This document shows positions 1 to 64,000 of a DNA stretch of 64,000 bases, in pieces. Every line of letters begins with the position of its first letter. Positions within the stretch are counted from its first letter, which is position 1. The notes under the pieces were generated by a model that worked only from the letters and a program-made list of their open reading frames with translations, did not search any database and was not told the origin of the DNA. Source of the stretch: Acidobacteria bacterium OLB17 (GTDB taxonomy: Bacteria; Acidobacteriota; Blastocatellia; Pyrinomonadales; Pyrinomonadaceae); assembly GCA_001567505.1 (NCBI GenBank), contig LLEU01000012.1:1-64000 (forward strand), written 5' to 3'. The position numbers and the translations under genes are program-made.

Positions 1-136
1 GGTCGCCGCCGCAGAGCAGAACTGCGAGGGCGATCACGATCACACCAAGCCCGCCGCCGCCGAGCGCGATCCCTCGGCCCGAGATGCCGCGCCTATCCTC
101 AATATTCGAACTGCCTCTTAAGTCTTTCCAACGCAT
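1..136 (-). CDS. ypfJ: YpfJ-type neutral zinc metallopeptidase, N-terminal fragment
   Basis: Only the first 45 codons are present; the gene runs off the left edge. The ATG is at 136 on the minus strand. The visible N-terminus reads MRWKDLRGSSNIEDRRG, then a Gly-rich stretch, then a hydrophobic membrane segment (GVIVIALAVLLC). This acidic MRW..R.S.N.EDRRG start with a following glycine run and one transmembrane helix is the hallmark of the KPN_02809/YpfJ zinc peptidase family (PF04228). The catalytic HExxH region lies outside the window, so the call rests on the N-terminal signature alone. Confidence 0.72.
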   Translation of the reverse strand, partial: MRWKDLRGSSNIEDRRGISGRGIALGGGGLGVIVIALAVLLCGGD

Positions 137-269
137 AACGAGATAATAGAGCCTTACGCCGGAAAACTAAATAAGGGAGAAGCGAAACTTTTCTCAACGC
201 AATTGCAGCAACGGCCTGCTTCGTGCTCCCGCAAAGCTATTGCTTGCATAAGTTAGCGAAAGGAAAAGC

Positions 270-299
270 TTGACAGATGCACCATTTTTCCGATATTCT
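270..299 (+). promoter_or_regulatory. sigma-70-like promoter of the HU gene
   Basis: TTGACA at 270-275 and TATTCT at 294-299 with an 18-bp spacer, about 60 bp upstream of the HU start. The -35 is perfect, the -10 matches four of six consensus positions. The same hexamer pair with the same 18-bp spacing occurs before the Lrp gene at 21482-21511, which supports it being functional. Confidence 0.5.
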
Positions 300-358
300 T
301 TCTGGGCATTACCGTTTCGCCTTGAATCTCCTTCGTTTCCACTTTACTTGGAGGAAAA

Positions 359-631
359 ATGATCAAATTGGACATCGTCAACCTCGTTGCCGACAGGACG
401 GGAGTGCCAAAACAGAAAGCCGAGCAGGTCGTTGACTCACTTTTTGACGCAATGAAGGATGCGCTCGCGAAGGGAAAGAGGATCGAGCTCCGCGGTTTTG
501 GCGTCTTCGTTGTAAAGGCACGCAAACGCGGCGTCGGCCGCAATCCGCGAACAGGTACTGAGGTGCCCATTCCTGCCGGGAAGACCATTCGCTTCAAGCC
601 CGGCAAGGAGCTTTCCGCAAGATCCGTCTAA
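359..631 (+). CDS. hup: HU/IHF-family DNA-binding protein
   Basis: A 90-residue histone-like protein that would bend and compact DNA as a dimer. The sequence has the full HU fold: N-terminal helices (IKLDIVNLVADRTGVPKQKA), the conserved ELRGFGVFVVKARKRG strand region, and the DNA-binding arm GRNPRTGTEVPIPAGKT followed by IRFKPGKEL. Length is normal for the family. The start is set by a strong GGAGG Shine-Dalgarno at 350-354, and a candidate promoter lies at 270-299. HU and IHF subunits cannot be separated firmly by eye. Confidence 0.95.
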   Translation: MIKLDIVNLVADRTGVPKQKAEQVVDSLFDAMKDALAKGKRIELRGFGVFVVKARKRGVGRNPRTGTEVPIPAGKTIRFKPGKELSARSV

Positions 632-744
632 GTGTAGAATACAGATAAGTTCGCTTTTAAGAGGACCGCAAGCTTCCGCGCAGCAAACCCAAGTAATACC
701 GCGGAGATTTCGGTTCTTTTCGTTTCTGCCGATAAAGAGGGAAA

Positions 745-1773
745 TTGCAGGAAGCCGATCAAGTAAATTACGAATTCTTTTACGGCGCGGAGCTCGCACG
801 CCCGTCGGCGCTCGTTTGGGCACGCCACATCCTGCTGCTTTTTGTCACGTTCTGCACGGCGACGGTCGCAGGAACTCTCTATCCTTTCGGCCCGGTCAAT
901 GATTTTGTCGTTGGAAGCGACCCGCAGACCACGGATGAGGTCATCGCATTCCTGCTGAGCCTGCCGGAGAGATACATCGCGGTCATCGGCCACGCCGTCG
1001 AGCTTTTGTTCACGAACTCGTACGTACTCACCTACGGCCTCGAATTTTCGCTCTCGCTCCTGTTCATCCTCGTTTCGCACGAAATGGGCCATTACGTCGC
1101 CTGCCGCATCTACAAGGTCGATTCCACGCTGCCGTTCTTTATCCCGACGCCGCCGATGATCGGCCCGGCGGGGACATTCGGCGCGTTCATCCGGATCAAG
1201 TCGCCAATGCCTTCAAGAAGGGCGGTCTTTGATATCGGCGTTGCAGGGCCTATCGCCGGATTCATCGCGATGCTCCCGATCGCCGTGGTCGGCATCGCTC
1301 AAATGGAGATGGTCAGCCCCGCGAGCGTGCCGACAAGCGGCCAGCTCGTCTTCGGCGATCCGATATTGATGCAGGCGATCGGTGCCGCATTCGGGAAAAA
1401 CCTCGCATTCGGTGTCGGGAACGCGTTCTATTACGCCGCTTGGGTGGGCGCTCTAGTGACCGCGATCAACCTGATCCCGTCGGGCCAGCTCGACGGCGGA
1501 CACGCGGTCTATGCCGCTCTCGGCGAGCGTGTGCATTTCTGGACGGGAAGGATCGCGTTCGCAGCGATGGCCATCCTTTCCGTGCTCGGCGCGTACTTCT
1601 TCAGCAGCCCGAGCGGCTTTCTGATAGCGATAATTTTGGGAGTTATGCTGCGGGTCGGACATCCGCGGCCGTTCGATCAAACGCCGCTCGACACAAAGCG
1701 AAAGGCGGTCGCCGTCCTCACGCTCATCATCTTCATCCTTACGTTCCTGCCGTTCCCCGTAAAGCTGATCTGA
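745..1773 (+). CDS. site-2 protease family intramembrane metallopeptidase
   Basis: A 342-residue polytopic membrane protein of the S2P/M50 class, which cleaves transmembrane substrates within the bilayer. The zinc motif HEMGH occurs in the stretch SHEMGHYVACRIYKVDS near residue 113, and the second metal-ligand motif NLIPSGQLDGGH near residue 246; both are canonical. At least six hydrophobic segments are visible. The start appears to be TTG at 745, preceded by AGAGGG at a suitable distance; no ATG fits better. The substrate is unknown: there is no adjacent sigma/anti-sigma pair, so a regulatory target cannot be named. It is convergent with the gene at 1785. Confidence 0.88.
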   Translation: MQEADQVNYEFFYGAELARPSALVWARHILLLFVTFCTATVAGTLYPFGPVNDFVVGSDPQTTDEVIAFLLSLPERYIAVIGHAVELLFTNSYVLTYGLEFSLSLLFILVSHEMGHYVACRIYKVDSTLPFFIPTPPMIGPAGTFGAFIRIKSPMPSRRAVFDIGVAGPIAGFIAMLPIAVVGIAQMEMVSPASVPTSGQLVFGDPILMQAIGAAFGKNLAFGVGNAFYYAAWVGALVTAINLIPSGQLDGGHAVYAALGERVHFWTGRIAFAAMAILSVLGAYFFSSPSGFLIAIILGVMLRVGHPRPFDQTPLDTKRKAVAVLTLIIFILTFLPFPVKLI

Positions 1774-1784
1774 ATACGCGGACT

Positions 1785-2765
1785 TTAGGCCGAAACGTTC
1801 GGCAATAGACCTTTGATCTCATTTACGACGCGTTCGGCATCGTCATTCCCTTCGAGCGCGATCATAAAGAAATCGTAGCTCGTCTTAAAACAGACGACGC
1901 CGTTGGCGAAGAACCAGACGCCTTCGAGCATCGGATCGCCGCCAAGGATCGTCCCGATCGGAAAGCCCGTAACCTCGGTCGGATTCAGCACCTTCGTCAT
2001 CATCACGGCTCCGGAAGCGAATGCGAATGCTCCGAGCATCGGGGCTCCGACTCGTTTTGCGATGTCGCGTTCGAACTCGATGCGTTCGCGTTCTGCGTCG
2101 TTCAAGCGGCCTTTCTCGATCAACGCTTCGCGGCGTTTTAGATAGCCGTCAAAGCTGTCTGCAAGTTTTTTGACCGACCATACCGGGATCGCTGAATTCA
2201 GAAGCCAATGCGAATTGATGCCCGTAAAAATGATGCCCAAACCCGCACCGACCATCATCGAAGCGCCTGCAACGGCCGCCTTCGCAGGATCTTCTTTTGC
2301 GGACGCGGCGGCGTTCTTCAACGCCCCGACGAGTGTATTCATCGTCGAAGTAAGCGAGGCTCCGAACCCGACGACCTTCGTCACACGTTTTGCGTTTGTG
2401 CCTAGGGAGGATGCCGTTTCGCCCAACGTGTCCGTTGCCTTTCCTGCGATATCAGCAACTGTTTCACCCGCCTTTGTCCCGACTTCGACCGCGGCGTCGC
2501 GAAGCGGTTCGCTAACCGACCAGGCGGTTTTTGCGGCATCGCCCGCGGTCGCAGCCACATCTTCGACCGCCTTTACGGCCTTTCGTCCGATCTCCGACCT
2601 TTCGGCCTGAGTCTTAACGGCGGCAGCGCTCTTTTGTGCGGTGTCAACAACGACTTTCGCACCGCTCTCGAGCTTTTCCTTGATACCGAGCTTCCCGTCG
2701 ATCTCATCGAGGGTTTCTGCAGCCTTTTTCTGCCAGCGTTCAAAGATGTCCTTTCCTTCACTCAT
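1785..2765 (-). CDS. LEA-like amphipathic repeat protein with C-terminal membrane region
   Basis: Unrecognised protein of about 326 residues. The first half is an Ala/Lys/Glu/Thr-rich series of imperfect 11-residue amphipathic repeats (for example KAGETVADIAGKATDTLGET), as in LEA or apolipoprotein-like helices. The second half has hydrophobic segments (AAVAGASMMVGAGLGIIFTG; APMLGAFAFASGAVMM) separated by a charged helix. I choose the ATG at 2765 (MSEGKDIFERWQKKA), where the regular helical sequence begins; an in-frame extension to 2816 is unlike it. A role in desiccation or envelope protection is inference from composition only. Confidence 0.7.
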   Translation of the reverse strand: MSEGKDIFERWQKKAAETLDEIDGKLGIKEKLESGAKVVVDTAQKSAAAVKTQAERSEIGRKAVKAVEDVAATAGDAAKTAWSVSEPLRDAAVEVGTKAGETVADIAGKATDTLGETASSLGTNAKRVTKVVGFGASLTSTMNTLVGALKNAAASAKEDPAKAAVAGASMMVGAGLGIIFTGINSHWLLNSAIPVWSVKKLADSFDGYLKRREALIEKGRLNDAERERIEFERDIAKRVGAPMLGAFAFASGAVMMTKVLNPTEVTGFPIGTILGGDPMLEGVWFFANGVVCFKTSYDFFMIALEGNDDAERVVNEIKGLLPNVSA

Positions 2766-2865
2766 AAAGCTAGTTTTACCACAATTCTCCCCGTCTCGAA
2801 TACGTTTTTCGCGCATCGAATGTTCGCATCCTTAGATGCTAGAATCTGTCCTTGGACATACCGTT

Positions 2866-3069
2866 ATGCGGAAGATCAAATGCCCGAAGTGCGGGAAAGA
2901 GACACAATTTGCGGGAAACGAGTTTCGGCCCTTCTGTTCGGAGCGATGCAAACTGCTCGATCTCGGTGCATGGGCTGACGGCGAGTATGCCGTGCCGGCC
3001 GACCCCGAAAGCCTTTCTTCCGAAGACCTTGCACAGATCGAGGCGGCGCTCGAAAAGAAAGGCGAATGA
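2866..3069 (+). CDS. yacG: DNA gyrase inhibitor YacG-type zinc-finger protein
   Basis: A 67-residue protein with the four-cysteine zinc site of YacG: KCPKCGKET followed by FCSERCKLLDLGAWADGEY, then a short acidic tail. In E. coli YacG binds GyrB and inhibits gyrase. The start at 2866 puts MRKIKCPKC at the N-terminus, as in homologues; an upstream in-frame ATG at 2836 would add ten poorly conserved residues. The stop overlaps the ATG of the next small gene by 4 bp, so the two are probably co-transcribed. The usual neighbour coaE is absent. Confidence 0.88.
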   Translation: MRKIKCPKCGKETQFAGNEFRPFCSERCKLLDLGAWADGEYAVPADPESLSSEDLAQIEAALEKKGE

Positions 3070-3320
3070 ACCCGGTCATTTCAGCTTTCGTCTCAGAATT
3101 TGCCGGCGCGATCGCCGCTGCTGGCAGTTTCGCCGTGCTATGCGTCTGCGCTTACGTCGTCTTTCGCCTGCTCAAACGCTCCGCAAGAGTTGCGGTTCGC
3201 CTTGTTGTTGTCCTAGTGATAGTTGCGGTCGCGGCCTCCGGCAGCCTTGCTCTCTATTGGTTCCTAAAAACGCCTGCAAAACCTGTCTCAAAGAGCCGTT
3301 CAACACGTACCGGCCGCTAA
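3066..3320 (+). CDS. small two-helix membrane protein
   Basis: Unrecognised 84-residue protein beginning at an ATG that overlaps the yacG stop (ATGA). It has two hydrophobic helices, roughly residues 8-33 and 42-68, joined by a basic loop (LLKRSARVAVR) and a basic C-terminus (KSRSTRTGR). The overlap and membrane-protein pattern make it likely real; no family is recognisable. Confidence 0.6.
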   Translation: MNPVISAFVSEFAGAIAAAGSFAVLCVCAYVVFRLLKRSARVAVRLVVVLVIVAVAASGSLALYWFLKTPAKPVSKSRSTRTGR

Positions 3321-3332
3321 ATAACATAAAAT

Positions 3333-3363
3333 GGGCGGCCCGCACGCCTTAGCGGAACCGCCC
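3333..3363 (-). terminator. intrinsic terminator between convergent genes
   Basis: GGGCGG (3333-3338) pairs with CCGCCC (3358-3363). Reading the minus strand the hairpin is followed by ATTTTATGTTATTT, which would end transcription of the gene at 3396-3755. Confidence 0.45.
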
Positions 3364-3395
3364 GAAGCGGAGACAAAACAATTTTGAAAATGGCC

Positions 3396-3755
3396 TTATC
3401 TGCGGCCGCTGCGAAGCAGCAATCCGAGCACAACGCCGATCGCGGCCGAGATCAGGATCGTTTGGCCCGGCTTCTGCCGTGCGAATTCTTTAGCGTCCTC
3501 GATCAATTCCTTCGGATCCTTTGACGACAACTCTTTGAATTTGTCGCCTACCTGCCCGAAATTCTCTTTCGCATAATCGTAAGCTCGCCCCGCCGCGTCC
3601 TGAACCTTTTTGCCGTATTCCTGTGCCTGCATCTTAATTTCTCCTAAGAACTCATCGCTCTGATGCTCCGTGAATTGCTCTCCGGGATCGAGCGGCATAA
3701 GGCTCTGTTCAAGTTCCTTTTCCGCTTTCTTGACCTCATTCTCAAATTCCGACAT
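3396..3755 (-). CDS. DUF883/ElaB-like membrane-anchored helical protein
   Basis: A 119-residue protein with a long charged amphipathic helix (residues about 35-90; KVQDAAGRAYDYAKENFGQV, KELIEDAKEFARQKP) and one C-terminal hydrophobic helix with GVVLGLLLRSGRR. This layout, with a basic GxxxGxLLxR end, matches ElaB/YqjD/DUF883 proteins, which anchor ribosomes or stress factors at the inner membrane in E. coli. The N-terminal 30 residues are acidic and not family-typical. It sits divergent from tetR. Confidence 0.65.
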   Translation of the reverse strand: MSEFENEVKKAEKELEQSLMPLDPGEQFTEHQSDEFLGEIKMQAQEYGKKVQDAAGRAYDYAKENFGQVGDKFKELSSKDPKELIEDAKEFARQKPGQTILISAAIGVVLGLLLRSGRR

Positions 3756-3955
3756 CGCAAAAATTCCTCCCCAAAAAGATCGAACTGATACGTCCCGGCG
3801 GTCGTATGACCTTCTCTAAGCCGTCGGGCATCAGATTCCAAACGGCCTGTAAATGGTTGTAACGAATCTTCGGGAAAGTTTGTTCCCAAAAGAGCGTCCT
3901 CAGGCCGGCTTCTCCAAGGTTGACAACATAACCTCTAAAATGCAAACTTGTTTGG

Positions 3956-3973
3956 TAAGTAAGCACTTACTTA
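3956..3973. promoter_or_regulatory. palindromic operator upstream of tetR
   Basis: A perfect inverted repeat of TAAGTAAG and CTTACTTA separated by the dinucleotide CA, seven bases before the regulator's start codon. The size, symmetry and position are those of a TetR-family autoregulatory operator controlling the efflux operon. Confidence 0.75.
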
Positions 3974-3979
3974 TGCGAG

Positions 3980-4648
3980 GTGAGTTTGATAGAGACGTTC
4001 TTTAATTGTGACCCAAGCGGCCGTATGTCAGGCGATGAGCGCCGGCTGGTGATCCTCCAGGCGGCGGTGGAGCTCTTTTCCCAACACGGATTCAAGGGCG
4101 CAACGACGAAGGAAATTGCAAAGGCCTCGGGCGTGTCCGAGGCGATGCTTTTCCGGCATTTTGAAAATAAGGACGCCTTGTATCAGGCGATCATTGAAAC
4201 AAAAGGCTGCAGCGAGAACGCCACGAAATTTGCGTGGGACAACGACGAGCAGCTTGCGACAGCGATAGCGGCAAAGGACGATATGGCGGTCTTTACGCGG
4301 ATCGGTTTCACGATCCTCGAAAAGCAGCAGGCGAACGTTCCTTTTATGCGGCTTTTGCTCTATTCGGCCCTAGAAGAGCACGACCTTGCGGAGCGTTTCT
4401 TTCACGAGTTTGTGGGCCGGGTTTATGAGTTCATCGGCGGGTACATTAAAACGCGGCAGAAGGATGGGGCTTTTAAGAAAGTTAAGCCGAACTTGGCCGT
4501 GCGGGCGTTCCTCGGCATGCTTTTGCGCCACTCGCTGAACAATATCTTGTGGGACAAGAGCAGTTTTCTGCTCAAGATCTCAAATGACGAGGCGGCAAAG
4601 GGTTTTGCCGACATTTTGCTTAAAGGGTTAGAGGCCGAACGGGCTTAA
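3980..4648 (+). CDS. TetR/AcrR-family transcriptional regulator
   Basis: A 222-residue repressor. The N-terminal TetR helix-turn-helix is clear: residues about 22-66 contain ILQAAVELFSQHGFKGATTK, then EIAKASGVSEAMLFRHFENK. The C-terminal ligand-binding helices have a typical hydrophobic pattern. The start is a GTG at 3980; an alternative ATG at 4025 (MSGDERRLVIL) would still retain the whole DNA-binding domain. It is first in a run with an RND adaptor, pump and TolC, so it most likely represses this operon by binding the palindrome at 3956-3973 and is released by a pump substrate. Confidence 0.92.
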   Translation: MSLIETFFNCDPSGRMSGDERRLVILQAAVELFSQHGFKGATTKEIAKASGVSEAMLFRHFENKDALYQAIIETKGCSENATKFAWDNDEQLATAIAAKDDMAVFTRIGFTILEKQQANVPFMRLLLYSALEEHDLAERFFHEFVGRVYEFIGGYIKTRQKDGAFKKVKPNLAVRAFLGMLLRHSLNNILWDKSSFLLKISNDEAAKGFADILLKGLEAERA

Positions 4649-4661
4649 AAAATTATTTCCA

Positions 4662-5963
4662 ATGTATCTGACAACTAGGCGTTTTGTGCCTGCATTCTTA
4701 CTGTGCGGAGTTGTATCGGCGATGTTGTTTGCGGCGGGCTGCGGACGCTCGGCGTCGAATTCCAACGCGAATACGGCGCAGGTTCAACCGATCGAAGTTT
4801 CGACAGCACAGGCCGTCGTCCGCCAGATCCCTTCGTATTTCGAGGCTACAGGCAGCCTTGCAAGCGACGAATCGACCGATGTTGCTCCGACGATCGCAGG
4901 CAAGGTCATCGAAGTGAATTTCGATGTCGGGTCGTACGTCGCAAAGGGTAGCGTGCTCGTCCGGCTCGATCCCCGTGACGCACGGCTCCGCCTCGAACAG
5001 GCACAGGCCGGTGCAGAACAGGCCCGAAAGGCCGTAGATTCCGCGGCCGCCGCCGTTAGGCAGGCGCAGGCAAAGCTCGGCGTGCCTGTGGGCTCGCATT
5101 TTTCGGTAGAAGAGTTCCCGCAGGTCCGCAGCCTGAAGGCGAATCTTCTGCTTGCGGAAAAAGAACTCACGCGGGCCGAGAACCTTTTCAGGACGGGGGA
5201 TATCTCACGCTCGATCCTCGATCAGCGGCGCGCTACGCGTGATTCGCTTGCAGGCCAGTTGGCCGATGCCCGTGCGAATGCACAGGTCGCCGAAAAGGCG
5301 ATCTCGTCCGCTTCTGCGCAGGAAGCCGCGGCACGAGCTGCAGTTGCGTCCGCCGAAGCTCAGGTCGATCAGGCTCGAAAGGCCGTAAATGACACGGCGA
5401 TCCTTGCACCGATCAGCGGCTTTGTCTCCGAGCGCACTGCAGACCCCGGCGAATACGTAAGCCCGAGCGTGCCAAACCCGAAGATCGCGACCATTATGCG
5501 CACCTCGACGCTGCGTATGAAGATCGAGGTACCCGAGCAGTCGATCGACGTCGTAAAGGCCGGACAGTCGATCTCGCTTCAGACGAGCGCGTATCCTGAC
5601 CGCAATTTTGCCGGGACGGTCGTCCGTATTTCGCCGAACCTGAACGCGACCGCTCGAACACTAATGGTCGAGGCCGACGTACCAAATCCGGAAGGCCTTC
5701 TAAAACCCGGCCAATTTGCCACCGTTCGCATAACAAGGCCGCAGCCTGAGAATGCAGTGATGATACCGGTCGCCGCCGTCCGGGCGGACGGCGATATCAA
5801 CCGCGTGTTCGTCGTCCAGGACGGCGTCGCCCGCGAAGCGATCGTCCAGCTCGGCCTTCTCGAGAACGATATGATCCAGGTCAAGAACGGCATCGTTGAA
5901 AATGCCGTGATCGCGACCAGCAACCTGACGGCCCTTTACGACGGCGTCCGTGTGAATCAATAG
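4662..5963 (+). CDS. RND efflux periplasmic adaptor lipoprotein
   Basis: A 433-residue membrane-fusion protein that would connect the RND pump to TolC. It starts with a lipoprotein signal (hydrophobic helix then AAGC lipobox near residue 27) and an Asn/Ser/Ala linker. The barrel-sandwich halves (GKVIEVNFDVGSYVAKGSVL and DTAILAPISGFVSERTADPG) flank an unusually long coiled-coil hairpin rich in Ala, Gln and Arg between residues about 105 and 240. The beta-barrel and membrane-proximal domains follow. It lies 13 bp after tetR and is the second gene of the operon. Confidence 0.93.
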   Translation: MYLTTRRFVPAFLLCGVVSAMLFAAGCGRSASNSNANTAQVQPIEVSTAQAVVRQIPSYFEATGSLASDESTDVAPTIAGKVIEVNFDVGSYVAKGSVLVRLDPRDARLRLEQAQAGAEQARKAVDSAAAAVRQAQAKLGVPVGSHFSVEEFPQVRSLKANLLLAEKELTRAENLFRTGDISRSILDQRRATRDSLAGQLADARANAQVAEKAISSASAQEAAARAAVASAEAQVDQARKAVNDTAILAPISGFVSERTADPGEYVSPSVPNPKIATIMRTSTLRMKIEVPEQSIDVVKAGQSISLQTSAYPDRNFAGTVVRISPNLNATARTLMVEADVPNPEGLLKPGQFATVRITRPQPENAVMIPVAAVRADGDINRVFVVQDGVAREAIVQLGLLENDMIQVKNGIVENAVIATSNLTALYDGVRVNQ

Positions 5964-6038
5964 TCGGGAGTGTGTGGTCTTTGCTGTGTCCCGCCAAGGG
6001 CACGCTGATTTTTTGGGCTTTTTTTGGACTGACTTGTT

Positions 6039-9000
6039 ATGCAGTGGTTAGCTGAAATATGTGTTAAACGGCCGGTCTTTGCGACGATGCTGATAATGTC
6101 GCTCGTGGTCGTCGGCGCCTTCTCGTTCCTAAGTTTGGGCGTAGATCTTTTTCCGAAGATCGACTTCCCGACCATCACGGTCACCGTCGTAAATCCTGGC
6201 GCATCGCCGCAGGAGATCGAGACAGAGATCACAGATAAGATCGAGGAATCCGTCAATACGATCAGCGGCATCGACGAGCTGCGTTCGACCTCGATAGAAG
6301 GCATCTCGCAGGTCTTTGTCCAGTTCGTTCTCGAAAAGGACGTCAACATCGCCGCGCAGGAGGTCGAGAATCGCGTACAGACCGTTATCCCAAACCTGCC
6401 GGACACCGCCGAACAGCCGACCGTCCAGAAACTCGACACCGACGCGGCTCCGGTGCTGCGCATAACCGTCTCCGCACCGAAGTCCCTCCGCGAGGTGACC
6501 GAAGTTGCGAAGAATCAGATCAAGGAGCCGATGGAATCCGTCAGCGGCGTCGGGCAGATCTCGATGATCGGCGGCCAGGAACGGCAGATCAACGTATGGG
6601 TCGATCCGGACAAGATGCGCTCCTACGGCGTAACGCCTGCCGAGGTCTCTGCCGGGCTGAAGATCCAGAACATGGAATTTCCTTCAGGCCGCCTCGACGA
6701 GGGCCAGAAGGAAACGAGTGTCCGTACGATCGGGAAGATCCAGAAGCCCGACCAGTTCGAGAACGTAGTTGTCGCAACACGCAGCGGTTATCCCGTAAAG
6801 ATCAGGGACCTTGGTTACGTTGAGGACGGCGCCGAGGAACTTCGCAGCGAAGCTCGCCTGAACGGCCAACCTGCGGTTACGCTGATCGTCGCAAAGCAAT
6901 CGGGCCAGAACACGGTCGCGACGGCAGAAGGCGTAAAAGAAAAGCTCGCCGAGATCATTCCGACGCTGCCGAAGGACTACACAGTTCGCATCATCGGCGA
7001 CAACTCGGTCTTTATCGAAAGCTCGCTTCACTCGATCGAGGAGCACTTGATCGTCGGTTCGCTTCTTGCGGCGATCGTGGTCTTTCTGTTCCTTTGGAGC
7101 TTCCGTTCGACGTTCATTGCGGGCCTTGCGATCCCGACGTCGATCATCTCGACTTTCGCGCTGATGTACGCAATGGGCTACACGCTCAACGTCATCACGA
7201 TGCTTTCACTCACTCTGATGGTCGGCATCGTGATCGACGACGCGATCGTCGTGCTCGAGAACATCTATCGCTTCGTAGATGAAAAAGGAATGAACCCGTT
7301 CCAGGCGGCGATCGAAGGTACGCGTGAGATCGGCCTTGCCGTGCTTGCGACATCGCTTTCGCTGATGGCCGTTTTCGTGCCGATCGGGTTTATGCAGGGC
7401 ATCGTCGGCAAATTTATGTCGTCGTTCGGCTTGACGGCGTCGTTCGCGGTCGCGGTCAGCCTGTTAGTTTCGTTCACGCTCACGCCGATGCTCGCGGCCC
7501 GCCTCATCAAACGAAAGAAGGAAGACGGCGAGAAGATCACCGAAGAACTGAGGGGCGACGGAATGATCGAAACGCCGGAATCCCACGACTCGAAACACAT
7601 CACGTGGTTCCGCCACGTCGATCGTGTTTACGCGGCGATGCTGCGGTTCTCGATGGCTCATCGCTGGGTGATCATCGGGCTCGTTCTGCTTGTATTTTTG
7701 AGCATCATTCCGCTCTTTATGTTCGTTGGCAAGAACTTTCTTCCCGTTGACGACCAGTCGCAGTTCGAGGTGACGCTCCGCGTTCCCGAAGGCACAAGCC
7801 TTTCGGCCTCTGCCCTTGAATTCGAACGGATCGCGGCCGAGATACGAAAGATGCCGGGCGTCACCGACACGCTTTCGACCGTAGGCGGCGGCCAGGCGCA
7901 GGTCGTCAACGCCGGTACGATCTACGTCAAGCTTACCGACATCGCCGACCGCGCAAAGTCGCAGGAAGAGCTGATGGCGGACACCCGCGACCTGATAACG
8001 AAGAATTTCTCGCCCGATCTCCGCTTCGGCGTCCAGCAGGTACAGGCGTTCTCGGGCGGCGGTTTCCGCAACGCTAACGTGCAGTTCCTGATCGCGGGCC
8101 CCGATATGAAGAAGCTCGAGGAATACTCCGCGAAGATCATCGAAAAGATGAAGACGATCCCCGATGCCGTCGATATCGACTCGACGCTCATCTCGGGCAA
8201 ACCGGAAGTGCAGCTAGAGGTCGATCGCGATGTCGCGGCCGAACTCGGCGTTCGTGTCGGAGATATCTCGCAGGCTTTGAACACACTGATCGCCGGCCAG
8301 GAAGCCACGACCTTCAACGAAGGCACCGATCAATATGAGGTTCGCGTCCGGGCGATAAATCCTTTCCGAACAAGCACCGAAGGCCTGAAACGCGTGGTGG
8401 TCCCGTCGTCGAAGATCGGCCTCGTCACGCTCGACCGCGTCGTAAAACTCGTTCCCGGCACGGGCCCGAGCTCGATCGACCGAACGAACCGCCAACGGCA
8501 GGTCACGATCCTTGCGAACACGCGTCCCGGTGGGTCGGCAGCGAGCATCACCGCGGCCATTGACGATTTTGTAAAGAAGCTCGATCTTCCGAGCGGCTAT
8601 AGAACCGGCTACGTCGGGCAGTCGAAGGAAATGGGCAAAGCGGGGTTCTATTTCATTCTCGCGTTCGCGCTTTCGTTCATCTTTATGTACATCGTGCTCG
8701 CGGCACAGTTCGAATCGTTCATTCACCCGGTCACGATCCTTCTGACGCTGCCGCTTTCGATCCCGTTCGGCATCTTCAGCCTGCTGATCGCCGGACAAAC
8801 GGTGAACATCTTTTCGGGCCTCGGGCTGCTGCTGCTTTTCGGCGTCGTAAAGAAGAACGCCATTCTGCAGATCGACCATACGAACCACTTGCGTTCGCAG
8901 GGAATGTCGCGTTACGACGCGATCATACAGGCGAACCGCGACCGCCTTCGTCCGATCCTGATGACGACGATCGCGCTCGTCGCGGGTATGCTCCCGCTCG

Positions 9001-9230
9001 TTATCAGTTCCGGCCCGGGTGCGGGAACGAACCGCTCGATCGGCGTTCTCGTTGTCGGTGGACAGTCGCTCTGCCTGCTGCTCACGCTGCTGGCCGTACC
9101 GGTCTTTTATTCGATATTTGACGATATTTCCGAGTTCAGGATATTCAGCCGGATCAACCGCTTTGCGTCCCGGCTTTTTGGAGGGGCAAAACGCAGATTC
9201 TCATCCGCGACGAGCTCGCTCATTCGATAA
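6039..9230 (+). CDS. RND-family multidrug efflux transporter permease
   Basis: A 1063-residue inner-membrane pump driven by the proton gradient. The N-terminus (MQWLAEICVKRPVFATMLIM) and the repeat architecture, twelve transmembrane helices with two large periplasmic loops, are those of AcrB/MdtB-type transporters. The TM4 proton-relay motif is present: VGIVIDDAIVVLENIYRF contains the adjacent Asp pair. TM10 has LLFGVVKKNAILQIDH with its conserved Lys. Length is normal for hydrophobe/amphiphile efflux (HAE) pumps. The substrate cannot be read from the sequence; drugs, dyes or lipids are possible. Confidence 0.95.
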   Translation: MQWLAEICVKRPVFATMLIMSLVVVGAFSFLSLGVDLFPKIDFPTITVTVVNPGASPQEIETEITDKIEESVNTISGIDELRSTSIEGISQVFVQFVLEKDVNIAAQEVENRVQTVIPNLPDTAEQPTVQKLDTDAAPVLRITVSAPKSLREVTEVAKNQIKEPMESVSGVGQISMIGGQERQINVWVDPDKMRSYGVTPAEVSAGLKIQNMEFPSGRLDEGQKETSVRTIGKIQKPDQFENVVVATRSGYPVKIRDLGYVEDGAEELRSEARLNGQPAVTLIVAKQSGQNTVATAEGVKEKLAEIIPTLPKDYTVRIIGDNSVFIESSLHSIEEHLIVGSLLAAIVVFLFLWSFRSTFIAGLAIPTSIISTFALMYAMGYTLNVITMLSLTLMVGIVIDDAIVVLENIYRFVDEKGMNPFQAAIEGTREIGLAVLATSLSLMAVFVPIGFMQGIVGKFMSSFGLTASFAVAVSLLVSFTLTPMLAARLIKRKKEDGEKITEELRGDGMIETPESHDSKHITWFRHVDRVYAAMLRFSMAHRWVIIGLVLLVFLSIIPLFMFVGKNFLPVDDQSQFEVTLRVPEGTSLSASALEFERIAAEIRKMPGVTDTLSTVGGGQAQVVNAGTIYVKLTDIADRAKSQEELMADTRDLITKNFSPDLRFGVQQVQAFSGGGFRNANVQFLIAGPDMKKLEEYSAKIIEKMKTIPDAVDIDSTLISGKPEVQLEVDRDVAAELGVRVGDISQALNTLIAGQEATTFNEGTDQYEVRVRAINPFRTSTEGLKRVVVPSSKIGLVTLDRVVKLVPGTGPSSIDRTNRQRQVTILANTRPGGSAASITAAIDDFVKKLDLPSGYRTGYVGQSKEMGKAGFYFILAFALSFIFMYIVLAAQFESFIHPVTILLTLPLSIPFGIFSLLIAGQTVNIFSGLGLLLLFGVVKKNAILQIDHTNHLRSQGMSRYDAIIQANRDRLRPILMTTIALVAGMLPLVISSGPGAGTNRSIGVLVVGGQSLCLLLTLLAVPVFYSIFDDISEFRIFSRINRFASRLFGGAKRRFSSATSSLIR

Positions 9231-9275
9231 GTTCCAATGCTAGACGTGAACGGCGATATCGATCACAAATTTTTT

Positions 9276-10994
9276 ATGAGGCGGCTTTTAATCTTATTTT
9301 TTATTCTGTCGGCCTGCGGGGCTGCGGCCTTTGGCCAAACCCCGTCGCCGACGCCTACGCCGAACGCTCCCGGTGTTGTCCTTCCTGACGATCTTAAAGG
9401 TGTCCCCGATATCGAGCCGAACTACAAGAGCCGCGATATGGCCTTGCCCGATCTCGGCCGTGTCGGCGTTGATGTAACGAAGGAGCGTCCACTCACGTTG
9501 GCGGAAGCTCTGCGGATGGCCCTTGAGAACAACAAGGATATAGAGGTCGCACGCAAGACGTCCTCGATGGCGGAGTTCGACCTGAAAGCAGCACGCGGCG
9601 TTTACGAGCCGAAGTTCGCAGGCCAAACTTACTACGAACGAGCGACGGCCCCGAACGTTAGCATCTTCAGCAATAATCCAAAGACGACGCAGGGCACGGT
9701 TGTCGCAAATGCCGGGCTGACGGGGTTCATCCCAAAATTCGGGACGGTACTTTCCGGCACGTTCAACAACTCGCGCGTGACGACCGACAACCCGATCAGC
9801 ATCCTGAGCCCTCAGTATCTTTCAAGCCTGAATTTCAGCGTAACGCAGCCGCTCAGCCGCGGCCTGCGCTTCGATGCACAGCGTCGCGGCATCGAGATCG
9901 CAAAACGGAACGTCGAGCTCACCGATACGCAGTTCCTGAGCCGTACGATCGACACCGTGACGAGCGTCGAGAAGGCATATTGGGACCTGATCTTCGCTCT
10001 CCGGAATCTGCAGGTCCAGCGGGACGGCGTTCGAATCGCAAAGGAACAGCTCGAACACAACAAACGCCTCGTCAATGAAGGCCAGCTTGCACCGATCGAC
10101 ATCGTCGCGGCGGAAACGCAGGTCGCGAATTTCGAACAGGCGGTTTACGACGCATTGAACGCCGTAAATGTGTCCGAGAATTTCCTCAAGAATCTGATCG
10201 CTCCAAGCCGCACCGACAAGCTTTGGGGCGAAGCGATACTGCCGATCGAATCCGTCGAGAAGGCCGTGCCCGACGCATCAGTCACGGAAGCGATCGACGC
10301 CGCGTTGAAGAATCGGCCTGAACTCGCCGTCAACGACGCTCAGCTTGCCATCAACAAGATCGACCAGCGATATTACCGCGAGCTTAAAAAGCCGCAGATC
10401 GACCTTTTCGCGAACTACGGCACATCCGGCGTCGGCGGCAGCCAGAATCCGAACTTCAACACGTCCTTCCCGACGGCCTGCAATGTCGATCCGAACAGCC
10501 CGGCCTGCGCACAGCAGCAGGCGAATCTCGCCCTTCTGACCGGCAGCCCTTTCCGCGGGATCTTCACGAATCGCTATCCGACGTATCGCGTCGGGCTCAG
10601 CTTCAGCATCCCGATCTTCGGCGACAAGACCGACGGCGCACTGCTCGGCAAAGCGAAGGTCGATGCCGAAAGGCTCGCAACGCAGCGTGAGCAGCTCGAA
10701 CAAGGTATTCAGGTCGAGGTGCGAAATGCTTTGCAGGCGGTAAAGAGCGGCGAAGCTCGACTTCGTGCTGCCGCGATCGCCCGCGAGAATTCGGAGAAGC
10801 AGTACGCTTCCGAACAGCGAAAGCTCGACGAAGGACAGTCGGACATCTATCGCGTGCTCGAACGCCAGACCGCTCTGACGGCGGCCAAAAGCGCCGAATT
10901 AAAGGCCCGGACCGACCTCAACAAAGCGATCGTCGATCTCGAACGGGCAACGGGCAATTCGCTCAAGGCCAACAGCATCACACCGTCGAAATGA
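9276..10994 (+). CDS. TolC-family outer-membrane efflux protein
   Basis: A protein of about 572 residues forming the outer-membrane exit duct of the operon. A signal peptide (MRRLLILFFILSACGAAAFG) begins at 9276; an in-frame ATG at 9237 would put 13 acidic residues before it and is less likely. Two OEP repeats are visible: PLTLAEALRMALENNKDIEV opens the first and VTEAIDAALKNRPELAVND the second, each followed by long alpha-helical stretches. Its stop overlaps the next gene's ATG (ATGA), placing the quinone oxidoreductase in the same transcript. Confidence 0.92.
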   Translation: MRRLLILFFILSACGAAAFGQTPSPTPTPNAPGVVLPDDLKGVPDIEPNYKSRDMALPDLGRVGVDVTKERPLTLAEALRMALENNKDIEVARKTSSMAEFDLKAARGVYEPKFAGQTYYERATAPNVSIFSNNPKTTQGTVVANAGLTGFIPKFGTVLSGTFNNSRVTTDNPISILSPQYLSSLNFSVTQPLSRGLRFDAQRRGIEIAKRNVELTDTQFLSRTIDTVTSVEKAYWDLIFALRNLQVQRDGVRIAKEQLEHNKRLVNEGQLAPIDIVAAETQVANFEQAVYDALNAVNVSENFLKNLIAPSRTDKLWGEAILPIESVEKAVPDASVTEAIDAALKNRPELAVNDAQLAINKIDQRYYRELKKPQIDLFANYGTSGVGGSQNPNFNTSFPTACNVDPNSPACAQQQANLALLTGSPFRGIFTNRYPTYRVGLSFSIPIFGDKTDGALLGKAKVDAERLATQREQLEQGIQVEVRNALQAVKSGEARLRAAAIARENSEKQYASEQRKLDEGQSDIYRVLERQTALTAAKSAELKARTDLNKAIVDLERATGNSLKANSITPSK

Positions 10995-11972
10995 AGGCCG
11001 TTCGGATCAATGATTTCAGCGGCCTGGACGATGTCAGCATCGCCGAGGTCGAGGAACCGCGGCCTGGCATCGGCGAGGCTCTGATACGCGTCCGTGCCGC
11101 GGGCGTGAACCGTGCAGACCTTCTTCAGGCCGCCGGACGTTATCCGCCGCCCGAAGGCTACTCGCCGAATTTGCCCGGACTCGAATTTGCGGGCGAGATC
11201 GTCGAACTTGGAGAAGGCGCAAGCGGCTTCTCGATCGGCGACCGCGTTTTTGGCATCACGGCCGGCCATGCACAGGCCGAGCTTCTCGCGGTTCACACGT
11301 CGCTTCTTGCAAATATCCCGGACGAACTTTCCTACACCGAAGCCGGCGGGATCCCCGAGGTTTACATCACCGCACACGACGCCGTCTTCACGCAGAACGA
11401 GTTTGAGGCCGGGCGAAACGCTGCTTATCCACGCGGCGGCATCGGGCGTCGGGCTCGCCGCACTCGATCTTGCCGCAGCTGCGGGTGCGAACGTCATTGG
11501 AACATCGCGGACCGCTGACAAGATCGAACGTCTGAAAGATCTCGGCCTCGAGCACGGCATCGTCACCGGCGATGGAAAATTCGCCGAAGCCGTTCTTGAA
11601 ATGACCGCAGGCCGCGGCGTCGACGTGATACTCGATCTTGTCGGCGCGTCGTATCTTGCGGAGAATCTCGCATCGCTCGGGCAAAAGGGGCGAATAAGCG
11701 TGGTCGGGCTTACAGGCGGCACAAGGTCGGAGATCGATCTTGCGGCTGTGCTTAGAAAACGCGCTTCGATCCGCGGAACATTCCTGCGGGCACGTTCGCC
11801 GGAAGAAAAGGCCGCCGCGACCGAAAACTTCATTCGCGAGGTCCTTCCGCTAATCGATTCCGGCGACGCAAGGCCGCACATCGACCGCGCCTTCAAGCTG
11901 GACGACGCGAAAGCTGCCTACGCCTATCTTGCTTCGAATAAAAGTTTTGGAAAGGTCGTGCTTGAGCTCTAA
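10991..11972 (+). CDS. zinc-type NAD(P)H quinone oxidoreductase (MDR family), frameshifted
   Basis: Medium-chain dehydrogenase of the QorA/PIG3 type, about 326 residues when repaired. Frame 1 encodes the GroES-like domain (MKAVRINDFSGLDDVSIAEV to QNEFEAG); the Rossmann half continues in another frame (GETLLIHAAASGVGLAALDL, then GVDVILDLVG) to 11972. Removing one G from the GGG at about 11411-11413 joins them as EFEAGETLLIHAAASGVG, which is what the family requires. Both halves are well conserved, so a sequencing insertion is likelier than a decayed gene. It is the last gene of the efflux operon; it may reduce quinone-like toxicants that the pump exports. Confidence 0.85.
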
Positions 11973-12256
11973 GGCTGCTTGCGACGTGCGGCTTCGTCCG
12001 TGACGATGCAAAGGCCGGAGACCGAGTGTTTTTCTAGCTCTTCGATCAGCGCGGCGGCCTGTTTATAGGTAAGGCCGCCGGCCTCGAGCCCGGAGAATGA
12101 GACGACCGACCACCGAGGTTCTTCAAGATCCGAGAGAGCCGCGAGCTCAGTTTGTCCCGGTTCGGCCATAACTCTGCTAAAAATTTCGTCGATGTCGATC
12201 TCGTCCGCTCGCTTCGGAAAGTGAACGAGGCCGGAACGCATCTCCTGAATACGCAT
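11969..12256 (-). CDS. small conserved-looking hypothetical protein
   Basis: Unrecognised 95-residue soluble protein, convergent with the quinone oxidoreductase (a few bases overlap). It has a mixed alpha/beta pattern (RWSVVSFSGLEAGGLTYKQA, then a helix and SGLCIVTDEAARR) and ends in a basic tail. Codon use matches neighbours. No family is evident. Confidence 0.5.
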   Translation of the reverse strand: MRIQEMRSGLVHFPKRADEIDIDEIFSRVMAEPGQTELAALSDLEEPRWSVVSFSGLEAGGLTYKQAAALIEELEKHSVSGLCIVTDEAARRKQP

Positions 12257-12387
12257 ATCCTTGAACGCTTCTTTGCCTTTAACCGAACGCTAACATAATG
12301 ATACGGCGTTGTAAACGTTTTTTTTCGCACAGAACGCGCCCGCATTGTACGTCACCCGGAAACGTCAGGGCCGCTTAAGCATCCTTC

Positions 12388-12454
12388 GCGGCCTTTGCGT
12401 CTTCTTTGCGGCCTTTGCGTTAAAATTCCCTTCCGTTTCAACACAAAGGCCGCA
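12388..12454. repeat. intergenic direct and inverted GGCC-type repeats
   Basis: GCGGCCTTTGCGT occurs at 12388-12400 and again at 12408-12420 (20-bp period). An inverted copy, CAAAGGCCGCA, at 12444-12454 pairs with TGCGGCCTTTG at 12407-12417, giving an 11-bp stem with a 26-base loop. It lies just beyond the 3' end of the M48 protease gene and may act as a terminator or be a REP-like dispersed repeat. Confidence 0.5.
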
Positions 12455-12462
12455 GACGGCCG

Positions 12463-13851
12463 CTACCTCATCCTGAAGCTCGTAAGCATCCGGTCGAACG
12501 CCGTTCGATACCACGACGCTTCGCTTGACGGAGCGACCGCGGCCAAATAAACGAAATTACGGCTATCGTCATACGCCATATAGATCGTGACCGACTCGGT
12601 CATTCCCGTTATCGGCGACCGGCCCGAAAGCGTCGTCACATACCCGCGAAAGTCGCCGAGGTACGCTTCCGAGAAACGCCCACGCTGCCGCAGGTAGTCA
12701 TTGCTGTCAAGGATCTGGTTGATATAGGCCTGCGCATCGCTCGAAAGATTGCCGCTGCCGCGCATCATTCCGATCATCGCGCCGCGCGTGATGCCGTTGC
12801 GTCCATAAGCGCCTTCCGGAGCGAACTGCACGGTGTCGCCGCTCTCGAACGCCTTCCAGTTCGAAGGCACACGTACTTCGACAACGCCGCGGTAGAGCTT
12901 AGTCGCGCGCGAAGGCCTCGCTACGCGTTCCGTATAGACGCCGTTGGCCGTCGGATTCGCACCGGCCTGTTCTCCGTTCTTGATGCCCTTCTCGATCTCG
13001 GCCATAGTTCGTGCCGGCGGCAAAGCGCGGAGCCTTTCCTGAATGCGTCGGAACTCGCGGTCATTTGAAGGACGCGGGTTCACATTCAGCATCTCGGCCT
13101 CGCGCATTATCTTCTCGTAGCGATTGCCAGGATCGGGATGGCTGCTCAACCACTCGGGAGCGCCGCCTCTGCTCTGCGCCTGTATCGTTTGGAACATATG
13201 CGCAAGGTCTCGCGGATCGTAACCCGCGGCGGCCATGATCTGTGCTCCCAGGGTATCGGCCTGCGTCTCGTAGTCGCGGCTGTATTTCGTCATCCAGGCC
13301 GTCGCGCCGAGAGCGCCCAGTTGTGCACCGGCCTGGCCCCCGAGTATCGCACCGCCGAGGATCAAGCCGATAACGCCGAGCTGATTGCCGATGCTTCCTT
13401 GCTTTGTTGCCTGAGCGGTCGCGTGACGAAGCGCAACGTGCGAGATCTCGTGCGCCATAACGCCGGCCATTTCGCCCTCGTTCTTTGCGGCTTCGATCAT
13501 CCCGCGATTAACGAACATCGGGCCGCCCGGGAGAGCAAAAGCGTTAATGTCGCTTGCATTGACGATCTCGAAACGATAGTCGAATGCCGGCTCGCGAAAC
13601 TGCGGCGGTATCGCTGCGACGAGACGTTCGCCGACCTGCGACACATAACGTGTCGCCTGCCGATCGTTCAGGATCGGGAATTGCTGCTCGACCTTTCGGG
13701 CGTTGTCATTACCGAGCTTTACATCGTCGGAAACTTTATATTTGTTCTTCGGCCGCTCGACCCTCGTCTGTGCGAACGCCGTAAAAGGTGCCGCCGCGAT
13801 CGCAAAGATCGCAATATACGCCGCTAAATGTTTCTTGATCGTAAGTTTCAT
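12463..13851 (-). CDS. M48-family zinc metalloprotease, secreted
   Basis: A 462-residue exported peptidase. It has a signal peptide (MKLTIKKHLAAYIAIFAIAA ending at a TAFAQ cleavage site), the zinc motif HEISH within VMAHEISHVALRHATAQ near residue 135, and a downstream ETQADTLGAQIM element supplying the third ligand. Further on, HPDPGNRYEKI is a typical M48 segment. The C-terminal ~150 residues (from about 305) form an extra domain with no recognised motif. Such periplasmic M48 proteins (BepA/YfgC-like) act in outer-membrane protein quality control; no TPR domain is obvious here, so the precise role is open. Confidence 0.9.
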   Translation of the reverse strand: MKLTIKKHLAAYIAIFAIAAAPFTAFAQTRVERPKNKYKVSDDVKLGNDNARKVEQQFPILNDRQATRYVSQVGERLVAAIPPQFREPAFDYRFEIVNASDINAFALPGGPMFVNRGMIEAAKNEGEMAGVMAHEISHVALRHATAQATKQGSIGNQLGVIGLILGGAILGGQAGAQLGALGATAWMTKYSRDYETQADTLGAQIMAAAGYDPRDLAHMFQTIQAQSRGGAPEWLSSHPDPGNRYEKIMREAEMLNVNPRPSNDREFRRIQERLRALPPARTMAEIEKGIKNGEQAGANPTANGVYTERVARPSRATKLYRGVVEVRVPSNWKAFESGDTVQFAPEGAYGRNGITRGAMIGMMRGSGNLSSDAQAYINQILDSNDYLRQRGRFSEAYLGDFRGYVTTLSGRSPITGMTESVTIYMAYDDSRNFVYLAAVAPSSEASWYRTAFDRMLTSFRMR

Positions 13852-13955
13852 AATGTTCTTTCGTGTTCGGTTCTCCCGCGGTGCGATGAGCGGAAGGGCC
13901 GTTCGGGTTTTCTCTAAAAAACGTTTGTGCCGCCGAGAACGCGTCCCGAACGGCG

Positions 13956-13972
13956 TGTTACAGAAATGTTAC
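13956..13972. promoter_or_regulatory. candidate Pho box (11-bp direct repeat)
   Basis: TGTTAC at 13956-13961 and TGTTAC at 13967-13972, exactly 11 bp apart, in the divergent region before the phoU/DUF47/pit genes. Two hexa/heptamers with 11-bp period is the architecture of PhoB sites. A TATAAT -10 element lies at 14013-14018, further away than for a classical PhoB-activated promoter, so the assignment is tentative. Confidence 0.35.
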
Positions 13973-14098
13973 GCGGCATGCCGCAATACCGCCCCTTCAA
14001 AATTTGACGACGTATAATTTTACCAGAACTTGCAAGAGAGGTTCTGTATTCTGCCTTGCATAACGTGAGGCGTTCGCCCGGGCAAGCGGCCCGAACTT

Positions 14099-14764
14099 AT
14101 GACCATGCATCCGACAGCTTCAGCCGAGATCGACGCATTGCGCGATCGCGTCCTCTTGCTCGGCGGCAAGACCGAGGAGGCTGTAAGTCGTGCTATTCGT
14201 TCACTTACATCGCGAGATAGCGAACTCGCAAAGAGCGTTTGCGATGCCGATCGCTTGATCGACCAGATGGAACTCGAGATCGACCAACTGAGCATCGAGA
14301 TCCTCGCAAAACAAGAACTCGCGCCGCACGACCTTCGCCTTGTCGTCTCGGTCGCAAAGATCACGCCGATCCTTGAACGCATCGCCGACCACGCCGCAAG
14401 CATCGCCGATGCCGCGATCGCACTCAACAACGAACCCGAGATCGACAATTATTTTGATTTTTCACAAATGGCCGGGATCGCATCCGGAATGCTCCGCGAG
14501 GCACTCGACGCATTTACGTCCGAGAATGCCGACGCATCGCGGCGAATAATCGCACGCGACCTTGAGCTCGACAGTCGGTATGCTCGCGTTTTCGACCAAC
14601 TCCTTGCCCGCATGGCCGCAAAACCGGCCTCATCGGGCGGCGCCGCACGACTGCTCTTCGTCGCAAAACATCTTGAGCGGATCGGCGATTACGTAAAGGA
14701 CATTTGCGAACTCAACGTCTATCTGACCGAAGCAGTATTCATCAAACACAGCCAACCGGCTTAA
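14099..14764 (+). CDS. phoU: PhoU-family phosphate-signalling protein
   Basis: A 221-residue all-helical protein with two PhoU repeats. The first repeat includes ADRLIDQMELEIDQLSIEIL and HDLRLVVSVAKITPILERIA; the second has FVAKHLERIGDYVKDICELN. The E/D-rich helix faces that bind metal and phosphate-system partners are conserved. PhoU proteins restrain the Pho regulon and phosphate uptake. It is followed directly by a DUF47 gene and a Pit transporter, so here it probably modulates low-affinity phosphate transport. No pstSCAB genes are adjacent. The initiator is one of two close ATGs (14099 or 14105). Confidence 0.88.
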   Translation: MTMHPTASAEIDALRDRVLLLGGKTEEAVSRAIRSLTSRDSELAKSVCDADRLIDQMELEIDQLSIEILAKQELAPHDLRLVVSVAKITPILERIADHAASIADAAIALNNEPEIDNYFDFSQMAGIASGMLREALDAFTSENADASRRIIARDLELDSRYARVFDQLLARMAAKPASSGGAARLLFVAKHLERIGDYVKDICELNVYLTEAVFIKHSQPA

Positions 14765-14789
14765 CGAGATAACTGGAGAACCTAACGAA

Positions 14790-15410
14790 ATGGGATTTAG
14801 CCTGCTGCCAAAAGAAACCGAATATTTTGCACTATTCAAGAATATCAGCGCCAAGCTTCGAGAGGCGTCTGCGATCCTCGTCGAGATGCTCGAGGGCGAC
14901 CCGAAGGAATACGATTCGCTCTCGAAAAAGATCAAGAGCATCGAGCACGAGTGCGACGAACTTACACACAACGTCACAACAAAGCTGAACACTTCCTTTA
15001 TCACACCCTTTGACCGCGAGGATATCTATACGCTCGCCGTCGGGCTCGATGACGTCTGCGATTATATTGACGCGGGGGCAAGGGCGATCGTGATGTATAA
15101 CATTCGCGAAACGAACAAACACGCCGTATCGCTCGCACACATCATCGACAAGCTCACAGATTCCATTCATTCGGCCGCCGACCACCTCAAAAAATCAAAA
15201 GGACTCGAGAAGTATCTGCTCGAGATCCAACGCCTTGAGAACGACGCCGACGAGGTTTACTACCGTGCGATGGGCGAGTTGTTCGCGAACGCGAAGGACC
15301 CGATCGACGTGATCAAATGGAAAGAGGTTTACGAGATCCTCGAAAATGCCACGGACAAATGTGAGGCCGTCGGCAACATCATCGAGAGCATCGTCTTGAA
15401 ACACGCCTAG
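14790..15410 (+). CDS. DUF47 PhoU-like Pit accessory protein
   Basis: A 206-residue helical protein starting MGFSLLPKETEYFALFKNIS, a signature of the DUF47/YkaA family. Conserved elements include SIEHECDELTHNVTTKL, FITPFDREDIYTLAVGLDDV and LENATDKCEAVGNIIESIVLK. Members are encoded next to Pit transporters and are thought to regulate them. It lies 25 bp after phoU and 24 bp before pit, so the three genes form one operon. Confidence 0.92.
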   Translation: MGFSLLPKETEYFALFKNISAKLREASAILVEMLEGDPKEYDSLSKKIKSIEHECDELTHNVTTKLNTSFITPFDREDIYTLAVGLDDVCDYIDAGARAIVMYNIRETNKHAVSLAHIIDKLTDSIHSAADHLKKSKGLEKYLLEIQRLENDADEVYYRAMGELFANAKDPIDVIKWKEVYEILENATDKCEAVGNIIESIVLKHA

Positions 15411-15434
15411 GACATCGACAAAAAAAGGCAAAAT

Positions 15435-16509
15435 ATGGACCCACAAACCGTAACCGCAGGCTGGTGATCTTTATCATCATAGTCGCTCTCATCTTCGACT
15501 ATACGAACGGCTTTCACGATGCCGCGAACTCGATCGCAACGGTTGTCGCAACGCGTGTGCTTTCGCCGGGACTTGCCGTTGTCTGGGCCGCATTCTTTAA
15601 CTTCATCGCTGTTTTTGTTTTCGGGACGGCCGTTGCGAAAACGATCGGCGGCGACATGATCGACATTTCGAAGATACCGCCGCAGGATCAGCTTTATGTC
15701 CTCCTGGGCGGCGTACTCGGTGCCATCGTTTGGAATCTGATCACGTGGTATTTTGGCCTGCCGACCTCAAGCTCGCACGCGCTCGTCGGCGCATACGCCG
15801 GATCGGCGGTCTCGTCCTATATTTGGCACTTCGGCACCGCCGGGGTCCTCGGCATCTTGAAAGCCGAGGGCTGGATCAAGACGTTGTCCTTCATCATCCT
15901 TTCGCCGCTCATCGGAATGGCGTTGGGCTTTGTGCTGATGGTGATCGTCTATTGGGTTTTTAGAAAGGTCTCGGTCCGCCGCGTCGATCACGTATTCCGC
16001 TGGGGCCAGCTCTTTTCTGCTGCATCCTATTCGCTCGGACACGGCGGCAACGATGCCCAAAAAACGATGGGAATCATAACGATCTGTCTTGTCGCCGGCG
16101 GCTATCTCACGATGACGCCGGACAATCGCTTGCCCGAGATCCCTGTTTGGGTCGAGGTCGCGGCATGCGGAGCCATCGCACTTGGAACACTCTCAGGCGG
16201 CTGGCGCATCGTAAAAACAATGGGCTCGAAGATCGTAAAGCTCCAGCCCGTCCAGGGTTTCTGTGCCGAAACCGCCGGTTCGCTCACGCTCTTTGGCGCT
16301 ACCGCGTTCGGCATTCCGGTCTCGACCACCCATACGATCACAGGCTCGATCGTCGCGTCGGTTCGGCAAAACGCTTTTCTGCCGTCAAATGGGATGCAGC
16401 AAGCCGCATCGTCTGGGCGTGGGTCTTGACGATCCCCGCGGCCGGCGTCATCGCGACCGGTTGTTATGCTCTAATCCTTCTTGTCGAAAAAATGCTCGGC
16501 GTGATCTAA
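15435..16509 (+). CDS. pit: Pit-family inorganic phosphate transporter, two frameshifts
   Basis: Low-affinity phosphate/cation symporter with about ten transmembrane helices. The family signature FDYTNGFHDAANSIATVVAT is intact, as is its repeat SLGHGGNDAQKTMGI. The ATG at 15435, preceded by AAGG, starts MDPQTVTAG and runs into TGA after GGC TGG; restoring one base near 15460-15463 joins it to LVIFIIIVALIF. Near 16351-16357 a second missing base restores SIVGVGSAKRFSAVKWD and the usual last helix VWAWVLTIPAAG, ending at 16509. Conservation on both sides of each break points to sequence errors. Confidence 0.88.
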
Positions 16510-16524
16510 GCCCTTCTCCCTAAC

Positions 16525-16578
16525 CACTTATTACTTATTTCGAAACAAGTAGGACGAATACAAAATAAGGGATAAGTG
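16525..16578. repeat. long imperfect inverted repeat between pit and nadA
   Basis: The 16-base arm at 16525-16540 matches the reverse complement of 16563-16578 at 14 of 16 positions, with a 22-base loop. The arms are AT-rich (CACTTATTACTTATTT). It could terminate the pit transcript or be a regulatory site for nadA. Confidence 0.5.
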
Positions 16579-16676
16579 CGGGATAGCGTCAGCTTGCCTA
16601 ATTTGCATCAAAGCGCAATGATTTTTGTTTAGCTCGGTGAGTATTTTTGCATCCGAGCTGGAAGGAGAAAATTGCA

Positions 16677-17789
16677 ATGTCGGCCGTTCTCGAACAAGTC
16701 ATCCCACTCGATAATTACCTTGCAATGTCGGAGACGGAACTCTCCGAACGCATCGAGGCCGCCCGCCGCGAACTCGGCCCACGGGTCGTGATCCTCGGCC
16801 ATCATTACCAACGCGACGATGTAGTCGCACACGCGGATCTCACCGGAGATTCGTATCAGCTCTCGGTGATGGCCTCAAAGGCCGAGGCCGAATTCATCGT
16901 TTTTTGCGGCGTGCATTTTATGGCGGAATCGGCCGACATTCTCGGCCGCGAGACGCAGCGTGTGATCCTGCCCGATATGGGAGCCGGATGTTCGATGGCT
17001 GATATGGCATCGATCGACCAGGTCGAGGACGCCTGGGAACAGCTCGGAGAGATCGGCGTTCTCGAACAAAAGGTCGCCCCGATCACGTATATGAATTCGA
17101 GCGCGGCGATCAAGGCATTCTGCGGCCGGAACGAAGGCGTCGTCTGTACCTCGTCGAACGCGATCCCGCTTTTTGACATCTACCTGAAGAATTTCGACAA
17201 GATGTTCTTCTTCCCCGACCAGCACCTCGGACGTAACACGGGTGCAAAATTCGGCATTCCGCTCGAGAAGATCGTGCTTTGGGACCCGCACAAGGAGCTT
17301 GGCGGGAACACGCCCGAAGCGCTCCGCGACGCAAAACTCATCGTTTGGCGAGGCCATTGCTCCGTACACGGGCGATTTAAGGATTGGCAGGTCGATAAGA
17401 TCCGCGAGGAACATCCGGGAATGAAGGTGCTCGTTCATCCGGAATGTCCGCGTGAGGTCGTCGCAAAGAGCGATCTCGACGGCTCGACGAGCTTCATCAT
17501 CAAGACCGTCGAAGAATCGCCCGCGGGTTCAGCCTGGGCGATCGGTACGGAAGTGAACCTCGTCAATCGCCTCGAAAAACGGTTCCCGGACAAGCATATT
17601 CGCCTGCTCGCACCCGACCTTTGTATGTGCGCGACGATGTTCCGTATCGCCCCGCAAAATCTCGCGTGGGCAATGGAGAATCTTGCCGCCGGCAATGTCG
17701 TCAATGAGATCGTCGTCGAACCGGAGACCAAGCATTTTGCGAACGTCGCTCTGCGGCGGATGATCGACCTCACCGAGAAGAAGAGTTAG
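16677..17789 (+). CDS. nadA: quinolinate synthase NadA
   Basis: A 370-residue iron-sulfur enzyme that condenses iminoaspartate with dihydroxyacetone phosphate to quinolinate, the first committed precursor of NAD. Conserved elements: VILGHHYQRDDVVAHADLTG, DSYQLSVMAS, FCGVHFMAESADIL, EGVVCTSSNA, FFPDQHLGRNTG and LCMCATMFRI, supplying the three cluster cysteines. The ATG at 16677 follows GGAAGGAG at good spacing; a TTG at 16647 is an unlikely alternative. nadB and nadC are not in the window. Confidence 0.96.
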   Translation: MSAVLEQVIPLDNYLAMSETELSERIEAARRELGPRVVILGHHYQRDDVVAHADLTGDSYQLSVMASKAEAEFIVFCGVHFMAESADILGRETQRVILPDMGAGCSMADMASIDQVEDAWEQLGEIGVLEQKVAPITYMNSSAAIKAFCGRNEGVVCTSSNAIPLFDIYLKNFDKMFFFPDQHLGRNTGAKFGIPLEKIVLWDPHKELGGNTPEALRDAKLIVWRGHCSVHGRFKDWQVDKIREEHPGMKVLVHPECPREVVAKSDLDGSTSFIIKTVEESPAGSAWAIGTEVNLVNRLEKRFPDKHIRLLAPDLCMCATMFRIAPQNLAWAMENLAAGNVVNEIVVEPETKHFANVALRRMIDLTEKKS

Positions 17790-17806
17790 TATCGCCGGGT
17801 GAATTG

Positions 17807-18574
17807 ATGAAGATCGCGACCTGGAACGTAAACTCGATAAACGTCCGAATGCCGCAGCTTCTCGCTTGGCTTGAGGCAGCACGGCCGGACGTCCTCTGCC
17901 TTCAGGAAACGAAGGCGGTCGATGATAATTTCCCCGTACTCGAACTCAAGGCGGCCGGCTACGGGGCGGCCTTCACCGGAGAGAAATCGTACAACGGCGT
18001 CGCTATCCTTTCGCGATCTGCGATCGAGGATGTGCAGCTGAACTTCCCCGATGACACGGCCGACGCTCCGAAACGCCTTATCGCCGCGACCGTCAACGGC
18101 ATCCGCATCGTCAATACTTACATACCGAACGGCACGGAACTCGGCTCGGACAAATTCGCGTTCAAGCTCGACTGGCTCCTGCGTCTGCGGCGGTATTTTG
18201 ACGCGACCTGTTCGCCGGCGGATGACGTACTTTTTTGCGGCGACTTTAACGTAGCTCCCGAGCCGATCGACATTTGGGATCCCGCAGGCTGGGAAGGAAA
18301 ACTTCACTTTTCAAAACCTGAACGCGCCGCTATAGCGTTCGTCGGGCAATGGGGCTTTCGCGATCTTTTCCGCGAATTGAACGGCGAAGTTCGCGAATTC
18401 TCCTGGTGGGATTATCGTGCCGGTGCATTCCAACGCGGCCACGGCCTTCGCATCGATCATATCTGGACGTCCGAAAAGCTCACCTCGCGCGCTGTCTCCT
18501 GCACGATCGACCGTTCAACGCGAAAGCTTGAAAAGCCAAGCGACCACGCTCCCGTCATCGCGGAGTTCAATTGA
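17807..18574 (+). CDS. xth: exodeoxyribonuclease III (first of tandem pair)
   Basis: A 255-residue AP endonuclease / 3'-5' exonuclease of the EEP fold, acting in base excision repair. All motifs are present: ATWNVNSIN (metal Asn), LCLQETKAVDD (metal Glu), NTYIPNG (Tyr), CGDFNVAP (Asp/Asn catalytic pair), GLRIDHIW and SDHAPVIAEF (His/Asp). The start is the ATG at 17807; a TTG directly before it is in frame. Its stop overlaps the start of a second, diverged copy. Confidence 0.94.
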   Translation: MKIATWNVNSINVRMPQLLAWLEAARPDVLCLQETKAVDDNFPVLELKAAGYGAAFTGEKSYNGVAILSRSAIEDVQLNFPDDTADAPKRLIAATVNGIRIVNTYIPNGTELGSDKFAFKLDWLLRLRRYFDATCSPADDVLFCGDFNVAPEPIDIWDPAGWEGKLHFSKPERAAIAFVGQWGFRDLFRELNGEVREFSWWDYRAGAFQRGHGLRIDHIWTSEKLTSRAVSCTIDRSTRKLEKPSDHAPVIAEFN

Positions 18575-19347
18575 AGGTCGCGACCTGGAACATAAACGGA
18601 ATAAACTCCCGCCTCGACCACGTCATAAGGTGGTCGCTTGCCGTGCGTCCGGACATTCTCTGCCTCCAGGAAACGAAAACCGTTGACGCGAAGTTTCCCG
18701 TTGCGAAGCTGCGGGCCGCCGGTTACGAATACGCAGAATTTCACGGCGAAAAGTCCTACAACGGCGTCGCCATCCTCTCGAAGATCCCGCTGCTCGATGT
18801 ACGCAAGGGATTTGTAGGAGACACTCCCGAAGCCCCGACGCGCCTGATCGAAGCACGCGCGAACGGCGTTGCGATCGTCTGCGCGTACTTCCCGCACGGC
18901 ACGAAGATCGGCAGTGACAAATTCAAGTTCAAACTCGACTGGGTAGCTCGGCTTCGCAAGTACTTTGACGAGCTTCACGACCCGAACGACCTTGTACTTC
19001 TCTGCGGCGACACGAACATCACGCCGCACGAAATGGATCTCTGGAACGTGCGTTATTGGGCAACGCGTATGCACTTTACACGCGAGGAGCGTGATGTTTT
19101 TCAGCACTTGAAACGCTGGGGATTTGTGGACATCTTTCGACAGGTCAACGATCAGCCCGGCGAATATACCTGGTGGGACACGTTCCGCGAATCGTCCTTT
19201 CCGAAGAATCGCGGCCTGCGGCTCGATCACATTTGGGCGTCCGCTCCGCTCGCAGAATTGTGCACCGATTGCTGGATCGACCGCGAACCTCGCGGCTGGG
19301 AACACCCTTCGGATCACGCGCCCGTGATCGCCGAGTTTATGATCTAA
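18571..19347 (+). CDS. exodeoxyribonuclease III paralogue (second of tandem pair)
   Basis: A 258-residue EEP-family nuclease closely related to the upstream gene over its whole length, evidently a tandem duplicate. Motifs: ATWNINGIN, LCLQETKTVDA, CAYFPHG, CGDTNITP, GLRLDHIW and SDHAPVIAEF. The catalytic Asp and Asn are kept, but the Phe of the usual GDFN is Thr here. The start is TTG overlapping the previous TGA (TTGA), suggesting translational coupling at a reduced level. The two proteins probably differ in substrate preference, an inference from divergence in the substrate-recognition loops. Confidence 0.9.
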   Translation: MKVATWNINGINSRLDHVIRWSLAVRPDILCLQETKTVDAKFPVAKLRAAGYEYAEFHGEKSYNGVAILSKIPLLDVRKGFVGDTPEAPTRLIEARANGVAIVCAYFPHGTKIGSDKFKFKLDWVARLRKYFDELHDPNDLVLLCGDTNITPHEMDLWNVRYWATRMHFTREERDVFQHLKRWGFVDIFRQVNDQPGEYTWWDTFRESSFPKNRGLRLDHIWASAPLAELCTDCWIDREPRGWEHPSDHAPVIAEFMI

Positions 19348-19404
19348 GCAAAATTGGACAGAACACGGCCTGCGCCCGTAGAATATAGGATTGAGCACCA
19401 AAAG

Positions 19405-19818
19405 ATGGACGTTCGAAAGGCACTTCTGATTTTTCTTGGCACGGTCTGCGTAGGGCTCGGCGTGTTGGGAATGTTCCTGCCTTTGATGCCGACGACGGTC
19501 TTTCTCCTGCTTGCGGCCTATTGCTACTCAAAGAGCTCGGACCGATTTCACACCTGGCTGCTCACGAACCGGTGGCTCGGCAAATACATCACGACATACA
19601 AGTCCGGCCAGGGCATCACCGTCCGCCAGAAATGCACGACGCTCTTAACGCTTTGGGCGTCGATCAGTATTAGCATTTGGTTCGTCGGTGGAAAGTTCTG
19701 GGTTACGCTGATCCTCTTGGCCGTCGCGATCGGCGTCACGATCCACATCCTCTGGCTCAAGACCTACCGGCCCGAAGTCGCCGTTGAACCGCTCAACGCA
19801 CAGGCCGAAGAAGCCTGA
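19405..19818 (+). CDS. ybaN: YbaN-family (DUF454) inner-membrane protein
   Basis: A 137-residue membrane protein with the DUF454 pattern: a first helix LIFLGTVCVGLGVLGMFLP followed by LMPTTVFLLLAAYCYSKSSD, then HTWLLTNRWLGKYI, and two closing helices. Function in other bacteria is unknown. I take the ATG at 19405 (MDVRKALLIF); upstream in-frame sequence to 19354 is not family-like. The C-terminal tail is acidic (VEPLNAQAEEA). Confidence 0.85.
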   Translation: MDVRKALLIFLGTVCVGLGVLGMFLPLMPTTVFLLLAAYCYSKSSDRFHTWLLTNRWLGKYITTYKSGQGITVRQKCTTLLTLWASISISIWFVGGKFWVTLILLAVAIGVTIHILWLKTYRPEVAVEPLNAQAEEA

Positions 19819-19823
19819 AGAAC

Positions 19824-21401
19824 CTACTTTCTCCGAAGCTCCATGATGCGCCGCAGCAGCTGCGGCACCATTGACGCCGTCTTTAAGATCGAGCCGGTCG
19901 CGAACTTCGTCGCAAACGCGCGGAATGTCTTGACGGCGTTCGGTGAATACGGCATCCACCAGGCATCGGGCAGAACGGCGAGAAGATTCTCGTGAATGTG
20001 CTGTGCCTGGACGAGCTCGAAAAGTCCTGCGGCGCCGTGCGTTCGCCCTCGGCCCGAATTCTTGAAACCGCCCCAAGGCGTTTGCCCGATCCCGTGAGTA
20101 TAGAGTACTTCGTTGATCGTCACCGTTCCGGCGTGGATCTGCTCGGCAACACGTCGTGCCCTCGCCCTGTCGCCGCTCCAAACGCTCGCCGTTAGGCCGA
20201 ATTCGCTGTCGTTGGCAAGCTCGGCCGCCTCCCGTTCGGTGTCGAATATCGCGATCGGCAGCGTCGGCCCGAAGGTCTCTTCCCGCATCCCGCGCATACG
20301 GTTCGTGGTGTTCGTTATGACCGTCGGTTCGTAGAAGAGCGTGCCTTCGCGGCGACGTCCGCCAGTCACGATGGTTGCTCCCTCGCGGCGAAAATCCTCT
20401 ACGTGATCTTCGACGACGCGAAGCTGCCGCTCAGAAGACATCGATCCAACGGACACGTCCTCGTCCGTGCCGACACCCTGCTTCAAGGCCTTAGTTTCTT
20501 CGACGATCAGACGCGTTAGCTCGTCCGCGGCCGAGCGCTCAACGTACAGCCGTTCGACCGAAGAACACGACTGTCCCGCGTTGCAGAACGCACCCCAGAC
20601 GGCGGCCTTCGCGGCGATCTTCAGGTTGGCGTCGGCGAAAACGATCATCGGGTCTTTGCCGCCGAGTTCAAGTACGGTGGACGTCAATTCCTTCGCCGCT
20701 TCGGCCGCGATCTTCTTTCCCGTTGCGACCGAACCCGTGAACATCACCTTGTCCGGACGTGCGGCAACAAGCGCGGCTCCCGTCTCGCCCGCACCGGTAA
20801 CGATCGTTACAACGTCCTTTGGGACGCCTGCTTTTTGAAAGATGTCGCCGATCAGGAGGCCCGTGAGCGAGGTCGCCTCGGCAGGTTTTATGACGACCGT
20901 GTTGCCCGCCATCAAAGCCATTGCAGCCTCGCCAAGCGGGATCGAGAAAGGATAATTCCACGCCGGTATGATCGCAACAACGCCCCACGGTTTATGGACG
21001 ATCTTCGACCGGCGGCCGAGCAGTCCGTAAAGCCCGATCGAGATGCGCCGCGGCTTGAGGATCTTCGCCGTCCGCTTTGCGAAGAATTGCATCAGGTCGA
21101 GCACCGGTGCGATCTCCATCGAGATCGCCTCGCCGACGGGCTTTCCCGTCTCGGCGGAGATCAGGCGTGCGATCGTGTCCATCTCGGCCGTTACGACCTC
21201 GCACGCTCGGAGTATGGCCTTACGCCTCTCGGCGAACGACGTTCGCTCCCAGGCCGCGAAAGCTGCCCGTGCGGCGGCGACCGCTTCTTCGACCTGTCGC
21301 TTGTCGAGGACAGGGACGCTCCCGAGTCTTTCGCCCGTTGCCGGATCGAACAGCTCGAACTCCGTCGCCTTCGCTGTCTCTCGTTGTACGCTTTCGGCCA
21401 T
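19824..21401 (-). CDS. NAD(P)+-dependent aldehyde dehydrogenase
   Basis: A 525-residue ALDH-superfamily enzyme oxidising an aldehyde to its acid. Visible are the cofactor segment WGVVAIIPAWNYPFSIPLGE, FTGSVATGKKIAAEAAK, the catalytic Glu in STVLELGGKDPMIVF, and the catalytic Cys in FCNAGQSCSSVERLYV. The C-terminus (MVPQLLRRIMELRRK) carries about 40 residues beyond the core, ending basic and hydrophobic as in membrane-associated long-chain aldehyde dehydrogenases. The start at 21401 (MAESVQRETAK) is chosen because the 63 codons upstream look non-coding. It is divergent from an Lrp gene that may control it. Confidence 0.92.
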   Translation of the reverse strand: MAESVQRETAKATEFELFDPATGERLGSVPVLDKRQVEEAVAAARAAFAAWERTSFAERRKAILRACEVVTAEMDTIARLISAETGKPVGEAISMEIAPVLDLMQFFAKRTAKILKPRRISIGLYGLLGRRSKIVHKPWGVVAIIPAWNYPFSIPLGEAAMALMAGNTVVIKPAEATSLTGLLIGDIFQKAGVPKDVVTIVTGAGETGAALVAARPDKVMFTGSVATGKKIAAEAAKELTSTVLELGGKDPMIVFADANLKIAAKAAVWGAFCNAGQSCSSVERLYVERSAADELTRLIVEETKALKQGVGTDEDVSVGSMSSERQLRVVEDHVEDFRREGATIVTGGRRREGTLFYEPTVITNTTNRMRGMREETFGPTLPIAIFDTEREAAELANDSEFGLTASVWSGDRARARRVAEQIHAGTVTINEVLYTHGIGQTPWGGFKNSGRGRTHGAAGLFELVQAQHIHENLLAVLPDAWWMPYSPNAVKTFRAFATKFATGSILKTASMVPQLLRRIMELRRK

Positions 21402-21481
21402 TGTCCTTGATGATAAGCGTCCCGCTGGAGCAAAAGCAAGAAAGTTCGGCAGAAGCGGCCCGGGAACGACGAAAATAATGC

Positions 21482-21511
21482 TTGACAGCCCTATTGAGAG
21501 TTGTTTATTCT
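21482..21511 (+). promoter_or_regulatory. sigma-70-like promoter of the Lrp gene
   Basis: TTGACA at 21482-21487 and TATTCT at 21506-21511 with an 18-bp spacer, identical in both hexamers and spacing to the candidate before the HU gene. The Lrp start lies 22 bp downstream. Confidence 0.55.
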
Positions 21512-21532
21512 CTATATGTGGTTGACTACCGA

Positions 21533-22018
21533 ATGATTGATGCCATTGACAGCAAGATCCTGACGATTCTTCAGAAGGACGCCCGCACATCGAACGCCGA
21601 GATCGCGCGTTCTGTGGGCCTTGCCCCGTCGGCCGTGCTCGAAAGAGTGAGAAAGCTCGAGGAAAAGGGCGTTATCCGCGGCTATCACATGGACATCGAT
21701 CCGCGGATGTTCGATTACAGCCTGACGGCCTTTGTCGCCGTCCGGACGAGCGGCTGCGGTGAGGAACCGCACCTTGTCGCGATCCCGGAAGTGCTCGAAG
21801 TTCACGACGTCGCGGGCGAAGATTCTTATCTCCTAAAGGTTCGCGTAAAGGACGCCGAACACCTCGGCCGCCTGCTCCGCGAAAAGATCAAGCCGATCGC
21901 CGCCGTCACGGGAACAAGAACAACGGTCGTGCTCAAAACATTCAAGGAAACGACACAGCTGCCGATCGGAGAACAAGCGGCAAAGGACAAGAAGACGAAG
22001 CCGGGAAAGAAGAAATGA
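21533..22018 (+). CDS. Lrp/AsnC-family transcriptional regulator
   Basis: A 161-residue regulator. The N-terminal winged HTH is MIDAIDSKILTILQKDARTS, NAEIARSVGLAPSAVLERVR, then KLEEKGVIRGYHMDIDP. The RAM effector domain follows (LTAFVAVRTSG; VLEVHDVAGEDSYLLKVRVK), with a Lys-rich tail. The ATG at 21533 matches the family start; an earlier TTG at 21482 lies inside the promoter. A downstream EamA exporter and a divergent aldehyde dehydrogenase are plausible targets, as Lrp proteins often control adjacent amino-acid exporters. Confidence 0.92.
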   Translation: MIDAIDSKILTILQKDARTSNAEIARSVGLAPSAVLERVRKLEEKGVIRGYHMDIDPRMFDYSLTAFVAVRTSGCGEEPHLVAIPEVLEVHDVAGEDSYLLKVRVKDAEHLGRLLREKIKPIAAVTGTRTTVVLKTFKETTQLPIGEQAAKDKKTKPGKKK

Positions 22019-22055
22019 GAGGATCCTCGCCGCTGAGGGTTCGAGGAGGGAAACG

Positions 22056-23039
22056 ATGACAAAAAGATTCAAAGGAATGAGCCGCAACTCGGCTCTTTTG
22101 ATTTTGGCCTTCGCGGCCGTTTACATTCTTTGGGGCTCTACTTATCTTGCGATCCGCTATGCGATCGAAACGCTTCCTCCGCTCTTGATGGCGAGCACTC
22201 GATTCATCATTTCGGGCGGCGTGCTCTACGCGATCGCCCTCCGAACCGCTGATTACAGCCGTCCGTCCGCACGTCAATGGAAGACGAGCATCATCGTCGG
22301 AACGCTGCTGCTCCTTGGCGGCAACGGCGGCGTCGTGCTTGCCGAAAAGTATGTTTCATCGAGCGTCGCCGCCCTTCTGGTCGCGTCCGAACCTTTCTGG
22401 ATCGTGATCCTTAGCTGGCTTTGGCTCAAGAACGGCCGCCCAAGTTTCAAGATGTCGGTCGGCCTTGCCGTTGGTTTTGTTGGCGTCGTCCTGCTGATCA
22501 GCGGAAATTTCCACGCCGCCTCTGGCGAAAGCGTCGTCGAGCAAGGCTGGGCAATGATCCTGCTCTTGCTCGCGACCCTTTCCTGGGCCGTCGGGTCGCT
22601 CTACGGGTTGAAGGCTCCGGCGCCAAGGTCGGCTATCCAGACCGCCGCAATGCAGATGCTTGCCGGCGGCACGGCCCTCGGTGTGGTCGGTGTACTGCGA
22701 GGAGAGGCTGCGGCCTTCGATCCTTCGGCGGTAAGCTCGGCCTCGATCTACGGCCTCCTTTACCTGATCGTTTTCGGAGCGATCATCGGCTACACGGCGT
22801 ACAGCTGGCTGCTGAAGAACGCAAAACCGGAACTGGTCGCAACCTACGCGTACGTAAACCCGATGATCGCCGTCCTGCTCGGATGGGTCATCGCGGGTGA
22901 GACGCTTACGCCGCTTATGCTCGTCGGAGCGTTCGTGGTCGTTGCATCCGTCGTGCTTATAACGTCAAAAGAGAAAGATCTCTCGCCTGCCGAAGAGGAA
23001 TTCTACGACGACGCTATCCACTGCACAGCCTCTGCGTGA
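22056..23039 (+). CDS. EamA/DMT-family (YedA-like) exporter
   Basis: A 327-residue inner-membrane protein with ten hydrophobic helices in two EamA repeats. The first opens with AAVYILWGSTYLAIRYAIET, and the second repeat ends with AYVNPMIAVLLGWVIAGETL, both characteristic of drug/metabolite transporters. A GGAGGG ribosome-binding site lies just before the ATG at 22056. It follows the Lrp gene by 37 bp on the same strand, so an amino-acid or metabolite efflux role under Lrp control is the best guess. Confidence 0.88.
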   Translation: MTKRFKGMSRNSALLILAFAAVYILWGSTYLAIRYAIETLPPLLMASTRFIISGGVLYAIALRTADYSRPSARQWKTSIIVGTLLLLGGNGGVVLAEKYVSSSVAALLVASEPFWIVILSWLWLKNGRPSFKMSVGLAVGFVGVVLLISGNFHAASGESVVEQGWAMILLLLATLSWAVGSLYGLKAPAPRSAIQTAAMQMLAGGTALGVVGVLRGEAAAFDPSAVSSASIYGLLYLIVFGAIIGYTAYSWLLKNAKPELVATYAYVNPMIAVLLGWVIAGETLTPLMLVGAFVVVASVVLITSKEKDLSPAEEEFYDDAIHCTASA

Positions 23040-23060
23040 GAACGCGTGCGGCGACGCCGT

Positions 23061-24951
23061 CTATTTGTCCTTCAACGCAGTTTCAATATAGTTGAATGCG
23101 GCATCGATCGCGGCATCGAGCTTTCTCGGGTTTCGGTGCCGCCGCCTTCGGCCATATCGGCCTTTCCGCCTCCGCGGCCGCCGACCACAGGCGCGATCTC
23201 CTTTATTACATCGCCGGCCCGGACCTTCGCCGTAAGGTCGTCCGAGACACGCACGATGAGGCCGGCTTTGCCGTCGCCCTTTCGGCCGAGGATGACGACG
23301 CCGCTCTTTAGGCGCGCAAGCAGCGTATCGGAAAGCTGACGCGTACCGTTCGCATCGAGCCCGTCAACGGCCTTGCCGATCACTTTTACGCCGTTGATCT
23401 CGCGAACATCATCGCCTTCGCCCTCGGAACCGCCGCCGGTCGCGATCTTTAGTTTCAGCTCTTCGATCTCGCGACGCGAACGCTTCAGTTCTTCGTGCAT
23501 ACGCTCGATCGCGTTCGGCAGGTTGTCACGCTGCGTCTTCAGGGCGCCAAGACTTGCTCGATAAGGCGTTCGTCCTCGCGGAAACGCTCGAAAGCGTCAA
23601 ACCCCGTGATCGCCCGAATACGACGGACGCCCGAAGCGATCGCCTCGTCCGACGTGATCTTGAATGAACCGATGTCGCCGGTCGCTCGGACGTGCGTTCC
23701 GCCGCAAAGCTCTCTCGAGAACTCGCCGCCCCCGACCGTCAGCACGCGGACCTCCGAGCCGTACTTCTCGCCGAACATCGCCACCGCGCCCGACCGCATC
23801 GCATCCTCGATCGCCATCAGATCGGTCGTAACCTGTTCATTCTTAAGGATATAGCGATTCACAAGGTCCTCGACCTCGGCGATCTCGCCGGCCGTCATCG
23901 GCTGGTAGTGCGCAAAATCGAAACGCAGATAATTCGGCGCAACGACCGAACCTGCCTGCTTTACGTGCGAGCCCAACACCTCTTTCAACGCCGCGTGGAC
24001 GAGGTGCGTGGCGGTATGATTTCGGCGCGTGGCATCGCGTTTCTCGACATCGACGATCGCGGAGACGGTGTCGCCGGCCTTCAACTCGCCCTTCTCGGCC
24101 GTCACCTTGTGAATTATCAATCCGGAGACCGGTGAGAACGTATCGTGTACCGCAAGCCGCGTGTCCTTGCCAATGAGAACGCCCGTATCGCCGACCTGCC
24201 CACCGCTTTCGGCATAGAACGGCGTGTTGTCGAGCACGACGCTCGCCTGTTCGCCGGCCTTTATCGAATCAAGCTGCTTTTCGCCCGAGAAGATCGCGAT
24301 TACCTTCGCTTTTTCGATCTCGGTCGTTTCGTAGCCGTGAAAAACGCTCTTTCCGGCCTTCTCCAAGATCTCCGCGTAAACGGGCGAGACCTCGCTCTTT
24401 CGCGTCGTCTTGCCGATCGCCGAACTTTTCTGAAGCTCGGCGAGAGCAGCATCGAAACGCTCATTGAAATCGTCTTCCTCGAACAGAAGGCCGACGCCTT
24501 CGAGATACACGCGGATCAGGTCACGCGGGGTCCCGAACGTATCGTAAAGTTTGCCGAGCGAGGCGAAAAGCGCGTCGTCCTTGGGCGTCGAGGCGGAGAT
24601 ACCGAGTTCGCCGAGTTTCCCTAGCCCGACGACCATCGTCGTGCCGAAACGCTCTTCCTCGAGCTTGACCATCTTGGCGATGAAATCCCGCTGGGTTTCA
24701 AGTTCCGGGAAGGCCGAGTGCATCTTCTCAACGACCTGATCGCATACCTTGTAGAAGAAAAGGCCGTCAAGGCCGAGATGCTCGCGGCCGTGGTAGATCG
24801 CGCGGCGCATTATCTTGCGCAGCACGTAGTTTCGGCCTTCATTCCCCGGCAAAATGCCATCGGCGATCGCAAAGGCCGTCGCCCTAGCGTGGTCTGCGAT
24901 AACGCGGCAGGCGAACTGCTGCGTCTCGTTCAACGTCTCGTAAGAACTCAT
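23061..24951 (-). CDS. alaS: AlaRS-like protein lacking the aminoacylation domain, two frameshifts
   Basis: The homology starts about 290 residues into alanyl-tRNA synthetase: CRVIADHARATAFAIADGIL and NEGRNYVLRKIMRRAIYHGR. The tRNA-recognition region, the editing domain (RRNHTATHLVHAALKEVLGS, with the HxxxH zinc motif, and RELCGGTHVRATGDIG) and the C-Ala tail (GGRGGGKADMAEGG) follow. The class II catalytic domain (motifs 1-3) is absent: an in-frame TAA lies about 45 bp upstream and transketolase ends only 108 bp away. One missing base near 23542-23548 and another within 23121-23137 must be restored to reach the natural end FNYIETALKDK at 23061. It could be half of a split AlaRS, an editing-only paralogue, or a remnant. 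Confidence 0.8.
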
Positions 24952-25059
24952 CAATAAAATGATATAACAGCCCGCCGCATTTTTGGATATTCCGCCGGAC
25001 CATTACCAAAAACGTGCGTGACGGATCCGGCGCTTTCTAGAAGCGAGCGTGAGCTTGGA

Positions 25060-27081
25060 CTACAGCAACGCTTTTGCGAGTTTTACGGCATTTTCGACGG
25101 TGAATCCGTAATCGCGGAAGGCCTCGTCGCCGGGGGCGGATTCGCCGAATCGGTCAACGGCGAGCGAAGCTCCCTTATCGCCGACATATTTCGCCCATCC
25201 GAGCGAAACGCCGGCCTCGATCGAGAGGCGGGCCGCGACCTTTTTCGGCAGGACGCTCTCGCGGTAAGCTGCGGGCTGCGCGTCAAAGAATTCGAAGCAC
25301 GGCATAGATACGACCCGTGTCGGGACGCCGTCGGCCTGAAGGCGTTCGCGGGCTTCCATAGCGAGGCCGACCTCGCTGCCCGTCGCGATGAGGATCAGTT
25401 TCGGTGCGGCGGCCTTCCCGGTCTTCGAGCTTGCTTCGGCGAGTATGTAGCCGCCTTTGTGAAGCCCGCGGGCATCGGCGTTCGCTTTGCGGTCGATCAC
25501 GGCGACCTTCTGCCGTGAAAGAGCAAAGGCGGTCGGCCCTTCGGTGCGTTTCAACGCGGCACGCCACGCCTCGCGAACCTCGTGCGCGTCCGCCGGCCGT
25601 ATCAACGCAAGATTCGGTATCGCACGGAGGGCCGCAAGGTGCTCTACCGACTGATGCGTCGGGCCGTCTTCGCCGAGCCCGATCGAGTCGTGCGTAAAGA
25701 CGAAGATCGTGTGTATATCCGCAAGGGCCGCAAGCCGGATCGCGGGCCGCATATAATCCGAGAACGTCAGGAACGTGCCGCCGAACGGGATCGTCCCGCC
25801 AAAATATGCCGCACCGTTCATCACGGCGCCCATTCCGTGTTCGCGTATGCCGTAATGAATGTTGCGGTTTCCGAAACGGCCCGGCTCGAAGTTCGCGCTC
25901 GACTTGATGTACGTGTTGTTCGACGGCGTAAGGTCGCCGGAACCGCCGAGCATCGTCGGGATCTTGTCCGCGAGCGCGTTTATTACCTCGCCCGAGTATG
26001 CGCGCGTCGCTTTTGATTCGACGTTATCGAACGACGGCAGGGCTTTCTCCCAACCTTCGGGGAGGATGCCGCTTCGCGCTTCGCGGAATTCACGGCCTGC
26101 GTCCTTGTACTCTTTCTCGTAACGAGCGACAAGCTTGTTCCATTCTTTTTGGCGGGCCGCACCATCCTTAACGGCTTTTCGGAAATGGGCAAGCGCCTCT
26201 TTCGGGACATAGAATTTCCGGTTCTCGGGCCAGCCCAGATTGCGTTTCGTCTCTCGAACCGCCGCTTCGCCCGGCGCGTCCGAATGTGCCTTATTCGTGC
26301 CGGCACTCGGCATTCCGTAGCCGATGATCGAATGAACGCGGATGAGCTTCGGCTTGTCCTTTACCTTCTGAACGCGTTTGATCGCGGCCTCGATCTCCTT
26401 GACGTCGTTGCCGTCCTTGACCTCGTCAACGTGCCAGCCGAGCGCCTCGAAACGCTTCGTACGGTCTTCGGTAAAGGCAAGGTCGGTCGAACCGTCGATG
26501 GTCACTTGGTTGTCGTCGTAAAGATAAACGAGGTTCGAGAGCTGAAGGTGGCCGGCAAGCGACGCGGCCTCGTAACTTACGCCTTCCATCAGGTCGCCGT
26601 CCGAGCAGATGCAGTAGATCGTGCTGTCAACGACCGGGAACCCGCGTTTGTTGAATCTCGCCGCAAGGTGCTTCGCCGCGATCCCCATACCGACGCCGTT
26701 CGCAAATCCCTGGCCGAGCGGGCCGGTCGTCACCTCGACACCCGCCGTCAGATTACTTTCCGGGTGGCCCGGCGTTTTGGAATGAAGCTGGCGAAAGGCC
26801 TTGATATCGTCAAGCGAAAGGTCGTAACCCGTAAGATAAAGCAGGCTGTAAAGGAGCATCGAGCCGTGCCCGGCGGAAAGCACAAAGCGGTCGCGTCCGA
26901 ACCACTTCGGAGCTTTCGGGTCATGCCGCAGGAACTTCGTCCAAATGACGTAAGCAGACGGCGCCATGCCCAGCGGAAGGCCCGGATGCCCGGAATTCGC
27001 TTTCTGTATCGCATCGAGCGAAAGCGTGCGGATCGTGTTAATGCAGAGCTGGTCGAGATCGTTTTGGGTTGTTGTAGCCAT
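25060..27081 (-). CDS. tkt: transketolase
   Basis: A 673-residue thiamine-diphosphate enzyme moving two-carbon units in the pentose-phosphate and (if present) Calvin pathways. The TPP motif is [20 protein letters not shown] ... [13 protein letters not shown]; substrate-binding His residues occur in [32 protein letters not shown] and [18 protein letters not shown]. The pyrimidine-domain [17 protein letters not shown] and [20 protein letters not shown] are intact. The start is the ATG at 27081 (MATTTQNDL). An FGGY kinase lies upstream, consistent with a sugar-phosphate context. Confidence 0.96.
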
Positions 27082-27153
27082 TTTCGATATGCGTATCAAG
27101 AGCCGTCTTTGTCTGTCCGCGAAAAGCGGCAGACGCCGTGCCGAAATAAAGAA

Positions 27154-28536
27154 CTAAAGTTTTATTGTGCCAAGTCTTTCGAGTGCAAGCAAAGCGGCAC
27201 CCTTTAGAGCAGCTTCCGCGGCGTCGGAAGTTTCGAGCGTGCGGCCGAGTTTCTCCTCGATGACCGAACGCCAGCGAGGAAATTCGCGGAGTGCCCCGCC
27301 CGAGGCCGTAATGCGGCGGATCGGAGCAACCCGCTCGAGCCTCTCGACTATATCCGCGAGGCGTTCGGCAACGGCATACATCGCCGCAAGGATAACGTCA
27401 ACGCCGTCATGATGCTCGGAAACTCCTTCGATACTGCCTTTCGCATCTTCGCGATAACCTGTGCTTCTTTCGCCGAAAAAGAACGGTTCAACTCGGATCT
27501 TCGGGTCGAACGCGCGGGCTCGCAGCTCTTCCGAAATATCGCCGCGAACATTGAATCTCGCGCGAATAAGCTCGATCAGATTCCCGCCGTCCGACAACGC
27601 ACCGCCGACAATAACCCGTTTATCATCAATACGATACGACCACAGTCCGCGAGGGATCGAAGCCGGCGGATCGCCTTCGTACGCCATACGCACCGCCGCC
27701 GAGGTCCCGATCGTCAGCGTCGCTTCGCCAAGCCTAAGGCTGCCGGAACCGACATTCTCCGCCGCGCCGTCGCCGATCGCGGGAAGGATCTCGCATCGGC
27801 AAGCTGCGGCCAGCGTTTTTCGTGCGGCCTCGTCCGGCCGGACGGCCGCGTCCGCACCGAGCACCGTCGGCAGTTGGCCTTCGCCGACGCCAATGAACCT
27901 CAGCAGTTCGCCGTCCCACCGGCACTCTCTTTGATCGAAAAGCCCCGTCGCCGATGCCATCGAAATGCCTGTCCGTGCGTCGCCGAAGAGCCGCTGTTGG
28001 CAGACGTCCGCGAACGAATGCCACGCTGCCGCACGCTCGAAGTCCCGCGGCCGCTCGTGCCTCAGCCAAAGCAGCTTTGCAGGCCAAAAGCTCGAGTGAA
28101 AATGCGCGCCCGTTCGGGCATGTATCGCGTTCTCGTCAAAATTCTCTTTCAGCATCGCAGAATACCGGCGGGCTCGTGTGTCTGCCCAACCAAGTATCTC
28201 TGAGACGGCCCGGCCGTTCGAGTCCAAACCGCACAAACTGTGCCAAAACGCACAAAATGACACAAACCGCACATTTTCGTCGCGGCCTTCGAGAACGCGG
28301 TCGATCACTATCCGGGCCTGTTCGACGGCCTCGTCCGCATCGAGCGTAAATGCCCCGTCCGCGTCCGTTCGGAATGACCTTTCGGCCTTTACGAGCGAAT
28401 CGGGAACGAGCTCTCCCATATCGTCAAAGAGAGCGGCACGCACGCTCGATGAGCCGTTATCGACAGCTAAAATGCAGGGTTTTTTGTCTGTTCGCAAAAC
28501 TTGGGATGCGTCAACCGAACGTTTTTTTTGAGCCAC
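27154..28536 (-). CDS. FGGY-family carbohydrate kinase (gluconokinase-like)
   Basis: A kinase of about 460 residues from the ASKHA superfamily. The phosphate-1 motif AVDNGSSSVRAALFDDMGEL is near the N-terminus, SFCAFWHSLCGLDSNGRAVS resembles gluconokinases, and the ATP motifs TLTIGTSAAVRM and ITASGGALREFPRWRSVIEE (FGGY-2 region) are present. No ATG fits: candidate starts are GTG at 28536 or TTG at 28497, both inside the 3' end of the Mpo1-like gene on the same strand but another frame, so translation is coupled. Gluconate or a pentulose/xylulose are possible substrates; adjacency to transketolase favours a sugar feeding the pentose-phosphate pathway. Confidence 0.82.
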   Translation of the reverse strand: MAQKKRSVDASQVLRTDKKPCILAVDNGSSSVRAALFDDMGELVPDSLVKAERSFRTDADGAFTLDADEAVEQARIVIDRVLEGRDENVRFVSFCAFWHSLCGLDSNGRAVSEILGWADTRARRYSAMLKENFDENAIHARTGAHFHSSFWPAKLLWLRHERPRDFERAAAWHSFADVCQQRLFGDARTGISMASATGLFDQRECRWDGELLRFIGVGEGQLPTVLGADAAVRPDEAARKTLAAACRCEILPAIGDGAAENVGSGSLRLGEATLTIGTSAAVRMAYEGDPPASIPRGLWSYRIDDKRVIVGGALSDGGNLIELIRARFNVRGDISEELRARAFDPKIRVEPFFFGERSTGYREDAKGSIEGVSEHHDGVDVILAAMYAVAERLADIVERLERVAPIRRITASGGALREFPRWRSVIEEKLGRTLETSDAAEAALKGAALLALERLGTIKL

Positions 28537-28808
28537 CAGCGGAGACCGACGAATAGGAAACGATAATCGCGAAGGAATTCGGGCGGCTTGCCCTCGAAAT
28601 AGTGCCCGACGAACTGCAGGATCCAGCCGAGGACAAAGAGGATCGCCGCCACGAGCCATACGCGGCCGACGAAGAAACCGACGGGCAGCAAAATGATCGC
28701 GACCGCGATCATCGGTATGCCGAAACTGTGCGTCAGGCGATTGATCGGATGCTGATGCGCCTTCGAATATTCCGCGATCCAATCGTCCCAACTGCGTCCG
28801 CCCATCAT
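28467..28808 (-). CDS. Mpo1-like (DUF962) membrane protein
   Basis: A 113-residue protein starting MMGGRSWDDWIAEYSKAHQH and continuing NRLTHSFGIPMIAVAIILL, which is the DUF962/Mpo1 signature with conserved His residues. Two to three hydrophobic helices follow, then GHYFEGKPPEFLRDYRFLF. Yeast Mpo1 is an iron-dependent alpha-dioxygenase of 2-hydroxy fatty acids; the bacterial role is not established. The 3' end overlaps the FGGY kinase start by 31-70 bp and contains an eight-A run (minus strand) at 28522-28529. Confidence 0.82.
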   Translation of the reverse strand: MMGGRSWDDWIAEYSKAHQHPINRLTHSFGIPMIAVAIILLPVGFFVGRVWLVAAILFVLGWILQFVGHYFEGKPPEFLRDYRFLFVGLRWWLKKNVRLTHPKFCEQTKNPAF

Positions 28809-28852
28809 AACGTTCGATCTCCCTTTACAGCCTTTATACCACAGTTTTAGGA

Positions 28853-29338
28853 CTATTCGCCCGGCTTTTGCCTGTCGAGCACGCGGACCGTGACGCCTTC
28901 GCCAAGGTCGAATTCATCCCTTACGTCGAATCCGTCAAAAAGGCCTTCGGGTAGAAATGCGTCCCCATCTTCGACGATCTCCGGAATGTGCGAGACGATC
29001 CATCGTTCGATCACATCCTTCACGCTCGAAAACACGCCCGCACCGCCGATCACAAAAACATCGCCGTCAAAAGCCGCCGCAAATTCGACGACCTCTTCCC
29101 GACTTCGCAGCAGCCGAACGCCGGCAGGAAGTTCGACGTCACCACGGCGGCTTAGTACCAGATTCAGCCTGTCGGGGAGCGGCCTGCCGATCGATTCCCA
29201 AGTGCGTGCGCCCATCACGACCGCATTTCCGGCCGTCGTCCGCTTGAAGAATTTCAGGTCGGCGCTGTAATGCCACGGCAGGCGATTGTCCCTGCCGATG
29301 GCTCCGTTCCTTGCGACCGCAACGATGCCGATGATCAT
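28853..29338 (-). CDS. folA: dihydrofolate reductase
   Basis: A 161-residue enzyme reducing dihydrofolate to tetrahydrofolate with NADPH. Conserved: IGIVAVARNGAIGRDNRLPW with the catalytic carboxylate region, HYSADLKFFKRTT, VVMGARTWESIGRPLPDRLN and VFVIGGAGVFSSV. Length is normal. The ATG region overlaps the stop of the DUF2071 gene by 4 bp (29335-29338), so the two are co-translated. The usual partner thyA is not adjacent. Confidence 0.95.
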   Translation of the reverse strand: MIIGIVAVARNGAIGRDNRLPWHYSADLKFFKRTTAGNAVVMGARTWESIGRPLPDRLNLVLSRRGDVELPAGVRLLRSREEVVEFAAAFDGDVFVIGGAGVFSSVKDVIERWIVSHIPEIVEDGDAFLPEGLFDGFDVRDEFDLGEGVTVRVLDRQKPGE

Positions 29339-30039
29339 AAGTTCAACTTCTGCCCCTTGAAGACCGCGATCTCCGAGCCTTTTGCAAGCAGGACAGAGTG
29401 CGGCCTCATCTCGTTCAAAAACGCGAATCGCTTGCCGTATGTCGCTGCGAAATCAACGTTTATCGTCTCATTCGTCGCAGCAAAAAGCTCCCATTTCGGG
29501 TGCTCGACCTTGTATTCGTCCGTCCGGCGTTCGCCGCGGCGAGTGTAGCCCCAATAGTGCTCGATGATGAATTCACCGTGTGAACCTTCCGCCGGAACTC
29601 CAAGATCTTCGGCGATCTCGACCGTCAGCGAATTGCTGCATTCGCCTTTCGACCAAGAATACCCGACAAGACGCTCGCTGCGAAGATGGCCCATACGCCA
29701 CGCCTCATACGGCTCGCCGTACAGCGTCCTTGCGACGAGGGCGATCGCCGAACGCGGTACGATCTCTTTGACAAAAACAACGCCGCGGCGAACTTCGTCC
29801 GAACATTCTCGGCGAACATAGAATCGAAGATTCACTTCCTCGAAATTTCCGTGAAACGGGACGGCGACGCCGAGCACGCGGGTGTTCAGGAACATAAAAC
29901 CGACGAGGCTCACGAAACATTTTCCGTCGAAAAGATCGAGCTCGCAGCCCGCCGGAACCAGCGGAGCGAGTACGGCCGGATCGGCCTCGTAGTTCGCCAT
30001 CACGAGATCTCGCCATTCGGCTGTAAGGAATTTTTGCAT
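29335..30039 (-). CDS. DUF2071 (YqjF-like) protein
   Basis: A 234-residue soluble protein with the DUF2071 pattern: TAEWRDLVMANYEADPAVLA, LVPAGCELDLFDGKCFVSLV, VPFHGNFEEVNLRFYVRRE and GVVFVKEIVPRSAIALVART, ending in HPKWELFAATNE and FLNEMRPHSVLLAKGS. The function of the family is unknown (acetoacetate-decarboxylase-like fold). It sits between selB and folA on the same strand and overlaps folA. Confidence 0.88.
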   Translation of the reverse strand: MQKFLTAEWRDLVMANYEADPAVLAPLVPAGCELDLFDGKCFVSLVGFMFLNTRVLGVAVPFHGNFEEVNLRFYVRRECSDEVRRGVVFVKEIVPRSAIALVARTLYGEPYEAWRMGHLRSERLVGYSWSKGECSNSLTVEIAEDLGVPAEGSHGEFIIEHYWGYTRRGERRTDEYKVEHPKWELFAATNETINVDFAATYGKRFAFLNEMRPHSVLLAKGSEIAVFKGQKLNL

Positions 30040-30065
30040 AGAGCAAGCCGCCTTTTCCGCGGGCG

Positions 30066-31961
30066 TCAGATCAGCACGCGGCTGCCGTCTTTCCTGCGGG
30101 CCGTCACCTTCTCACGATCGAAATACTCGAGCAGCGGGATCGCATATTTTCGCGAAACGCCCGCGATATCCTTGAATTTTGGCACATCTATCTCGCGAGT
30201 TCCCATTGAGCGAACCTGTTCGACAAGCCGGTCTAGCGCCGCACGCGAGAAATAGAATTCGTCCGAGACCTTCGCGATCTTTCCATCCGAGACAAGCAGC
30301 CGGACGAGTTTATCGCCCGACTGCCGCGAGATCTTTTCGCGGGATGCAAGCTCGGCGGCAAGCTCGGCCTGCCTTGGCACCTCAAGGCCTGCGTCCTCCA
30401 GCGTTTTCAGGAATGCCGCGCTGAAACGCCTCTCGGCATCCGACATCGAAACGCCTTCAGTCGCAAGGCGGATGAGTTCGCCATCGGCCGAGATCGAGCC
30501 TTTCTCCGTAAGCCGCGACACACACTCGCGAAAAACGTCCGCAAAAGCGCCGAGGGACACCTTTCTCCGCAGATCGTCCGGACGGAAGCCGCGGGCAAGC
30601 GGTTCGGCAGCGTGATCTTTCTTTAGCTGTTCAAGAATGTTCGCCTCGATCTGCTTTACTGCTGAGCCGCTTGCGAAAAGGCTTCCGCACTTTACGATCT
30701 CGCCCGTGCCGACAAGTTTGTCGAGAGCCGCCGTGATATCCGCACGCCTGTCGCCCGAGAAGGCCGCAAGATCTTCCGGCGAGACGCCGCGGCGATCGGC
30801 CGAAGCGATCAGCGTCAGAAGAAGCTTCGGCATATCGCCGAGCGCGTCGCGAACCTCACTCAGGAAACCGGCCGCTCGTTTTGAACCACGCGTTCCGGCG
30901 TGCGGGTCGAGGATGATGCCGCCCGCGATCGTATCGACCGGCGAATACGAACGAATGATGAAATGTTCGCCCGCGACAAGAAGCGTCCGGCCCTCGAGCC
31001 TGAGTCTTGCAAGGCCCTTTTCGCCCGGTGCGATCTCCTTCGTCGCGTCAAAGAGCGAGACGCGCGCCATCAATTCTTTGGTGCCGACGTGAACGCGTAC
31101 TCGCTGCCGATCTGCCAACGGCTTTGCACCTCGGCAAACTTCCACCTCGGCATCAAAGACGTTCGAAGGACGGAATGCTCCCGCTTCGCCCACAACGAGC
31201 CCACGCGCCAACTCGTGCCGCTCGACGCCCGCAAGATTCATCGCAACACGCATTCCGGCAGAAGCAGTATCGATATCGCGATCGTGATTCTGCAGGCCTC
31301 GCACGCGAGCCGTCACGCCGAGCGGATAGATCTCGGCCTCGCTGCCCTCGGCGATGCTGCCGGCCGCAACGGTTCCCGTGACGATCGTACCGAATCCTTT
31401 CCGACTGAACACTCGATCGATCGGCAGCCGAAAGCTCTTGCGGGCACGCGTCGTTCGGTCGCGTGTGAATGTCAGCAGGTGGCCTCGCAAGGCATCGATG
31501 CCGCGAGCTTCCTGCGCGTCGGTGACGAAGACCCATGCATTCTCGAGGAACGCCCCGGCGACAAGCTCCGCAATGTCCGCACGTACGAGATCGATCATCT
31601 CGCTTTCGACAAGCGACGCTTTCGTGATCGCGATCACGCCTTCCTCGACGCCGAGCAGACGGCAGATCTCAAAATGCTCCCGCGTCTGCGGCATCACGCC
31701 GTCGTCCGCCGCCACGACCAGCATAACGACGTCGATCCCGGACGCACCCGCGAGCATATTCCGCACAAAGCGTTCGTGGCCGGGAACGTCGATGAACGAG
31801 ATGTTCCCGTTCGCAGAACGCAACTCGGCAAACCCGATATCGATCGTGATCCCGCGCCGCTTCTCGTCCGGAAGGCGATCGGTATCAACGCCCGTCAGAG
31901 CCTTTACAAGTGTTGTTTTTCCGTGGTCGATGTGGCCCGCGGTTCCGATGACAACGCTCAT
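30066..31961 (-). CDS. selB: selenocysteine-specific elongation factor SelB
   Basis: A 631-residue GTPase that delivers Sec-tRNA to UGA codons at a SECIS element. G1 is [19 protein letters not shown], the switch I region [14 protein letters not shown]3 DVPGHERFV. The beta-barrel domains follow ([20 protein letters not shown]) and the C-terminus has the SelB winged-helix repeats ending with [20 protein letters not shown]. Oddly the G4 motif reads AITKASLVE: the Asp that recognises guanine (TKxD) is Ser. It implies Sec use by the organism; selA, selD and tRNA-Sec are not in the window. Confidence 0.93.
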
Positions 31962-34043
31962 TTAGGATGCGATCTCTTCCTCGTACTCTTCGAGCCGCCG
32001 ATAGAGCGTCTTGCGGCCGATGCCGAGCAGACGCGCGGCCGCGGACTTGTCTCCTGCGGTAAGGTCAAGCGTCGCTTCGATCAGTTCGCGTTCAACGTCC
32101 GGGAGCGTTGCGGGAAGGATGAATGAAATGCGGGAACCGTCCGACTTGCCGCTCGCACGTTCGCCGCCCGCCGCGCCGATCGATTCCGGCAGGTCCTCTG
32201 CCTCGATCCTGCGTCCCGAAGCGATGATCACAGCCCGTTCGATCGCATTCTCGAGTTCGCGAATATTCCCCGGCCAGTCGTACTCGGCGATCGCGGCAAG
32301 CGCCGCTCTCGATATTCCCGAAATGTAGCGGCCGCTCTTTTTCTTGTAGGTTTCGAGGAAATGCGTGACGAGCAGCGGAATGTCCTCGCGGCGTTCGCGA
32401 AGCGCCGGCAGCACGACGGGGAAGACCGACAGCCGAAAGAAAAGATCGCGTCGGAATGCGCCGGACGCAACCGCTTGCTCAAGATCGACATTCGTTGCAG
32501 CGATCACGCGGACATCCGTCTTTACGGTCCGTCGCCCGCCAAGCCGCGTGAATTCGCCGTCCTGGAGCACACGCAGAAGCCGCACCTGCGCCTGCAGCGA
32601 CATTTCGCCGACCTCATCGAGGAAAAGCGTGCCGCCGTCAGCCTCTTCAAAACGCCCGATCCGCTGCGTCCGTGCGTCGGTGAACGCTCCTTTCTCGTGC
32701 CCGAAAAGCTCGCTTTCGAGCAGCGTTTCGGGAATAGCGCCGCAGTTTATCTTTACGAACGGTTTGTCATCGCGGCCGGAGCTGTAGTGGATAAGGTTCG
32801 CGATCAGTTCCTTGCCGGTCCCACTCTCACCGCTGATAAGTACGGTCGTCGAAGCATCGGCCACGTTGAGTGCAAGTTCGATCGCACGGCGAATTCCCGG
32901 TGCCTGGCCGATGATCTCACCGTGTTTTTGATGAAGCTCGCTCTTTAAGCGAAGCACTTCGGCCGAGAGTTGGTCGCGCTCGAGTGCTGTGCCGATCTGG
33001 TCGGCAATGCCCTCAATGAGCGCGATGTCGTGCGCCGCGAACGCACTTCCTGCGCTCCAAACGAAACCCAAAAGTCCGAACACGCGCCCGCCGACGCGAA
33101 CCGGCGTGACAAGCGCGGCCTTGCCGTGGAGTTGTTTGTTGAAGAACAGGCGGATCGCAAGCGGCATCTGCGAATCGACGAGCTTTACGGTCTTTCCATC
33201 GCGTATAATCTCACCGATCGCCTTAAAGCTCTCGACGCTTAACGATTTATCGTGCTGCTCGATCATCTTCAGCACCTTTCCGAGCTTGATGCCCTGCGCC
33301 GATTTGAACGATGCGAGCGAGATGCGCGTCTCGGACGCATCGAGCACGCCCAACGCTCCGTAATCCGCACCTACAAGGCCGATCGCGCGTTCGAGAACGT
33401 CCGCGGCCACCTCCTTGAAATCCGAATGTCGATTGAGCGTGTTTGCGATCTCAAGAAGGGCGGTCGTCCGGTGCGCTTCCTTTTCCTGCGCAGAATATAG
33501 GCTCGTGTACTGATAGCCGATCGCAAGCTGCCGTGCGATCGATTCGATCAGTTCGACCTCGTCATCGAGCCAGACACGCGGATTCCTCGTATCGTGCAGC
33601 CCGAGAAGCCCGAGGACCTCATCGCCGCGAATGACGGGGATGATCAGGAGCGAGCGCGTATTCAAGGCCGCCGCAAGCATCTTGATGCCGACCTCTTTTG
33701 TCTTTGAGGTGTCGTTGATGCGGATCGGCTTGCGGATATCGATCCGTTCGGCAAGCTTTGCGGCATCGATCGGAAGCGTCAGGCCGGCACTCCTCGGAAC
33801 CGTCTCATCGCGTCGCCATTCGTGGCTGATCGTAAGCTGTTTGTCGCTGTTTAGTTGGATCAGGTCGCAGCGGTCGGCATCGGTCATTCGGCCGATCTCG
33901 GAGACAACGACGCTCAGGAAACGCTCAAGGTCGATCTTTGTCGGGAGGTCGTCGGCGAGCCGTTCGATGATGCCGTCGCGGGCGCCGAGCATCTTGCTGC
34001 GGCGTTCGCTGCTGAGCGATTGTGTTTGGGATCCTTCGGCCAT
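31962..34043 (-). CDS. sigma-54-dependent activator with two GAF domains
   Basis: A 693-residue bacterial enhancer-binding protein. Two GAF sensor domains occupy roughly residues 25-185 and 200-365. The AAA+ domain has Walker [17 protein letters not shown], Walker [18 protein letters not shown] and [13 protein letters not shown], so the sigma-54 contact loop is GAFTDA rather than GAFTGA. A Fis-type HTH closes the protein ([20 protein letters not shown]). The start at 34043 (MAEGSQTQS) is preferred to an upstream in-frame codon at 34112. It abuts selB. GAF domains without a phosphoacceptor suggest a small ligand or redox signal. Confidence 0.92.
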
Positions 34044-34119
34044 TTCTGCGGAACCGTACGCGGGTCTTCTTTGCGAAATGCCTGCGGCCCCAAGCCTAGT
34101 TTGGCGCCGCAAAGAAAAA

Positions 34120-34132
34120 TGTCAAGTTGACA
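34120..34132. promoter_or_regulatory. short palindrome upstream of the sigma-54 activator gene
   Basis: TGTCAA and TTGACA flank a single central G, giving a 13-bp palindrome 77 bp before the activator's start and between two minus-strand genes. It may be an operator or contain a -35 element; no convincing -10 partner is visible. Confidence 0.3.
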
Positions 34133-34165
34133 CACGCTCTGCGGCCCGCACTGTGCAATATTGGC

Positions 34166-35044
34166 TCATTCGTGCCGTTTCGACGCAGGAGTTTTGTCGT
34201 CTTTGACGACGCGAGGCCGATCGCCGGGGCCTGCCGGTTTTGTGTTGGACGGAGTCGTTTTCGAGTTCGCGGGCGTCGCAGAATTCGCATTCTCGACATT
34301 CGCGTTAGCATTCGCGTTCGAGTTCGACTTCGTATTGTCGGGCTTTGAGACGTAATCGACACGCTTTGCACCGGCCTGGGCATCCTCAAGCAGTTCCGCT
34401 GCTTCGACGTTATCCGCATCGAGTTCGACCGCCTTCTTAAGGGCCGAGATCGCCTCGTGATACTTCGCGAGCTTGATCCGGATCGCACCGAGTTCCGTCT
34501 GGTAATCGCTGTCATCCGGATTCAGCTTAACGGCCTTTTCCAGCGCGTCTTCGGACTCCTTGTCCTTGTTCAGTTTGTTGTACGCACGCCCCAAGGTGTA
34601 AAAGGAAGCTGCGTCTTCCGGCGAAGCGGCAACCTTCTTTTTCAAGGCCTCGACCGCCTTCTCGAACATCTTTACGGAATTCGCCTTCTCCTTTGCTTCT
34701 TCCTTGGGGATCGGGTCGCCCGGAAGACGCTCGCTCGTTCCGCTGTGTTTTGCCTCGGCCTCTAAAAGGGAATACGCAACGCCCATCTTGAAATATGCTT
34801 CGCCAAGATCGGGGTCGAGCTCGACGGCGCGTTTGTATGCCTCGATCGCGTTCTCCGTATCGTTCTCATCGAGGAGTTTGTTGCCCTCGGCAAGCGCCGC
34901 GGCCGGATCGGTGATATCAGCAAACGAACGCAGTTGGACGCCATTGGCATTAGCACCGTTCCCGTTCACGGCCGAGTTCCCGCCGCAGCTTACAAGAGCG
35001 AGACTGATGACAAAAATGGAAAGTAACAAAAAGGCTCTTCTCAT
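34166..35044 (-). CDS. TPR-repeat lipoprotein
   Basis: A 292-residue lipoprotein: signal helix then a VSCGG lipobox at residue about 20 and an Asn/Gly/Ala linker. Four TPR units are visible, for example NAIEAYKRAVELDPDLGEAY, FYTLGRAYNKLNKDKESEDA and YHEAISALKKAVELDADNVE. The tail is low-complexity (SNSNANANANVENANS) and basic at the end. It would act as a periplasmic scaffold; the partner is unknown. It lies 4 bp downstream of the HIT gene, so the two may be co-transcribed. Confidence 0.85.
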   Translation of the reverse strand: MRRAFLLLSIFVISLALVSCGGNSAVNGNGANANGVQLRSFADITDPAAALAEGNKLLDENDTENAIEAYKRAVELDPDLGEAYFKMGVAYSLLEAEAKHSGTSERLPGDPIPKEEAKEKANSVKMFEKAVEALKKKVAASPEDAASFYTLGRAYNKLNKDKESEDALEKAVKLNPDDSDYQTELGAIRIKLAKYHEAISALKKAVELDADNVEAAELLEDAQAGAKRVDYVSKPDNTKSNSNANANANVENANSATPANSKTTPSNTKPAGPGDRPRVVKDDKTPASKRHE

Positions 35045-35047
35045 AAC

Positions 35048-35389
35048 CTAGCCGGGAGGAAAAATGAAGGGCCTCCCCGAAAGCAGATGTACATGCAGAT
35101 GAAAGACCGTCTGGCCGCCGTCCGCATTCGTGTTCACGACCACGCGATAACCCGCATCGGCCGATCCTTCGCGGCGAGCAAGGTCTGCTGCCGCGAGCAG
35201 CAGCTTACCAAGCAGGCGGTCGTCGGCAGGTGCGGCCTTATCGAGCGAATCGATGTGCTTGCGCGGCAAAACAAGGACGTGCGTCGGCGCCTGCGGCTCG
35301 ATATCGCGGATTATCACGCAATCCTCGTCCTCATAAAGCCGCTCGGCCGGGATCTCACCGGCGATGATCTTGCAAAACAAACAATCCAT
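35048..35389 (-). CDS. hinT: HIT-family nucleotide hydrolase (HinT-like)
   Basis: A 113-residue protein with the HIT fold: CLFCKIIAGEIPAERLYEDE at the N-terminus, a conserved AP-T-HVLVLPRKHIDSL strand and the catalytic triad motif HLHVHLLSG near the end. HinT proteins hydrolyse purine nucleoside phosphoramidates. Length and start are family-typical. Confidence 0.94.
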   Translation of the reverse strand: MDCLFCKIIAGEIPAERLYEDEDCVIIRDIEPQAPTHVLVLPRKHIDSLDKAAPADDRLLGKLLLAAADLARREGSADAGYRVVVNTNADGGQTVFHLHVHLLSGRPFIFPPG

Positions 35390-35452
35390 CCTAAAAAGCT
35401 CCTCGTTAGATGCACGGAGCGGGTAATTCTGCCGCCCGAGAATTTGCCGGCC

Positions 35453-36748
35453 TCACGCTCCGGCTTCTTCGGCCGTCGAAGAACCCGTTATCCGCTTAAT
35501 ATCAGCACCAAGCGAACTTAATTTCCTTACGATCGTCTCATATCCGCGATCAATGTGATAAACGCGGTCGATCAGCGTTTCGCCCTCGGCGCAAAGGGCC
35601 GCAAGCACGAGCGACGCACTCGCACGCAGGTCCGAGGCAAGGATCTTTGCTCCCATTAGCTTTGTCGGTCCGCTTACGGTCGCCGTGTGGCCTGAAATGG
35701 AAATGTCCGCGCCCATTCGGATAAGCTCCGAGGCATGCATAAAGCGATTCTCGAAGATCGTCTCGACGATCTCGGATTCGCCCGTCGCCTGGGTCATCAG
35801 GGCCATCACCTGAGCCTGCATATCGGTCGGAAACTTCGGATGCGGCTCGGTCGTAACGTTGACCGCATGCAGGCCGGTTCCCGAACGCCTTACGTGCAAG
35901 GTCGTCGGGTTGAGTTCGTCGATCTCGACACCCGCCTCGCGAAGTTTCTCGATAACGGCCGTAAGATGTTCCGGACGGCAGCCGCGTATCTCGAGCTCGC
36001 CGTTCGTTATCGCCGCTGCGACGATGAACGTGCCGGCTTCGATACGGTCGGGAATGATCGTATGTTCCGCACCGCCCAGAGCTTCGACGCCGTCGATCTC
36101 AAGTTCGCTTGTCCCGGCACCGCGGATGCGGGCTCCCATCTTGTTCAGCAGGTCTGCAAGGTCGTCGATCTCCGGTTCGCGGGCGGCGTTCTTGATGACC
36201 GTGCGGCCTTCGGCAAGCGAAGCCGCCATCATCACGTTCTCGGTACCCGTGACGGTCACCTTCTCGAACTCGATCGTCGCACCTTTTAGGCGGCCCTGCG
36301 GCGCCGATGCGACAACGTCTCCCGACTCGAGCGAGACGTGGGCTCCGAGCTTCTCGAACGCCTTCAGATGCAGGTCGATCGGCCGCGTGCCGATCGCGCA
36401 GCCGCCCGGCAAACTCACCTTCGCTTTTCCGAATCGCGCAAGCAGCGGCCCGAGAGCAAGGACGCTCGCTCGCATCGTCTTTACGAGCTCGTACGGTGCC
36501 TCGAAAACATCTACGCCCGCGGCGTTGACCTTGTGCGTACGCAGTTCCGGCGTAAGGACGGTTGCCCCAAGGTCTTCGAGCAGGCGACGCTGTGTTATCA
36601 GGTCTTTAACGTAGGGAACATTGTGGAGCGTTACGGTCTCGGCAGTCAGCAAGGCGGCCGCCAAACACGGGAGGGCGGAGTTCTTCGCTCCGCTGATCTC
36701 GATCTTTCCACGGAGCGGAATACCACCGTGAATCAAAAATTTATCCAT
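35453..36748 (-). CDS. murA: UDP-N-acetylglucosamine 1-carboxyvinyltransferase MurA
   Basis: A 431-residue cytoplasmic enzyme that transfers enolpyruvate to UDP-GlcNAc, the first committed step of peptidoglycan synthesis. It begins [20 protein letters not shown] with [11 protein letters not shown], and the active-site loop [15 protein letters not shown] keeps the catalytic Cys, predicting fosfomycin sensitivity. Later family segments include [19 protein letters not shown] and [18 protein letters not shown]. It is full length. Confidence 0.97.
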
Positions 36749-36869
36749 TCGGCAAACTCTAAGGGATCCTTATACGTATCAGCAGAATAAGTTATCAAAT
36801 GCTCAGGATAAATTCGAGTTCGATAGGACGGGTTTTTCTGAGGGCGGGGCGATTACTTTTCGTCAAACG

Positions 36870-36884
36870 TGCGGGATTCCCGCA
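36870..36884. promoter_or_regulatory. 15-bp palindrome upstream of murA
   Basis: TGCGGGA and TCCCGCA flank a single T, about 120 bp before the murA start codon in an otherwise unassigned 240-bp gap. It could be an operator or a short hairpin in the leader. Confidence 0.3.
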
Positions 36885-36957
36885 ACATCAAACTAAGTGG
36901 TTTCGGGAGTGTCAACAGTTTGGTTAGCTCTTGATAAGTATCGCCCGAACCACTTAA

Positions 36958-36986
36958 GCCGGCAGGTTACCCTCCTACCTGCCGGC
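36958..36986 (+). terminator. strong GC hairpin followed by a T-tract
   Basis: Ten-base arms GCCGGCAGGT (36958-36967) and ACCTGCCGGC (36977-36986), followed on the plus strand by CCTTTTATTTTT. It lies just beyond the 3' end of the minus-strand DinB-like gene. The T-tract orientation fits plus-strand transcripts best; on the minus strand it is a stable hairpin without a T-run. Confidence 0.55.
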
Positions 36987-36990
36987 CCTT

Positions 36991-37539
36991 TTATTTTTGC
37001 CTGATCTTTTCGAGGATCGCCTTGGCCTGCGAAACGTGCCGTACTTCGTGGCCGTTCCTGAGAACCATCCATTCGGGTGCCGTAAGCTCGCCAAGGTACG
37101 GATGCGGGATCTTGTGGCCCAGAAGATCGGCCGCTTCGAGGCGTTCGCGAAGGCCTGCAAAGCCGTTGAGCGCATCGTCAAGCCGCAGAATGCTGTCCGG
37201 GATCGGGATATCGCCTGTCGGCTGCACCCGTTCCGGTGCTGTGAGTTTTGCAGAGGCGAACTCATTCAGCGTTTCGGCGAACGTGCCCGTTATCGCTAGC
37301 GGCGGCCGTTCAATTCCTCCCGACGAAGCTCGTTCTGCCCGCGAGACAAGTTTATTTACGACCCACAAGATCTGGTCATCGACAAGCGATACATGCTCGA
37401 AAACGGCACGGAGCGTCCAGGTCTCGCCCGCCGCAAGCACGGCAGATTCTTCTGCCGATATGGAATCCGCGAATTCCCTCGTCTTCTCGCGGATGGAATC
37501 GGCGGCCGCGTAGATATCGCCTAACGAATTGTATTCCAT
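36991..37539 (-). CDS. DinB-like domain protein
   Basis: A 182-residue four-helix-bundle protein: LAAGETWTLRAVFEHVSLVD carries the first conserved His and GELTAPEWMVLRNGHEVRHV supplies the HxxxH pair, the metal-binding triad of the DinB/YfiT superfamily. These act as metal-dependent thiol transferases or damage-inducible proteins. The start at 37539 (MEYNSLGDI) is favoured, since the in-frame extension to 37593 overlaps the preceding gene. Confidence 0.8.
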   Translation of the reverse strand: MEYNSLGDIYAAADSIREKTREFADSISAEESAVLAAGETWTLRAVFEHVSLVDDQILWVVNKLVSRAERASSGGIERPPLAITGTFAETLNEFASAKLTAPERVQPTGDIPIPDSILRLDDALNGFAGLRERLEAADLLGHKIPHPYLGELTAPEWMVLRNGHEVRHVSQAKAILEKIRQK

Positions 37540-37541
37540 AA

Positions 37542-38869
37542 CTATTTCTGAACTGCGGCCGACGGCTGTCCCGAAAGCACGAGTCTGTGCCACCGCGAAA
37601 AGCTCGTCACGCTGTCGGCAGCATTCTGCATTCGCTTCTCAAAGGCCGTTCGCAGGTAAATGAGCTCCGGCTGAGGCCACTCTACCTGCACGATCGGGTT
37701 GAACGAAACGAGCGTCTTCGGGTCCGGCAGCGTGGTCGTCGCAAGGTCGGGCGTCGGCGCCGCGTTCGCGTTCGCATTTGAATTCGTGTCCTGGCCCTGA
37801 AGCTTCAACTGCTGCTCGCGATCGAAAGCCTGCGACGACAGCAGAAGCTGATTCCGCAGCGGGATCGCTGCCTGTGTCGGCGTCGTGCCAACGGCGTCGT
37901 AAATGCGGACCTGCGTATCGAATGCCGTGACGACCTTTGTCGAATCGGGCGAGAAAACCGGCCGCACTGCCGTAAGGTTGTCATCAAGCCGGCGTTCGCG
38001 GCCATTCGTTTCGACCACCCGCAGGCGGCCGACGGGCGTCCACGTCTCGCCTTTCATCGCCGCAAGCCCGTCAAAATATTCCCATTCACGCGACGTTACG
38101 GCGAGGGCCGCGACCATCGAGCTGTCGGGCGACCAGTCGTAGTAAAAATAGATCAGCCTTCGGTCTGCGTTATCGGTTTCACGCCCGTGCCATCCGCTTC
38201 GCAAGTATAGATCTGCTCGGTCCCGAACGTAAGTATGCCTTTCGGGGCTTCTGGCGTCGTTCCCACGGCAGGTTGCGCTTCCGGTGTCGGCGCAGCTTCG
38301 GCGGGAGTTTCCGTTGACGTAGTCGGTGACGGTTCGGCGTGCGGCGTTGTCGTATTCGGAGACACTCCGGGCGAAGGCGATGGGGTCGGCGCCGCTGCGC
38401 GCGTCATCGCGACAAATGCCGCCTTTGACGAGTTCGGCGCCCAGCTTATCGCGTCCGGAAAATGCACCGCCATCGATTCCGAAGTGATCTTTCGCAAGAG
38501 CTTGCCGTCCGGTGTGTACGCATCAAGACGGTATTCGGCGGTGCGGTCGGCCGCGGCGCGATAGACCGCAAGTACGTACTTCTTGTCGGGCGACGTGATG
38601 GTTCGATCGAGGTATTCCTGCGGCCGATTCTGCTCGAAATCGGCCTGCACGGCCGCATTCCTTTCTTCGGCAGACACGGCCGGAAGCTGCGGTGCCGGAA
38701 CATCGGCCTCGTAACGATAGTTCAGGCGCACGGCAGGAAGGTCCGCGATCGGCGAAGCCGTCGGGCCGTCCTTTGCCGCAGGCGCGCTGCAACCGGCCGA
38801 AAGCAGTAAAAGAGCACAAAGGATCGCGAGCCGCCGCGATCCTGCTCGCAAGGGGTTAAAGGTCGGCAT
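37542..38869 (-). CDS. propeller-like lipoprotein, frameshifted
   Basis: Two frames together make one protein of about 442 residues. The first starts at 38869 with a lipoprotein signal (LCALLLLSAGCSAPAA) and contains DKKYVLAVYRAAADRTAEYR and AISWAPNSSKAAFVA, i.e. WD/TolB-like beta-propeller blades, and a Pro/Thr-rich insert. It stops at a TGA (38153-38155) after PITQTEG. The other frame continues LIYFYYDWSPDSSMVAALAV and further blades (VRPVFSPDSTKVVTAFDTQV) to 37542. Adding one base near 38155-38158 (GGC to GGCC) gives QTEGLIYFYYDWSPDSS. Its start overlaps the M61 peptidase end by 14 bp. Confidence 0.72.
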
Positions 38870-40718
38870 TCACGTATTGCTTGTAGAGCATTCGCTGCTC
38901 AGCGGTCGGCGTCGGAACCTCCGAAATGCTGTACATCTTTTGCGGATCCGCACCGAGCGTGATCTCAATATCCCTGAGTTTATCGAAGCGGAAGATCGTC
39001 AGTTTGATCTTATCGCCGACCTTCTTGTTCGCCGTCCAGGTCGAAAGGAACGAGTTGGAAGCGCGATAGCCATCGACCGCGACGATCTGATCGCCGGTAT
39101 TCAGGCCCTGTTCATACGCCGGCGAACCTGCGGGGATCGCTCGGACGGTCAGTACGCCGTTCGCCTCGGTTAACTGAGCTCCGAGATACGGCTTGCCGCC
39201 GCCGCTCGTCAGCAACTCGAGCCCGATACCGTTCAGGAACGAGTTCCAGTCGATCTCAGTCGTCCCTCGGACATATTTCGAGAAAAGATCGTCGAGCGAG
39301 ACTCCGGCCGCGGCCTCCGCAAGGCGTTGATAATCCGCGGGCGTGTAATTCTTGCCCTGCTTGTAGAAATCGTTGTAGAGGGCACGCATCACGTCATCAA
39401 GCGACTTCGCCCCTTTGCTCGCCTCACGGATCTTTAGGTCGATCAGCATATTGACGAGCTCGCCTTTGTCGTAATACGAGATCTGGCTGTTCATCGAGTT
39501 CTCGTCCTGGCGGTAGTATTTGATCCACGCGTCAAAGCTTGAATCCTCAAGGCTCTGTTCGAGTCGGCCCGGCAATGCCTCCAGCCTGCGGATCGCATCC
39601 GCCTTCCCGGCAATGTACTCCTGCGGAGAGATCAAGCCCGCACGAAGCAAAAGAACTGCGGAATAATATTCCGTTCCGCCTTCGGCGACCCAAAGCAGCC
39701 GCGTGTAATTCTCATTCTCGTAATCGAAAGGCCCGAGTGCATCCGGGCGAATACGCTTTACGTTAAAGGCGTGAAAATATTCGTGAGCGACGAGGCCGAG
39801 GAAGCCCGTAAGCCGCGCCTGCGGCTTGAAGCCCCAGCGGTAGAACTGCAAGGCGGTCGAATTCAGATGTTCAAGGCCGCCGCCGCCGCGAAGGTTCACG
39901 ATGAAGGTGTAATTCTCATACGGCAGCTCGCCGAATATCTTATACGCTTCCTCAACGATCTTCGTGACATCGGCCGCGATCGCCGGGCCGTCGTAATTCC
40001 CTTCGCCACTGAAGACGAGCCTATGCGGCTTGCCTTGTACCGTAAAGTTGAACTCCGTGAAGTTGCTTACCTCGAAGGGCGAATCGAACAGAACATCGAA
40101 ATTCTCAGCTTTGAACGTATTGGCGGAGCCAGCGGCCTGCGGAAGGCCCGTTGCGACCTTCCAATCACCGTAAGGCTTGACCGTGATAGTTGAGGGCACG
40201 GAGAGCTGGCCTTTAACGAACATAAGCGTCGCAGCATTGTTCCAGAAGGCGTGCTCACTGTTCACCTCGTTGGTTCGAACCGTGAGCTCGTTCGCATAAA
40301 CGCGATAGCTCGCCTTGATCTCCTTGGCGCCGACGGTCTTTATCGTCCAGGTGTTCTTCGAGGTCTTCTGCCACGGAAGAACGCCGCCCGCACTATTTTT
40401 GGCCTCAAAATCCTGAACGTGTCTTGCGTACTCGCGAATGAGATAGCTTCCCGGCGTCCAGACCGGCATCTTCAGGTCGAGTGCGTCAGGCATCTGGTCC
40501 CACTTGACGTTTACCGAGACCTCGAGCATATGCGTCCAGGGCTGCGGCATTCCGACGGTGAAGGCGATCTCGGGCGGAGCAGCGGCGAGAGCGGTCGCTT
40601 CCGGCTTCGCTTTTCCCTTCTTTTGCTTCTTCTGTGCTTTTGTATCTTGCTGCATAAAAAGGATCGCCATTAAGAGGACGATCATTGCGAGACTAAGTTG
40701 TTTGATTTTTTGCGCCAT
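38856..40718 (-). CDS. M61-family glycyl aminopeptidase with PDZ domain
   Basis: A 620-residue exported peptidase: signal sequence, N-terminal beta domain (WTPGSYLIREYARHVQDFEA), catalytic domain with the zinc motif HEYFHAFNVKRIRPDALGPF near residue 315 and a glutamate ligand in LLWVAEGGTEYYSA, and a C-terminal PDZ domain (AGSPAYEQGLNTGDQIVAVD) near residue 545. This is the order seen in M61 peptidases. The N-terminal region after the signal is Lys-rich. Probably periplasmic. Confidence 0.93.
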   Translation of the reverse strand: MAQKIKQLSLAMIVLLMAILFMQQDTKAQKKQKKGKAKPEATALAAAPPEIAFTVGMPQPWTHMLEVSVNVKWDQMPDALDLKMPVWTPGSYLIREYARHVQDFEAKNSAGGVLPWQKTSKNTWTIKTVGAKEIKASYRVYANELTVRTNEVNSEHAFWNNAATLMFVKGQLSVPSTITVKPYGDWKVATGLPQAAGSANTFKAENFDVLFDSPFEVSNFTEFNFTVQGKPHRLVFSGEGNYDGPAIAADVTKIVEEAYKIFGELPYENYTFIVNLRGGGGLEHLNSTALQFYRWGFKPQARLTGFLGLVAHEYFHAFNVKRIRPDALGPFDYENENYTRLLWVAEGGTEYYSAVLLLRAGLISPQEYIAGKADAIRRLEALPGRLEQSLEDSSFDAWIKYYRQDENSMNSQISYYDKGELVNMLIDLKIREASKGAKSLDDVMRALYNDFYKQGKNYTPADYQRLAEAAAGVSLDDLFSKYVRGTTEIDWNSFLNGIGLELLTSGGGKPYLGAQLTEANGVLTVRAIPAGSPAYEQGLNTGDQIVAVDGYRASNSFLSTWTANKKVGDKIKLTIFRFDKLRDIEITLGADPQKMYSISEVPTPTAEQRMLYKQYVNADL

Positions 40719-40837
40719 GATTCTTCGAAGATCGTTCTAGGGTGCTAATGTAATTTGTGTAGTTTACAATAAACGGCCTCGAATGGTCAGCTTGCCTGCA
40801 CAAGGTTTTGCGGATCTCCGGGGCGAGAAGCTCTCTG

Positions 40838-42103
40838 ATGACACAAGACACACGGACGCAAAAGGACGCCGGCGGATCCGACAAATTCCTCACAAAACCC
40901 ATCCTGATCATTTTCCTGACGGTCGTTGTCGATCTTATCGGATTCGGGATCGTGATCCCCGTCCTGCCGTACTATGTCGATAGCGAGCTTTTTAACGGGA
41001 CGCCTTTCGACTATGGGATGATAGTCGCTTCGTATTCGATAATGCAGTTCTTTTTCGCCCCCATCTTTGGGGCCGTTTCAGATCGATACGGCAGAAGGCT
41101 GATCTTGTTCGTGAGCCTACTCGGCACAGCGGTCGGATTCGTGACCGTCGGCCTTGCGACCACGCTTTGGATGGTCTATGCCGGCCGCATCCTCGACGGC
41201 ATCACCGGCGGCAACATCTCGACCGCACAGGCCTATATCGCCGATGTCACTTCACGGGAGAATCGCGCACGCGGAATGGGCCTGATCGGTGCCGCGTTCG
41301 GTATCGGATTCGTACTCGGGCCCGCACTCGGCGGGATCCTTTCCACATTCGGGCCGCACGTGCCGTTCCTCTTTGCCGCAGGTATGGCTTTGGTAAATGC
41401 CTGGCAGTTTACTTTTTCCTGCCCGAATCGCTCGACCTCGCAAAGGCTCGAAGCCAGCCACGCGAGCTCAATCGGTTCGCCGTGATCTTCCAGTCGCTGA
41501 AGGATGTGAGTTTTCGCGGCATCACGATCATCTATTTCCTTATTACGGTAGGCTTTACGGTGATGACGACCGCCTTTGTGCTCTACACCGAGGAGCGATT
41601 CGGTTACGACGCGCATGCGAACGGCTGGCTCTTCTTGTTCATCGGAGCTCTCGCCGTCGGGCTGCAAGGCGGAGTGTTCGCTCGATTGTCCAAGCAGTTC
41701 GGCGAACCGAACCTTACTATCGCCGGCACGGTCCTCTTGACGCTCAGCCTGTTCGCCGTCCCTTTTGTCGGCCCGGCATCGGGCGCTGGCGGCACTGCTC
41801 ATCGGCATCACGTTCTTTTCGATCGGGAACTCGATCGCGTCGCCCGCACTCACGAGCCTTGCTTCCAAGAACGCTCCCGAACACGAACAAGGCAAAGCGC
41901 TCGGCATTATGCAGTCGGGTGCGAGCCTTGCAAGGGCGATCGCACCGGTCGCGGCCGGCTTCTTACTCAATAATGCGGTTGGTGAGGTCGATGATCTAAC
42001 GATCGAGAGGACTTTCTGGACGGCGTCGGCGATAATGCTCGTCGCCTTCTTTACGGCGATCTACTACCTTGTGCGAAGGGCTGACGACGTGCTCGCTAGC
42101 TGA
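40838..42103 (+). CDS. MFS transporter (TetA/Bcr-like drug efflux), two frameshifts
   Basis: A twelve-helix transporter spread over three frames. Frame 1 has the MFS motifs VVVDLIGFGIVIPVLPYY and GAVSDRYGRRLILFVSLLG (motif A) and DGITGGNISTAQAYIADVTS. One missing base near 41400 is needed to continue as LAVYFFLPESLDLAKARSQP, and one extra G near 41780-41784 must be removed to continue as ALAALLIGITFFSIGNSIAS and ASLARAIAPVAAGFLLNNAV. The start at 40838 (MTQDTRTQKD) is chosen; the frame is also open to 40808. The motif set resembles tetracycline/multidrug exporters; the substrate is unknown. Confidence 0.85.
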
Positions 42104-45059
42104 CCGCACGGCGGCGGATCGCATGGGCCGCGGGCAGGATGATGCGGAAGGTCGTGCCATCGCCATTCTCGCTGAATGCCTCGATCGAACCACTGTGCTC
42201 CTGCACGATGCCGTAGGTAACGGCCAGGCCGAGGCCCGTCCCGTTGCCAACGCCCTTTGTCGTAAAGAAGGGGTCAAAGATCTTCGTGAGATTCTCGGCC
42301 GGTATGCCTTCGCCCGTATCGGTGACCTCGACGACGACCTGATCGTCGCCCTGCTCGGACGTCCTCAGTTTTATCGTCCCGCCGGTCTGCATCGCATCTC
42401 GTGCGTTCAGGATCAGGTTCGTAAATACCTGCTGGAGTTTGCCGCTGTTGGCATGGACCGGTGAGAGCGGTTCGGCGTACTCTTTCACGATCGAGACATT
42501 CGATTTCCGCAGCTGCGGTTCAAGAAGCTGAAGCGTATCGTTCAGAAGCTTGTTAAGGTCGAGGTCGGCGAAATCGGACGAATTCCCGGTACGCGAGAAA
42601 TTCAGCAGGTTGCCGACGATGTTCGAAGCTCGTTCCGTCTGCCGCTGCATCTTTTCGAGCAAGGCGTGTTTGGGGTCAGTGTCCGGGATCATCCCCAGCA
42701 GCATCTGCGTATAGCTGGAAACGCCCGTAAGCGGCGTATTGACCTCGTGAGCAACGCCGGCCGCCAAGAGGCCGATGCTCGAGAGCTTCTCGCTTTGCTG
42801 AAGCGTCTCTTCGAGCTTTACGCGGCTCGTAACATTCTCAAGCACGAGGATCGCACCTGTCTGCTGATTCGAGACCGAACGCAGCGGAGCGACCGCGACG
42901 TTCAGGAGCAGCGAACGGCCGGCGGCATCGAACGCGTGCATCTTGTATGCATTCCGCACCTCGGTCAAGTGCCAGCGTGTTTTGCCGAGTATGCTGTCGA
43001 GATTGCGGGCAAAGCTCTCGTCGAACACCTGATCGACGGTGTTCCCGACAACTGCATCGCGGTCAAGGCCCATCATCGCCTCGAATGGTGAATTGCAGCG
43101 AATTATGCGGCCTTCCTCATCGACAGCAAGCAGGCCGACGTTCACCGATTCGACGATCGATTCGTTGAATTCCTTAAGGATCGCAAGCTCTTCCGTATGA
43201 CGCTGCTGTTCCTCATAAAGGCGGCTGTTCTCGACCGCAACGGCAACATAGCCGGAAACGGTTTTCAATATCTCGAGGTCTTCGCTCGATAGCAGCGAAC
43301 CGTCATTCGCCCGGCCCAGTCCGATCACGGAGACCATCTTTCCGCGTGCGACGCACGGAACGAAATAGTGCAGCTCTTTGCGAACGCCTTCTACCTGAGC
43401 AAGCACGCCGTTGTCGGATTCCGGCGACTCGATCTCGTCCACACGAACGATACCGCGGCCGGCGGCACGCTGACGGATCATCGTTCGGAAGTCGGCCGGT
43501 ATCTTGTACTTGGCGCTCAGCCCTGATGCACGAGCAACGCGGTAATGCGATTCGGCGGTAGCGTCTTCGAGGAAGATCGCGACCTTTTCGACGTTCAGCA
43601 CCTGCTTTAGTCGTTCGACGAGCGAATTCAATAGCGGATCGAGGCTCGTCGTCGTCGAGATCGTCTTACCAAAATCGACAAGGCCCTGCCGCATATCGTA
43701 GCGCTCGCCGTAGAAGAATCGGTCGGCCCGCTCCTGCAGGAATTTCTTCAGCGGTTCGCTCAGCAGGACGATCGCGGCCATTGCGACCACCGCGATCACG
43801 GCTCGCAGCGTGATCTCGGTCGTGGAAAGATTTTCGCCGACCGCGAGGAACACGAGGCCAAGGGCGACCGCGCCGATCATCATTGCGATCGCAAGCGTCG
43901 TAAGGGCATAAACAAGAGCTCGCCTGACCACGACATCGACGTCCATCAAGCGATAGCGAACGACCGAATGTCCAAAACTCAATGGGATCAACGCCAGCGG
44001 CAGCGTCCTGACGGCACTTGCGGAAATGTCGTCCGGGCCGATCGACATACCGAATCGGACCGCGACCTCGATCAGCAAGATCGGAGTGACCGCTGCGATC
44101 GTGCCCCAGATCGCCCACTTAAGCCTTTGACGGACGATCGTCTGATGATTCTTGAAGAATCTCCAGATCAGGAACAGAGCTCCGGCGGAAATGCCCGCAA
44201 TGAAGTGGTAAAGAAGCAGGTTGCCGAACTGCGCGTACAGCCCGATCGAATCATCGAGCCTTACCGTGAACGCTGCAAAGGACGAACTCGGAGCGAGCGC
44301 CGGAATGACCGAAAAGATCACGATCGCCAACGATAGAAGTGTCGCCGGCAAGTAGATCAAATAGGTCGGCCATCGATTTTCGTCCAGAAGGCGTACCCGC
44401 ACCGGATACCGCGTGCAGAAATGCAGGAAAAGCGGAGCAAAAAATGCGAACGCGATGCTGTCTATCATTGCGACCGCAAGATCGAGATCCTGCCCGGAAC
44501 CGACCGCACGGTAAGTGTGGAACGTGAACGCCGCAAGACATATCCAAGCAAAATGAAGCACGAACGGCGACGAACTACCCTGCTTGAAAAGCACGAATCC
44601 GCCGACCGCAAGCCAGATCAGCCCGACGATGGACAAAAAGATCACCGAGGGCGTCCAACGCGGGACGCTGTCGATATGGCTCAGGTCTGCGTAGTAGTAG
44701 TTGTCGGCGAAGGTGTAGCTCGGACGTTGGTAGAGATAAGTGAGATTTCCGTCAACGCCTGCCGCGTCGAGATAGATCTGTATATCGCCAAGCGAAGTTA
44801 TCTCTTCGAGAGCGTCACCGCCGTTCAGGCTCACGCCGACGAGTTTGTCGCCGGGAGCGATGCCCGCTCTTGCACCGGCGAGATTCGGATAGACCTTCTC
44901 GGCGTAGATACCATCGCTTCGATGTACCCATTGGACGCCGTCGGTCGGCGGGAGTTTGTGAAAGGCACGTTGTGAGAAGTTCAGGGCCGTTCCCGAAGCA
45001 AGCAAGACCGCGGCGACGAGCCACATTAAGCTCCAACTGGTCAAAAGCTTGCCTTTCAT
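42096..45059 (-). CDS. PDZ / multi-TM / GAF / PAS sensor histidine kinase
   Basis: A protein of about 987 residues. Residues 1-115: a signal-anchor helix and a PDZ-like periplasmic domain ([20 protein letters not shown]). Residues about 125-440: eight or so transmembrane helices. Then a GAF domain ([20 protein letters not shown]), a PAS domain ([20 protein letters not shown]), and a kinase core with H-box [21 protein letters not shown]-box [11 protein letters not shown]1 [11 protein letters not shown] and G2 [13 protein letters not shown]. No response regulator is adjacent. The ATG at 45059 (MKGKLLTSW) is preferred to a GTG at 45074. The stop overlaps the MFS gene tail-to-tail by 8 bp. Confidence 0.9.
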
Positions 45060-45317
45060 TGGCGGTCGATACACCTCACCAAAGGTTTTTCAAACGCAAA
45101 ATGCGTTCCGAAGACGGCAAAAAGCATCGCCTGCGCGGAAGGCTTGCAATATCGCACTTCCTGCGGCGGCACATACCGTCTTGTGAGGCTTCGGTGATCA
45201 AAAATCTAAGAAAATGGGCAAAAATCCAATATTTTGGACGAGGATCAAGCCTCTTCGCCCTTTCCGCCTACTGCCCAAAACCCAAGTTTTCGAAATTCTT
45301 TTGAACGGCCCTTCGCT

Positions 45318-47066
45318 CTAAAACCGCACCATAATGCCGCCGCGGATAAGACGGCCTTGCCCGTCAAGGACGAGCCGGCCTTCGCCGGTCGCAAGCGAGG
45401 TCTGAGCGTCAAAGAGGTTGCGGGCGTCAATGATGGCTTTTGCATGAAGAGGCAGCCCGAATCGCGGCAGGGCCTGCGTGACAAGCACGCTCAGCCCCGG
45501 ATCGTAGATCGCGAGCCTTCCCTTGAACGGGTCGATCGCAAAGATCGTCGCATCCGGCGAAAGACGATAGATAGCGCGAACCTGCGTACCGCCGTTAAGG
45601 TCGGCCGTCACCTCGGCAAAAAGCGTCTGGAAAAGCCCGTTCGTGAACACCTTGGACGGATCCGTGATCGCGGCCGGCGAAAGGCGTTGGCCCGTGCCGA
45701 ACGAATACCCGGTCGAGGCTCTCAGCATTGAAGAGAGCCGCCTCGAATAAACGACCCTGACGCCAGCGGCACGGCCTCTTTGATTCGAGACAAAACTGTC
45801 AAAGTCGCCGTCATCGAGCGACGTGAAGGGCAATCTTGCGAGCCCGACGCCGCGAGAGAACGACGTGTCGCCAAAGACGGTCGCCTCAACGCTCGATCTG
45901 TTATCGAGAACTCGCTCAACCCCGAACTCGAGCCTCGCGGAACGATTCATTCGCGGCGAATTATTCTCCACGACGATATCTTCTACCGAAACCGGCTCGG
46001 CGAACGGCAGGTCGAAGCCTTCAAAGTTCGCGACGTTCGCCCATGAACGCTCGTCGGTCGAGGAGGTAAATCCCGCCCGGAAACGCGTCTTCGGATCGAC
46101 GTCGAATTGAACGCCGACGCGCGGCATCAGAGAAGAATCGCTGCCTGCACCTGCGAATTTCGAGTAATCGAGGCCAAGTACGAGAATAAAGCCGTCACGG
46201 ATCTTCCATTCGTCAAAGCCTGCAAGCGAAAATTGGCCAAGAGCCTGATCGCGGCCGTTGCGACGAACGCGGCCAAGCTTTGCCGCCGAGCCTATTATCG
46301 AGAATTGGTGTCGCTCGTTGGCCTTGAAACGCAGGATCGACTCTATCCGTTCTGCCGTCCTCGAACCTGGTGAGTATTGTCCCGCTACAACGAGATCCGT
46401 ACGAGAATTTACCGGAAGGAGCGTCGCAAAATTCACTCCCGAATACGCACCGCGTTTATCCGAAGCGAAATATGTCTCGACCACGCCGGTCGGGCGTGCG
46501 GCCCGTCTCGGCTCATCGGCCGCGGCATCGGCCGGTTCTACCTGTTCCTCGACAGGCGCCTCGCCGTCCTGATTCTGATAGATCGAACGGCCGAGCGTCG
46601 CTGCGCGGATTCGCCATTTCGAACTGTTCCGATCGGCGCGTTTTTCGGGAAGCGTGTTTCCCGCTCCCGATTTTACAAGTTTGAATGCGTAGTTGATCTC
46701 GGTGGATGAACCAACCTTTACGCTGTCGATCGTCGTCGGGTTGAACCCTTCGGCGACCGCCAGGATCGTGTAGGTGCCCGGCCAAAGCTTTAATGCGTAC
46801 GTGCCGTTAGCGGCCGTATCGACCTGTTTTAAGAGCTTATTGGTCCCAAGCTTGAAGATCGCGACCGTCGCATCTGCGATCGGGCTTCCGAACTCATCCT
46901 TGACGACGCCGCGGATCGTGGCAAAATTCGCCATTCCGTTCAGATCGGCTTGATCGCGATCGGCAAGATCGAGGTTCTTGGGCGCGGCAAGACCGGCCGT
47001 CGCAAAAGTGCCGATGAAGGCCAGCAATGGGAGGGCGAATCTGATGGACTGTCGAAGATTTATCAT
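45318..47066 (-). CDS. outer-membrane barrel protein with carboxypeptidase-regulatory-like domain
   Basis: A 582-residue exported protein. After the signal peptide comes a CarboxypepD_reg/CnaB-like beta-sandwich (IRGVVKDEFGSPIADATVAI, GTYALKLWPGTYTILAVAEG). The rest is alternating amphipathic beta strands ending in GGIMVRF with a C-terminal Phe, as in TonB-dependent-receptor-like barrels; no plug domain is seen. Acidobacteriota and Bacteroidota carry many such proteins for oligomer or glycan binding. The start is ATG 47066 (MINLRQSIRFALPLLA) or a TTG three codons upstream. Confidence 0.75.
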   Translation of the reverse strand: MINLRQSIRFALPLLAFIGTFATAGLAAPKNLDLADRDQADLNGMANFATIRGVVKDEFGSPIADATVAIFKLGTNKLLKQVDTAANGTYALKLWPGTYTILAVAEGFNPTTIDSVKVGSSTEINYAFKLVKSGAGNTLPEKRADRNSSKWRIRAATLGRSIYQNQDGEAPVEEQVEPADAAADEPRRAARPTGVVETYFASDKRGAYSGVNFATLLPVNSRTDLVVAGQYSPGSRTAERIESILRFKANERHQFSIIGSAAKLGRVRRNGRDQALGQFSLAGFDEWKIRDGFILVLGLDYSKFAGAGSDSSLMPRVGVQFDVDPKTRFRAGFTSSTDERSWANVANFEGFDLPFAEPVSVEDIVVENNSPRMNRSARLEFGVERVLDNRSSVEATVFGDTSFSRGVGLARLPFTSLDDGDFDSFVSNQRGRAAGVRVVYSRRLSSMLRASTGYSFGTGQRLSPAAITDPSKVFTNGLFQTLFAEVTADLNGGTQVRAIYRLSPDATIFAIDPFKGRLAIYDPGLSVLVTQALPRFGLPLHAKAIIDARNLFDAQTSLATGEGRLVLDGQGRLIRGGIMVRF

Positions 47067-47167
47067 AGAAGACAAAACTTCCCACTAATTCACGTATTGT
47101 GTTCGCTCGTCAAAAGCCTGTCAAGCTGCCAAGATGGCTTCTCAATTGGCATTTGATGCCGTCAACC

Positions 47168-47195
47168 TTGACAAAGTTTGCCCCGACGCTAGAAT
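47168..47195 (+). promoter_or_regulatory. promoter of the tRNA-Ser gene
   Basis: TTGACA at 47168-47173 and TAGAAT at 47190-47195 with a 16-bp spacer, 26 bp before the tRNA's first base. It is the closest match to a consensus sigma-70 promoter in the window. Confidence 0.75.
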
Positions 47196-47221
47196 TGGAT
47201 ACTGTCTTTAACACTCATCTA

Positions 47222-47311
47222 GGAGACGTGGCTGAGTGGCTGAAAGCGGCGGTTTGCTAAATCGTTGTACTCCAAAAGGGTACCACAGGTTCGAATCCTG
47301 TCTCTCCGCCA
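47222..47311 (+). tRNA. tRNA-Ser (anticodon GCU)
   Basis: Class II tRNA with a long variable arm; the anticodon loop reads TTTGCTAAAT giving GCU, and CCA is encoded at the 3' end. D arm and T arm (ACAGG TTCGAAT CCTGT) are normal. The 3' acceptor strand has only six bases (CTCTCC) between the T stem and discriminator G; inserting one G after 47302 gives CGTCTCC, perfectly complementary to the 5' strand GGAGACG. This looks like a one-base deletion error. Confidence 0.95.
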
Positions 47312-47330
47312 TAAATAAGAAGGAAAGGAA

Positions 47331-47363
47331 AAAGGCCGTCAAACACTGTGTTTGGCGGCCTTT
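47331..47363. terminator. bidirectional intrinsic terminator
   Basis: A 15-16-bp stem (AAAGGCCGTCAAACAC pairing with GTGTTTGGCGGCCTTT, one mismatch) with TTTCTT after it on the plus strand and a pyrimidine-rich TTTTTCC run on the minus strand. It ends the tRNA-Ser transcript and the minus-strand gene that stops at 47388. Confidence 0.8.
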
Positions 47364-47387
47364 CTTGAACCAAACCGTTCCCCGAAC

Positions 47388-47927
47388 CTAGCCGATGAAC
47401 ATCTCGTCCTCGACATAAACTCGGTCGATCTGTTTCGGGGCCGGTGCAAAAAGCACTTCCAGGCCCTTTCGGACGCCGGCCATTATCGCCGCTATCTCAC
47501 GTGCGGGAACGACGATCTTCTCCTGAACGAATTCGGTCGTATCCATCACCTTGATCTGCGTATCGTCGATCGTCCGGCTGACGAGGGCAACCTTGTCTTT
47601 TGCCGTGATCGCCGTATCGCTGACAAGGGCCTTGAGCTCGGCGACCTCTTCCTTGATGAGCTCCGTCGATTCGGCTAGATGTCGCGTTGCGACCGAAAGA
47701 TTGGCCGAAATATCGTTGAAATGTACCGAGATCTCTTTGCCCTGCGCGCCGATCGCATCGACCTTTGTGATCAAAGGCTCGACCCTTTCTTCGACGCGCC
47801 GCACCGTGCCGACGACCTTGCGCACTATCGTTGCGATCCGGACAAGGGCGACTGCCATTACGACAAAGCAGACGGCGATGACGATGGAGGCCACCATCAT
47901 CCAAAATTGCGGTTCAGACGCATTCAT
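47388..47927 (-). CDS. DUF948-like membrane-anchored coiled-coil protein
   Basis: A 179-residue protein: one N-terminal transmembrane helix (FWMMVASIVIAVCFVVMAVA) then a long helical region with heptad-like spacing (VRRVEERVEPLITKVDAIGA; LAESTELIKEEVAELKALVS), similar to DUF948/YtxG-type general stress proteins. It ends FAPAPKQIDRVYVEDEMFIG. The YtxH-domain gene lies immediately upstream (2-bp gap), the common ytxG-ytxH-like pairing. Confidence 0.75.
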   Translation of the reverse strand: MNASEPQFWMMVASIVIAVCFVVMAVALVRIATIVRKVVGTVRRVEERVEPLITKVDAIGAQGKEISVHFNDISANLSVATRHLAESTELIKEEVAELKALVSDTAITAKDKVALVSRTIDDTQIKVMDTTEFVQEKIVVPAREIAAIMAGVRKGLEVLFAPAPKQIDRVYVEDEMFIG

Positions 47928-47929
47928 TG

Positions 47930-48367
47930 TTACTTATCGTCCTTCTTTTCGACCGGATAGCTCGCACGGCCCTCGGTGATCGCGTTCGCCTCACCGCGGC
48001 GTTTTTCCGCCGTGTACGCGTCCTTTCCCGCCTCGATAGCGGCGGTAAATGGATTTGTTGTCCGGGCAGCCGCGGCCCTGGCCTTGTCGCCAAGTTCACT
48101 CGCCTTTTCCTGCGCCGAGTGATACAGGTCGCCGGCCTTTTCCGAGGCCGCGTCGTAGTATTCGCCCGCTTTTGCCTGGAGCTGCGTTGCCGCCTCTTTG
48201 CCCTTCTCGATGCCCTTGCGGGTAGCATCGGCAATGTCTCCGCGAAGTTCTTCGCCGGATTTCGGGGCAAAAAGCAGGGCAAGGATCGCTCCGATGCCGC
48301 CGCCAACCAGCAGATACGTCAACTTTGTCGAGGCACTCGTACCTTCGCGTTCGTATTCTCGTCTCAT
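47930..48367 (-). CDS. YtxH-domain protein
   Basis: A 145-residue protein. After MRREYEREGTSASTK comes the YtxH signature: a Gly-rich membrane helix TYLLVGGGIGAILALLFAPK followed by SGEELRGDIADATRKGIEKG. The rest is an amphipathic Ala/Lys/Glu helix with LEA-like periodicity. The ATG at 48367 has a strong AGGAGA site; the in-frame extension to 48490 is non-coding in character. Likely an envelope stress protein working with the DUF948-like partner downstream. Confidence 0.85.
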   Translation of the reverse strand: MRREYEREGTSASTKLTYLLVGGGIGAILALLFAPKSGEELRGDIADATRKGIEKGKEAATQLQAKAGEYYDAASEKAGDLYHSAQEKASELGDKARAAAARTTNPFTAAIEAGKDAYTAEKRRGEANAITEGRASYPVEKKDDK

Positions 48368-48549
48368 CGTTTCTCCTTTGTTCTCAGGCCCCAAAGGGCC
48401 GAAACCGCTCTTAAAGTGTCTTTGTCCATAACTATAACAAAAACAAAACTTTGAGGGCAATTTAATTTTTCGCGGCCCGTCGGCCTGCATTCCGGACGGG
48501 TTTTTCCGGGCCGATTTGCTACAATGCTCGTTTGTCCGCGTGCTGTTAA

Positions 48550-50355
48550 ATGGATCTTTCGCGTATTCGTAATTTTTCTATCATCGCCCATATCGACCAT
48601 GGGAAATCTACCCTTGCAGACCGCATCCTGCAGTTGACCGGCGCCGTTGCCGAGCGCGAGATGGAGGACCAGCTGCTCGATGATATGGACCTCGAACGCG
48701 AACGCGGCATCACCATCAAGGCCCACGCCGTTCGCCTCGACTACAAGGCAAAGGACGGCAAGGACTATGTCCTGAACCTGATCGACACGCCCGGACACGT
48801 CGATTTTACATACGAGGTCTCGCGCTCGCTCTCGGCGTGCGAAGGCGCTCTTCTTGTCGTCGATGCCTCGCAGGGCGTCGAGGCACAGACGCTTGCGAAC
48901 ACCTATCTTGCGATCGAGAACGACCTCGAACTCGTGCCGGTCCTCAACAAGATCGACCTGCCTTCGGCCGAACCCGATCGGATAAAAGAGCAGATCGAGA
49001 CGATCATAGGTCTCGATACCTCGCACACGGTGCTTGCTTCGGCGAAAACGGGTGTGGGCGTGGGCGACATTCTCGAAGAGATCGTTCGCGACATTCCGCC
49101 GCCGAAGGGCGACGCCAACGCTCCGCTAAAGGCACTCATATTCGACAGTTGGTACGACTCATACCGCGGCGTGATCGTGCTTTTTCGCATCATCGACGGG
49201 ACTATACGAAAGGGTTCGAAGATCCGATTCTTCAACACCGGCCGTGAGTATCTCGTTGAAACAATTGGGGTTAACCGCCCACGGCCAACGCCGATCGACG
49301 AGCTCGGGCCGGGCGAGGTGGGCTTTCTAACGGCGTCGATCAAGACCGTTGCGGACGTCCAGATCGGCGACACGATCACGGATGCCGCAAAACCGACAGA
49401 GGAACCTTTTCCCGGCTTTCAGGAAGTCAAGCCGATGGTCTTTGCCGGGCTTTATCCGACAGATTCCGCGCAGTACGAAGACTTGCGTGATGCTATGGAA
49501 AAGCTTCGCCTCAACGACGCTTCATTTTTCTTTGAACCGGAAAGCTCGAGCGCGCTCGGCTTCGGTTTTCGATGTGGATTTCTCGGGCTTCTGCATATGG
49601 AGATCGTGCAGGAGCGGCTTGAACGCGAGTTCAACCTCGACCTGATCACGACTGCGCCGGGCGTACGTTATCGCGTTACGACTACCGACGGCGTTATGCA
49701 CGAGATCGATTCTCCTTCGCAGATGCCCGACCCCGGCCGCATCACAAAGATCGAAGAACCCGTGATCGAGGCAACGATCCTGACGAACGACTCGTTCCTT
49801 GGCGGCATTCTGCCGCTGCTTGATGAGAAACGCGGCATCCAGAAGCGCTTCGAGTACGTCACGACAGACCGCGTGATGCTCGTCTATGAACTGCCGCTGA
49901 ATGAGATCGTGCTGGATTTTTACGACCGGCTGAAGAGCGTTTCGCGGGGTTACGCATCGCTCGATTATCATCTTTCTGGGTACGCTCAGAGCAAGCTCGT
50001 AAAGCTCGATATCCTGGTCTCCGGCGAACCTGTGGACGCCCTTTCGCTGATCCTCCACAACGACACCGCCGCCGCAAAGGGCCGCCTTCTCACCGCGAAG
50101 ATGAAGGAATTGATCCCGCGGCAAATGTTCGAGGTCGCGATCCAGGCCGCCATCGGGAATAAGGTCATCGCACGCGAGACCGTAAAGGCGATGGGTAAGA
50201 ACGTGATCGCGAAATGCTACGGCGGCGATATCTCGCGAAAGCGGAAGCTGCTCGAAAAGCAAAAAGAGGGCAAGAAGCGTATGAAGAAGGTCGGCCGCGT
50301 GGAGATCCCACAGGAAGCTTTCCTTGCCGTCCTGCGGGTCAACGAAGGGAACTGA
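48550..50355 (+). CDS. lepA: elongation factor 4 (LepA)
   Basis: A 601-residue ribosomal GTPase that back-translocates or remodels ribosomes. G1 [20 protein letters not shown], switch [22 protein letters not shown]3 [17 protein letters not shown]4 [12 protein letters not shown]. The EF4-specific C-terminus is present ([12 protein letters not shown]-like region near residue 475; [40 protein letters not shown]). Full length, starting ATG 48550. The SRAP gene follows after 11 bp. Confidence 0.97.
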
Positions 50356-50366
50356 CGGTCGAACCT

Positions 50367-51038
50367 ATGTGCGGACGCTATTTGTTGAAAGCTCTGAGTG
50401 CCGACATCATTCGGCACTTCGAACTTGTCGATGGCCTCGAGTATTTCGACGAGCACGGATACAAGTTCGACCGCGAGGTCTTTCCGGGCGAACCGATCCT
50501 GGCGATCAACAAATACCACGTTCCGGAGGACGTTTGGTGGACGATCCGCGACACGACCTTCGACGGAAAACTCACGAATGCGATAAACGCCCGCAGCGAG
50601 ACGGTCGCAAGGGTGAAGATGTTTCGCGATGCCTTTCGGGACGATCGCGTCCTGATCCCGGCAACCGCGATCTACGAATGGCAGCTTCAGCCTGACCGCA
50701 CAAAGGTTCGCTACGAGATCTCATTCGACACGCAAATATTCGCCCTTGCCGGTATCGCCCGCGATTGCGAGATCAAGGGCGAATTAAGACGCTGCACGGC
50801 GATCCTGACGACAACACCGAACGATATCTTCCGCGAGATACACAACACGAAAGAACGACAGGCCGTCGTTATACGTCCCGAGGATCACGAAAGCTGGCTC
50901 GACCCGGACACGCCGTTAGATACGCTCAACGAAATGATGAAGCCGCTGCCGAACGAAGTGACCTTCGCCAAGCGTGCTGAAGACGAGAAAGCGGGCACCA
51001 GGGACCTTGAACAACCGCTCTTCAGCGGCCTAGAATAG
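50367..51038 (+). CDS. SOS response-associated peptidase (SRAP/YedK family)
   Basis: A 223-residue protein of the HMCES/YedK family, which crosslinks to abasic sites in single-stranded DNA through Cys2. It begins MCGRYLLKALSADIIRHFEL, so the catalytic Cys is at position 2 after Met removal; NAINARSETVARVKMFRDAF and LIPATAIYEWQL carry the conserved Asn and Glu, and IFREIHNTKERQAVVI the His. The start at 50367 is fixed by the requirement for Cys2. Confidence 0.94.
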   Translation: MCGRYLLKALSADIIRHFELVDGLEYFDEHGYKFDREVFPGEPILAINKYHVPEDVWWTIRDTTFDGKLTNAINARSETVARVKMFRDAFRDDRVLIPATAIYEWQLQPDRTKVRYEISFDTQIFALAGIARDCEIKGELRRCTAILTTTPNDIFREIHNTKERQAVVIRPEDHESWLDPDTPLDTLNEMMKPLPNEVTFAKRAEDEKAGTRDLEQPLFSGLE

Positions 51039-51044
51039 CGAACT

Positions 51045-51289
51045 ATGGACGAAAAATGCTGCGAGGTCCATGGCACAAAACTGGAAAGCCGGACCTTCCC
51101 GATCATTTATGGCTTTCGGCCCGGCCGCCGGATCCCGGTGACAGAATAATGGATTTTCCGCATGCCGAGACCGAAACCTTCGGCGGATGCCTTGTTTCTT
51201 TTGACCAACCGGAGGAAGTAACCCAAGTGGTCTGCCCGGCTTGTGTCGAAGCAAAAGAAGCCTGGCTGAAAAGCTTGGAGTTGGATTAG
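51045..51289 (+). CDS. small zinc-binding protein, probable frameshift
   Basis: Reading from ATG 51045 gives MDEKCCEVHGTKLESRTFPI and on to VTE before TAA at 51147-51149; the next frame starts ATG 51149 (MDFPHAETETFGGCLVSFDQ) and ends at 51289 with VVCPACVEAKEAW. The CxxH half-site in the first part and the CxxC in the second form one zinc ribbon, and together they resemble small uncharacterised zinc proteins with an N-terminal CxxH and late CxxC. One missing base near 51147 would fuse them; alternatively TAATG couples two peptides. Follows the SRAP gene by 6 bp. Confidence 0.6.
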
Positions 51290-51520
51290 CCCGTCCTTGA
51301 ACGCGAGGCCTTGCGAACTGACCTCAGCAGCGCGCGAAATACCCGACAAACCCGCAAAGTCGCGCGGGCACGCAACTTCTCCGCTTCCCTTGTAAATCGA
51401 TGCCCTTTCGTGCTTTTATAAGAGTTCGCCGTTGGCCGAAAAAGGGGATTGCCGCCCGGCATTTTTCTTTCTGCCGCCGACCGCGAAACGGCTCTTACCG
51501 CAAGAGCAACGCACTTCAAT

Positions 51521-51607
51521 GCCGGAGTGGCGAAATTGGTATACGCACCAGACTCAAAATCTGGCGAGGGCAACTTCATGTCGGTTCGAGTCCGACCTCC
51601 GGCACCA
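51521..51607 (+). tRNA. tRNA-Leu (anticodon CAA)
   Basis: Class II tRNA with perfect acceptor stem (GCCGGAG / CTCCGGC), anticodon loop ACTCAAAATCT giving CAA, T arm GTCGG TTCGAGT CCGAC and encoded CCA. It marks the border of the integrated element: sequence composition and gene type change directly after its 3' end. The 230 bp between the small zinc protein and this tRNA show no convincing gene. Confidence 0.97.
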
Positions 51608-52129
51608 TTTTATTGCTTGATTATCAAGGACTTAGCCATTAGCTACTTTTCCCGTTAGCTAACCGACAACAGACTGTGGACACTTTGGCGGACACACTCA
51701 ATGTGTTCGCCCTTTGTTTTTACGCCCACCTTGTCAACGGGGAAGTGTTCTCAACTGGGACACTTCCGAAACAATGACAGCATAGCATCGAAATCCTGCG
51801 TTGTCAAGATAACTCCTTTATTTACTTCACTTTACGCTTGCTTTTTATGAAAGGATTTGTTAGACTTTAACCAGACTTGATGAAAGCTGATAAATCAACG
51901 GCGATTGCAGAGTTTAGCCTAATAAGCGAAAAGCCGGAACATCCGAAAGTTTAGCGACAGTGGACGTTCCAGCTTTAATTTTTGAACAAAATACAGACGG
52001 TAGAACCGTCCGTTTCGCAGTGCCGAAGCACCACTAATATCTTCTCTCAAGGCAGCTATTTAGTCAAGGGTTTTCCCAGAGTTTTCGTCAAAGCACAACT
52101 TAAACGGTTCTACACGTCGAGGAGATAAT
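51608..52129. other. palindrome-rich non-coding region beside the tRNA (putative att/control region)
   Basis: About 520 bp without a convincing gene. It holds perfect palindromes CTTGAT-T-ATCAAG (51616-51628) and GTTAGCTAAC (51654-51663), a terminator hairpin (51687-51711), the inverted repeat GGAAGTGT/ACACTTCC (51741-51748, 51760-51767), a GACGGT/ACCGTC hairpin (51996-52010), and three copies of GGACAC (51678, 51690, 51758). Such clusters of short repeats next to a tRNA are typical of integrase arm sites, excisionase sites and the promoter of the first element gene. Confidence 0.5.
51687..51711 (+). terminator. terminator downstream of tRNA-Leu
   Basis: GGCGGACACA pairs with TGTGTTCGCC (one mismatch), loop CTCAA, followed by CTTTGTTTTTA. 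It would end the tRNA-Leu transcript. Confidence 0.65.
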
Positions 52130-52342
52130 ATGGATTTTGAAATCCGCTTCGATGGTGACGAACCCGTCCCATTCATATCAGAAAGTGAAGCCGCAAAGCT
52201 TCTTAAAATATCACAGGAAACATTACAGCGAATCCGATACGCTGGTGAAATTCAGTTCTACCGTGTCGGTGGTCGTGTCTTTTATTTACCACAGAACCTT
52301 TATGAGTTTGTGCGTCGTTGTCGTCAAGGAGGTGATGAGTAA
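52130..52342 (+). CDS. excisionase-like MerR-type HTH protein
   Basis: A 70-residue DNA-binding protein with the HTH_17 excisionase pattern: FISESEAAKLLKISQETLQR, then YAGEIQFYRVGGRVFYLPQN as the wing. Such Xis-like proteins bend att DNA for excision or regulate early element genes. A GAGGAG ribosome-binding site precedes the ATG. The stop overlaps the next ATG (TAATG), so it is translationally coupled to the primase-like gene. Confidence 0.85.
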   Translation: MDFEIRFDGDEPVPFISESEAAKLLKISQETLQRIRYAGEIQFYRVGGRVFYLPQNLYEFVRRCRQGGDE

Positions 52343-53396
52343 TGGCACGGCGTGGAACTTTTCAGATACCGCAAACTAAGCAATACCCGAAGAATGAATC
52401 GGGATTCGTCCGAGTAAAACAGAACAGCCCGTGTGCCGTTTGTGGTAAGGCAAGCTGGTGCACCCGCTCTGGTGACGGCGTGCTCGCGTATTGTATGCGG
52501 GTAGCGGCTGGCAGTGTTAAGCAGATAGCGAACAAGCATACGTTCACGTTCTAACGGCGAATCCCAGCTATGTTCCGCAGGCTACGGTCGTCAAGCGTTC
52601 CGCTCCGGCGACTGTCACGGCGAGTGCCGACACAAAGGATGAAGTCTATCGTTACCTCTTAACAGAGTGCCTTACATTGGACGCAGATCACGGCGACCAT
52701 TTGTTAACGGAACGAGGATTCAGTGATCCGGCAATCGTCGCTAACCTTTATGCTTCGACTCCGAAAGTCCGAGACCGTGAAGCCGTTAGCAAGCAGTTAG
52801 CCGATAAGTTTGGTGACACGTTGCGAGGTGTTGCTGGTTGCTACATAGACCCTAAGACGCGTGCTTGGCGTTTCCGGTTTCCGCAGTACGGCTTTCTTAT
52901 TCCGTGCCTTAACTCACGTGGTCAGATTGCAGGTTTGATGGTTCGTCGGAATGGTAATGCTGTCCCGAAATACTATTGGGTTTCGACTCCGGCAGACACG
53001 TATGAAGGCGGAGCTTCGTCGGGCACACCGATTCATTTTTCGCAGTCGCATAGGATTAAGACGGTGCGTCAAGTGATAGTGACCGAAGGCATTCTTAAGG
53101 CAGACCGAATCACAGAGTTTCACGACTTGCCTTGCATCGGCATTCCCGGCGTTCACAACTTCAAGGAAACATTTGCCGTTGACCTCAAGCGTATTTTTCC
53201 AGAGATTGAGTTGGCATTGGTTGCATTCGACGCAGACTTTGTTAACAACCCGCACGTGCAGGACGGTCTTTGCAAACTCGTCTTTAATTTGGCTCCGGTC
53301 ATCGAGACACACATCTTGAAATGGAATCTCAGCGACGGCAAAGGGTTGGACGATGTGCTCTTCAACGAGCGGGAGGTCAACGATGAAGAATGTTAG
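52342..53396 (+). CDS. zinc-finger / TOPRIM primase-like protein (DUF3854-like), frameshifted
   Basis: Frame 1 from 52342 carries a primase-type zinc finger (CAVCGKASWC ... GVLAYCMRVAAGSVKQ) and stops at 52554. A second frame, open from about 52535, continues AYVHVLTANPSYVPQ, then DEVYRYLLTECLTLDADHGD and the TOPRIM elements VIVTEGILKADRI (Glu) and LALVAFDADF (DxD), ending at 53396. Restoring one base near 52534-52537 (AAGCAT to AAGGCAT) fuses them into one protein of about 351 residues whose layout, zinc finger then TOPRIM, matches plasmid and satellite primase-like proteins. No initiation codon other than TTG 52677 serves the second half alone. Confidence 0.78.
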
Positions 53397-54516
53397 TGAG
53401 CTGACCGTTGAAGAGTTCAAAGCGACGTTGGCCGTTACGACGGATCCCGGTGATGCAGCACTCGTTGTTGATAAACCCGTTGGTAATAGACCGAGCATCA
53501 TAAGTGCAAAGGAACTTCTTACCAAAGTCTTTCCGAAGCCTAAGTATGCGGTTGACGGTTTGCTACCCGAAGGCGTGACGGTGCTGGTCGGTAAACCAAA
53601 GCTAGGTAAGTCGTGGTTGACCATCGGTATCGCTGTAGCCGTGGCGTCAGGCGGCAAGGCACTAGGCACGATTCCCGTTGATAGGGGCGATGTCCTTTTG
53701 CTTGCCCTAGAAGATGGTGCGCGGCGTTTACAGCACCGTCTTAACGGCGTTCTAAATGGCGGCACGGTTCCAGCGGGTTTGGATGTAGCGACGGAATGGC
53801 GACGTATTGACGACGGCGGTCTTGACGACATTGAGGGGTGGTTGAAAGACCATCCCGAAGCCCGTCTTGTCGTTGTCGATACTCTCAAACGAGTTCGTCC
53901 ACCAGAGCGACCCGGACGCATCTACAACGATGACTATGACGCTATCGCACCGCTCGCTGACTTGGCAAAACAATATGGCGTTGCAATCGTCGTTGTGCAC
54001 CATACGCGAAAGCAAGATAGTGAAGACCCCGTGGACTTGGTATCAGGTTCGACCGGACTCTCTGGAGCCGCCGATGGTGTGTGCGTCCTTAAACGAATGC
54101 GTCTGCAATCGAGTGCTGAGTTGTTGTCATTTGGCCGTGACTTTGAAGAGTCGTCGCTGGCTCTGGAGTGGGACAAGGAAACGCTCCAGTGGAAATGTGT
54201 CGGTGAGGCTGCGGAGTTCAAGATGAGCGTCGAGCGGCGGGCAATTATCGATGTCATTCGCAACAATGGCGGCAAGGCATCACGAAAGGAAATCGCTGAG
54301 GCTCTTGGCAAGGCATCTTCCACCGTTGGCAAGAACCTTTGGGATATGAAACAGGACGGACAAGTTATCTGTGACGAAGCTGGTAACTATCTCGAAGGTG
54401 ATTTGTTCGGTAATGCTGGTAACGCTGGTAACGCTGGTAACGGCGTTACTGGTGTTACCACCGTTAACGGTCTTACCTACGAACAAATGTGGGACGATGA
54501 AAGCCTGCCATTTTAG
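53383..54516 (+). CDS. repA: RepA-like AAA ATPase/helicase of the element
   Basis: A 377-residue hexameric-helicase-type ATPase (AAA_25/RSF1010 RepA-like). Walker A is VLVGKPKLGKSWLTIGIAVA near residue 75, Walker B ARLVVVDTLKRVRPPERPGR near residue 165, followed by AIVVVHHTRKQDSEDPVDLV with the sensor His. A winged-helix segment is at about residue 295 (GGKASRKEIAEALGKASSTV). The tail carries a GNA tripeptide repeat from tandem 9-bp DNA repeats. The ATG at 53383 follows GGGAGG and overlaps the primase-like gene by 14 bp. It would unwind element DNA for replication. Confidence 0.88.
   Translation: MKNVSELTVEEFKATLAVTTDPGDAALVVDKPVGNRPSIISAKELLTKVFPKPKYAVDGLLPEGVTVLVGKPKLGKSWLTIGIAVAVASGGKALGTIPVDRGDVLLLALEDGARRLQHRLNGVLNGGTVPAGLDVATEWRRIDDGGLDDIEGWLKDHPEARLVVVDTLKRVRPPERPGRIYNDDYDAIAPLADLAKQYGVAIVVVHHTRKQDSEDPVDLVSGSTGLSGAADGVCVLKRMRLQSSAELLSFGRDFEESSLALEWDKETLQWKCVGEAAEFKMSVERRAIIDVIRNNGGKASRKEIAEALGKASSTVGKNLWDMKQDGQVICDEAGNYLEGDLFGNAGNAGNAGNGVTGVTTVNGLTYEQMWDDESLPF
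54409..54444 (+). repeat. tandem 9-bp repeats near the 3' end of the RepA-like gene
   Basis: Four head-to-tail units: GGTAATGCT, GGTAACGCT, GGTAACGCT, GGTAACGGC, then an inverted relative GGTGTTACC at 54451-54459. They encode GNAGNAGNAGNG. The arrangement resembles short iterons, but it could be only a coding microsatellite. Confidence 0.6.
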
Positions 54517-54667
54517 AACCCGCCCTTATATAGATTTATATAACTTCGTATTAGGCAAGTCGGTTTTCCAGAAATTACAAATTAACCCCCCATCCCGCAA
54601 CGGCTCTTGGTGTAACTTTGGGCCGACACAAAATTTTCCGGCAAATAAAAAGGGGGGGCTACTAATA

Positions 54668-55747
54668 TTAGGATTCACTGCAGGAACCAGTCAGCAATGC
54701 GACTCCAATTCTCCGGGCCAGCTCCGGCGGGACGGCATTTCCGATAATGCGGGAGATGTCCGAGATACTTTGCGCCTTAAAAACGTAGTCGAGCGGGAAG
54801 GTTTGCAATGTCGCTCCTTCGCGAAGGGATATAGCGCGGTCTTGCTCTGGATGCCCAAACCGGCCGTTCGACAGACTGTAGAAACGGGTTGTTATAGTAG
54901 GCGCGGGCTTATTCCAAAACATTCTGCCGTAAATGTCCTGGAAACCAAACTTCTCATTGCCCTGGTGACGTTTGTAGACTGCCAGTTGCAAGTCAGTATC
55001 TTCCCAACCTTTCCGTGTTCCGCCATCGTGTTCCGTGACCGCTAGCCGCTTGAGATTCGTCTCACTTAGACCAGAAGCAGTGTGACAGAAATCGGTTTCG
55101 TCGCGGGTTCCGGCCTTTATCTTCGGGAATCGCTTTGTGTCGCCGATAAAGTTCTGCACAGTAAGCTCTGAATCAGCTACAGCTTCTGGGAAGCTAACAA
55201 CGTTGACACGGGACGCTATCAGCACAAATCGTCGTCGGGTCTGGGGAACTCCGTACTCGTCGGCTCTGATTGTTTTGTGTACAGACGAATAGCCATTGTC
55301 AGCCAAGAACGTGATGAAATCGGTTAGTGGACTTTCTTTGTTTCCGACTATTCCCGGTACGTTCTCGATTACTACATGCCCAGGCTTAAAGTAGTCAACG
55401 AATTTTCGGAAGTCGCCGAGTAGAGTCTTGGAGTCTTTGGAGCGCGTTTTGTCCGTACGCATGATGCTCCAGTATTGACACGGGCTGCAACCAACGAATA
55501 GTAACTCGTCATCATTCCGTCTAATCTGAATTCTGGTTCCATCCGTGGTTTTGTACCCGGTTTCCAACTTCTCGACGGCGAGCTTTGTTATATCCTCATG
55601 GATGAATTTTGCCGGCTTGTTATTAAATTCGTACGTTTCTCTACAGCGGCCATCCAAGTCGATACCAGCCAGAACTTTGATACCTGCTTTACGCAGGCCA
55701 TATGTCATTCCGCCCCCACCGCAGAAAAAATCAATCGCTCTAATCAT
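54668..55747 (-). CDS. drmMII: C5-cytosine DNA methyltransferase, DISARM-type (DrmMII)
   Basis: A 359-residue m5C methyltransferase. Motif I AIDFFCGGGGMTYGLRKAG, catalytic motif IV LLFVGCSPCQYWS, motif VI VVIENVPGIVG, motif VIII VPQTRRRFVLIAS and the C-terminal motif X RIIGNAVPPELARRIG are all intact, so it should be active. It is the last gene of the minus-strand operon after drmB (62-bp gap), the place drmMII holds in class 2 DISARM, where it marks host DNA as self. Its target motif cannot be read. The 150 bp between its stop and the convergent RepA gene hold C-rich and G-rich runs but no gene. Confidence 0.88.
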   Translation of the reverse strand: MIRAIDFFCGGGGMTYGLRKAGIKVLAGIDLDGRCRETYEFNNKPAKFIHEDITKLAVEKLETGYKTTDGTRIQIRRNDDELLFVGCSPCQYWSIMRTDKTRSKDSKTLLGDFRKFVDYFKPGHVVIENVPGIVGNKESPLTDFITFLADNGYSSVHKTIRADEYGVPQTRRRFVLIASRVNVVSFPEAVADSELTVQNFIGDTKRFPKIKAGTRDETDFCHTASGLSETNLKRLAVTEHDGGTRKGWEDTDLQLAVYKRHQGNEKFGFQDIYGRMFWNKPAPTITTRFYSLSNGRFGHPEQDRAISLREGATLQTFPLDYVFKAQSISDISRIIGNAVPPELARRIGVALLTGSCSES

Positions 55748-55809
55748 GTTTATCTTAAGAGATATCTAACCAATTATTTATCTGGCGCTCAAATCAATCG
55801 GTAATTCAA

Positions 55810-57671
55810 TCAACCATAGGCCTGCAAATACGCTGAGAAAAATCCCAAGCCTGGCCTTTCCGGCGTGCCGACGACTAAAACACGGTCAAGAAGTTTGTTG
55901 CCCTTTTCACAGGCTGTCTCAGGAAGCAACGCACAACCATGGCAAGCAGCAAAATTACAAGAACCGGGCCCTTGACCCGTACTTTCCAAACAAACAGGGT
56001 CTGACGAACACCAAAGCGCATTCTTGAGGGCTCTAATAATCACGTTCTCGAAGTTACCCCGTAGACCTTGGCGAACAAGGCCTCCCATAGTGCCTTCGGA
56101 GTCCCCTGACGCGGTATATATCAGAACGCCGGTCATCGGAAACCCGGGTTTCTCGATGTTGCAATACAGTCGCTCACGAAGACTGGAACTTCCGTAGCCA
56201 CAGTCAAAACTGAATTGATTAATCAAGAGATGCGCCAGCGTGTGCAACAGGACGAACTTGGGCGGGATATTCGCTTGAATATCGGTACCGCGGGACAGGG
56301 CCGCGCTATGATAATTCCGTGACAGCTTGCTCGTACGCTCGATAACGCCTTCATCTCTCTCCCACGCCGCCACTTTGTCGTCATCAAGCGTGAAAAAAAT
56401 CCCCTCTCCACTAACAGTTACAGCTGGGAGCCAGTCAATTTCCGAGTCCAGTTTTAATAGGTTTATCTTTTCCTTTTGATTTGGGTTGTCCTCAGGTTTT
56501 ACTCGCGAAAAACCAACGAATGCCCTGGTTTCGCGCAATTGGTCGGCCAGTGTGATGTTTGAGATATATTCCCGCACCGGAGACTGATAGTCCTCGGCCC
56601 TCATGATGCGCGTTGAAAGCGCGGATTCGGTATTGCCTCGTCCTTCGAGCAACGCGGAGAATTCGTCCTGGCGAAACTCTTCCTCACTTGTTGAATCGTG
56701 CTCGGCCAGCAGGTTTTCACCCTGTAGTTTTCGTCGGGCGAAGTCGACAAATTGCGCGGGGTCTAAATCTCTATCTTCCGCCATTATCCGGCAACGATAT
56801 TCGTCCAGTTCGCCGTCGACGGTCGCGCTTTTGATTTTGGCCCACAATCGCCCATCCTCTAGAACATTGATGACGTCCTTGGATGCATCCTCAGCCCAAA
56901 GCGGGAGATAGATGGAACTGACAATTATTGGAAAGAAGACGTTGGAACCACCCTTCTGCAAAACCGACAATTCAATGCCGCATTGGGTCGAGTCGTGTTT
57001 AACATTGCCTAGCCAAGGCCGCTGTCCTCCACAAACAATTCCCGCTCGACCTAAAGACCCATTCGCAAATGAGCCAGCCATACTTCGCCGCTTTTTGCAG
57101 CTGCACTCAATGAATAACCCGGCCAGACTGGCACTGCTTCCGGTCCCGAATCGGAGCTTACATTCGTCCGTGAAGGGAGAATCGCCGTGCACCCATTCCA
57201 GCCAAGGAAAATCTCTTATATGCCCTTTTTCGCAAGCGGCAACGAACCTAAGTGGAACAAGGAATCTCCGCTTAGTCTGAGCCACTGAGCTGCAGGAGGT
57301 ACCTTTCTCAAAGTCCCTTCCAGAACACCTCTGTTGCGAACCGTAGAGCGAAAGTTTCTCCATGCTGCCGCACCGTTGGCAGAAGTGCCACTCAGGAAAG
57401 CGAAGTGTTGGGATGGTGAACTTTGGATTGACAACGCCAGGTTTTGCTTCACGGAAATCCGGTGGCAATCGGAATTCTGAAACCCCAAGGCGCCGTTGTA
57501 ACCTAGCTCGGTAATGACAAACTCGGCCCGCTGGACATCCGATGACGGATAGACCCATGCATCCAGACCGCAGACGATAAGGGACTCCCCTTGGGGGAAG
57601 TCAATCATAGCTCCAACGCCCCAAGGTGAAACCAGCTGTGACTGTCTAATTGGCTTGTTTAGATAACTCAT
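55810..57671 (-). CDS. drmB: DISARM protein DrmB (DUF1998), frameshifted near the N-terminus
   Basis: About 620 residues when repaired. From ATG 57671 (overlapping the drmA stop as TAATG) the first frame reads NKPIRQSQLVSPWGVGAMID, the DrmB N-terminal signature, to VQRAEFVITE. The rest is in another frame: QRRLGVSEFRLPPDFREAKP, zinc-type cysteines (HFCQRCGS; CEKGHIRDFPWLEWVHG), and the DUF1998 core LLHTLAHLLINQFSFDCGYG with SSLRERLYC, finishing with CHGCALLPETACEKGNKLLD. One G missing at about 57504-57512 (GAGGCT to GAGCT) explains the break. DrmB forms the core complex with DrmA. Confidence 0.85.
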
Positions 57672-60600
57672 TAGGTGATAGTCGTTACGCTCGCGTCGTC
57701 CAAGCATTGCGGTTCCGGGTAGTTTTTAAGAGTTGTCGCTTGACAAGTACGGTCAACCGAACGCATCGAACTCGGTGTAGCGATTGCGCGGCCTCCCCAT
57801 TCTGGCAAAGGGAAGGAGCCAGCCGGATACATGAGCGGAGCAGAGGCATCGGGACTGCCGAAGCCCCCGTACTTAGACGGCATAATTCTCGACCAGTCAT
57901 CAAAGAACGCACGGGCTTCTGTTAGCACCTCATCGATTTCATCTGGGTCTATATCGCTTACCCGACTGCGCACGGTATCAAGAGCTTTATCTATTAACTC
58001 TTCCGCAGGGAACGGGTTGGGTGTTTCACTGTTCTGCTGAGTTCCCAGAATCCTTATCATCGCCACGAGAATCGCATGCAGGGCACGTTTGCGAACCGGT
58101 ATAGCCCACGGTGTAACACTTGTCGGCTCTACTTGTTTATAGAGCGTCCCGTGATAAGTGCTAAAGTGCTCGTAATGCGACCGGTCGCGCGGCTTTCCTG
58201 TGTTATAAATCGTCACGACTAATCCGGGAGCCCGTGGGTCACGTCCGACGCGACTGGTTGCTTGAATGTATTCCGAAGTCGTCTTCGGTTGTCCGATGAC
58301 GCACATCAGGCCAAGTCTTGGCACGTCTACGCCTACCGAAATCATATTTGTGGCAAGACAGATATCGACGGGATACACGTTTTCACCCGTACCGAATTTC
58401 CTCTCCAAGGACTGCAACGCCTCTGTTATCTCCGCGCTGTCGATACGACTTGTTAGCTCCAGATATTTGTTTATATAGCGCCTGCTTTCCCTTGCTATCT
58501 GCTTCTTATTCCAGACGGTCGTCTTCATGTACTCAGGAATATCCGCATGAATAAGTGTTGCGGCGTGCCCAAGTTCTCTCAAATTGTTGAAATAGCACAG
58601 TAGGGTGTAATATGGGTCGCGCAGAACCTCTTCGTCAACGTTAGCAACGAGTGCCGCCTGCAATAGCGCGGAAAAAACTCGAACCTGTGTTGTAACATGC
58701 GACGAAAGAGCAGACGCATGAACCCCAACATACGTCCGACCACTGACATTAAGGTCTTCCGTCGCGAAGAACGATTCTCCGGCCTTCAAGGCTTGAGGCG
58801 GGAACTGAAAGACCGGACGATTGAATAATGAGGTTACTTGGTCGACAGCCCGCCGAATGGTTGCAGTCGATGCAACTATCTTCGCAGGATACGTCATCCC
58901 ACCCACCCGCTGGACGCAGAATTCCTCAATGACGGTTTCGAACAGACCAACCATTGAACCTAAGGGCCCGGAGATTAGGTGAAGCTCATCTTGAACAATC
59001 AGTTCGGGTGGCGAGTGGTGGGTGCCGCCCTTCCCGAAGAGATTTTTAGTTTCGGGCTTCCAGACAATCATCGCGAACTTGTCGACTGTGCCGATAACCA
59101 GCGACGGTGTCTTTTCGTAAATGTCTTCATCGATGACGTATAGAGGTAGCGGGAACGACCGGGCGCTGAAGTCGCAAGCCGTGTCTGGACACACAAGATG
59201 AACCGAAGAGGGCGTGCCGTAGTTCAGATAGCCTTTGACTCCGGCATCGCGCGTAGGGCCCATTTGGGCGGAGCACCACGGACATCGCAATAAAACAAAG
59301 GGATTATTTTTCTCTTCGCCCTTAATGAGTTTGTTGAGCGATGAAACGGCATCGGAACGACTATTGGGCGTAAGCTCGCCACCAACCCAGAGGCCGATAG
59401 ATATGCGCTCTTCACCTAACCTGTCTGCATTCTCATTTCGGATTTTTTCACAAGCACATATCAGCGACGCGGCACGTTGAAATTGTTGCGCGGTAAGAAG
59501 GCGAAGCGTATACCGCATCAATACGACCACTCCAGCGTCATCACGGTTCCTCAATCTACGCAAAAAGATAGTTAAAGCGGTTAAGCCCAAGTAAGCTTCC
59601 GTTTTTCCGCCGCCCGTGGGGAACCAGATTAAATCCGCGATGTTCCTATCCTCATCCCCGGCGTCAGCAAGGCCCGCTATGTTCATAAGGATGAAACCTA
59701 ACTGAAACGGATACCACTTGCCCTTCCTCTCATCCGGATTGAGAATGTCCGGAAATGCTACCGGAGGTAGCGATGCGCTCGTTCCATTATTCTTTACCCA
59801 CTCGCGCAGGGGAAGGGCGAAGTGGAGCTGCTGAGAGAGCATGGCCCGATTCATCAATCGGAACGCGAGCATGGCGGAATCGTTTGTCGCCAAAACGTTC
59901 ACGCCTTTGGTCATTCGGGCAAGGCACTGGCGACAAGTTTCCAAGTGCATCTTCGCGGCACCTTGTAACGGCTCAGCAAGCTCAAGAGCCTCACGTTCCT
60001 GTTCATCAATCCATGCTGAATACTTCTCACATAGCCTGTTCAGTATCTCTAACTGCTTGGAATCGTGTGCCACATCGCTCAGAGCAAGCATCGACAATGA
60101 CAAGTCGGGTAGGATATTTGGAACGATAGGTTTTACGTCGTATGTCGGTAAGACTGCGGTCGATATCTCAGTAGCGCGCTCACCGGATTCCGTCCATTCC
60201 GCTGCACAACCGTGTCCTACCGCGAAGGTCTTTTTTTCCCGATATAAGAGCCTAAGTGCAAGCTCCTCATCGTCTAAGCTCTCTCCCCGCTTTTCTGGGT
60301 ATTCGATGAAGCATCGCTCGTCGTCTGGACTCGTAACCCTAAAACCGGATTGGAAGAAGCACTTTTCGGTGACGAATCTCTCACTTTGCGTCGAATGCTT
60401 GTTGATTAGGGATATCGTAATTAGGCGCCACTCGGCCTCTCCGACAACACGCTCCGGTCGACTCAGAATGAACAGTTCAAGCCCAGTCTCTTCGCCAGAT
60501 TCGGTCGACACCGGATAACGCAATGTTCTGGCACCTACGCCCCTGAGCTCTTCGGCTTCTATGTTCCGGCGGCCGGAAATCGCGCTACGGAGAAAGCGGC

Positions 60601-61039
60601 GTTTTTCTCGCCCGTCCTCTATGCTACTTTCCGTTCTGTACTTTCCAGCTTCTACGTCGACCACGAGGGCATTGGTTGAAATCTCTGCCAAAAAGCTGAC
60701 ACCCATGGCCGAAGGCTTAAAAGCGTTAGCTAGGCCTATCGCTTCCTCAGTTGTATCGTCGATTGAGAAGTCAACGTGGCCACAGGCTGTCTTTTGAGGT
60801 TCAGGTAGGGCGGTCGTATCAATACTGTCTTCGACTTGGGAGTCGTCCGGTGCTTCATCAGAATCCTCACGCTCAGATTCTTTGTTTGGTGTCTGACGCG
60901 GGAACAACACGCCTACACCATAGCGGACGGTAGGCGAATCATTCTCTAAAATCTCTTCCCCGTTCGCCTGCACCAAGGGCGGAATAGGGTCGGGCCCAAC
61001 CAGTTCTTTGCTAAGGAAGTCAATTATTTGGTCTCTCAT
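57671..61039 (-). CDS. drmA: DISARM helicase DrmA
   Basis: A protein of about 1122 residues of the DrmA helicase family. Walker A LIWFPTGGGKTEAYLGLTAL is near residue 477, a zinc ribbon (CPWCSAQM ... CPDTACDF) is inserted near 585-625, motif II is QDELHLISGPLG near 685, and motif VI QATSRVGRDPRAPGLVVTIY near 960, preceded by SVGVDVPRLGLMCVIGQPKT. The N-terminal ~450 residues are the DrmA-specific region. It starts at ATG 61039 (a GTG precedes it) 22 bp after the NERD-helicase gene and overlaps drmB. With DrmB it senses and threads incoming phage DNA. Confidence 0.9.
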   Translation of the reverse strand: MRDQIIDFLSKELVGPDPIPPLVQANGEEILENDSPTVRYGVGVLFPRQTPNKESEREDSDEAPDDSQVEDSIDTTALPEPQKTACGHVDFSIDDTTEEAIGLANAFKPSAMGVSFLAEISTNALVVDVEAGKYRTESSIEDGREKRRFLRSAISGRRNIEAEELRGVGARTLRYPVSTESGEETGLELFILSRPERVVGEAEWRLITISLINKHSTQSERFVTEKCFFQSGFRVTSPDDERCFIEYPEKRGESLDDEELALRLLYREKKTFAVGHGCAAEWTESGERATEISTAVLPTYDVKPIVPNILPDLSLSMLALSDVAHDSKQLEILNRLCEKYSAWIDEQEREALELAEPLQGAAKMHLETCRQCLARMTKGVNVLATNDSAMLAFRLMNRAMLSQQLHFALPLREWVKNNGTSASLPPVAFPDILNPDERKGKWYPFQLGFILMNIAGLADAGDEDRNIADLIWFPTGGGKTEAYLGLTALTIFLRRLRNRDDAGVVVLMRYTLRLLTAQQFQRAASLICACEKIRNENADRLGEERISIGLWVGGELTPNSRSDAVSSLNKLIKGEEKNNPFVLLRCPWCSAQMGPTRDAGVKGYLNYGTPSSVHLVCPDTACDFSARSFPLPLYVIDEDIYEKTPSLVIGTVDKFAMIVWKPETKNLFGKGGTHHSPPELIVQDELHLISGPLGSMVGLFETVIEEFCVQRVGGMTYPAKIVASTATIRRAVDQVTSLFNRPVFQFPPQALKAGESFFATEDLNVSGRTYVGVHASALSSHVTTQVRVFSALLQAALVANVDEEVLRDPYYTLLCYFNNLRELGHAATLIHADIPEYMKTTVWNKKQIARESRRYINKYLELTSRIDSAEITEALQSLERKFGTGENVYPVDICLATNMISVGVDVPRLGLMCVIGQPKTTSEYIQATSRVGRDPRAPGLVVTIYNTGKPRDRSHYEHFSTYHGTLYKQVEPTSVTPWAIPVRKRALHAILVAMIRILGTQQNSETPNPFPAEELIDKALDTVRSRVSDIDPDEIDEVLTEARAFFDDWSRIMPSKYGGFGSPDASAPLMYPAGSFPLPEWGGRAIATPSSMRSVDRTCQATTLKNYPEPQCLDDASVTTIT

Positions 61040-61060
61040 CACGAACGGATAAATATTTTG

Positions 61061-62839
61061 TTATGACCGGCTGGTGCTAAGCCTTGTGCTAACCAGCGAT
61101 TGGTATTGTTCCCGCAACATCTCAGGAATAACCATATAAAGGCGTTGTCTCGCCCGTGACATGCCTACGTATAGGAGCGAACGGGCCGATTCGCCGGAAA
61201 GGTCGTCAAAGTCTGTCAAGATGATAATCGAATTTTCAAGTCCCTTAAACGAGTGGATTGTGGCAAATGTTAAAACGTCTTTTGGCGGACGAGTGAAGAA
61301 TGAGTCTGACACCGCTTCAATCTCTAGGTTCGTCGTTTCATTCAATCGAACCAGGCACCCTTTCTCGGCCGCCTTGCACGATAATATGGTGATGTTTTGC
61401 AGCGAAATGCCGTCCCCGACTAACCGAGTGAGCAAGTTGTTCAGCCGCCGAGCTTGGTCTTCAGCGTCGGAGTAGAATTGATAGTCAACTGGTAGACCGT
61501 CCATTGTGGTCAGGTGGAAAGGCGGTTTCTCAAAGCCCGATAGAACAGATGTCTCTTCACCGATATTACGAGTATTTCGACAATTGCGGGTTAACTTGCA
61601 CAGGGTGAAATGTGGAGACCTCCGAGAGAGTTCGTCCAGCATTTCGTCTTTTGAACCAGAAGAGTAAATGGCCTGACGATTGAAGTCTGCAAACATCGCC
61701 CATTGCCCGCCGTTTAATCCGCCCCGCAGTATTTCGTCAAAGAAGTCTAGATTATCTGCCGTAATCAAGTCCTGAGCCTCATCGATTATCAAAGTATCGA
61801 AGGGTTGGAAGTCCGGATTATCTCGCACGGCCATCGAACCATAACAGGGAAATAGTTCGTCGTAAAGAACTTCATTTGAGACTCCAGCTTGGCAACTCGC
61901 GAACTCCTCATTCCATGCCGATGACACGACGGCATCCCGGATGAACTGATGCAGATTACCAGCAAAACCAACGGAATCAGCCAACGCAGCTCTGATTTGT
62001 TTACCTAACAACTTGTTAAAGCAAAAAATGCCCACCCTCTTTCCATCCGCAGCCATTCTCCGGGCGAACTCTAGTGCAATCATCGTCTTGCCCGTGCCCG
62101 CACCGCCCTCAAAAAGACAACGGGCGTTTTGCTCCAAGGAATCTAACCGCTCATATTGTTCTTCGGTTAGTGACAACAGCTCTTGCTCGGCATCCTGAAG
62201 TTCGACCGACGGCGGCGGAATGATTTCGAAGTTTCCGCGAAGTAAACAGACAAGGTCAGTAACGTCCTTTTCAGTGGGTCTGCTTTCAGTCGCATTATAC
62301 CATTGGGTTGTAGAAACTTGACGATGCGCTCCGCGGGAGAGCCGTAGAATATATTCCGAAATTGGCCGCTTCCGGTCTCTTAAGTCATATACTTCCCAAC
62401 GTTCGAACTCTGGGTCACTCGCCGTGAACTCAATATCGGGAAACATCACACCATAGCGATAGACGAGATTATATAAACGGTTTTGGGAACCAAGACGCGC
62501 TCGAACAGCCTCTAGAAGACTAAACATCCCCTCTCTTGCCTGCGAAAAAGGACTAACCGCCTTACTACTCTTCTCTCCGTGTCGGTTGGTGAATGTCCAG
62601 ACGCCGTCCTCACGTTGAACCCGTCCGCCTTTCACCTCCAAACAGAAAACACCATGACCGGGAGCCAACACGACAAAGTCAATCTCACCAAACTGGCGCT
62701 TGATATGTCGTGAGAGTCCAAGGGAGTGAAGGACAACATACTCCGCAGCGTGCGGGTCATGCTTAAAGAAATCAAATACTTTTCGTTCTGCCCGACTCCT
62801 GATGTCCGAAGAGACATAGGGGGGAATCATGCGTGCCAT
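61061..62839 (-). CDS. NERD nuclease domain / UvrD-type helicase inside the DISARM operon
   Basis: A 592-residue fusion. The NERD (PD-(D/E)xK) domain has QFGEIDFVVLAPGHGVFCLE followed by VKGG, giving the D...ExK active site near residues 53-70. The SF1 helicase part has Walker A FEGGAGTGKTMIALEFARRM near 245, motif II TLIIDEAQDLITADNL near 352, motif V ATIHSFKGLENSIIILTDF near 530 and motif VI LLYVGMSRARQRLYMVIP. Both activities look intact. It is not part of the canonical DISARM set yet sits between the drmE-like gene (gap of 2 bp) and drmA. It may supply the nuclease function otherwise given by DrmC. Confidence 0.9.
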   Translation of the reverse strand: MARMIPPYVSSDIRSRAERKVFDFFKHDPHAAEYVVLHSLGLSRHIKRQFGEIDFVVLAPGHGVFCLEVKGGRVQREDGVWTFTNRHGEKSSKAVSPFSQAREGMFSLLEAVRARLGSQNRLYNLVYRYGVMFPDIEFTASDPEFERWEVYDLRDRKRPISEYILRLSRGAHRQVSTTQWYNATESRPTEKDVTDLVCLLRGNFEIIPPPSVELQDAEQELLSLTEEQYERLDSLEQNARCLFEGGAGTGKTMIALEFARRMAADGKRVGIFCFNKLLGKQIRAALADSVGFAGNLHQFIRDAVVSSAWNEEFASCQAGVSNEVLYDELFPCYGSMAVRDNPDFQPFDTLIIDEAQDLITADNLDFFDEILRGGLNGGQWAMFADFNRQAIYSSGSKDEMLDELSRRSPHFTLCKLTRNCRNTRNIGEETSVLSGFEKPPFHLTTMDGLPVDYQFYSDAEDQARRLNNLLTRLVGDGISLQNITILSCKAAEKGCLVRLNETTNLEIEAVSDSFFTRPPKDVLTFATIHSFKGLENSIIILTDFDDLSGESARSLLYVGMSRARQRLYMVIPEMLREQYQSLVSTRLSTSRS

Positions 62840-62842
62840 TGA

Positions 62843-64000
62843 TTACCTCTCTCGCAGGAGTCGATTAACCTTGTGTCCTGCAACTTGCGACACCGCACTG
62901 TCGATGCTTTCTACACAAACGATGAAGACATTCCCAAGCCCCGTGACCTTAATAACACCGTCCGTTTCAGACAAGTCCTGCAAATCACCCTTTATCCGTT
63001 TATCGAGTAGCCGGGCCACCTGTTTTGAGGCCTGTATGTGAGCCCCTCTAACTTGGCTGACGGCTTGTACGACAGTTTCACAGGTTTCCATCAGTTCATC
63101 GTCTCCAGCGGCCTCCGCAATCGCGAGTATGTCAGTGTCGTCCCCTGGAGCAATCTGATTATCATCCTGCAACCAGTTTTTAATAGTGAGCTCATTGCGG
63201 TCACATCCAAATCCACTCAAAACGGCCTTGACTCTCGAAAGCGACCTCCCGTTCTTTTCAAACACTGTCGTAAGAGCGGAGCGCCATCGTGTAGCAATTT
63301 CTCTCAGCTGCGCATTTCCACTCCGTTCGAGCCCCAAGTCAGCCAGTTCTCGGATAATATTCCGCGACGAACTTTCACGGAACAAGAGGAAATCACCGAT
63401 GGAGATATCCTTAATTTTCCGTTGTGGAAGTTTGTCAGCCTTCGCTCCCGCCGACATGAGTTCATTGATGACTGGAACTGAGTGCCGCTCAGTGAGAAAT
63501 GCGTAACCACCTTGATTAAACATCACACAGCGTGCGTTGACCTTGTTTGCAGAGGCTTCGTCGTCCAGGCCCCTGAGAATCCTCAGCCTCTTAAGTTCAT
63601 GAAGTCTTATTTCAAAATCTTCGAGTGCGTTTTGTTGGGGGCTCTCTTCGGCAGAACGACCATCGCTCGCGACCGCCGATTGTCGCTTCCCGAAAACCGA
63701 AGGATTTCGAAAATCTTCACTGTCGAAGGAACCGAAGAACTTCCTCTTTGTCGAACTCGTCCATTCCTTTTCGTGTGTGTAATTGAGCACAACAACGCGT
63801 GAACCAAGCGACTTGTCGAAGACACGCAGCATTTGGTTCCCCCTTAAATAGCCACACAGCAGGACGCAGTCATACTCATCGCTTCCTTTGAATGTGCTAC
63901 TTTTTTCGAAAACGACGGAGCTTCTCGGAAATTTTTGGGCAATGGTATCCCGCTCCATCTCGAAGTCCGACTTGTTAAGCACAACACAGATACTTTTGTT
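62843..64000 (-). CDS. drmE: DrmE-like DISARM protein, C-terminal part (cut by window end)
   Basis: The frame is open through the right edge; the first internal start is GTG at 63982 but codons upstream continue a beta-strand (SICVVLNKSDFE), so the N-terminus is outside. The visible ~385 residues have no enzymatic motif. They include YDCVLLCGYLRGNQMLRVFD, VVVLNYTHEKEW, QRKIKDISIGDFLLFRESSS and a helical C-terminus. Position at the head of drmA-drmB-drmMII and the KDI.IGDFLLFRE segment suggest DrmE, the class 2 DISARM protein of unknown function. This is partly inference from context. Confidence 0.6.
   Translation of the reverse strand, partial: NKSICVVLNKSDFEMERDTIAQKFPRSSVVFEKSSTFKGSDEYDCVLLCGYLRGNQMLRVFDKSLGSRVVVLNYTHEKEWTSSTKRKFFGSFDSEDFRNPSVFGKRQSAVASDGRSAEESPQQNALEDFEIRLHELKRLRILRGLDDEASANKVNARCVMFNQGGYAFLTERHSVPVINELMSAGAKADKLPQRKIKDISIGDFLLFRESSSRNIIRELADLGLERSGNAQLREIATRWRSALTTVFEKNGRSLSRVKAVLSGFGCDRNELTIKNWLQDDNQIAPGDDTDILAIAEAAGDDELMETCETVVQAVSQVRGAHIQASKQVARLLDKRIKGDLQDLSETDGVIKVTGLGNVFIVCVESIDSAVSQVAGHKVNRLLRER

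What the first reader, a model, noticed from the sequence alone, without database searches (positions are those of the whole stretch)
54668..64000. Variant class 2 DISARM with a NERD-UvrD nuclease-helicase and no visible drmC
The minus-strand operon reads drmE-like, NERD-UvrD, drmA, drmB, drmMII with overlaps or tiny gaps (TAATG, 2 bp, 22 bp, 62 bp). Canonical class 2 DISARM is drmE, drmA, drmB, drmC (phospholipase-D-type), drmMII. Here drmC is absent from its usual place and a protein with both a PD-(D/E)xK nuclease and an SF1 helicase is built in upstream of drmA. Tight coupling suggests it is a working component, possibly replacing DrmC, which would make a DISARM subtype with two helicases and a different effector nuclease.
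Basis: partly seen in the sequence, partly recalled or inferred. Interest (0 to 1): 0.85.

Follow-up and report, generated by a model that had tools for sequence, protein, structure and literature searches.

The report
DISARM variant with NERD-UvrD, without DrmC
This is an anti-phage gene cluster of the DISARM kind in which the usual DrmC nuclease is missing and a fused nuclease-helicase sits in the operon instead; the same arrangement recurs in at least 15 other loci in five bacterial phyla, so it is a real branch of DISARM and not a quirk of one genome.

Summary
The minus-strand operon reads DrmE-family, NERD-UvrD, drmA, drmB, C5-methyltransferase. The contig beyond 64000 holds the rest of drmE, vsr and an integrase, but no drmC. 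No PLD nuclease passes Pfam's cut-off in this ~90%-complete genome. The cluster is cargo of a 16.0-kb element flanked by a 56-bp repeat of a tRNA-Leu gene.

DrmE, NERD-UvrD, DrmA, DrmB recurs, usually with a C5-methyltransferase nearby, in at least 15 other loci in five phyla (three of these end after NERD-UvrD or span a record end). NERD and helicase motifs are intact in all 16. NERD-UvrD and DrmA distances correlate (r=0.79, 0/5000 permutations). drmC was found in 0 of 23 NERD-containing and 15 of 30 other DrmA loci. NERD and drmC lie on different DrmA branches, so 'replacement' is inference.

It is not canonical class 2: DrmC is absent, and DrmE belongs to NCBI's DrmE_fam (30 bits against a 250-bit cut-off for DISARM DrmE). 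drmB and drmE each carry an apparent 1-base frameshift here; housekeeping genes in this contig do too, so assembly error is likely.

Verdict: new, conserved DISARM variant. NERD-UvrD as effector is probable but untested.

The parts
62843..64000 (-). drmE-family gene, C-terminal part (ORF continues to 64474; N-terminal part 64384-65388 lies outside the window)
   Evidence: NCBIfam DrmE_fam NF038316: C ORF covers profile 296-838 (242.6 bits, cut-off 80), N ORF covers 25-295 (79.4 bits); Pfam DrmE_C 39.6 bits; frame change near A6 run
61061..62839 (-). NERD-UvrD: N-terminal NERD (PD-(D/E)xK) nuclease domain fused to SF1 UvrD-like helicase, 592 aa
   Evidence: Pfam NERD 45.5 bits at 15-120 and UvrD_C_2 35.9 bits; motifs E18, E52, D54, E68-x-K70, GAGTGKT, DEAQD, R562 invariant; predicted fold, pLDDT 79, matches UvrD at Z 30.5
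57671..61042 (-). drmA, YprA-type SF2 helicase, 1123 aa
   Evidence: NCBIfam DISARM DrmA NF038325 983 bits, cut-off 950; PADLOC DrmA 2e-228
55810..57671 (-). drmB, DUF1998/MZB protein, with an apparent single-base frameshift at about 57505
   Evidence: NCBIfam DrmB_fam NF038324 429 bits; tblastn of four relatives changes frame between 57549 and 57504
54668..55747 (-). C5-cytosine DNA methyltransferase (DrmMII-like)
   Evidence: Pfam DNA_methylase 165.7 bits; PADLOC MTase_II 264.7 bits, DrmMII 204.4 bits
51552..51607 (+). attL of the 16.0-kb integrative element, inside the 3' end of tRNA-Leu(CAA); attR is at 67548-67603
   Evidence: 56-bp perfect direct repeat, tRNA at 51521-51607
53353..54516 (+). 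AAA_25 (RepA/KaiC-like) ATPase of the element
   Evidence: Pfam AAA_25 104 bits
52677..53396 (+). DUF3854 (TOPRIM/primase-like) gene of the element
   Evidence: Pfam DUF3854 30.6 bits

Best explanation
The locus is a conserved DISARM variant, drmE-family / NERD-UvrD / drmA / drmB plus a C5 methyltransferase, carried here on a 16-kb integrative element at a tRNA-Leu gene. Proposed working: the methyltransferase marks host DNA; DrmA-DrmB loads on invading DNA through exposed single-stranded ends and translocates (inferred from the solved DrmAB of another DISARM); the NERD-UvrD protein, made in fixed proportion from the same transcript, is recruited to or fed by DrmAB, unwinds the DNA with its SF1 motor and cuts it with its NERD domain. 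It thus takes the effector role usually given to DrmC. Shown here: gene content, order, conservation, intact catalytic motifs, lack of drmC, shared ancestry of NERD-UvrD and DrmA. Inferred: recruitment, polarity, cleavage, and the effector role.
For: Same order in 15 other loci from Acidobacteriota, Actinomycetota, Deinococcota, Bacillota and Pseudomonadota; three of them (L028, L143, L019) end after NERD-UvrD or continue across a record's start. Overlaps or gaps of a few bases between genes in most. NERD and SF1 catalytic residues identical in all 16 (one E for Q356). Distance matrices of NERD-UvrD and DrmA correlate, r 0.79, and with DrmB 0.82, 0 of 5000 permutations as high. All 16 fall in one supported NERD-UvrD branch of 33 rows, 100/100. 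drmC in 0 of 23 NERD loci and 15 of 30 others; no DrmC or HKD motif in the element; no DrmC profile hit and no PLDc_2 above cut-off in the genome. DrmAB structure and proposal that it recruits a nuclease: PMC9142583.
Against: No function tested. Homologues of NERD-UvrD also stand in other contexts, so the protein is not bound to DISARM. Some relatives of this DrmA branch have neither NERD nor drmC (L130, L131), so the nuclease may be optional. drmB and drmE are frame-shifted in this assembly. The mutual exclusion follows DrmA phylogeny and the loci were not drawn evenly.
Confidence: 0.65

Rival explanations
1. NERD-UvrD is an accessory or back-up nuclease. DrmAB with DrmE blocks phage by itself and NERD-UvrD adds a second layer, as proposed for the NERD domain of PglW in type 2 BREX.
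For: DrmC itself is reported as dispensable and often missing (PMC9142583); relatives L130 and L131 keep DrmE and DrmAB without NERD; NERD of PglW read as back-up effector (PMC12839542).
Against: NERD-UvrD is present in 13 of 15 members of this DrmA branch, always inside the operon between drmE and drmA, with invariant catalytic residues.
Confidence: 0.2
2. NERD-UvrD is an independent defence gene (Nhi/AbiO- or DRT-helicase-like) that happens to lie in the same defence island.
For: Best PADLOC profile is RTasNERD-Hel, 150.5 bits, with weaker Nhi and AbiO matches; many homologues have no DrmA beside them.
Against: Fixed position between drmE and drmA, overlapping genes, five phyla, correlated trees.
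Confidence: 0.07
3. The copy in this genome is a decaying, inactive DISARM: drmB and drmE are broken.
For: Frame changes in drmB at about 57505 and drmE at 64414-64419.
Against: The same contig shows frame breaks in iscS and an MFS transporter, which points to base-calling or assembly indels; all other motifs are intact; drmE break is at a homopolymer. The conclusion about the system does not depend on this copy.
Confidence: 0.25
4. Ordinary class 2 DISARM whose drmC acts in trans from elsewhere in the genome.
For: PMC9142583 suggests DrmAB may use PLD nucleases of the host.
Against: No DrmC hit and no PLDc_2 over cut-off (best E 0.37) in this genome; same for G353; DrmE is not the class 2 equivalog.
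Confidence: 0.04

Closest known systems
DISARM class 2 (drmE, drmA, drmB, drmC, drmMII)
   Same: DrmA, DrmB, a DrmE relative and a C5 methyltransferase, in one operon
   Different: No DrmC; DrmE is NCBIfam DrmE_fam, not the DISARM DrmE equivalog; extra NERD-UvrD gene between drmE and drmA
DISARM class 1 (drmD, drmMI, drmA, drmB, drmC)
   Same: DrmA and DrmB as separate genes; a second helicase in the operon
   Different: No DrmD, no PglX-type methyltransferase, no DrmC
DRT-associated NERD-helicase (PADLOC RTasNERD-Hel)
   Same: Full-length homologue of the NERD-UvrD protein (150.5 bits over 1-569)
   Different: No reverse transcriptase gene in this locus
Nhi / AbiO nuclease-helicases
   Same: Nuclease plus SF1 helicase architecture; helicase-region match
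   Different: Stand-alone genes, only local sequence similarity (34-37 bits)
ARMADA type II (GajB-like UvrD with RelE domain beside a YprA helicase) and TALON (NERD nuclease beside a YprA helicase)
   Same: A YprA-family helicase paired with a UvrD-type or a NERD-type partner
   Different: Those YprA helicases keep the DUF1998 part fused and belong to another branch (PMC12458937); here DrmA and DrmB are separate and match DISARM models

Membership tests
DISARM (general) | DrmA helicase of DISARM type | tested here: met
   NF038325 983 bits against cut-off 950
DISARM (general) | DrmB (DUF1998) as separate gene beside drmA | tested here: met
   NF038324 429 bits against 240; TAATG overlap
DISARM class 2 | DrmE, DISARM equivalog | tested here: not met
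   NF038323 30.4 bits against 250; instead DrmE_fam NF038316 242.6 bits
DISARM class 2 | DrmC PLD nuclease (required in PADLOC type II, PMC9252829) | tested here: not met
   No DrmC profile hit in operon, element or genome; genome about 90% complete
DISARM class 2 | DrmMII C5 methyltransferase | tested here: inconclusive
   DrmMII 204 bits but generic MTase_II 265 bits
DISARM class 1 | DrmD and DrmMI | tested here: not met
   No such gene in the 16-kb element
NERD nuclease, PD-(D/E)xK | Conserved catalytic residues of the fold | tested here: met
   E18, E52, D54, E68, K70 identical in 16 of 16 operons
DRT with NERD-helicase | Reverse transcriptase beside it | tested here: not met
   No reverse transcriptase among the genes of the element scanned with PADLOC and Pfam
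TALON | TPR-CSD and TBP genes with ARMADA-type YprA | tested here: not met
   Neither found in Pfam scans of the element's main genes; DrmA matches DISARM model
Anti-phage activity | Protection in a plaque assay | not testable with these tools
   Needs experiment

The most novel reading that the evidence does not exclude
A third class of DISARM: a branch of DrmAB that has worked since before its spread over five phyla with a NERD-UvrD nuclease-helicase as its dedicated effector in place of DrmC, with its own DrmE family.
Probability: 0.55. Interest if true: 0.68.

Novelty: new variant of a known kind. Interest (0 to 1): 0.6.

Why it matters
How DISARM destroys phage DNA is open, since DrmC is dispensable and often missing. 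A conserved branch that lacks DrmC but always keeps a nuclease-helicase with an intact active site gives a direct test: change the NERD residues and see whether protection is lost. PADLOC's DISARM type II definition requires DrmC, and its DrmE profiles miss even full-length members of this DrmE family, so these systems may go uncounted. NERD-UvrD beside DrmAB also parallels other pairings of YprA helicases with UvrD-type or NERD partners (ARMADA, TALON).

Tried and rejected
Rejected: drmC just past the window. Rejected: uniqueness to this genome. Considered a genuine two-gene split of drmE here: in L012, L019, L020, L021, L028, L030, L096 the split is real (4-10 bp overlaps), and L095 and L097 also have two ORFs, but in this genome the two pieces meet at profile 295/296 with a 91-bp overlap and an A6 run at the junction, and nearest relatives in the NERD-UvrD tree (L143-L145, L099) have a fused DrmE, so a frame break in one gene is more likely. 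Led nowhere: DrmE_C structure (pLDDT 55, not searched); empty-site check in sister genomes with the right-flank gene (no match); PADLOC DrmE search in Bacillota (none); no reference canonical class 2 operon was obtained, so its place in the DrmA tree is unknown; Ofir 2018 is not held. A viral-contig scan and a phage search gave only partial or distant relatives, 38% identity at most. Literature: no held paper links DISARM with a NERD-UvrD gene; most subscription papers are not held. Loci in the NERD/drmC table were gathered by two different searches, so its Fisher p (3e-5) is descriptive; the Acidobacteriota DrmA search alone, tallied by hand, gives 0/6 against 13/20 (p 0.015), also not corrected for phylogeny. 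L032, L135 and L125 are scored NERD-less in that table by the distance rule or record ends; they lack drmC, so the exclusion is unaffected.

Full report
What is there. The window is the first 64 kb of a 104-kb contig. The minus-strand operon reads drmE-family (62843 to about 65388), NERD-UvrD (61061-62839), drmA (57671-61042), drmB (55810-57671) and a C5 methyltransferase (54668-55747). Profiles identify DrmA (NF038325, 983 bits, above its 950 cut-off), DrmB (NF038324, 429 bits) and a DrmE family protein (NF038316), the NERD and UvrD domains and the methyltransferase. Past 64000 come vsr (65475-65897), an integrase (66310-67404) and attR; there is no drmC.

The element. A 56-bp perfect repeat of the 3' end of tRNA-Leu(CAA), at 51552-51607 and 67548-67603, bounds 16.0 kb of lower G+C (50% against 56-58% in the flanks). 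With the integrase this marks an integrative element with an AAA_25 ATPase and a DUF3854 gene; DISARM is its cargo. An empty site was not shown.

Frame breaks. drmB changes frame at about 57505: four relatives align in one frame upstream and another downstream. drmE changes frame near an A6 run at 64414-64419; the two ORFs cover DrmE_fam positions 25-295 and 296-838. The same contig has broken iscS (Aminotran_5 1-206 and 245-370 in two ORFs) and a broken MFS transporter. Indels in the assembly are the simplest reading; real mutation is not excluded.

Recurrence. In 396 Acidobacteriota genomes 8 have a NERD-UvrD relative at E 1e-20, in 296 Actinomycetota 35 at 1e-40, in 299 Pseudomonadota 2 and in 299 Bacillota 20 at 1e-60; counts include the genome at the centre of each search. 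Reading the neighbourhoods gives DrmE, NERD-UvrD, DrmA, DrmB in L012 (Rhodococcus opacus pROB02), L019 with L135 (two ends of a circular Deinococcus psychrotolerans plasmid), L020, L021, L030, L095, L096, L097 (same locus as L031), L099, L142, L144, L145, L146, and up to a contig end in L028 and L143. Most have a C5 methyltransferase within the stretch; none has drmC. A C5 methyltransferase was not seen in L021. Two further NERD plus DrmAB layouts exist: NERD-UvrD, DrmA, DrmB, a small SF1 helicase and a ~530-aa protein (L013, L022, L024, L025, L119; NERD last in L032; partial in L104), and UvrD, DrmA, DrmB, NERD-UvrD (L016, L103, L148, L175).

NERD-UvrD protein. The PD-(D/E)xK residues (E18, E52, D54, E68, K70) and SF1 motifs are the same in all 16 operons apart from one E for Q356. 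The predicted structure (pLDDT 79) matches UvrD in its helicase half (Z 30.5, 349 residues, 3.3 A). In the NERD-UvrD tree all 16 DrmE-type operons fall in one branch of 33 rows (100/100); the label needs 4 changes against 14.6 in shuffles. Distances correlate with DrmA (r 0.79) and DrmB (0.82), 0 of 5000 permutations as high, against 0.90 for DrmA with DrmB.

NERD and drmC. A DrmC profile from nine operons whose DrmC was confirmed by PADLOC hits 15 of 30 NERD-less and 0 of 23 NERD-bearing DrmA loci. In the DrmA tree the window lies in a fully supported branch of 15 rows, 13 with NERD, 2 with neither, within a larger branch of 26 rows (99) that has no drmC; most drmC loci form another branch of 13 (94). 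The pattern fits one old difference better than many swaps. A weak PLD-like ORF (17 bits) lies 2 kb from the operon in L145.

Mechanism. DrmAB is known to load on DNA with 5' single-stranded ends and to be damped by methylation, and to need some nuclease, DrmC being dispensable (PMC9142583). A related YprA-family effector, DruE, couples such a helicase to a nuclease (PMC13192584). By analogy the NERD-UvrD protein is the likely nuclease here. That step is inference.

Known or new. PADLOC's type II needs DrmC and DrmE (PMC9252829); its DrmE profiles do not hit L144 or L099 DrmE that NCBI's DrmE_fam covers end to end. The YprA survey (PMC12458937) mentions many uncharacterised DISARM-like classes, NERD only in TALON, and UvrD in ARMADA. 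No held paper describes this combination. I therefore call it a new variant of DISARM; NCBI's separate DrmE_fam shows that the DrmE part had been noticed.

Noticed in passing
window 51552-51607 and 67548-67603 (L002 5548-5603): 16.0-kb integrative element at tRNA-Leu(CAA) with integrase, AAA_25 ATPase, DUF3854 gene, vsr and DISARM as cargo.
   Followed up: partly
window 40808-42103; L002 10066-11351: Frame breaks in an MFS transporter and in a cysteine desulfurase: the assembly has indels in housekeeping genes.
   Followed up: partly
window 61061-62839 (model of NERD-UvrD): Predicted NERD-UvrD aligns over its whole length (1-573) with residues 404-899 of human Schlafen 11 and 401-909 of Schlafen 14 (Z about 29, rmsd about 8, so domains shift); Pfam SLFN-g3_helicase also passes its cut-off. 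The Schlafen linker may be NERD-like; not examined further.
   Followed up: no
L021 1780-4253: McrB-like AAA_5 and McrC genes just upstream of the NERD-DISARM operon in a sister genome of the same genus.
   Followed up: no
L013, L022, L024, L025, L119, L074, L075, L087, L134: A second DrmAB layout with a small SF1 helicase and a ~530-aa protein of no known family, with or without NERD-UvrD in front.
   Followed up: partly
L014, L018, L161: NERD-UvrD relatives directly behind very large proteins of 1870-2090 aa (in L018 annotated DEAD/DEAH helicase), possibly another defence system.
   Followed up: no
L030 5457-7592: An AIPR abortive-infection protein lies directly upstream of the operon in the Pseudohongiella genome.
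   Followed up: no
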